22,730 nt of DNA, from positions 1-22,730 of the IMG/VR virus record IMGVR_UViG_3300034198_009672. One strand, given 5' to 3'. The stretch is from a virus. The notes under the pieces were generated by a model. That model was not told the DNA's origin and made no database searches. It was given only the letters and a program-made list of their open reading frames with translations. Each line of letters begins with the position of its first letter. Within the stretch, counting starts at the first letter, position 1. The position numbers and the translations under genes are program-made. This document shows, one piece after another, positions 1-22,730 of this stretch.

Positions 1-328
1 AAACTGCAACTGCGTAGCCGTGCTCAGCAACGGTGATGGCAATCTGCTCAGCCGTCAGAGCGTTCGTAGTCATACGAACACCTTCGGTGAGGGGTGTCGG
101 GTCAACCGAGAAGTTCTTGTAACGCAGGAAGTTCACGCGGAGACCGGGGGCAACACCAAGTTCCGTCTTCTTTACAGCGAACTGCTCGAAGCGGAGGATG
201 GGCATTGCCTGGAACAGGATTTCCTTGGACCAAATGGTCTGGATTGCCTGTGAGAGCTGGCTATTGGAGCCAGAGTAAGCGGTAGGAGCAGAAGCAAGCT
301 GCCCAGAACCGGTAATGGCAGAAGCCAT
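1..328 (-). CDS. Major capsid protein, N-terminal part (cut by window edge)
   Basis: This minus-strand reading frame is open from its ATG at 328 to the left edge, giving 109 codons. A strong AAGGAG ribosome site at 335-340 precedes the ATG. The protein starts MASAITGSGQLASAP and continues with IWSKEILFQAMPILRFEQFAV, KKTELGVAPGLRVNFLRYKN and TPLTEGVRMTTNALTAEQ. That run resembles the N-terminal arm of the N4-gp56/P22-type HK97-fold coat proteins as I recall them. Its position directly after portal and scaffold agrees: these genes normally run portal-scaffold-capsid. The product would form the icosahedral shell around the packaged genome. The C-terminal part lies outside the window, so total size and any maturation site cannot be judged. 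Confidence 0.85.
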   Translation of the reverse strand, partial: MASAITGSGQLASAPTAYSGSNSQLSQAIQTIWSKEILFQAMPILRFEQFAVKKTELGVAPGLRVNFLRYKNFSVDPTPLTEGVRMTTNALTAEQIAITVAEHGYAVAV

Positions 329-364
329 AATTTTCTCCTTAAAAGAGGGTTAGGGGGTTATGAA

Positions 365-1132
365 CTAACCGAACAATCCCTGACCGCGATTGGTACCTGC
401 TGAACCGAGCAACTTGGCGCGGTTCTTTGCGTAATCAGATAGTGACATGTTCCTGAGGTCATCAGGAGATACCGAAATTTGGTCCGAATCATTATCGAGG
501 GGTCCGTTTGCCGGAGACGTAATACGTGCTCCGACCATTTCCTTGCGAGTCTGCTGTGTTGCTTGAGTAGCAGACTCAAAAATTCGAGTTGACTTGTCCT
601 TAAGCTGAGAAACACTCTGCTCAATTTCTTCAGGGGTGTTACCCTGAATAAGGTCAATCAGCTCTGGAAGAATATTTTCGCGTTCCTGTTCTACACGCTG
701 TTGGCGGTAAGCCGTCAGCTCCTGGTATTCGCGCTCACGCTCAAGAAGGGCAAAAGCAGACTCACGCTCAGCACGCTCACGTTCGAGCTGTGCATTAAAC
801 TCGTCTTCCTTAACCTTCAAAAGCTCTTTGAAGGACATTTCTTGCTCAGCTTCTTCGGCTTTCTTCTTAGCCGCTTCAGCTTCTCGTGCAGCACGCTGTG
901 CCTTACGTTCGTTTTCCTTTGCAATTTGCTCTTCGCGCTCTTTCTTGAGAACGTTGAGCTCCTCTTTCATCTTCTCCATAGAAGAGTAGAGCTTATCCTT
1001 TTCCTGTGCACGCGCCTTCTGAATATCTTCGGCGGTATACTGGGGGGTAGGCAATACGTCCTCGGCAAGCTGAACGGGGGGTGCTGTGATGGGGTCGGCT
1101 GCTTCTGCAACCTCTGTGTTGATTTCCGACAT
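365..1132 (-). CDS. Capsid scaffolding protein (long charged coiled coil)
   Basis: Encodes 255 residues. I chose the ATG at 1132 (MSEINTEVAEAADP) because AAGGAG sits just upstream in CAAAAGGAGACTTCATG; an in-frame start 23 codons further upstream has no comparable site. Residues about 35-165 are a nearly continuous Lys/Glu/Ala/Arg heptad-rich helix, with runs such as KKKAEEAEQEMSFKELLKVK and ERERAERESAFALLERERE. The C-terminal segment is basic (SLSDYAKNRAKLLGSAGTNR). A highly charged helical protein between portal and major capsid protein, ending in a short basic tail, is the typical profile of a phage internal scaffold that templates procapsid assembly and then exits. The assignment rests on position and composition, not on a specific sequence motif. 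Confidence 0.8.
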   Translation of the reverse strand: MSEINTEVAEAADPITAPPVQLAEDVLPTPQYTAEDIQKARAQEKDKLYSSMEKMKEELNVLKKEREEQIAKENERKAQRAAREAEAAKKKAEEAEQEMSFKELLKVKEDEFNAQLERERAERESAFALLEREREYQELTAYRQQRVEQERENILPELIDLIQGNTPEEIEQSVSQLKDKSTRIFESATQATQQTRKEMVGARITSPANGPLDNDSDQISVSPDDLRNMSLSDYAKNRAKLLGSAGTNRGQGLFG

Positions 1133-1254
1133 GAAGTCTCCTTTTGTTCTCTTGGTCGTTTTCCGAATTAATGACACATGACCTTGTCTGTATAGAGCCA
1201 AACTACCTACTGAGTAGATAACTGTCTCTATAAACTATGATTTCAGGTAATTAT
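1133..1254 (-). promoter_or_regulatory. 122-base gap before scaffold and capsid genes, possible promoter/operator
   Basis: This is the only sizeable gap inside the head-gene string. Reading in the transcription direction it holds two similar AT-rich boxes (TATAGAGACAG and TATACAGACA), a TGTCATTAAT element and, at 1207-1217, the 11-base palindrome CTACTGAGTAG. A dedicated promoter for abundantly needed scaffold and coat protein would make sense here. I see no clear -35/-10 pair, so the exact site is not assigned. Confidence 0.3.
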
Positions 1255-2988
1255 TTAGTTGTCCCTGTCAACTGCTCTACGAGATGGAAGCTTTGTTCCA
1301 TACGCGTCAGTGACAAGCTTGTTTCGGATGGCTTGCTCGCCCTGCAACTCCGCCGTATTGGCGTTCAAGTTGGGGTCGCCATTGGCTTCTTCACCGGGAG
1401 GGCCAAGAACACCATCTCCTAAGACATCTCCATTGCCTGTTAGCATGGGGTCCATAGGAGTAGCAGAGCCATCAGGACCGACCATCATTCCGGTCATGTC
1501 CATGATTTCTTTCTGTATTTGAACCTTAATGAGGTTCATCGCACCCTCAGCTTGAGCGTCATCGACAAGCTCGGAGCGGATTTCTTGCAGTTTTTCCTCG
1601 GGGAATTCTTCGCCCAAGGCACGGAGTGCGCCCTCCTTTGACTCCAGTCCCATTCCCATCTTCTGCTGAATCTCGTTGAGCAAGACTAGCTTGTCGAGCG
1701 GGAGAGGCTGGGGAAAGTGTGCATAAGTCTGGTACGTAAGCGGGTCATTGGGGTCCAACTGGTCAAGCTGGTCAGGCTTAATTGGGCCATCTGTATCTGC
1801 ATTGTAGATAAATGTTTCAGGCTCTTTGATAGCCAGGTTGAGCATAATAATTTCATTAATCTTCTCCAGTCCAGCGCCATACTGAGCTGTTTTCTGTGCC
1901 CAGCGGTTCATCAAAGGCTGGTACTGAATAGAGAGGGCCACACCAGAGGTGTTTGAAATAGGCTGAACTTGACCCAGAGCGGTTTCAGGGATGTTCATTA
2001 GTTCGTGCATAGAAGTCTTCAGCATCGCCATGTACTGCATAGCGCCAGCAAGACCGGCAGAACCGCCTTCAAGGTTGAATACCTGCGAGTCCTTGGGCAA
2101 ACCACCCCAGACCTTCTTAGCACCTTTTTCAAGGTTAGAAGCTTTAGCCCCAACAATTACCGTGACTGGAGCAGCGTGATAGTTGATGATGTCGGCAACG
2201 TCAGTGGCTATTTCGTTGTACGACCGATTAAGCGTGATAATGTCGTGGGCGTCGGAGAGTCCCCACGGTGAGCCAGAAACAGGGATATTCGGGATGTGTA
2301 CGACGGGAATTTCACCGAGCGGGTTAGGCCGCGAATCAATGAGCTCGTCGTTAATGTACTCTTCAATGATGTCATCAGTCAGAATCTCCGTGTAAGTAAA
2401 AACTTGACGGGTTCCCTCAAGTGAGGTTCCCCAAAAACGATACTTTTGCTTAAATCGTAATAGGCGGCTTCGGTCGTGGGGGTGAAACTCAGGGAAACAA
2501 AAAGCACTGTTCAATGGTAGGATGCGAACGCGGCCTGGATGTGCGCGACCAATAGAGTCGGTCCACGGCTCTTCATAAGCAATCTTTACAAAGCAGTCGC
2601 CTGTAATAGCGCCAATCTGAGACATCTCGAATAAGACGCGAATCTTATCGTTGTCAATTTCCCAAACGCGCTCAAGACGGTCAGGAATAATGGCTTCTGT
2701 GGCCTTTGGGCTACGAAACTGGACGCCCTTACCAAATACAAAGCGAGTCAAGAAGTCAATAAAGGCACGGTAGTAATTAAAAGAGACTTGAGTCTCACCC
2801 TGCTCACGTCGGTAGCCCCAGTGGTGTCCGAGGTACATAGCCCAGTTGAGCGAGTAACGGTTTAGACGAGGCCCGTGAACCTCAAACTCTTCATCAGCAA
2901 GTTCTACAAGCCCCAGAGGCGAGATGCTGATAGTTAGGTCAGAAGACGCCGCCCTATAACTGGGTGGTGAAAAATCTGCAAATGACAT
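1255..2988 (-). CDS. Portal protein
   Basis: Encodes 577 residues from ATG at 2988, overlapping the stop of the preceding gene by one base. The sequence has the general shape of the SPP1 gp6/phage_prot_Gp6-like portal family: an aromatic-rich N-terminal region (SLNWAMYLGHHWGYRREQGE), a core with HIPNIPVSGSPWGLSDAHDI followed by LNRSYNEIATDVADIINYHA, and the stretch ELMNIPETALGQVQPISNTS, which in portal proteins lies in the crown/clip part. The C-terminal 120 residues are acidic and rich in Gly/Asp/Asn, a common virion-interior tail. The product would form the dodecameric ring at one capsid vertex through which terminase drives DNA and to which the neck attaches. Gene order (terminase upstream, scaffold and coat downstream) supports this strongly. 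Domain boundaries are estimated by eye. Confidence 0.92.
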   Translation of the reverse strand: MSFADFSPPSYRAASSDLTISISPLGLVELADEEFEVHGPRLNRYSLNWAMYLGHHWGYRREQGETQVSFNYYRAFIDFLTRFVFGKGVQFRSPKATEAIIPDRLERVWEIDNDKIRVLFEMSQIGAITGDCFVKIAYEEPWTDSIGRAHPGRVRILPLNSAFCFPEFHPHDRSRLLRFKQKYRFWGTSLEGTRQVFTYTEILTDDIIEEYINDELIDSRPNPLGEIPVVHIPNIPVSGSPWGLSDAHDIITLNRSYNEIATDVADIINYHAAPVTVIVGAKASNLEKGAKKVWGGLPKDSQVFNLEGGSAGLAGAMQYMAMLKTSMHELMNIPETALGQVQPISNTSGVALSIQYQPLMNRWAQKTAQYGAGLEKINEIIMLNLAIKEPETFIYNADTDGPIKPDQLDQLDPNDPLTYQTYAHFPQPLPLDKLVLLNEIQQKMGMGLESKEGALRALGEEFPEEKLQEIRSELVDDAQAEGAMNLIKVQIQKEIMDMTGMMVGPDGSATPMDPMLTGNGDVLGDGVLGPPGEEANGDPNLNANTAELQGEQAIRNKLVTDAYGTKLPSRRAVDRDN

Positions 2989-3257
2989 TACTTATCGCCC
3001 TTTTTGTCTTTATCGTGGTGCTTGCCCTTAGAACGCCTAGCTAGAAGCTTTTCGTGACGCTCACGAAGGTACTTTCTACGCATAATTTCTGCTGTACGAG
3101 TCTCTTCGCTTACCTCTTTAAACTGCCCGCCCTTGCGTTCGTACTCTGCGTGTACCCAGTGGCTTGCTCCCGGTGAAGGGTACGTAGAAAACCGAGCCTT
3201 GGCTTGGATGATAACCATATTCCAAAGACTAGTGTTTACAGGTATCTGATGTGGCAT
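2988..3257 (-). CDS. Small basic protein upstream of portal, unknown function
   Basis: Encodes 89 residues with a strong GAGGAG site before the ATG at 3257, so expression is credible. The stop codon shares one base with the portal start, which suggests translational coupling. The N-terminal half has an ordinary globular composition (PVNTSLWNMVIIQAKARFST, GASHWVHAEYERKGGQF). The C-terminal half is strongly basic and helical (MRRKYLRERHEKLLARRSKG) and ends in a Lys/Asp/His-rich tail. No family recognised. Position between terminase and portal suggests a head-assembly or internal DNA-contacting role, but this is only positional inference. Confidence 0.75.
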   Translation of the reverse strand: MPHQIPVNTSLWNMVIIQAKARFSTYPSPGASHWVHAEYERKGGQFKEVSEETRTAEIMRRKYLRERHEKLLARRSKGKHHDKDKKGDK

Positions 3258-3271
3258 CCCTACTCCTCAAT

Positions 3272-3325
3272 CAACCAAGGGGTTCCGCCCCTACCTTAGT
3301 AGAGAAACGGAACCCCGACAGGTTG
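3272..3325 (-). terminator. Hairpin after the 131-residue gene (weak terminator or processing site)
   Basis: Perfect inverted repeat GGGGTTCCG (3279-3287) / CGGAACCCC (3308-3316), with a further CAACC/GGTTG pair outside it (3272-3276 and 3321-3325). It begins three bases after the stop codon at 3328. No clean T-run follows on the minus strand, so it may attenuate transcription or stabilise a 3' end, not stop transcription fully. Confidence 0.5.
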
Positions 3326-3327
3326 AA

Positions 3328-3723
3328 CTAGTCGTTTACGACGGTCGGGTTGAGGCGCTGAGTGCGAGCACCCGAGCGAGCAACGACCTCTACGGTCTGC
3401 TCTGCGTAGTTCGAGAACGAACCATGAGCAAACTCAGCGAGGAACGTCGGAGCCTCAATCCAGGAGCAAGAACCAACGTGTGCACGCTCCATGAGCGTCT
3501 CAGCAGCGGGCTTCTGCCACACAGGGGCGTTGCGGTTCGGACGACCAGGAGCAGCAGCAAAGCCGCTCATGATGCCCTTCTGGAAGTCGTTGGGGACATC
3601 CGTGTCCGTGGCAATTCCCTCTTCAAAACGGAGGGGTCCACGACGCTCGGCGTTGTCTGCAAGCTTACGCTCGTAGACGTTGGGCGAACGCTCAGGGAAA
3701 GCGGGGGCGGGTCCAATACCCAT
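3328..3723 (-). CDS. Conserved-looking 131-residue protein, probable virion component
   Basis: The start is the ATG at 3723, preceded by CTAAGGAGTTACTT; an upstream in-frame ATG 12 codons earlier has no ribosome site. The protein begins MGIGPAPAFPERSPNVYERK and contains GPLRFEEGIATDTDVPNDFQ, then GFAAAPGRPNRNAPVWQKPA and SWIEAPTFLAEFAHGSFSNY. It is Pro/Ala/Asn-rich with few long helices, like a decoration, head-completion or other virion protein; I do not recognise a named family. It lies between terminase and portal, has its own 85-base upstream gap with a 16-base palindrome, a strong ribosome site and a hairpin after its stop. That suggests it is controlled separately and perhaps made in quantity. 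Confidence 0.75.
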   Translation of the reverse strand: MGIGPAPAFPERSPNVYERKLADNAERRGPLRFEEGIATDTDVPNDFQKGIMSGFAAAPGRPNRNAPVWQKPAAETLMERAHVGSCSWIEAPTFLAEFAHGSFSNYAEQTVEVVARSGARTQRLNPTVVND

Positions 3724-3742
3724 AAGTAACTCCTTAGTATGT

Positions 3743-3758
3743 TGAAATGCGCATTTCA
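3743..3758. promoter_or_regulatory. 16-base perfect palindrome upstream of the 131-residue gene
   Basis: TGAAATGCGCATTTCA is a perfect dyad with no central spacer, 20 bases upstream of the ATG at 3723. A second short palindrome, ATACTAAGTAT, lies at 3781-3791 in the same 85-base gap after the terminase stop. Such a dyad is a plausible operator for a dimeric regulator; it could also fold in RNA just ahead of the ribosome site. Confidence 0.45.
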
Positions 3759-3808
3759 TTACTAGTTTCTCGCGTTTTCTATACTAAGTATTGCCAAACT
3801 CAAAATAC

Positions 3809-5395
3809 CTAGAAGAATGACGAACTAGAGACTTCCACTTCCGGCATTACCAAGTCAACTGTCATTGAGCAACAAATAGCTAAAGAGTCCACATAGTCGT
3901 CGTGTGCGTAGGCTTCGTCAGGAGCTGAGACCATAAAATTAGCGCCCTTGTAAACAATTTCCGCATCCGTCATTTGTTGGACAAATCTCTTCCACACACG
4001 AAGTCGGCGGGTTTTGGCATGGGCAGGAAACCCTAACATACGTCTTTGGATGAGAGCTTGTAGATGTTTAAACCGTTTGGACTGCTCAGTAGGACTAGAG
4101 GTAAGAGGGATTACCTCGGCACGAGGCATAAGAATCTTCAAACGTTGGGCTACTGCGTCACCAACACCGTTAGCATCTACACCAATGGCAAGGACATCGT
4201 AGTTACTCAAGAAGTTGACGATTTGGAAGTACTGTTCCTCCCAATCGTCTCCTTGAATTTCTAGCCAGTTTAAGACTCTGTGTTCAAAATAACCGAACTC
4301 ATCTGGCCTATCCCAGTCAACCCAGACGACGGTAACAATAGTGGAGTCCATCTTACGGGCGGGGTCAATCCCCACAACCACGGGCGTCTTGTGCCATACC
4401 TTGACGATTTCCTGGCTTGTATCTCCAAGTTCATCCATGACAGACTGCGTGACGAACATTCCTCTTTCAAGGAGCCACTTGCAGTTGTAAGACATCTGGA
4501 ACTCATCAGAGTCTTCGCCAATGCGAAGCTTCTCTTTGCTAATGAACTTAGCGTAATTGTCATTGACTTTAGCAACGTCTCTCCAATCCCACTGGTAATG
4601 GTTTTGTCTTGCTCCGCGCCCCGTCGCCCGTCTTTTATTCAACTGAATTGACCTATAAAAGTTGTTCTTGCTAGTTGTAGGTGTACCCGTTTTAATCATG
4701 GTACCTGCGTAATAAGCAAGCATTGGAGAGATAGACTTTGCCACCATGAAGTCATCCGCTTCTTGGCACTCATCGATAACTGCAACGTGAAACGACTTAG
4801 ACTCAATCTTGGCTTTGGGGTTAGCCGTCATCATGGTCAGTGTAGACCCTGACCGCTTTAGGCGAATCATTTTGGTAACGCCACCCACACGGGCAGCACT
4901 GTCGTCAATCTCTGGGTCTCCCAAAACCTCAAGAGCACGTTCTGAGGTGAGTCTTGTGACTGTACGACTGAACAAGGTTTCGGCCTGGGATTCTGTGGGA
5001 GCAAACATGCCTACCCATAATCCGTCTTTAAACTTGCTCAACAATTCGGGGTAAATCTTTGCCAGCAGGGGCAAGATGACCATAAGAGTAGCAAGAGTGT
5101 CGGAAACAGTCTCGGTCTTTCCAGACTGACGAGACGCGAGTGCAGTAACCTCTTCACCATCGTTAATGATGATGGACTCAATGATTCTTCGAGCCAATGG
5201 TTTCTGGTAGACGTGCAGGTCGTGTCCAACCAACACAACCATAAAACTCATGATTTTTTCTACCAAGCTATTTACGAAGTCCTGGCTAAGTTCGTCTAGT
5301 TCCTCAAACCCTTCTTCAAGGTTTTCGGGCTCATGGTCTTCTTGGTAAAACTCAGGAGTTATCTCTTCAAATTTGTTCTCAGTATCAAAGGCCAC
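3809..5395 (-). CDS. terL: Terminase large subunit (packaging ATPase and nuclease)
   Basis: Encodes 528 residues from a GTG at 5395 lying inside the end of the preceding gene. The ATPase domain shows Walker A SRQSGKTE (88-95), Walker B VAVIDE with catalytic Glu (204-209) and a TGTPT coupling motif (236-240). The RNase H-like nuclease domain follows with GIDPAR (Asp344), IGVDANG (Asp407) and AHDDYVDSLAI (Asp499/500/503), the three acidic clusters that bind the metal ions. The enzyme cuts concatemeric DNA and pumps it through the portal. Length and motif order are normal for TerL. No convincing small terminase subunit is seen; one of the two small genes just upstream is the positional candidate. 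The ribosome site is weak (GAGACGG), suggesting coupling to the upstream gene. Confidence 0.97.
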   Translation of the reverse strand: MAFDTENKFEEITPEFYQEDHEPENLEEGFEELDELSQDFVNSLVEKIMSFMVVLVGHDLHVYQKPLARRIIESIIINDGEEVTALASRQSGKTETVSDTLATLMVILPLLAKIYPELLSKFKDGLWVGMFAPTESQAETLFSRTVTRLTSERALEVLGDPEIDDSAARVGGVTKMIRLKRSGSTLTMMTANPKAKIESKSFHVAVIDECQEADDFMVAKSISPMLAYYAGTMIKTGTPTTSKNNFYRSIQLNKRRATGRGARQNHYQWDWRDVAKVNDNYAKFISKEKLRIGEDSDEFQMSYNCKWLLERGMFVTQSVMDELGDTSQEIVKVWHKTPVVVGIDPARKMDSTIVTVVWVDWDRPDEFGYFEHRVLNWLEIQGDDWEEQYFQIVNFLSNYDVLAIGVDANGVGDAVAQRLKILMPRAEVIPLTSSPTEQSKRFKHLQALIQRRMLGFPAHAKTRRLRVWKRFVQQMTDAEIVYKGANFMVSAPDEAYAHDDYVDSLAICCSMTVDLVMPEVEVSSSSFF

Positions 5396-5630
5396 TGGCA
5401 GCCCGTCTCTTTAATTCTTGAGTGATGGCGTACAGCGCTTCTGCGCCCAAGTCGGCTTCATCTAACAAGAAGGCTTCGCGCGTGCGCTGCCAGCCGGTAA
5501 TCTCTTTGCCAATAACAAACAGGGAGTTCTCAGCCCAAGTCACCAGTTCTGGAGTAGATATCGTACCAACCCTCTTCTGAATCTTGGTCTGGGGCTGGTA
5601 TCCATCCTTTTTCTTCTTGAAAATCGTCAT
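5385..5630 (-). CDS. 81-residue helical protein overlapping the terminase start
   Basis: Starts at ATG 5630, inside the previous gene in another frame, and ends 11 bases after the terminase GTG. The N-terminus is basic (MTIFKKKKDGYQPQTKIQKR); the rest is amphipathic helix (STPELVTWAENSLFVIGKEI, EADLGAEALYAITQELKRRA). The ribosome site is poor. A GTG at 5543 would reduce the overlap with the previous gene to 14 bases and give a 52-residue product, but it also lacks a good site. The location immediately ahead of TerL makes a small-terminase role possible; there is no clear DNA-binding motif, so this is only a positional guess. Confidence 0.6.
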   Translation of the reverse strand: MTIFKKKKDGYQPQTKIQKRVGTISTPELVTWAENSLFVIGKEITGWQRTREAFLLDEADLGAEALYAITQELKRRAASGL

Positions 5631-5874
5631 CTGTAAGTACCCGTCCTTGTATTGCGGTTTCTAATGCGGACTCTTCGTCTAGAGTCCCTGTCCACTTACC
5701 GTATACTAACGCCTTATTTCCTGGAAGACGCAGTATAACCGGTGCGGCAGTCCTAAACGGCGGCTCAATCTCTTGCGTCCAACCACGAACGACAAACTTC
5801 CAGCCCCATTCAACACGATAGTTTTTTAGTAATTGAGTGAACCGAGTTTTTCCGATGTTGTGTACCTCTGGCAT
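5530..5874 (-). CDS. 114-residue protein of unknown function
   Basis: Starts with ATG at 5874, directly after the TAA of the KTSC gene (TAAATG), consistent with coupled translation. The protein reads MPEVHNIGKTRFTQLLKNYR, then VEWGWKFVVRGWTQEIEPPF and LRLPGNKALVYGKWTGTLDE, and ends in an acidic tail (EEKGWIPAPDQDSEEGWYDI). It is rich in Trp and beta-prone. No family recognised. The last 101 bases are also read in a second frame by the next gene, an unusually long overlap for this genome, so one of the two boundaries may be wrong. The composition of both frames looks protein-like. Confidence 0.65.
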   Translation of the reverse strand: MPEVHNIGKTRFTQLLKNYRVEWGWKFVVRGWTQEIEPPFRTAAPVILRLPGNKALVYGKWTGTLDEESALETAIQGRVLTDDDFQEEKGWIPAPDQDSEEGWYDIYSRTGDLG

Positions 5875-6531
5875 TTATCGCTTTCGTTTTTTGTCTGCCG
5901 GATTCCCAGCTTGTGGGTTTGCCTTTGTCTGCCGACGCGCAACCATTTCTGGATTGCCACGTTGTGGCTTAGGCTGACGATACAGCTGTTGTGCGCGAGA
6001 TACGCGGTAAAGCTGTTCTTGAATAGCGGGAGGGATGTCCTCAGGAGACGCTACCCCTCGGGGTTTTCCAATAAACAAGCCATCCATTTTTTGTTTTCCA
6101 TTTCTAAACCCACGGTTTAGCCAAGGCTTTCCCTTGGAGAATGACGCTGAAAAAGCTTCCCACTCTCCCGGATTAACCTGGTAATAGTTATAGAACGTTC
6201 CATCACGAAAAACTACCGTCATAGTTTTTGACTGTGGGTCATACCCAGCAGCTACTGTCCTAGGACGAGCGTAGTCAGTAGAGGATGTAGGAACATCCGT
6301 CAGAATAACTGAAGCAGTAGGCTCTGACACTTGCTCATTTTGATTGAGCACATAGGGGTCAGTTTGAGGGTCGTAGTAAGGAGCCTCTTGATAGTTGGCG
6401 CTTAGTTGGTTGTACTTGTCGTAACCTCTGTTAGCTCCAATGGACCTAACATCTTTTACAAATGGCGAAAGAGGTCCCATCTCACTGCGAGCAGGAAACT
6501 GCCCACCGAGAGGGACCCCTTCGTTAGCCAT
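5875..6531 (-). CDS. KTSC-domain protein
   Basis: Encodes 218 residues from ATG at 6531. Residues about 93-145 contain AAGYDPQSKTMTVVFRDGTF, then YNYYQVNPGEWEAFSASFSK and GKPWLNRGF. This matches the pattern of the KTSC domain (Pfam), a small beta-rich domain often found in phage and prophage proteins that reads roughly 'gYd...TLev.F.dGs.Y.Y..Vp...w..f..A.S.G.ffn'. The N-terminal part is Pro/Ser/Tyr-rich linker; the C-terminal 60 residues are basic and Gln-rich (LYRQPKPQRGNPEMVARRQ) and end in KKRKR. KTSC function is not well established; its location among virion genes suggests a structural or DNA-contacting role. There is no obvious ribosome site; the start is 12 bases after the stop of the upstream gene. 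Confidence 0.8.
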   Translation of the reverse strand: MANEGVPLGGQFPARSEMGPLSPFVKDVRSIGANRGYDKYNQLSANYQEAPYYDPQTDPYVLNQNEQVSEPTASVILTDVPTSSTDYARPRTVAAGYDPQSKTMTVVFRDGTFYNYYQVNPGEWEAFSASFSKGKPWLNRGFRNGKQKMDGLFIGKPRGVASPEDIPPAIQEQLYRVSRAQQLYRQPKPQRGNPEMVARRQTKANPQAGNPADKKRKR

Positions 6532-6543
6532 ATTACTAGGAGA

Positions 6544-7200
6544 CTAAGCAGCCCAAGGCGTGATGGTGATAGCTGCGCCGACTGCAATTGAGTCTGCACC
6601 AGCAGCGACCGACTGAGCCTTGATGGTTGCAGCAGCACCCTTAAGCTGAGTTCCGGGCGTGATAGCTCCCGTGTTAGCAACGGTCCAGCCAGTACCCGAG
6701 ATAACGAGAGTGCTTCCTGAGCCGCCAGTAACTGTCCAAGTACCAACGAGTGCTGCGGGGATACCCGTACCAGCCGTAATGGTGACCTTGGTGCCAACCG
6801 CCCACGTACTCGTTCCACCAGCAACGGTGACCGTTGCAGCAGTAGTCGTCGTGACGTTAATCTGGGTGGGCTGCGTAGCGGTGTTAGTTGCACCAGCAGC
6901 TGTGGTAACCGTAAGTCCATCATCCGTAAGGATGCGGCTTGCAAGTGCTGTAGCCACGCCAAGAACGCTAGGAACTACGATGTAGCCAGCACCTTCAGCA
7001 CCGGCAGTGTTCTCGGTGTACAGCGGGTAGCCATTCCAGCCTTGGTAGGCAATTTCGTGGCTGTCGAGAGTGGCGTCAAGAAGTGCGCCGCCATTTTCAA
7101 GTCGTTCGTCGTTCGGTGCGAGCGGAAGGTTGCCCCACACGAAGTCTACGGCTACGTTACCTGCGTCATCGAGCAGGTTTCCGTTTTCATTTACTGCCAT
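6544..7200 (-). CDS. Putative virion surface protein, Gly/Thr/Val beta-rich
   Basis: Encodes 218 residues from ATG at 7200, with AGAGAAAG upstream as a modest ribosome site. The first 90 residues look like an ordinary compact domain (AVDFVWGNLPLAPNDERLEN, HEIAYQGWNGYPLYTENTAG, EGAGYIVVPSVLGVATALAS). The rest is very low in charge and made of repeated beta-strand segments such as TVTVAGGTSTWAVGTKVTIT, GTWTVTGGSGSTLVISGTGW and GTQLKGAAATIKAQSVAAGA. This composition is typical of capsid decoration, fibre or tail-surface proteins. I do not recognise a specific family. The first domain could anchor the protein to the particle and the repeats could form an exposed beta domain. Confidence 0.7.
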   Translation of the reverse strand: MAVNENGNLLDDAGNVAVDFVWGNLPLAPNDERLENGGALLDATLDSHEIAYQGWNGYPLYTENTAGAEGAGYIVVPSVLGVATALASRILTDDGLTVTTAAGATNTATQPTQINVTTTTAATVTVAGGTSTWAVGTKVTITAGTGIPAALVGTWTVTGGSGSTLVISGTGWTVANTGAITPGTQLKGAAATIKAQSVAAGADSIAVGAAITITPWAA

Positions 7201-7234
7201 GGTTTATATCTTTCTCTAGAGAGTGGATTGTCCC

Positions 7235-7489
7235 CTACGCGTCGGGGAGAAGCTCGTCTTCCTCATCACAGTTGTGGTCAGAAAGCTCTGCCTCATATAA
7301 AATCGTCCCACAATCCTTGCAACGAAACAGCCTAACGTCGTCAAGAGCTTCGTGAAGAGAGTCCCCTTGAGAGTCATCATTGTAAACTTTTGGTTGCGCC
7401 AGTACTTCTGGGGGGAAAGGACCCCTCGGGGCATGGGCAGTCTTAGGAATAGCGTGCCCCTGGATGGCAAACTTACGGATAACAGGCAT
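7235..7489 (-). CDS. Small zinc-binding protein (CxxC...HxxC)
   Basis: Encodes 84 residues if it starts at ATG 7489 (MPVIRKFAIQGHAIPKTAHA). An in-frame TTG six codons upstream at 7507 is possible but lies against the terminator hairpin. The C-terminus carries FRCKDCGTILYEAELSDHNC, with the two cysteines of CKDC plus the His and Cys of DHNC as a likely single zinc site, then an acidic tail EEDELLPDA. This is a short zinc-ribbon/C2HC-like module. No SD precedes 7489, but a TGC-TTATAT-N6 box does (7490-7504), fitting a leaderless start immediately after the terminator at 7509-7526. The role is unknown; it could bind nucleic acid or protein. Confidence 0.75.
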   Translation of the reverse strand: MPVIRKFAIQGHAIPKTAHAPRGPFPPEVLAQPKVYNDDSQGDSLHEALDDVRLFRCKDCGTILYEAELSDHNCDEEDELLPDA

Positions 7490-7504
7490 ACCCTCATATA
7501 AGCA
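7490..7504 (-). promoter_or_regulatory. Candidate leaderless promoter (-10 box) for the 84-residue zinc protein
   Basis: Reading on the minus strand: TGC, TTATAT (7496-7501), six bases, then ATG at 7489. The geometry matches the other leaderless starts in this window, although the second base of the box is T, not A. It follows a terminator directly, where a new promoter is needed. Confidence 0.4.
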
Positions 7505-7508
7505 CAAA

Positions 7509-7526
7509 GCCCTCCAAAAGGAGGGC
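7509..7526 (-). terminator. Rho-independent terminator
   Basis: GCCCTCC-TTTT-GGAGGGC forms a perfect 7-bp GC-rich stem, followed on the minus strand by TTTGTGCTT. It lies 21 bases after the stop of the 26-residue ORF at 7547 and would end transcripts coming from the upstream small-gene string. Confidence 0.7.
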
Positions 7527-7546
7527 TAAGGCGTGATGAGACTAAC

Positions 7547-7627
7547 TTACTGGCAACTATCGCACTGAAGGAGGTCCATCGGGTCAATCGCAACGGAATA
7601 ACCGTTTACGTTGTCTGTTTCGTTCAT
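7547..7627 (-). CDS. 26-residue microprotein with terminal CxxC
   Basis: A short ORF starting with ATG at 7627 and reading MNETDNVNGYSVAIDPMDLL QCDSCQ. An AAGGAG site lies 11 bases upstream (AAGGAGATATCCATCAA). It ends in CDSC, echoing the zinc-type cysteine pairs of both neighbours, and a terminator hairpin follows. The evidence for reality is the ribosome site, the clean fit in an otherwise empty 139-base gap and the terminator after it. Function unknown; a CxxC pair in so short a chain could bind metal only as a dimer or with a partner. Confidence 0.55.
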   Translation of the reverse strand: MNETDNVNGYSVAIDPMDLLQCDSCQ

Positions 7628-7642
7628 TTGATGGATATCTCC

Positions 7643-7903
7643 TTAGGGTGTGGGCTCCTCTGCGGGAGCAGTTGCCTCTTCAGCGGTCGCGTCAGAGGTG
7701 GTCTTTTTCTTTGATGATTTAGCTGTAGGAGCCTCGACATCGGGCTCAACGACAGAGGCTACATCCTGGGCTGGAATAAGTGTGTGCTTGTAGTCTGGAC
7801 GCATCAAAAATCCCGGAAGGTGCGCGTTGCAATACAAGATAGGAACCCCAGCACCTACGTAGGCAATATCTGCATCGGTTTCACAGTTAGAACATTTTTG
7901 CAT
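7643..7903 (-). CDS. Small zinc-finger-like protein with Ala/Glu/Pro tail
   Basis: Encodes 86 residues. The ATG at 7903 is preceded by AAAGGAGACCCCC, a strong ribosome site. The first 30 residues read MQKCSNCETDADIAYVGAGV PILYCNAHLPG: Cys4, Cys7, Cys25 and His28 form a CxxC...CxxH zinc-binding pattern seen in many small phage proteins. After residue 45 the chain becomes low-complexity and disordered (VEPDVEAPTAKSSKKKTTSD, AEEATAPAEEPTP). The zinc knuckle probably binds protein or nucleic acid; the tail may be a flexible tether. No named family recognised. Confidence 0.8.
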   Translation of the reverse strand: MQKCSNCETDADIAYVGAGVPILYCNAHLPGFLMRPDYKHTLIPAQDVASVVEPDVEAPTAKSSKKKTTSDATAEEATAPAEEPTP

Positions 7904-7964
7904 GGGGGTCTCCTTTAGAGTCGTTTAGACACTACTGCAATTACGCAGTAATAGTGGGGTAAAG

Positions 7965-8606
7965 TTACCTGGCGGTAGGGGGCTTGCGGGGAGTTGGGGG
8001 CTTTTTAGCCGTAGTTTTTTGAGCAGCGGTAGCGGTAGGAGCTGCCCTACGAGTAGTCGCTTTTGGTGTCGGCGCAGGTTTGCGCAGCATACCGCTTCCA
8101 GTAGCGTTACCAGTAGTTATCGCAGCATTTTTACCGGGTTCAAACTTCTCAGCTACCTTAGTGAAATTGCGAACATCGGCTCTACCTTTAGACAAAGTAT
8201 TTTTGTGCTCAGTGTTCATTTCATTAATCCGCAAACCACTACCCGCTGCCTCAGTTTTACGGGTTTGTTTGGCAACGGTCTTTGCTGTCTTTCGCTCTTG
8301 TTGTCCACCAACTTTAATTTCGCCAGTTCTTAGACGGGACTGAAGTTTTGATAGGTTTGCACTGCTTTCATAACGGATACCCTCACGCCATGCAAAGTCT
8401 ACGTTATTCCGCTCACGGTCTGCTTGACGCCCTTTTCTTTCAGCGATGTCTCGAATTGCGCCCGCAATACCGCCACCGCCACCGCCCCTAGGCATAGCGC
8501 CACGCATGTTGGCGCTTGCTGCTCCCTCATTAACCTGGAACCCTCCCTGACCGCCAGCGTTCATTGGGTTACCACTACCTAGAGGGTTGCTACCTGCGTC
8601 AGCCAT
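7965..8606 (-). CDS. Gly-rich, strongly basic 213-residue protein
   Basis: Starts with ATG at 8606, sharing TAATG with the stop of the preceding gene; AAAGGA upstream serves as ribosome site. The N-terminal 50 residues are Gly/Ala/Asn-rich (NMRGAMPRGGGGGGIAGAIR). Residues about 50-150 are charged helix (RDIAERKGRQADRERNNVDF). The last 45 residues form a histone-H1-like tail of Ala/Thr/Pro/Lys/Arg (KATTRRAAPTATAAQKTTAK, KKPPTPRKPPTAR). Such tails bind DNA non-specifically. The protein may be a virion-internal DNA-binding protein or a structural adaptor; no enzyme motif is visible. A small dyad (TACTGC...GCAGTA, 7933-7950) follows the stop but has no T-run. Confidence 0.75.
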   Translation of the reverse strand: MADAGSNPLGSGNPMNAGGQGGFQVNEGAASANMRGAMPRGGGGGGIAGAIRDIAERKGRQADRERNNVDFAWREGIRYESSANLSKLQSRLRTGEIKVGGQQERKTAKTVAKQTRKTEAAGSGLRINEMNTEHKNTLSKGRADVRNFTKVAEKFEPGKNAAITTGNATGSGMLRKPAPTPKATTRRAAPTATAAQKTTAKKPPTPRKPPTAR

Positions 8607-8992
8607 TAGTTATCCTTTGGTTTTTCATTAAGCTTGCTTTCGATGCGCGTCATGCGTTCGTCGCCTTTTTTAAGTCGGTCTTCAATTCGACTCATTTGCT
8701 CATCGCTCTCCTCAAGTTTACCCTCGATACGGGCAATTGCGTCCTTCAAAGTAGAGCCAGAATTCTTTTTAAACTCGCCATCAATATCGTTCAAGCGCTC
8801 CATAACACCAGGGGCATGGTCACGCCCCGGCTCAGCATCTTCGCCCTTCCAATCCCGCATGAAGTCATCCCATCCATCACTAAACTTCTTAAATTTTCGA
8901 GCCATAGGAAATACCACCGCCGAAAGAACCGCTATCACACAGCTCGTAATAACTGCAATAGAAGTGAGTATGCTTAAGTCGATTGATATCAT
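8606..8992 (-). CDS. DUF2746-like membrane-anchored coiled-coil protein
   Basis: Encodes 128 residues from ATG at 8992. Residues 7-30 are one transmembrane helix (LTSIAVITSCVIAVLSAVVF). Then come a short basic stretch, DGWDDFMRDWKGEDAEPGRD, PGVMERLNDIDGEFKKNSGS and TLKDAIARIEGKL, and finally a coiled coil of heptads (MSRIEDRLKKGDERMTRIES). The 'DWxG...PGVMERL...N.GSTLKDA..RIE' arrangement resembles DUF2746 proteins that recur near lysis and structural genes of actinobacteriophages. The likely topology is N-terminal membrane helix with a cytoplasmic coiled coil. A holin-accessory or membrane-scaffold role is conceivable but not shown. The ribosome site is modest (GGGAAGA). Confidence 0.75.
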   Translation of the reverse strand: MISIDLSILTSIAVITSCVIAVLSAVVFPMARKFKKFSDGWDDFMRDWKGEDAEPGRDHAPGVMERLNDIDGEFKKNSGSTLKDAIARIEGKLEESDEQMSRIEDRLKKGDERMTRIESKLNEKPKDN

Positions 8993-9031
8993 GACTAAGT
9001 CTTCCCAATGGTAGTCGTTAAAAGGGGATGT

Positions 9032-9262
9032 TTAACGCATTCCGTATTTACGGCGTGCGTACAAAGAGCGCCACAGTTCAATAGAGCCTGTGCGACCATT
9101 GTCGTGTTCACCGTTCATGCCGCGACCCGGAGTGTTGTACGTCATAACAGAAGGCTTTTCAATTGCCTTTGGGTACACATATGAGAATGCTTGTTGGCTA
9201 AGAACGCGGTTTGGAGACCCGTTATTAGGAGCCAAAGGCTTCCTAGGAGTCATGTAAACCAT
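9032..9262 (-). CDS. 76-residue protein, leaderless start, unknown function
   Basis: I place the start at ATG 9262 (MVYMTPRKPLAPNNGSPNRV), not at the GTG 21 codons upstream that lies inside the preceding gene, because a TGT-CATCAT-N6-ATG promoter box is placed exactly for a leaderless message. The second Met (9253) is a further option. The protein continues SQQAFSYVYPKAIEKPSVMT and ends with ELWRSLYARRKYGMR. It is basic, Pro/Asn/Tyr-rich and has no recognised domain. It may be a small virion-associated protein given its neighbours. Confidence 0.6.
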   Translation of the reverse strand: MVYMTPRKPLAPNNGSPNRVLSQQAFSYVYPKAIEKPSVMTYNTPGRGMNGEHDNGRTGSIELWRSLYARRKYGMR

Positions 9263-9277
9263 AGTTCTATGATGACA
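9263..9277 (-). promoter_or_regulatory. Leaderless promoter box TGT-CATCAT-N6-ATG
   Basis: On the minus strand TGT (9277-9275), CATCAT (9274-9269), AGAACT, then ATG at 9262. Same layout as five other starts in this window without Shine-Dalgarno sites. Confidence 0.5.
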
Positions 9278-9299
9278 AAGAAACGGTAAATAAACCGGC

Positions 9300-9587
9300 T
9301 CAGTTAGCGCCAATTCCTGAAGCACCCGAGTTTACCCCTGACGTATCAGCCCCCGCCTCAGAGATAGCTCCAGCCATCTTTGAGTCGGCGTCAGGCTGAG
9401 CTTGCTCACTCCACTGCGCAGCGGTAGTAACTCCGTTAAACATTGCCGTGCTGCCCATGTACGTGGGGTATCCGTACCACCAGTAACCGGCACCACTAAA
9501 TCCGCGCTCAGGAATTTGATTTCCGTACTTCCGCATTTCCTGCTCTAATGCAAGATTAAACTGGTTGACAGAAATAGGTGCCGTCAC
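9300..9587 (-). CDS. 95-residue Trp/Tyr/Gly-rich protein, unknown function
   Basis: Starts with GTG at 9587 in a four-base GTGA overlap with the stop of the acidic 41-residue gene, so it is probably translated by coupling; GAGGA lies just upstream. The N-terminal 27 residues predict a helix (SVNQFNLALEQEMRKYGNQI). A distinctive aromatic segment follows (GYWWYGYPTYMGSTAMFNGV), then a Gly/Ser/Ala-rich disordered C-terminus. No family recognised. The composition suits a virion-associated or assembly protein. Confidence 0.7.
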   Translation of the reverse strand: MTAPISVNQFNLALEQEMRKYGNQIPERGFSGAGYWWYGYPTYMGSTAMFNGVTTAAQWSEQAQPDADSKMAGAISEAGADTSGVNSGASGIGAN

Positions 9588-9709
9588 TCGGAGTCCTCAA
9601 TCTCTAGGTCTTCATCGTCCCAGATATCGCTATCCCAGTACTCGTCCTCATCCCACTCGTCGTCGCCAATGACGTCGTCAAGTTCCTCAGGAAGTTCTTT
9701 CTCCGTCAC
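9584..9709 (-). CDS. 41-residue extremely acidic microprotein
   Basis: A GTG at 9709 overlaps the TAG of the upstream gene (TAGTGA) and the ORF ends in a GTGA overlap with the next gene. It fills the gap exactly, with both junctions in the coupled style used throughout this genome. The product reads MTEKELPEELDDVIGDDEWD followed by EDEYWDSDIWDDEDLEIEDS E: well over half of the residues are Asp or Glu, with three Trp at spaced positions. DNA-mimic inhibitors and small acidic chaperone-like phage proteins have such composition, but no family match can be claimed. A good site would be expected upstream; coupling is more likely. Confidence 0.7.
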   Translation of the reverse strand: MTEKELPEELDDVIGDDEWDEDEYWDSDIWDDEDLEIEDSE

Positions 9710-9921
9710 TAGCCGCTCATTCCGCTACTAGCCGGAGCTCCTGCCGTGTGTCCAGCAAACTGATTTTGAGAGTCTGAGATGTCCAAAGCTTTTGGTCCTT
9801 CCCAGTGGGAAGTTTCTTCCATAGCCCCAGAGTTAGCTCTTGCAGTCTCGTTGCCGTCGTAAAAGTTTTCGTTGTGCCCTTGGGACATGAACATGCCATC
9901 GGGACCAGTAATAGTTGCCAT
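9709..9921 (-). CDS. 70-residue protein, leaderless start, unknown function
   Basis: The likely start is ATG 9921 (MATITGPDGMFMSQGHNENF); a longer frame to 9984 would run back through the terminator hairpin. The TGT-CACAAT-N6-ATG box immediately upstream and the absence of any Shine-Dalgarno indicate a leaderless message that begins a new unit after the terminator at 9942-9969. The chain is hydrophilic and Gly/Ser/Asn/His-rich (AMEETSHWEGPKALDISDSQ) with no recognisable domain. It is the first gene of the coupled string 9709-9584-9300. Confidence 0.65.
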   Translation of the reverse strand: MATITGPDGMFMSQGHNENFYDGNETARANSGAMEETSHWEGPKALDISDSQNQFAGHTAGAPASSGMSG

Positions 9922-9936
9922 GTATTTATTGTGACA
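9922..9936 (-). promoter_or_regulatory. Leaderless promoter box TGT-CACAAT-N6-ATG
   Basis: Minus strand: TGT (9936-9934), CACAAT (9933-9928), AAATAC, ATG at 9921. It sits directly behind a strong terminator, so a promoter is required for the genes that follow. Confidence 0.6.
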
Positions 9937-9941
9937 GAAAC

Positions 9942-9969
9942 AAAAAAGAAAAGACCTCCTAAGAGGTCT
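9942..9969 (-). terminator. Strong rho-independent terminator overlapping a stop codon
   Basis: AGACCTC-TTAG-GAGGTCT stem followed by TTTCTTTTTT on the minus strand. The loop contains the TAG stop of the 80-residue gene (9959-9961), so the last codons of that gene form the stem. Confidence 0.85.
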
Positions 9970-10201
9970 CTTCTCCATACTCATCCCACCGACTCATAAG
10001 AGTGGCAATGATGTCTTGGACTTGTTTTGGTGGGCTCTTGATTTGCTTTAGCAACATTAGAACGTCGTATAGCTCATCTTTGCGCCCACGCATTGCGGCG
10101 TCCTGCATCATAGAGTCAAGGCTAATTACGTTAGGATTGCGTTCTTTATCTACAGAAACTTCGTGAAAGTCTTGCCAAATTTCAGGGAAAAAACTACTCA
10201 T
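9959..10201 (-). CDS. 80-residue helical protein, unknown function
   Basis: ATG at 10201 is preceded by AGGAGGGTATCTT, one of the best ribosome sites here. The protein starts MSSFFPEIWQDFHEVSVDKE and is otherwise helical (ISLDSMMQDAAMRGRKDELY, DVLMLLKQIKSPPKQVQDII, ATLMSRWDEYGEETS). The even mix of hydrophobic and charged residues suggests a compact helical bundle, perhaps a tail-chaperone-like or regulatory protein; no family is recognised. Its stop codon lies in the loop of a terminator, marking the end of the transcription unit that begins at 10979. Confidence 0.75.
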   Translation of the reverse strand: MSSFFPEIWQDFHEVSVDKERNPNVISLDSMMQDAAMRGRKDELYDVLMLLKQIKSPPKQVQDIIATLMSRWDEYGEETS

Positions 10202-10212
10202 AAGATACCCTC

Positions 10213-10479
10213 CTATTTAGAATACTTCGCCATCTTAGCGACAAAATTGTCCCGTGCTGTTAGAACGTACTGTTCGAGTTCAGAATACCTTTTCTTGGCT
10301 TCTGTCTCAACAAGGGCAAACTGCTCTTCTGTCAACTCTTCTTTCTTATCCCGAATGAGTTCCAGTGCGGAATCTATAGAAGTTTTTGCTTGAGCCGCTT
10401 GAATTTGAACTTTAGTCCATACTTTCTCTGCGTGCTCAATATTCTTTAGACGACGCTTCTCTTGGTTTTTACCAGACAT
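10213..10479 (-). CDS. 88-residue Lys/Glu-rich coiled-coil protein
   Basis: I start at ATG 10479 (MSGKNQEKRRLKNIEHAEKV), three bases after the stop of the secreted-protein gene; an in-frame start further upstream would overlap that gene by 40 bases. GGTGGG provides a weak ribosome site. The whole chain is amphipathic helix (WTKVQIQAAQAKTSIDSALE, EQFALVETEAKKRYSELEQY), lacks Cys and has a balanced high charge. It probably forms a coiled-coil dimer or bundle. The function is unknown. Confidence 0.7.
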   Translation of the reverse strand: MSGKNQEKRRLKNIEHAEKVWTKVQIQAAQAKTSIDSALELIRDKKEELTEEQFALVETEAKKRYSELEQYVLTARDNFVAKMAKYSK

Positions 10480-10481
10480 AA

Positions 10482-10979
10482 TTAACCCACCAATACTGAA
10501 AACGAACTTGGGCAGTTCCACTCATAGAACGCTTGCGTAGATAGGCTATCAGAAGGTTCGATAAGAACGCTATCACCTTGAGGCGTTACGTTCAGAACAA
10601 TCATTCCGCTATAACTATTTGCAGCAACTTCCCAATAGCCTAACCCCTGGACTGCATTTGGGTCCCACAACTGCCAGTTTGATTTAGCGGTAACACTTGA
10701 GTGTGCTTGGCAATAGGTCGTAATGCCCGTAACTACAGCGTCCAGTACCGTACTGGCTGTTGGCATAGGAATATCTGGCTCAACAGGGGTTTCGATAGGG
10801 GTAGGGGTAGGAACGGGCGTTTCTGTCGGCACAGGGGTCGGCTCTTCAGTTGCCGTGGGTATGGGAGTTTCTGTTTGTGTAGGGAGCTCTGCGTTAGCCG
10901 TAGTAAACGTTGATGCAAAAAAGAACCCTGCGCTAATAAAAACCGTTGTCCCTAAAGCAAATGCCGTTGACTTTTTCAT
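10482..10979 (-). CDS. Secreted protein with Pro/Thr-rich stalk
   Basis: Encodes 165 residues from ATG at 10979. The N-terminus is a classical signal peptide: MKKSTAFALG, hydrophobic core TTVFISAGFFFAS, and a likely signal-peptidase I site after TANA (residue 30). Residues about 31-75 are a Pro/Thr/Glu/Val repeat (TPIPTATEEPTPVPTETPVP), a rigid stalk typical of cell-wall-spanning or glycosylated regions. The C-terminal domain (about 76-165) has two cysteines that could pair, and segments NWQLWDPNAVQGLGYWEVAA and GMIVLNVTPQGDSVLIEPSD. A phage-encoded secreted protein could alter the host surface, for example superinfection exclusion, or act in lysis. There is no SD; TTGACA and TAGTCT boxes upstream suggest a leaderless transcript. 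Confidence 0.8.
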   Translation of the reverse strand: MKKSTAFALGTTVFISAGFFFASTFTTANAELPTQTETPIPTATEEPTPVPTETPVPTPTPIETPVEPDIPMPTASTVLDAVVTGITTYCQAHSSVTAKSNWQLWDPNAVQGLGYWEVAANSYSGMIVLNVTPQGDSVLIEPSDSLSTQAFYEWNCPSSFSVLVG

Positions 10980-11017
10980 GTTGCATAGACTAGCACAGCG
11001 TTTGCTGATAATGTCAA
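10980..11017 (-). promoter_or_regulatory. Promoter for the secreted-protein gene
   Basis: Minus strand: -35 TTGACA (11017-11012), 19-base spacer ending in TGC, -10 TAGTCT (10992-10987), then seven bases to ATG 10979. A perfect -35 hexamer plus an extended -10 support it; the spacer is one to two bases longer than usual. The -35 overlaps the -10 box of the divergent plus-strand gene. Confidence 0.6.
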
Positions 11018-11020
11018 ACT
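11006..11020 (+). promoter_or_regulatory. Leaderless promoter box TGA-TAATGT-N6-ATG
   Basis: TGA (11006-11008), TAATGT (11009-11014), CAAACT, ATG at 11021. Identical geometry to the other leaderless starts, here with a consensus TANNNT hexamer. Confidence 0.55.
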
Positions 11021-11122
11021 ATGGACGCAACCACACTTCTTGGGGTCATTGGTTCTCTGTTTATTGGTATTGCTATCGGTGTTTCTGTTTGGAAACACAA
11101 ACACGATAATCACGATAAGTAA
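11021..11122 (+). CDS. 33-residue single-span membrane microprotein
   Basis: A short plus-strand ORF reading MDATTLLGVIGSLFIGIAIG VSVWKHKHDNHDK. Residues 5-24 form one hydrophobic helix with small residues (Gly/Ser/Ala), followed by Trp and a basic, His-rich tail. This is the usual architecture of tiny phage membrane proteins. The ATG follows a TANNNT box by six bases and no Shine-Dalgarno, so it is probably leaderless. It is divergent from the secreted-protein gene and upstream of the acidic repeat gene. A regulator of membrane function or holin-like helper is possible, but nothing in the sequence proves it. Confidence 0.65.
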   Translation: MDATTLLGVIGSLFIGIAIGVSVWKHKHDNHDK

Positions 11123-11130
11123 GTAATCTC

Positions 11131-11139
11131 TGCTATCCT
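11131..11139 (+). promoter_or_regulatory. Extended -10 element upstream of the acidic repeat gene
   Basis: TGC-TATCCT (hexamer 11134-11139), 39 bases before the ATG at 11179, which has its own AAAAGGAA ribosome site. No good -35 is seen, as expected for an extended -10 promoter. Confidence 0.35.
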
Positions 11140-11178
11140 TTTGATGGCAATACCAACCATCTACCAAAAGGAATAAAC

Positions 11179-11307
11179 ATGTCTGAAATTGACGAGACCG
11201 TAGAGGTCGAAGCAGAAGAGGTCGAGGCTGAAGAGGTCGAGGCTGAAGAGGTCGAGGCTGAAGAGGTCGAAGCTGACGAAGACGCCGACGAGGCTGACTC
11301 GGAGTAA
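11179..11307 (+). CDS. 42-residue acidic repeat protein (VEAEE repeats)
   Basis: ATG at 11179 follows AAAAGGAATAAAC, a good ribosome site, and a strong terminator follows the TAA. The product is MSEIDETVEV, then VEAEE-type pentapeptides in tandem, then EADEDADEADSE. It has no basic residue and no aromatic residue. Such a chain is disordered and could mimic nucleic acid charge or act as a flexible bait for a basic partner. The own promoter-like box, ribosome site and terminator make a strong case that this tiny gene is really expressed. No family is recognised. Confidence 0.75.
   Translation: MSEIDETVEVEAEEVEAEEVEAEEVEAEEVEADEDADEADSE
11203..11277 (+). repeat. Five tandem 15-base repeats coding for the VEAEE pentapeptide
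   Basis: Units begin at 11203, 11218, 11233, 11248 and 11263 with the core GAGGTCGARGCWGAM; the middle three are identical. The copies stay in frame, so unit number can change by slippage without breaking the protein. Confidence 0.9.
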
Positions 11308-11317
11308 CTACTTCAAG

Positions 11318-11352
11318 AATAAGGGAGACTTAATTGTCTCCCTTATTTTTTT
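11318..11352 (+). terminator. Strong rho-independent terminator, probably bidirectional
   Basis: AATAAGGGAGAC (11318-11329) pairs perfectly with GTCTCCCTTATT (11336-11347) around a six-base loop, and seven T's end the structure. It terminates the plus-strand repeat gene. The T-run abuts the 3' end of the minus-strand tRNA gene, and the same hairpin read from the other side would help end that transcript. Confidence 0.9.
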
Positions 11353-11353
11353 G

Positions 11354-11426
11354 CTCCCCGACCTAGACTCGAACTAGGAACTTCGAAGTTAACAGCTTCG
11401 CACTCTGCCAATTGAGTTATCGAGGA
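11354..11426 (-). tRNA. tRNA-Asn (anticodon GTT)
   Basis: Minus strand folds as a full cloverleaf: acceptor TCCTCGA/TCGGGGA (7 bp with one T-G pair), D stem ACTC/GAGT with loop AATTGGCA, anticodon stem CGAAG/CTTCG with loop CTGTTAA (anticodon GTT), variable loop AAGTT, T stem CCTAG/CTAGG with loop TTCGAGT, and discriminator G. CCA is not encoded (CAA follows), so the host must add it. Phages carry tRNAs to match their codon use or to replace host tRNAs cleaved by defence nucleases; asparagine alone gives no strong preference between these. Confidence 0.95.
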
Positions 11427-11544
11427 ATAACCCATCCTATCCGTAGCTCACGTCCCAATTTGCTACGGCAGGTGCTCTAACCACTCTAGGAACGAGTTGT
11501 TGGTCAACACTTTTCGGCGGGTTATACGTCTAGCCTACAGGTTA
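11427..11544 (-). other. Unexplained structured intergenic segment with a tRNA-like fragment
   Basis: This 118-base gap between the GNAT-like gene and tRNA-Asn has no ORF of note. On the minus strand it contains CCGTAGC...GCTACGG (7-bp stem), nested inside TCCTA...TAGGA and AACCC...GGGTT pairs, and the stretch AGTGGTTAGAGCACCTGCC, which looks like the D-loop to anticodon-stem part of an ordinary tRNA. The other tRNA arms are missing. It may be a decayed second tRNA, a precursor element or a small structured RNA. Confidence 0.35.
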
Positions 11545-11835
11545 TTAATTGGTTTTTTCTGCCCACGACGCGCCGCTCTCAGTGCGCACACCGCTGTGGC
11601 GCGGAGGAGTAACCCCTAAAGTTTTGGCGTGATTCCACAAGCCTGTGGCAATTCCCTTACGACGATGTTCTTTGTCAACGCTTACGTCTTCTACTCGCCC
11701 ACTTTTTCTGTGCCATCGCAGATAGCCAACAACATCTCCCACAGTAGGGTCAAAAGCCTCTAGTTCATGGGATGTAGGGTGCGTATCCGTAAACTTGTAC
11801 GAGATGCCGTTGAAGTCACCGTTATTGCGCCCCAT
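11545..11835 (-). CDS. GNAT-like acetyltransferase, short form, with MGRxNxDFxG N-terminus
   Basis: Encodes 96 residues from ATG at 11835 in a TAATG overlap with the preceding gene. The start MGRNNGDFNGISYKFTD is the shared tag. The GNAT motif A follows: VEDVSVDKEHRRKGIATGLW, where RRKGIA is the acetyl-CoA pyrophosphate-binding Q/RxxGxG/A turn. The tail PRHSGVRTESGASWAEKTN is a His-Ser...Arg-Thr...Trp-Ala pattern also found in the next gene. At under 100 residues it is shorter than full GNAT enzymes (about 140-170), lacking part of the N-terminal half, so it may dimerise or be inactive. A target cannot be inferred. The ribosome site is weak, so coupling to the upstream gene is likely. Confidence 0.75.
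   Translation of the reverse strand: MGRNNGDFNGISYKFTDTHPTSHELEAFDPTVGDVVGYLRWHRKSGRVEDVSVDKEHRRKGIATGLWNHAKTLGVTPPRHSGVRTESGASWAEKTN
11813..11835 (-). repeat. 23-base repeat, copy 1 (start of GNAT-like gene)
   Basis: Identical over 23 bases to 12687-12709. Both copies begin at an ATG and encode MGRNNGDF. Beyond this the two genes are unrelated. Confidence 0.9.
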
Positions 11836-12137
11836 TATTTACCAACCTTGGCTGCCCAAGCTTTACCCTCGTTTGTTTGTGTTGTGGGCTCAGAGTGCTC
11901 TGGGTTTAACCCTTGTTCTTTGGCGTATGCCCACATTCCGGAGGCAATACCTTTGCGCTGGTGCTCAGGGTTGACCATGACGTTGCGGACATTACGGCCC
12001 CGCCCTTTGCGCTCAAACCCAAGAAGCATGTGCCCCACAATTCCTTCTTCGGGGTGATTGGCGTGGATAAGAGCGCTCAACTTGTCAGCAGTGTGGCTGT
12101 ACGTAACCCCGTGAAAGTCCGAGTTACTTCTACCCAT
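11835..12137 (-). CDS. GNAT-like acetyltransferase paralogue with MGRxNxDFxG N-terminus
   Basis: Encodes 100 residues from ATG at 12137 in a TAATG overlap. The N-terminus MGRSNSDFHGVTYSHTADK is a diverged copy of the tag. The GNAT core is GRNVRNVMVNPEHQRKGIAS GMWAYAKEQGL, with QRKGIA in the acetyl-CoA-binding position. The tail PEHSEPTTQTNEGKAWAAKV parallels the tail of the next gene. The two proteins align along their whole length and are tandem paralogues; this one is somewhat more diverged at the tag. As with its partner, the chain is short for a GNAT enzyme. The two copies may have different substrates or form a heterodimer (inference). Confidence 0.75.
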   Translation of the reverse strand: MGRSNSDFHGVTYSHTADKLSALIHANHPEEGIVGHMLLGFERKGRGRNVRNVMVNPEHQRKGIASGMWAYAKEQGLNPEHSEPTTQTNEGKAWAAKVGK

Positions 12138-12709
12138 TAGCGGGCACCCTCAAACTCTTGAAAATTACCGGGGTGTAGTTGAGACGGGAAGTAACCGCCC
12201 TCACCGGGCTCAACAAGACGAGTATCAAGGTGTAGGGGAGCGCCCTTTCCTTGCGCTTTATCTTGGGCTACTTCATCCCAGCCCCGTACAATCTTTACGG
12301 GAAGGTGGGTGACCCCGGCTCGAAGGGCGGCAGCAAGTCGGTGATGCCCTTCGCCTAATGTTGCCCACTTTTCTTTGTGGTTGTACATGAGGTATAGCGG
12401 CTCACGGATTGCCCCCACCCCGTCTGTACGCAAGTCCTCACTGATATTAGAGATGTTTTTTTCACTAGTACTACGCGCGTCTCTGCCCTCTCGGTCAAGG
12501 GTTCGGAACCTAGTCAACTGATGTACTGGAAGTAGCGCAACATCGCGCCCGTAACGATGCCCCGGCTCTTGTTCAAGCTCTGGAGAAGCCTGACGTTCCG
12601 TGAGCGCATGGTCAGACCAACGTGCTCCTTTATTGTAGTCAGCTAGTCCGTCTCCGTGGTATACCGGATAAGAACTGCCCCCAGCAAAGTCACCGTTATT
12701 GCGCCCCAT
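12137..12709 (-). CDS. ParB/sulfiredoxin-fold protein with MGRxNxDFxG N-terminus
   Basis: Encodes 190 residues from ATG at 12709, sharing TAATG with the upstream 38-residue gene. The tag MGRNNGDFAGGSSYPVYHGD is followed by a linker. The ParB-like core contains VALLPVHQLTRFRTLDREGR, then EPLYLMYNHKEKWATLGEGH and HRLAAALRAGVTHLPVKIVR. The GEGHHRLAAA segment (119-128) corresponds to the G-x-HR-xxA box where ParB and sulfiredoxin-fold proteins bind a nucleotide phosphate. Phage members have been described as nucleases or as CTP/ATP-binding proteins. There is no HTH for sequence-specific DNA binding, so a partition role is unlikely. A similar, more distant protein is encoded at 21191-21757. Confidence 0.8.
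   Translation of the reverse strand: MGRNNGDFAGGSSYPVYHGDGLADYNKGARWSDHALTERQASPELEQEPGHRYGRDVALLPVHQLTRFRTLDREGRDARSTSEKNISNISEDLRTDGVGAIREPLYLMYNHKEKWATLGEGHHRLAAALRAGVTHLPVKIVRGWDEVAQDKAQGKGAPLHLDTRLVEPGEGGYFPSQLHPGNFQEFEGAR
12687..12709 (-). repeat. 23-base repeat, copy 2 (start of ParB-like gene)
   Basis: Same 23 bases as 11813-11835. The copies are in frame with the start codons of two genes whose remaining sequences are unrelated. Confidence 0.9.
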
Positions 12710-12825
12710 TACACCCTCACAAGACGGCGCTTGATAGGGTCAAAAATCTTGGGACGCTTCTTGAAACCTTTACCGCAATTGCGGTTGTCGTTGCGTACCC
12801 CTGAGCCTTTGGATTTACGTGCCAT
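12709..12825 (-). CDS. 38-residue very basic microprotein
   Basis: ATG at 12825 gives MARKSKGSGVRNDNRNCGKG followed by FKKRPKIFDPIKRRLVRV. About two-fifths of the residues are Lys or Arg; one Cys. The stop overlaps the next gene in TAATG style. No Shine-Dalgarno is present, but the AGT-CACAAT-N6-ATG box and a dyad sit directly upstream, so it is probably the first gene of a leaderless unit that continues through the ParB-like and GNAT-like genes. It may bind RNA or DNA. No family recognised. Confidence 0.65.
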   Translation of the reverse strand: MARKSKGSGVRNDNRNCGKGFKKRPKIFDPIKRRLVRV

Positions 12826-12841
12826 AAGTCAATTGTGACTT
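12826..12841 (-). promoter_or_regulatory. Leaderless promoter box within an inverted repeat
   Basis: Minus strand: CACAAT (12837-12832), TGACTT, ATG at 12825. The box is covered by the dyad AAGTCA-ATTG-TGACTT (12826-12841), which could be an operator over the -10 region. The upstream RNR stop codon at 12840-12842 overlaps the dyad. Confidence 0.5.
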
Positions 12842-13826
12842 ATTTTGTGACCGCAGATGCGTTGGACTCATACGAGGTATTGGTGGCCTCAAAGAAGTTA
12901 ACCAGCTGCAAAGTGTCGTTGGCAGCAGCCATCCACTTGGCAGGATTGCTGACGTTGTAGTGCGAACCAAAGCCCAGCTCCTCAAGACGACGGTCTGCCA
13001 AGTACTTGGTGTACTGGCTGGCGTAGTCAGCGTTGAGCCCAAGAATGCCGTGGGGGAATTGGTCGCGGTTGTACTCAATTTCCATGTCAACGGCGTCGAG
13101 AATCATCTGCTTAATTTCATCCGCAAACTCAGGCGTAACAATGTCGGGGTTCTCTTCCAGAATGGTCACAACAAGGTTGACACCAAACTTCAAGTGCAGG
13201 GACTCGTCACGGACAATCCAGTCAACGAGTGAGCCAAAGTTGCGCAGCAGGTTGCGCTGACGGAACGACAGGGCCACCATGAAGCCACTGTAGAACCAGA
13301 TGCCCTCCATGATTACCGAGTAAGCCACCAAGTTGCGAACAAAATCCTGCTTGCCCTCTACGGTGTCAATGTCAAGCTTCTCTTCCGTCATGCGCGTGAT
13401 GAACTTGACCTCAAAGTCTTCTTTTGCCTTAATTGAGGGAACAGCCACGTGCTGGGCGTAAATTGCCTCACGGTCTACAGGGAAGGTCTCCAACACGTAC
13501 TCGAACGACATGCAGTGGTTGGCTTCTTCCCACATCTGCTTGGCGAGGTAGAGGTGGCACTCTGGGGCGCTCAAATAGGGGTAAACACCAAAGGCCAGAG
13601 CCTTGTTCACAATCAGCTCAGAAGGGTTAAAGAAGCTCATTAAGAAGGTAATGGCGTGCTGCTCGTCCTCAGACATGGTTTTGAAATCAGCGATGTCTTC
13701 GCCAAGCTGAATCTCATTCGGGAACCAAGTATTAGCTACTGCCTGGTCGTAAAGGTCCATCGCCCATTGATACTTGACAGGCTTCAAAAGCAGACCTTCT
13801 TGAATACCTTGACCTAGAATTCCCAT
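12840..13826 (-). CDS. nrdB: Ribonucleotide reductase small subunit, class Ic-like (R2)
   Basis: Encodes 328 residues; start ATG 13826 (MGILGQGIQEGLLLKPVKYQ) after GGGAGAG. It reduces ribonucleotides with an R1 partner, generating dNTPs. Carboxylate-bridged dimetal ligands are visible at the normal spacing: Glu70, Glu101, His104 (EEANH), Glu174 (MEGIWF), Glu208 and His211 (RDESLH). The radical tyrosine of ordinary R2, four residues after the first ligand His, is Phe108 here, and the first ligand is Glu, not Asp. Both are hallmarks of class Ic R2 such as that of Chlamydia trachomatis, which uses a Mn/Fe centre and no tyrosyl radical; ligand spacings of 31, 73 and 34 residues match. Trp34 (WFPNE) and C-terminal Tyr319 suit the radical-transfer path. 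No R1 gene lies in this window. Confidence 0.95.
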   Translation of the reverse strand: MGILGQGIQEGLLLKPVKYQWAMDLYDQAVANTWFPNEIQLGEDIADFKTMSEDEQHAITFLMSFFNPSELIVNKALAFGVYPYLSAPECHLYLAKQMWEEANHCMSFEYVLETFPVDREAIYAQHVAVPSIKAKEDFEVKFITRMTEEKLDIDTVEGKQDFVRNLVAYSVIMEGIWFYSGFMVALSFRQRNLLRNFGSLVDWIVRDESLHLKFGVNLVVTILEENPDIVTPEFADEIKQMILDAVDMEIEYNRDQFPHGILGLNADYASQYTKYLADRRLEELGFGSHYNVSNPAKWMAAANDTLQLVNFFEATNTSYESNASAVTK

Positions 13827-13851
13827 TAAAATCTCTCCCTGTAGACATAGA

Positions 13852-13873
13852 AACCGCCCAAGAGCGGGCGGTT
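13852..13873 (-). terminator. GC-rich hairpin in the leader of the RNR gene
   Basis: AACCGCCC-GCTCTT-GGGCGGTT gives an 8-bp stem, followed on the minus strand by TCTATGTC, with no long T-run. It lies 26 bases upstream of the RNR start and downstream of the extended -10 at 13879-13887. It could therefore be a second terminator or an attenuator-like leader structure. Confidence 0.5.
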
Positions 13874-13878
13874 CCTCT

Positions 13879-13887
13879 AGTCTACCA
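13879..13887 (-). promoter_or_regulatory. Candidate extended -10 promoter for the RNR gene
   Basis: Minus strand TGG-TAGACT between the two hairpins that separate lysin from RNR. There is no obvious -35. Transcripts starting here would carry the 13852-13873 hairpin in their leader. Confidence 0.35.
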
Positions 13888-13895
13888 AAAGCAGA

Positions 13896-13924
13896 AAGCC
13901 CCCCGGTCATAAACCGAGGGGCTT
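13896..13924 (-). terminator. Rho-independent terminator after the lysin gene
   Basis: AAGCCCCTCGGT pairs with ACCGGGGGGCTT around TTATG (one T-G pair), then TCTGCTTTT on the minus strand. It begins 14 bases after the lysin stop codon. Confidence 0.8.
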
Positions 13925-13937
13925 CCTTAATATTTTG

Positions 13938-15143
13938 CTACTTTTTGTTTCCCGCGTTGGCAATTGCCAAGGTTGTGAAGGGGACAGCAAGGTTTCCGAC
14001 CACGGCACTGGCAACAATGAGCCAGATTGGGGCCTGGGTACCACTTGCCATTACAGCAACACCAAGGTTGCTAATGACGAGAGCAGCAAGACCGTACAGG
14101 GCGTAAGCAAGCTTGCGGCCCTTAGGGTTTGGGATGAGGATGCCGAGAGCGTCGGTTCCTGCGGTATTAGCGTCGGTGGGAAGAGGGGCGATGGTGGTCA
14201 CGATAGGTTCCTTTACAGGGGTAGTTGGTTTTACGGGCTTTGGCTTTGTGGGGGTTGCTGGAGTAACTGGCTTTGCTGCCTGTTCCTTTGCAATTCTTTC
14301 AGATTCTGCTTTTGCGTCTGCTGCGGCTTTTGCATCTGCTGCTGCCTTATCTGCTGCTGCTTTTGCTTCTGCCTTGGCTTTTGCTTCCGCTTTAGCCTTG
14401 GCTTCGGCTTCGGCTGCTGCTTTGGCTGCTGCTGCTTTTGCGTTATTCATAGCGTTAATATCTTCGATTAGAGTTTGATAAAATCCAGCCCACGATAGTG
14501 GTCCAAGAACTCCATCAATCACACCGGGAGGAGCATAGTTGCCGTTTTTCTGACCATACTGTTGCATTCCACGGTAGGTCATCGGTCCTGGAACACCATC
14601 AACGGCACCAGAATAAAGATAGTTTTGCTGAAGAAGTGTTTGGATTCCTCGCCAAGTTTTTGGTCCAGTAACGCCGTCTACTGCGCCGTCATAAAGTCCA
14701 AGGTTGGCTAGATTCTGTTGCACTCCACGAATAGAGTCTGTAGTAGAAGAAGAAGCACTTCCACCGCTCCCGCCTTGAACATAGTCAAGAGGGTTTACGC
14801 GGACTCCGTCTGGAGCAATTAGGTGCCAGTGTACGTGGGGTCCGGTGCTATCTCCGGTGTTACCCGTGTAGCCGATGACCTGACCCTGAGAGTAGTTGCC
14901 CTCAGCCACAAAAGAGTTTAGGTGCAGGTACTCGTCAACAAACCCGTTTCCGTGGTGGAAACGAATCCAATTACCGCGTCCGTTGCCGGTGTCACCGCGG
15001 TTCTCTAGGCGACCAGCAATGGGGGCAAGGATGGGGGTGTTCATGCCGGTTGCATAGTCAACTCCGCCGCGCGAGCCGCGCGCGAGGTGGTCGTTCCACC
15101 CATCGCTGATGCGATACTGAGCAAGAGTGTTGATATAGCTCAT
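13938..15143 (-). CDS. Modular endolysin with C-terminal holin-like membrane hairpin
   Basis: Encodes 401 residues; ATG 15143 follows GGAGATGT. Residues 1-122 are an M23/LytM-type peptidase domain (GGVDYATG, EYLHLNSF, GPHVHWHL with His103/His105). The usual first zinc-ligand His of HxGxD is Arg25 (RGGVD, Asp29 kept). Residues 137-226 hold three peptidoglycan-binding repeats with the core AVDGVxGPxTxRG. Residues 232-290 are an Ala/Lys/Glu helical linker and 291-315 a Pro/Lys/Thr stretch. Residues 345-367 and 371-394 are two transmembrane helices (KLAYALYGLAALVISNLGV and IWLIVASAVVGNLAVPF) that resemble actinophage two-span holins. One protein would therefore carry wall-cutting, wall-binding and membrane-inserting parts. 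No separate holin is adjacent. Frame is intact over the whole length, so this is one polypeptide in the sequence as given. Confidence 0.9.
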   Translation of the reverse strand: MSYINTLAQYRISDGWNDHLARGSRGGVDYATGMNTPILAPIAGRLENRGDTGNGRGNWIRFHHGNGFVDEYLHLNSFVAEGNYSQGQVIGYTGNTGDSTGPHVHWHLIAPDGVRVNPLDYVQGGSGGSASSSTTDSIRGVQQNLANLGLYDGAVDGVTGPKTWRGIQTLLQQNYLYSGAVDGVPGPMTYRGMQQYGQKNGNYAPPGVIDGVLGPLSWAGFYQTLIEDINAMNNAKAAAAKAAAEAEAKAKAEAKAKAEAKAAADKAAADAKAAADAKAESERIAKEQAAKPVTPATPTKPKPVKPTTPVKEPIVTTIAPLPTDANTAGTDALGILIPNPKGRKLAYALYGLAALVISNLGVAVMASGTQAPIWLIVASAVVGNLAVPFTTLAIANAGNKK

Positions 15144-15155
15144 ACATCTCCAAAG

Positions 15156-15186
15156 TTAAAGAGCCCAAAATATTTGGACTCTTTAA
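15156..15186 (-). terminator. AT-rich hairpin between phosphoesterase and lysin genes
   Basis: TTAAAGAG/CTCTTTAA (8 bp) plus CCAAA/TTTGG (5 bp), one mismatch and a three-base loop. It could terminate weakly in either direction (TTTT follows on the plus strand). On the minus strand the lysin ribosome site follows closely. Confidence 0.5.
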
Positions 15187-15208
15187 TTTTACCTGGGATA
15201 GCAGAGAA

Positions 15209-16459
15209 CTACAGGATATCTTGGTATTTCCACCGTTTGTTAATGAAACTTACTGCCAACATTCCCGAAGTAGCGCGTTCTCCACGGCTATTGGAGAACC
15301 AAGACGAGCCGTTATCTGAGGCAGGTCCAACAAATACTGGGCGTCCATCACCCGACTCGTATACGCGGTAAGAGTGCCAATGCCCAGAAAAGAGCACATC
15401 AGCATCCCACGTAGGCATACGACCGTGGTCTTGACGTGCCCACCACTCACCGAGCTTGTCAGGACCAGAAGACTGGTGACCGTGAACAAGACCCACGTTA
15501 AGAGTGTCTAAATGAACGGTCATTGACTCCATGTGCGGTTCAGGCCACAAAACCGTCACATTGGGGAAGTTTCCAAACTCTTCAAGGGTGTGCGCAAGGG
15601 TCTTAGCGTTAGCAATGCCAAAATCGGCGTGAGAGTCCCCACCATCGGATTTGAGCCCTACCCTCCACCTGGAGTGGTTTGAGGGCACGTGGGCCACTAC
15701 AAGGCTCTCTACGAGGGGTGCAATCATGGTGATGCCCTTTAAGTCAGACTTGTACATGGCAAGAATCTGATGGGGCAGGTCAAGGTCGTTGGTATCGCGC
15801 TGGCTGGACGTATTGCAGAAGTTTTCTACACCATCACCAGTCTTTGCAAACAGCACCTGACGAGGGCGATATTCCTTGACGTATTCGACAAATCCGCCAT
15901 AAGAGGTCATGATTCGCTCTAGCGTCTGCTCGCTACCGCCATTGAAGTCTGTTTTACCCCACTGCTCGTCTGTAGGCTGAAGAACGCTGACATCGACAAG
16001 AAAGTCTTTTTTGGCAGGAATAAACGTAAAGTTCTCAATGAACTTGCTGGCCTTTTCGTAGTCAACTTTGTCGGCAAGTTTAATTACCTTGCCAAACTTA
16101 GGGGTTGCTGACATCTTGTTAGAAAACATGTCCAAGCCATAGGCAATGGACTTGATGCTGATGGTGTAGTCCGCAGGGTCATCCCCGCTTGCGCGAATCC
16201 ACTCTCTAGCGTCATCAAGGGTAACAGGGCGGTCACGAATGGCCTCCACGGTGCGACTACCGTCAGAAGACTCGCTAGTGATTTCACGTGCGGTTCCTGC
16301 GGGAGACAGTGAGGCTGTTGGGTCTTCTTTGACGATGTTCAACTTTGCCCGGTGTTCTGTTACTGTAGTCTTACCAGTGCTCCATTTAGAAGCAACTTCA
16401 CGGCTACTCAGGTTGGACTGTAGGTCGGCCCGGTAGTTCTCGTTGTCTAGCAATGACAT
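15209..16459 (-). CDS. Calcineurin-like metallophosphoesterase with N-terminal HTH
   Basis: Encodes 416 residues; GGAGG precedes ATG 16459 by ten bases. The N-terminus (9-40) looks like a helix-turn-helix: LQSNLSSREVASKWSTGKTT and VTEHRAKL. The phosphoesterase domain starts near 150 and has the metal motifs in order: PTDEQWGK (Asp164, Gln166), TGDGVEN (Asp209, Asn213 region), VPSNHSRW (Asn261-His262), VHGH (326-328) and SGHWHSY (His360, His362). Actinophage proteins of this build are often labelled Mre11-like exo/endonucleases, acting on DNA ends; other members are phosphodiesterases. A Gln in the first motif is common in this subgroup. The role could be DNA processing or defence counteraction; the HTH suggests DNA binding. 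Confidence 0.85.
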   Translation of the reverse strand: MSLLDNENYRADLQSNLSSREVASKWSTGKTTVTEHRAKLNIVKEDPTASLSPAGTAREITSESSDGSRTVEAIRDRPVTLDDAREWIRASGDDPADYTISIKSIAYGLDMFSNKMSATPKFGKVIKLADKVDYEKASKFIENFTFIPAKKDFLVDVSVLQPTDEQWGKTDFNGGSEQTLERIMTSYGGFVEYVKEYRPRQVLFAKTGDGVENFCNTSSQRDTNDLDLPHQILAMYKSDLKGITMIAPLVESLVVAHVPSNHSRWRVGLKSDGGDSHADFGIANAKTLAHTLEEFGNFPNVTVLWPEPHMESMTVHLDTLNVGLVHGHQSSGPDKLGEWWARQDHGRMPTWDADVLFSGHWHSYRVYESGDGRPVFVGPASDNGSSWFSNSRGERATSGMLAVSFINKRWKYQDIL

Positions 16460-16518
16460 GGGGAAGTTCCCTCCGTATTGGACACTCCAGTCAGGCTATC
16501 ACGCTGAATTACATTCAT
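16447..16518 (-). CDS. Possible 23-residue leader peptide upstream of the phosphoesterase
   Basis: ATG at 16518 follows GAAGG with eight bases spacing and encodes MNVIQRDSLTGVSNTEGTSP CHC, ending with TAG 13 bases inside the phosphoesterase gene in another frame. Ribosomes finishing here would sit over the downstream start, so it could couple translation. It is short and could be chance. Confidence 0.3.
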   Translation of the reverse strand: MNVIQRDSLTGVSNTEGTSPCHC

Positions 16519-16547
16519 GTGACTAACCTTCTACGGCGTGTTGAAAC

Positions 16548-17018
16548 TCACGCTTCCTTTACGGGAACGTTATTTCTTCGGTATGCCGCAATCAAATTAC
16601 GCCCAGACTCTGGGGCAACGATACCAAAAGCGCTACGCGCGTGCGTGCGCGCGAATACCGCGTTGTGCCCCTCTACTTCAGGAACTTTGAGGAATTGACG
16701 CCCCAACCGCTCCACAAGGTGGGATGCTTCGTGCGTAACAGTACCCACGTTCAGACGGTCACGACGGAAGTGCAAGATGCCTTCTGTGTCCATCCCGGCA
16801 TGTAGATGCTCAGGCATGTCTACCTTGCGGGGGTTATACGCCCGAACTCCCTTACGTGCAGAGAACTGTGCTCTCAAGTCCTCGATTCCAGGCACGTTGT
16901 TGTGCATAGGGTGGTTGACAACTTCCTCTGTCAAGTCCCTTGCACCCGAAAGAGAAATCAGCTTTCCTGCGTGGGGGTCAGACGCTCGCCATTCTGATTC
17001 GGCTTTGTAAAGGCTCAC
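16548..17018 (-). CDS. HExxH metallohydrolase-like protein (156 residues)
   Basis: Starts with GTG at 17018, one base after the stop of the ART-like gene, so translation is probably coupled. The zincin signature is VGTVTHEASHLVERLG (His96, Glu97, His100), followed by VPEVEGHNAVFARTHARSAF, where His118 is the probable third ligand. The pattern HExxH...GHxxxF resembles the actinobacterial TIGR04338-type putative metallohydrolases and SprT-like zincins. The N-terminal half reads DPHAGKLISLSGARDLTEEV and RKVDMPEHLHAGMDTEGILH. A protease acting on host or virion proteins is plausible; no signal peptide is visible, so it acts in the cytoplasm or is carried by the particle. Confidence 0.75.
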   Translation of the reverse strand: MSLYKAESEWRASDPHAGKLISLSGARDLTEEVVNHPMHNNVPGIEDLRAQFSARKGVRAYNPRKVDMPEHLHAGMDTEGILHFRRDRLNVGTVTHEASHLVERLGRQFLKVPEVEGHNAVFARTHARSAFGIVAPESGRNLIAAYRRNNVPVKEA

Positions 17019-17019
17019 G

Positions 17020-17547
17020 TTATCGGCTCATTCGTAAGGTAGAAGCGGTAGCAATTCGTGGGGTGAAATTGACTACGGGCTTTTCTTCGTACTCTGTTTC
17101 CCCGTATTCGTTATTAGTAACGTCTCTAATTTTAGACATTCCGGTCAGTCTAATCGGTGCTCCATGGCGTACCGTTTTTTCTTTCTCCGAATGGTCGTGT
17201 GTGTAGATACCTTTACCGCCATAAATAAGCTTATCTTTGCCGTTGTTTTGCAAATCGGCTACATCATTTGGGTGGACGTATCCTTCTACCACGTAACCAA
17301 AGTTATTTTTGGTAGGACTGCCAAACTTTGTTGCAAAAGATTGAGCAACATACTTTTCTGTAGTCCAATGGTGCCCAATATCGTTGAAGTCTATATCGGA
17401 AGAAGACTTTAATCTATAAGGCCATCCTGTATGAATTCCTCGGTATACCTTGGTGTACCCCAGAGCGTCAAGGTCGTCTTGCTCCGGGGCCATTCCAGGT
17501 AAGTAATTATGCAGCTGTTTGCTACTCAAGTCGTAGGCGCTACTCAC
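17020..17547 (-). CDS. ADP-ribosyltransferase-like protein
   Basis: Encodes 175 residues from GTG 17547 in a four-base GTGA overlap with the preceding gene. The arrangement fits the R-S-E class of ADP-ribosyltransferases: VYRGIHTG (Arg36) for NAD binding, GHHWTTEKYVAQSFA (60-72) as the S/T-x-S-like strand and helix, and HSEKEKTVRHGAPIRLTG, with E121-K-E123 as a candidate ExE catalytic pair, followed by a beta strand. Many phages encode such enzymes (T4 Alt and ModA, MuF-linked domains), using NAD to modify host RNA polymerase or translation proteins. Sequence similarity is by motif only, and the Ser of the STS motif is Thr here, so activity needs proof. No signal peptide is visible. Confidence 0.65.
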   Translation of the reverse strand: MSSAYDLSSKQLHNYLPGMAPEQDDLDALGYTKVYRGIHTGWPYRLKSSSDIDFNDIGHHWTTEKYVAQSFATKFGSPTKNNFGYVVEGYVHPNDVADLQNNGKDKLIYGGKGIYTHDHSEKEKTVRHGAPIRLTGMSKIRDVTNNEYGETEYEEKPVVNFTPRIATASTLRMSR

Positions 17548-18671
17548 GTTAGGTCAAACCTCTGCTGTTTCCAGTAACCGTCTCTGGGAAAATCTACGTT
17601 AGCTCTAGTGTTATACTTATTCAAACGGGTGAGGTAGACATCTCTGGCTTCTTTAGCTGCATCGCGCTCCAAGTTACCTCTTTGGTCTAGCAATTCGCGA
17701 ACGTGAGGGTGTGTGTGGTACATCTCCCCCAACACCAGCTGGTCAGACAAGTGTGCGTGCTCTTGTTTTGACAGCGTTTCTTCCTCGGTAGAAGATATAA
17801 GTGCCCTACCAAGATGAGACTCTGCTCTTTCAGGTATTCCTACGCCGGGAGTGTCATGCAACGAAGCTTGAAGCCTAGTAGCCGCATACAGTGCTCGTTG
17901 AGTACCCCCGTAAAAATGTTGTGGAGTATACCCGGCACCACTGGCGTGATTACTTGCTATCTCCCTTCTTCGGGACTCACTTACCTCATGCAGGGCGGAC
18001 TCTAACCTGGGGCGCTCAAACCTATCCGCAAAGCCTTCAGCAACCCCCTCTTGAATGGGGTCCGCAGCGTTGGTATTCCGGTGCCGTCCGTAAGCATTTT
18101 CGTCACTAACTTCTAATCCATGACCCATCTCATGGATTAAAGTTCGTTTAAGTTTTGGTGTTCCGGTTACAAAGTCGTCTTTACGGAAAGCCCCCGTGTT
18201 TAACGTCAAATCTCCGCCCAGGTAATTGGGAGTTTTCCCCTCGGGAGTTTCCTGGTCAATAACTCCACGAGGTTTTCTTTTCAATGCTCCCGTTACTCGA
18301 TAATCTTCTTTAGAATTTGCGCTTACGTCAAACGAAGCTTTATTCAGAACATGAATAGGAATAGTAGTTTTTTTAAGCGCCTCAGTCAGTCCGTGCGTAA
18401 TAGACTTTCGTGTTTCTGGGTCGTCCCAATACTCGGGAACAGAAGTTAGACGCAAAGTTCTGGCAGCAGCCTCCTCGTACTCCCCTTTAGCAAGAGAGGG
18501 GTCTTTAGACGTTCCTGTTCCCCAGTGAGGGTCAAACAGCATTCCTTGGTAAGAAACTCCAGGCGAATGCTCGCCTGTTCCCTCGGGTCTAAAGTTGTCC
18601 TTAGTATGAAACTTTAGTTCCCCATTCTCATCCTCATGAAAAGTATTCTCAAACTGTTTTCCATAAGGCAT
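17544..18671 (-). CDS. Zinc metallopeptidase-like protein (gluzincin pattern)
   Basis: Encodes 375 residues from ATG at 18671 in a TAATG overlap. The signature is RTLIHEMGHGLEVSDENAYG (His180, Glu181, His184), followed by PIQEGVAEGFADRFERP, in which Glu208 or Glu212 is the expected third zinc ligand of a gluzincin. The N-terminal 170 residues contain EYEEAAARTLRLTSVPEYWD and NYLGGDLTLNTGAFRKDDFV, the latter leading into the active-site helix as in other zincins. The C-terminal 150 residues are helical and charged. There is no signal peptide, so the target is cytoplasmic or it works within the virion. It resembles toxin-type or MuF-associated metallopeptidases in build; the substrate is unknown. 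Confidence 0.8.
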   Translation of the reverse strand: MPYGKQFENTFHEDENGELKFHTKDNFRPEGTGEHSPGVSYQGMLFDPHWGTGTSKDPSLAKGEYEEAAARTLRLTSVPEYWDDPETRKSITHGLTEALKKTTIPIHVLNKASFDVSANSKEDYRVTGALKRKPRGVIDQETPEGKTPNYLGGDLTLNTGAFRKDDFVTGTPKLKRTLIHEMGHGLEVSDENAYGRHRNTNAADPIQEGVAEGFADRFERPRLESALHEVSESRRREIASNHASGAGYTPQHFYGGTQRALYAATRLQASLHDTPGVGIPERAESHLGRALISSTEEETLSKQEHAHLSDQLVLGEMYHTHPHVRELLDQRGNLERDAAKEARDVYLTRLNKYNTRANVDFPRDGYWKQQRFDLT

Positions 18672-18850
18672 TATCGTTCACCAGGCATTCTGTAGTCGTT
18701 TTGCCATTCATCATTCTGACTTTGACGCAATGGAGACGCGCTGTGACGGAAGTCAATATAAGGCATAGAAGCAAGAGACTCAGCACTACCAGAGTATTGG
18801 GGAATCCGACTATTTATGTAGCCGTTTATTAATTCAGTTTGGCGGGTCAT
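18671..18850 (-). CDS. 59-residue hydrophilic protein, unknown function
   Basis: ATG at 18850 lies 17 bases inside the end of the zinc-finger gene and the stop overlaps the next start as TAATG. The product begins MTRQTELINGYINSRIPQYS, continues GSAESLASMPYIDFRHSASP and ends LRQSQNDEWQNDYRMPGER. It is polar, Gln/Ser/Asn/Arg-rich and without Cys. The only supports for reality are exact junctions with both neighbours and protein-like composition. The ribosome site is poor. It may be an adaptor that binds the following metallopeptidase (inference only). Confidence 0.6.
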   Translation of the reverse strand: MTRQTELINGYINSRIPQYSGSAESLASMPYIDFRHSASPLRQSQNDEWQNDYRMPGER

Positions 18851-19127
18851 TGTTGGGGTTTCTTTTATCTTGGTGCTCCAAATTGTGGTGCATATCTAAC
18901 GTTTCACTTTCGTGAAACTTAGCGCGGCAAAACGTGCACTTAAATCCTGGCTGACGGTCAATGTAGGTATCGCCGTTACCATCGGGGTCAGCCACACGTT
19001 TGGGGCCTTCTCCTACCTTGAGGATGTAGCGCCGTTTAGCGCTTTCTTCCCAACGCCTACGCTCGTAGTCCGTTTTAATGTAGCGCGGGGCACTGAATTG
19101 CCCGCCCTGGTGTTCCTTGGATACCAC
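18834..19127 (-). CDS. C2H2 zinc-finger protein (97 residues)
   Basis: Starts with GTG at 19127, supported by GAGGAGTTTTC. The N-terminal 40 residues are basic (GGQFSAPRYIKTDYERRRWE, ESAKRRYILKV). A single classical finger follows: FKCTFCRAKFHESETLDMHH NLEH, with CxxC and HxxxxH spaced around Phe and Leu hydrophobic positions. The tail is DKRNPNNDPPN. One C2H2 finger can bind DNA weakly or mediate protein contacts. The gene diverges from the plus-strand island at 19207, sharing an intergenic region of 79 bases. Confidence 0.85.
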   Translation of the reverse strand: MVSKEHQGGQFSAPRYIKTDYERRRWEESAKRRYILKVGEGPKRVADPDGNGDTYIDRQPGFKCTFCRAKFHESETLDMHHNLEHQDKRNPNNDPPN

Positions 19128-19191
19128 GAAAACTCCTCAAAGACTTTGTACCAGTTTACGCGACACGCAACCCCCACGTCTTTGCAACTTG

Positions 19192-19206
19192 TGCTACCCT
19201 AACCTC
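19192..19206 (+). promoter_or_regulatory. Leaderless promoter box TGC-TACCCT-N6-ATG
   Basis: TGC (19192-19194), TACCCT (19195-19200), AACCTC, ATG 19207, with no Shine-Dalgarno. Same geometry as other leaderless starts. Confidence 0.55.
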
Positions 19207-19440
19207 ATGGATATGTACATTGGAACTAGCCAAGATTACGCCATAGGCGCGAAAGTGCCTTCTCAGTCGGTAGTATTTTACGATATGCAACTGGCACGAG
19301 AATACGCCCATGCAAAAGCAGAGGAACGGGGCGCTTTGTTTGGGAATGTTTATCGGATAGCATACGAACTTGATGAAAACCAGCTCTTTGTCGAGCGTCG
19401 CCCCACGCGTATCGAAGAGCATGTCGCCTGGTCCATTTAG
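19207..19440 (+). CDS. 77-residue protein, possibly an ART-like fragment
   Basis: ATG 19207 is chosen because the leaderless box sits six bases upstream; a longer frame to the left lacks any site. The protein reads MDMYIGTSQDYAIGAKVPSQ SVVFYDMQLAREYAHAKAEE, then RGALFGNVYRIAYELDENQL. The layout 'YxGTS...VVFYD...AREYA....VYRIAYEL' recalls the 'strand-S/T-helix-strand' half of ADP-ribosyltransferase folds, and it resembles the WTTEKYVAQSFA region of the gene at 17020. It lacks a clear catalytic Glu. It might be an ART relative, an inhibitor or an unrelated alpha/beta protein. It opens the plus-strand island with the DUF2637 gene one base later. Confidence 0.65.
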   Translation: MDMYIGTSQDYAIGAKVPSQSVVFYDMQLAREYAHAKAEERGALFGNVYRIAYELDENQLFVERRPTRIEEHVAWSI

Positions 19441-19524
19441 GTGTTCCGGCACGACGACCCTGTTTACAAAGGGTTTCCTGATTTAAACTACAGAGATGTA
19501 AGGATTTCTATGAAGGAGGACACG

Positions 19525-20064
19525 TTGTCTAATTTTGTTCCGTCTGGGGCTACTCCAGCTCCTAAAAAGCCCATCGTTAGCCCAAAGAAAGGTCAACCTG
19601 TGACAAGAACTCGTAAATCAAATACGGGAGCGCAATCGCGCATTAACGCCGATAACATTTGGCTGTACCGTTTTATTGCTCTTGGCGTTATTGCTGGAGC
19701 TCTCGCCGCCTTTGCAACGTCATGGGCAGGTCTGCTTTACGTTGCCGAATGGCAAGCGCTTGCTCCTGAGTGGCAGTGGCTCACTCCCGTAATGATTGAC
19801 ATTCCCATTGTTGTTCTAAGCCTTGGCGCACTTGCAAAGCGTAGCCGTGGAGAGAACCAGTGGTGGTTCCTTGCTTTTGCCATTTTCCTAACTCTGCTCT
19901 CGTCGGTCGCAAACTTTGTCCACACGGTGGCAGTTCGTGGCCTTAATGACTACACTGATTGGACTGGAGCACTGTTGAACGCTCTTGCTCCCGCATTCGT
20001 GCTTTTGACTACAGAAGTTCTTGGAAGTTTGGTAACACGTCCAGTAAAGAAGGCTAAAAAGTAG
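19525..20064 (+). CDS. DUF2637/SpdB-like four-span membrane protein
   Basis: I choose TTG 19525 as start: a near-perfect AAGGAGG (19513-19519) sits five bases upstream. An ATG at 19510 and a GTG at 19441, in the same frame, would place the ribosome site inside the gene. The protein has 179 residues. A Pro/Lys-rich N-terminus (SGATPAPKKPIVSPKKGQPV) is followed by four transmembrane helices at about 46-73, 86-104, 113-135 and 148-169, with NADNIWLYRFIALGVIAGAL and LTPVMIDIPIVVLSLGALAK as typical parts. It matches DUF2637 proteins of actinobacterial plasmids and phages, related to SpdB of conjugative plasmids. Exact function is unsettled; membrane docking of a secretion or transfer system is suggested. 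Confidence 0.8.
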   Translation: MSNFVPSGATPAPKKPIVSPKKGQPVTRTRKSNTGAQSRINADNIWLYRFIALGVIAGALAAFATSWAGLLYVAEWQALAPEWQWLTPVMIDIPIVVLSLGALAKRSRGENQWWFLAFAIFLTLLSSVANFVHTVAVRGLNDYTDWTGALLNALAPAFVLLTTEVLGSLVTRPVKKAKK

Positions 20065-20089
20065 CACTAGTTATCAAGAGGGGTAACGC

Positions 20090-20842
20090 ATGAGTGATAA
20101 ACCGACTATACGAATGCAATTGTTTTACTACCGCAACAGGTGGCAGTGGTTTTGGAAACCAGCTATTAAAAAGCAAGTTTCTAAAGCCACGCCCCGGTTG
20201 CCCAAGATGCCTAAAGTATCTGTGCACCCATCTGTAAGGTATTTCTTTAGTGATGTCTATTGTTACCGCCAAAAAATAACGGCGTTTATTTGGGCAACCG
20301 CGCTTATGTGTATTCCAGGAACTGTTTTAGCTCCTTTTGGTCCAGCAAACGCTGGGGACTACTCTGCGTCAAACCAAGAGGTTACAGCTAATTCGTGGGA
20401 AGCAACAATTCACCGTGATGGGTTGTACAAACCGCAACTTATCTATCCCGTTGGTAATGTCAAGATTGCCAGTCCGTATGGTTGGCGTACCGCTCCCTGC
20501 GCCAACTGCTCAAGCGACCATACCGGGACAGACTTTGAGGTACCCGCTGGAACTCCTGTTCGAGCTGCTATGTCCGGTACAGTTGTGTTTGCAGGTTGGA
20601 AGGGGAGCTACGGTTACCTTATGATGATTGATGCCGGTTATGGCTACGTTACGTACTACGCGCACATGATTGACGGGTCTATTCCTTCTAAGTTTGTGTT
20701 GGGAAGCCGTGTCAACATGGGAGACGTAATTGGGCTTGTGGGTTGTACCGGAGCGTGTACAGGGGCACATTTGCACTTTGGAATACAAGAAGAAGGGGTC
20801 TATGTAGACCCAATGCCACTACTTCAGAAGTACGCCTCCTGA
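20090..20842 (+). CDS. Membrane-anchored M23 peptidase (lysostaphin-type)
   Basis: Encodes 250 residues; ATG 20090 has GAGGGG upstream. Residues 1-60 are basic and cytoplasmic (YYRNRWQWFWKPAIKKQVSK). Residues 62-83 form a transmembrane or uncleaved signal helix (KITAFIWATALMCIPGTVL). The M23 domain lies outside: SSDHTGTDFEV (His144, Asp148), TYYAHM (His192) and GAHLHFG (His227, His229), the full metal and catalytic set, plus ASPYGWRTAPCANC. The enzyme would cut peptide cross-bridges in the cell wall. Its topology suggests use during infection or surface remodelling, or possibly with the DUF2637 partner encoded immediately upstream; it is not part of the main lysin gene. Confidence 0.9.
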   Translation: MSDKPTIRMQLFYYRNRWQWFWKPAIKKQVSKATPRLPKMPKVSVHPSVRYFFSDVYCYRQKITAFIWATALMCIPGTVLAPFGPANAGDYSASNQEVTANSWEATIHRDGLYKPQLIYPVGNVKIASPYGWRTAPCANCSSDHTGTDFEVPAGTPVRAAMSGTVVFAGWKGSYGYLMMIDAGYGYVTYYAHMIDGSIPSKFVLGSRVNMGDVIGLVGCTGACTGAHLHFGIQEEGVYVDPMPLLQKYAS

Positions 20843-20848
20843 ATTGTT

Positions 20849-20863
20849 TGTCACACTAAAGGT
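20849..20863 (+). promoter_or_regulatory. Leaderless promoter box TGT-CACACT-N6-ATG
   Basis: TGT (20849-20851), CACACT (20852-20857), AAAGGT, ATG 20864. AAAGG is only one base from the start, too close for a ribosome site, which again favours a leaderless start. Confidence 0.5.
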
Positions 20864-21073
20864 ATGAAACCTAACGACCACTTTAACCAAGGTGTGTCTG
20901 AGGCATTGCGCGAAGCGCAGAAACGGGCAAACACAGAGAAGCGGTCTATTAAAGTTGGCAACGTATGGGTAAACCCGTCCGTATCCGCTTTAGCTAAAAG
21001 GACTAAGGTGACAGAACGATTACCAGAAGTGTTTGACGATTTCCCCCGACGTATTGCACCTAGGAACGACTAG
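20864..21073 (+). CDS. 69-residue small basic protein, unknown function
   Basis: Starts at ATG 20864 (MKPNDHFNQGVSEALREAQK) and reads on as RANTEKRSIKVGNVWVNPSV and SALAKRTKVTERLPEVFDDF. It is polar with an N-terminal helix and one probable beta segment around KVGNVWVNP. No family recognised. It is the last gene of the plus-strand island; it has its own leaderless box and so may be made separately from the M23 gene. Its stop codon lies in a palindrome shared with the converging minus-strand gene. Confidence 0.65.
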   Translation: MKPNDHFNQGVSEALREAQKRANTEKRSIKVGNVWVNPSVSALAKRTKVTERLPEVFDDFPRRIAPRND

Positions 21074-21077
21074 TCGT
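21066..21077. promoter_or_regulatory. 12-base palindrome with stop codons of both converging genes
   Basis: ACGACTAGTCGT reads the same on both strands and contains TAG for the plus gene (21071-21073) and for the minus gene (21072-21070). The genes overlap by four bases. Confidence 0.8.
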
Positions 21078-21228
21078 CTTCAGAGAGCTTATGCCCCAGG
21101 TCGTTCCAACATTCGCGGCATTTCCCCAGCCACAGTTCTCCTACGTCATCCTTGCAAGCGCTACAGGCTAACACTGTTCTCCAAATGGTTTTATACGGAA
21201 TCTTTATACCGGGGGTGTGAATACCCAT
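21070..21228 (-). CDS. Zinc-ribbon microprotein (CxxC...CxxC)
   Basis: From ATG 21228 the product reads MGIHTPGIKIPYKTIWRTVL, then ACSACKDDVGELWLGKCREC and WNDLGHKLSEDD (52 residues). The paired CSAC and CREC motifs 12 residues apart form a compact zinc ribbon. This start overlaps the ParB-like gene by 38 bases and has no ribosome site. A GTG at 21174 has GGAG four bases upstream, lies beyond the previous stop and would give a 34-residue product that keeps both motifs; I consider it equally likely. The role is unknown; zinc ribbons of this size often contact proteins or nucleic acid. Confidence 0.65.
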   Translation of the reverse strand: MGIHTPGIKIPYKTIWRTVLACSACKDDVGELWLGKCRECWNDLGHKLSEDD

Positions 21229-21757
21229 GATAACGCAAAGGCAAGAATTCGTCAGGTCGGTCTCTCGCCATTACGGCAACTCGGTGATGACCGTCTGTAA
21301 GGAATGAGCTCTGCAAGTCCATGCGGATAGGCTCTTCCCAGTTGTACCCCTTCTCAGCAATGTCTTTGGTCAAACCGCCAAATTCACCGTTCTTCCACTT
21401 AAAGCTCTCGGGTACATCAACCTCGTTGTCTGACTCAGCTGCTTTGCGAGCCATAAGAGCCTCGTCGCTCTCGTAAACGGGCTCTTTTCCTACCCAAGCT
21501 TTTTTACGACTATTCCACACCTTTGGTTTACCACCAACAATCCTGTGGTCCATCAATTTTGCATGACCCAAGATTTCGGGCGCTGTGGCAAAGAACGGGG
21601 GCGTAATAGACCCGTCTGAGTTCCTAGCAAAAAGTTGCTGAGAAACATTGGGGTTTAATTCTGGCTCAGGTGCGGGAGTAGGCTTAGCCTTCTTATCTTC
21701 GTACTTAGACCAGTTAATACCACCGAGAGCATTGGGGTCTTTTTTCTTACGAGCCAT
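21191..21757 (-). CDS. ParB/sulfiredoxin-like protein (188 residues)
   Basis: Starts at ATG 21757, six bases after a TGT-CAGACT promoter box and without a ribosome site. The N-terminus is basic and Pro-rich (MARKKKDPNALGGINWSKYE). The core near the C-terminus reads FGGLTKDIAEKGYNWEEPIR, then MDLQSSFLTDGHHRVAVMAR and RPDEFLPLRYHGYSHPRYKD. The DGHHRVAVM segment (155-163) matches the G-H-HR-xAxA box of ParB-like domains, the same motif as GEGHHRLAAA in the gene at 12137-12709, although the rest is different. A nucleotide-binding or nuclease role is likely by family; specificity is unknown. Confidence 0.75.
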   Translation of the reverse strand: MARKKKDPNALGGINWSKYEDKKAKPTPAPEPELNPNVSQQLFARNSDGSITPPFFATAPEILGHAKLMDHRIVGGKPKVWNSRKKAWVGKEPVYESDEALMARKAAESDNEVDVPESFKWKNGEFGGLTKDIAEKGYNWEEPIRMDLQSSFLTDGHHRVAVMARDRPDEFLPLRYHGYSHPRYKDSV

Positions 21758-21772
21758 AAACTAAGTCTGACA
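21758..21772 (-). promoter_or_regulatory. Leaderless promoter box TGT-CAGACT-N6-ATG
   Basis: Minus strand: TGT (21772-21770), CAGACT (21769-21764), TAGTTT, ATG 21757. It stands between the small acidic gene ending at 21776 and the ParB-like gene. Confidence 0.55.
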
Positions 21773-21775
21773 GAA

Positions 21776-21973
21776 TTAGTCGTCGTCTTCTTCGCTAAAT
21801 TCCGAGACTACCCAGCCTGGGATGTCCATAATGCTCATGAGGACCGCTTCTGCCGCCTCTTGACTAAGACCGGCTTCTTCCAAGTGCGCCATTGCACCCT
21901 TCATCATCGCGGCATAGTCTGCAATCTCTTCGAGTGCTTCCATGAGCCGTGCGCGAGTCTCTTCACTGGACAT
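21776..21973 (-). CDS. 65-residue acidic helical protein
   Basis: ATG 21973 overlaps the previous stop as TGATG and GGAG lies seven bases upstream; a longer in-frame reading 11 codons upstream is inside the preceding gene. The protein reads MSSEETRARLMEALEEIADY, AAMMKGAMAHLEEAGLSQEA and AEAVLMSIMDIPGWVVSEFS, ending in EEDDD. It appears to be a compact helical bundle rich in Met, Ala and Glu. No family recognised. Tight coupling to the zinc-finger gene suggests a joint role. Confidence 0.75.
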   Translation of the reverse strand: MSSEETRARLMEALEEIADYAAMMKGAMAHLEEAGLSQEAAEAVLMSIMDIPGWVVSEFSEEDDD

Positions 21974-22659
21974 CAGTAATCTCCGTAAGGGTACTTCTCT
22001 CCCCAACCTTTTTCATAAAGGTTTTTTTCGTGCTGGTGAATAGCTTGCGATTCAGAGTCGTCCTTGTGCGTCATGCCACTTTGCGTCATACGATTTAGGT
22101 GGTGCATGTGACTCATGCCTTCTTCAAGGTGGTGCATAGGGTCATCTACTGATGAACCATGAGAAACCCCGTGTGCAAACTGTGTTAAGTGAACATGGGC
22201 TAAGTCAGAGACTTCCCGAACCGCATCGTGCCGGTGCTCAGGCTCTGTAGCCAAAGCACGGGCTCTTAAAGTATTGAGGTGAGAAAGCGCGGCAACAAGA
22301 GGGCGATATACGGGGTGTACCTTTAGTTCATTCTCGCCCTCAGCCTGTTTACGAGAGACCTTTTCAATACGTGCTTGACGTTCCTGCTGCCACTCCAGCT
22401 CTCGAACGTTCTGCGGAGCATGTACCTCTTCTTGAGTCATACCCATTGCCTCAGCAAGCTCAGGGCGAATACGCGCCATCTGAACCATATCGGGGCTAGG
22501 ACCGCTGTTCTCGTGCGGGTGCATCATCTCAATGTGCGCCTTACGACGGTCAGCCCTAGTAAAGGTAGCCTGACAGCCTGGGCTAACGCAACCAAAGCCA
22601 TTCATGAATCCGGGCTTAGCTTTTTCGCCGCCCCATTCATCCATCTCAAAGTTTTCCAT
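21973..22659 (-). CDS. C2H2 zinc-finger protein with His-rich tail
   Basis: Encodes 228 residues from ATG 22659; AAGGA lies 11 bases upstream. The N-terminus (about 22-47) is a finger: FGCVSPGCQATFTRADRRKA HIEMMHP, with CxxxxC and HxxxxH. A helical middle follows (RPELAEAMGMTQEEVHAPQN, ELEWQQERQARIEKVSRKQA). The C-terminal 70 residues are unusually rich in His (VSHGSSVDDPMHHLEEGMSH, MHHLNRMTQSGMTHKDD), which might bind further metal. It resembles the finger protein at 18834 only in its first part. It may bind DNA or act as a scaffold; no known family is assigned. Confidence 0.75.
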   Translation of the reverse strand: MENFEMDEWGGEKAKPGFMNGFGCVSPGCQATFTRADRRKAHIEMMHPHENSGPSPDMVQMARIRPELAEAMGMTQEEVHAPQNVRELEWQQERQARIEKVSRKQAEGENELKVHPVYRPLVAALSHLNTLRARALATEPEHRHDAVREVSDLAHVHLTQFAHGVSHGSSVDDPMHHLEEGMSHMHHLNRMTQSGMTHKDDSESQAIHQHEKNLYEKGWGEKYPYGDY

Positions 22660-22679
22660 AAGTCAAGTATTCCTTAGTT

Positions 22680-22730
22680 TCAATTCTCATACCGGTCAAT
22701 AACATCGCCCTTGGGATTGCCCCCCGTAAT
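22680..22730 (-). CDS. C-terminal end of an upstream gene (cut by window edge)
   Basis: The minus strand is open from the right edge to TGA at 22682-22680 and reads ITGGNPKGDVIDRYEN. The phase fits a normal gene end 20 bases before the zinc-finger gene. Too short for any assignment, and coding status depends on sequence outside the window. Confidence 0.45.
   Translation of the reverse strand: MTGGNPKGDVIDRYEN

Follow-up and report, generated by a model that had tools for sequence, protein, structure and literature searches.

A short N-terminal peptide shared by unrelated small proteins of tailed phages: a candidate capsid-loading address

The capsid targeting sequence of bacteriophage T4 is an N-terminal sequence carried by the internal proteins and by Alt, and it sends its cargo into the prohead (PMC5694885). 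The N-terminus of the P1 protein DarB packages a reporter into the capsid. For this function residues 6-10 are critical, and 30 residues are sufficient, whereas nine are not; no consensus shared by the N-termini of the Dar proteins was found (PMC9024508). The polyvalent proteins described by Iyer et al. (2017) contain ADP-ribosyltransferase (ART), GNAT, ParB/DdrB-ParB and peptidase domains and were proposed to be injected with the DNA. For solo GNATs encoded near the late structural genes of mycobacteriophages, deployment from the capsid was suggested (PMC5512222). The payloads of eCIS/PVC carry disordered N-terminal signals, by which a variety of effectors is loaded into a phage-tail-like particle (PMC11495950).

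The peptide described here is encoded at the start of three adjacent genes in a 22.7-kb fragment of a tailed phage (the window, that is, the whole stretch of DNA analyzed). As in T4, a short N-terminal peptide is found on otherwise different proteins, an ADP-ribosyltransferase included. However, the T4 sequence is a 10-20 residue propeptide cut off by the protease gp21, whereas the phages of the window type have another motif and no protease was found among their scanned head genes. The signal of DarB is likewise N-terminal and sits on a large antirestriction protein. Unlike the Dar proteins, which lack a consensus, the present set has one strong consensus on dozens of small single-domain proteins. 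The domain repertoire is that of the polyvalent proteins, but the latter are mainly multidomain fusions, including MuF, whereas the tagged domains are separate genes with a common tag. Being single-domain, the tagged proteins are not polyvalent proteins in the strict sense. The eCIS/PVC signals differ in their length of 50-70 residues and in serving to load a tail tube, with an ATPase; the tags found here have 8-11 residues and a head-gene context. Among the papers searched, nothing relevant was found on the tag peptide or on shared N-terminal packaging motifs. The tag would work like a capsid targeting sequence; a likeness to that class is claimed, and not membership of it.

The tagged genes of the window

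The three tagged genes are on the minus strand and start at 11835, 12137 and 12709 (Table 1; genes 1, 2 and 3, respectively). The MGRxNxDFxG start attributed to them in a preliminary description of the sequence is present in all three. The positions given there as gene starts, 11545, 11835 and 12137, mark the boundaries with the lower coordinates, which on this strand are the 3' ends of the genes. The identity that description reported between the starts of genes 1 and 3 is exactly 23 nucleotides long. The only other repeat found among the 18-mers of the window consists of 15-bp repeats at about 11215-11260. A short ORF at 11179-11307 (+) contains near-perfect 15-bp repeats and encodes EVEAEEVEAE... 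The triplet is chained by TAATG overlaps, at 12137 and at 11835, between a gene's start and the stop codon of the gene before it. A tRNA-Asn (gtt) gene at 11353-11426 (-) lies directly downstream of the tagged genes, whose own starts are Asn-rich.

Table 1. Positions of the tagged genes and of other features in the window
Feature	Position	Strand	Basis or remark
ParB-like protein (gene 3), 190 aa, tag 1 MGRNNGDFAGG	12137..12709	-	PHROG ParB matches; Foldseek ParB/sulfiredoxin folds
Tag 1 codons 1-8 of ParB-like gene	12686..12709	-	12687-12709 identical to 11813-11835
GNAT acetyltransferase (gene 2), 100 aa, tag 1 MGRSNSDFHG	11835..12137	-	Pfam; TAATG overlap with upstream stop
GNAT acetyltransferase (gene 1), 96 aa, tag 1 MGRNNGDFNG	11545..11835	-	Pfam; AlphaFold; TAATG overlap with upstream stop
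Small late-region protein, diverged tag-1-like start MSQGHNENFYDG	9709..9888	-	Orthologues L066:6891 and L071:7223, 52% identity
ADP-ribosyltransferase-like effector, tag-2-like start MSSAYDLSSKQL	17020..17547	-	Homologue L066:378 starts MSASDHLGPQF
HExxH metallopeptidase-like protein, start MPYGKQF (tag-2-like, tentative)	17544..18671	-	HEMGH in sequence; L004 orthologue MPLGKQF
Terminase large subunit (context)	3809..5395	-	72-89% identity in tag-1 phages; 52% with Streptomyces phage BRock
Portal protein (context)	1255..2988	-	
Scaffold-like protein, between portal and capsid protein	365..1201	-	Position as in Alone3; 36% identity to L262 counterpart
Major capsid protein, N-terminal part, cut by window end	2..328	-	

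The proteins behind the shared start had been called unrelated. This is true of gene 3, which is ParB-like, but genes 1 and 2 both encode GNATs and are paralogues with an identity of about 40%; the triplet contains two kinds of domain and not three. Both GNATs match the Pfam family and have the Q/R-x-x-G-x-G/A motif (RRKGIA, QRKGIA). The AlphaFold model of the gene 1 product matches GNAT structures in Foldseek, with weak E-values. The product of gene 3 has a ParB-like/sulfiredoxin fold and a GxHR-type motif. Its PDB profile match to ParB-like proteins is weak, and a Pfam search of the protein itself gave no match. The C-terminal tail of this ParB-like family (window 12140-12709 and homologues) is strongly conserved too (HPGNFQEFEGAR).

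The genes of the window recur in a 92-kb IMG/VR record (IMGVR_UViG_3300032219_001867, G008). The orthologues of the small late-region protein start with MGANNQDFFDG (L066:6891) and MGANNSDFFDG (L071:7223). Two metallopeptidase-like HExxH proteins flank the ART-like gene, one at 16548-17018 (-) with HEASH and one at 17544-18671 (-) with HEMGH; a Pfam search with both gave no match.

Distribution and conservation of tag 1

Exact degenerate-DNA scans of IMG/VR found the start M[G/T/A/P]RNNADF, termed tag 1, in about 44 phage contigs, at dozens of gene starts followed by unrelated bodies. The preliminary description had proposed to look for this N-terminus on other domains in related phages, and had named its confinement to the local triplet among the findings that would speak against a signal. 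The N-terminus occurs on many other domains in many phages, and confinement to the triplet is excluded by these scans. Tag-1 genes form arrays of up to five genes in one locus (L004) and eight in another (L043).

In the loci of tag phages, 25 ORFs start with five of the six residues of RNNADF, against 0.2 expected from permuted motifs; the class matching all six was left out as evidence, because the way the loci were retrieved enriches it. Gapped triplets were also enumerated at gene starts, which were chosen by rule, and families were defined by clustering what follows residue 14. Tag 1 ranks top in this enumeration, with N-N-x-x-F starts on 28-29 non-homologous families versus 0.33 expected from internal windows, a count that measures the diversity of bodies and not the frequency among phages, since the loci were fetched by tag 1. 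The families were clustered by BLAST, and distant homology, for example among the ARTs, would reduce the count of 28; it could not fall to one, because GNAT, ART and ParB are different folds.

The reversed tag pattern never matches in tag-bearing records. A tag-1 scan of 257 Gb of cellular genomes gave 81 loci, none of them a tagged phage-like gene start; on inspection these were mostly in-gene or out-of-frame chance matches. A tblastn search for isolates, with five tagged bodies as queries, found no match. Shorter tag-1-like starts of the form R-x-x-[DE]-F (MGRKEEF, MGRNAEF, MSRSEEF) occur at L264:1971, L174, L184 and L166, on Zn-ribbon-like and Arr-like proteins, and may be degenerate forms of tag 1.

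The tagged proteins have about 50-210 amino acids and at most one recognized domain each; two or more domains in one polypeptide were not found. Among 74 of them, Pfam matches were to Acetyltransf_1 (15), Arr-ms (9), ART-PolyVal (2), ParB_N (1) and ddrB-ParB (1), and there are further matches to phrog_3147 and several ParB PHROGs. The nine Arr-like proteins, all in related loci, match PF12120, and their profile finds solved Arr structures (PDB 2hw2). ART, GNAT, ParB and peptidase bodies, which make up the polyvalent-type repertoire, are all represented, the peptidase calls being by eye only. Many of the tagged proteins are small and have no assigned domain, some of them with 50-100 amino acids and nothing recognizable. 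Certain effector-like proteins encoded by these phages lack both tag 1 and the second tag described below. In two phages whose only tagged proteins are small, a gene resembles, by eye, an N-terminal nucleophile (proteasome-like) hydrolase (L067:300-848 (+), L049:4355-4918 (-)).

The 71 de-duplicated tagged genes use 48 distinct 18-mers for codons 3-8, with Arg encoded by CGT, CGC, AGA or AGG, showing that tag 1 is repeated at the level of the protein and not of the DNA. Across genomes, these codons have a pS of 0.85, which is saturated, and a pN of 0.13 (pN/pS 0.16). The value is 0.25 in the 32 genes that lack the exact query peptide. Just after the tag, in codons 9-14, pN/pS rises to 0.73-0.87, as for unrelated sequence. 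The synonymous saturation excludes a DNA-level signal or simple duplication as a sufficient explanation. Residue 2 is always G, T, P or A, though it was left free in the main scan. Removal of the initiator Met by methionine aminopeptidase fits a small residue at this position, and the Met of the tagged proteins is probably removed. Tag 1 is predicted to be disordered. In the model of the gene 1 product, the pLDDT of residues 1-7 is below 50, and residue 12 is where the strands start; in that of the gene 3 product, for which the alignment is shallow, residues 1-49 are below 50.

Tag 2 and tag exchange

Untagged homologues in the tag-1 phages were found to begin with ...ENxGxQF, which led to a second tag. 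Tag 2 was first noticed post hoc, and the dedicated scan for it was separate. This IMG/VR scan, on MxAxDHLGxQF, gave ten loci, all with a tag 2 start and eight of them new. The bodies behind tag 2 (M.ASDHLGxQF) are ART-like (L259, L260, L066, L004), ParB-like (L262, L266) and papain-like (L264), and L259 has an array of genes starting with DHLGKQF, DNLSxxQL and related forms. Degenerate tag 2 is only modestly enriched (LGxQF on 6 families vs 1.0), and the tag is firmly established for its DHLGxQF core only. The motif ENxGxQF by itself is informative only in tag phages, as nearly all its matches are due to chance and lie in other genes.

Two further candidates for tag 2 carriers in the window were rejected or considered weak: the KTSC protein (5875-6531, MANEGVPLGGQF), in whose homologues the motif is lost, and the 9300-9587 family, whose homologues are without it. 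LGGINW/LPGINW may be a third N-terminal motif; it occurs on a ParB-like protein and on another of 357 aa, which has an L004 orthologue (window 21191-21757 (-), L166:1009-2079 (-), L004 about 590-1700 (+)).

Homologous bodies carry either tag, and the homology begins right after the tag. The ParB-like protein of the window (12709(-)) has a tag-swapped counterpart at L008:12200(-) (53%). In the ART pair (49.5%), L043:6772(-) reads MARNNVDFN followed by TFYHASWKQNR, and L022:4150 reads MTPENVGQQFRE followed by LYHASWRQNR. The papain-like pair is L071:6450 and L264:1461 (43%); this assignment was made by eye, a Pfam search of the two having given no match. At the level of sequence, these pairs show that tags 1 and 2 are modular, exchangeable N-terminal parts on the same domain types.

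Genomic setting and proposed function

A terminase related to that of the window is present in 19 of the 44 tag-1 records, 72-89% identical (100% in G008). The tagged genes share the strand of the terminase in all 19. They lie 5-13 kb upstream of it in 15 (in one case across the contig ends), at about 17 kb from it in two and elsewhere in two. A phrog_2 search of other tag-1 records found no terminase in 18 of 20, so that membership of a single family is unproven for those fragments. The nearest isolates by terminase are the Streptomyces phages BRock and Alone3, both 52% identical to the window's, with the same order of head genes. Judged from terminase affinity alone, the tag-1 phages are tailed phages distantly related to BRock, with hosts that are probably actinobacterial. 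No tag 1 or tag 2 gene start was found in BRock or Alone3. Since these two phages possess the head genes without the tags, the tag does not belong to the core of head assembly.

L262 is more distantly related (portal 55%, capsid protein 53%). In it, a ParB-like gene with tag 2 has its start within the stop codon of the portal gene (GTGA) and is followed by the scaffold gene. The latter, between the portal and major capsid protein genes, is the counterpart of the scaffold-like gene of the window. A second tag-2 ParB-like gene adjoins the capsid gene. In L266 a tag-2 gene is found directly before the connector gene, which is followed by the sheath and tube genes. Part of the MuF/head morphogenesis protein of Gordonia phage Jabberwocky is similar to the ParB-like body. 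In large Mycobacterium phages, Blubba among them, a single protein joins ParB-like and GNAT segments. The mycobacteriophage homologues of GNAT and ParB that were found are either fusions or lack a tag.

We suggest that tag 1 is an N-terminal capsid-loading address on effectors, with a probability of roughly 0.58. The reading was reached because the bodies resemble those of putatively injected proteins and because T4 and P1 provide N-terminal precedents. The core R-N-N-A-D-F would be appended by the phage family to a varying assortment of small, single-domain proteins, including many host-modifying enzymes (GNAT, Arr-like ADP-ribosyltransferase, ParB-like). The tag would be recognized by a head component, such as the scaffold, portal or capsid protein or a small late adaptor. 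The tagged enzymes would then be enclosed in the prohead and delivered with the DNA into the next host. The tag would act like the targeting sequences of T4 and P1, probably without proteolytic removal. Tag 2 (core DHLGxQF / ENxGxQF) may serve this purpose too, for the same types of domain, tags and bodies having been swapped. That RNNADF and DHLGxQF are each read by a head component and together load interchangeable single-domain effectors into heads is a more tentative proposal, a little short of an even chance. Delivery from the capsid interior is suggested by context: the effector domains, the head-gene neighborhood, the MuF homologue and the tag exchange.

The main rival is that the tag docks the proteins on one intracellular partner during infection, nothing being packaged. 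The partner might be a host machine (ribosome, RNA polymerase, protease) or a phage hub protein, which would gather or silence newly made enzymes. The features of the tag (short, disordered, constrained as protein, present on unrelated enzymes) would suit docking of any kind, the tagged operons are translationally coupled, and the genomic context fits packaging and another late-infection use alike. However, docking leaves unexplained both the placement in the portal-scaffold-capsid cassette and the match of the bodies to the MuF head protein and to domains for which injection has been proposed. We consider it unlikely.

It is less probable again that the common start is a recombination module capturing domains, its peptide having no function. 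The 23-nucleotide identity between starts 1 and 3 and the TAATG overlaps in 39 of 76 tagged genes fit such a module, as does a codon identity between non-homologous tags of 0.61 within a genome versus 0.55 between genomes (permutation p = 0.04). However, the peptide is kept while synonymous sites are saturated, the five adjacent tags of L004 use different codons, and homologous bodies bear one or the other of two different tags at the same position. The preliminary description had left the choice between a signal and recombination at gene starts. A signal on different domains agrees with the present data; recombination may be the route by which the tag spreads, but does not account for its retention at the protein level.

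A cleaved propeptide, removed by a prohead protease exactly as in T4, is very improbable. The tag length of 8-11 residues, near the 10-20 residues of T4 propeptides, and the small residue (G) often found at position 10-11 would suit cleavage. However, the scanned head genes gave no match to a protease family, and none is annotated in the parts of the complete relative Alone3 that were examined, in which a separate scaffold protein is annotated; T4-like trimming, of which no sign was found, is therefore unlikely. Least probable of all is a translation element (an early-codon or coupling signal), for although the A/T-rich codons AGA, AAT and GCA are over-represented and the starts tightly coupled, the same or nearly the same peptide is written in 48 different 18-mers in which Arg alternates between CGN and AGR.

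How phages select the proteins that travel within the head is known in few models: T4, P1 and some giant phages. If tag 1 is indeed a capsid-loading address, such a compact motif, legible in the DNA itself, would make it possible to predict packaged effectors from metagenomes. Genes now called hypothetical would become a testable injected arsenal, and the tag would be a very short, transferable loading tag. Two tags in the same type of phage would, if the proposal is true, represent a modular counterpart of the polyvalent proteins, with a peptide label in place of covalent fusion and with payloads exchanged one gene at a time. The presence of both tags on the same domain types opens their function to swap experiments in a laboratory phage.
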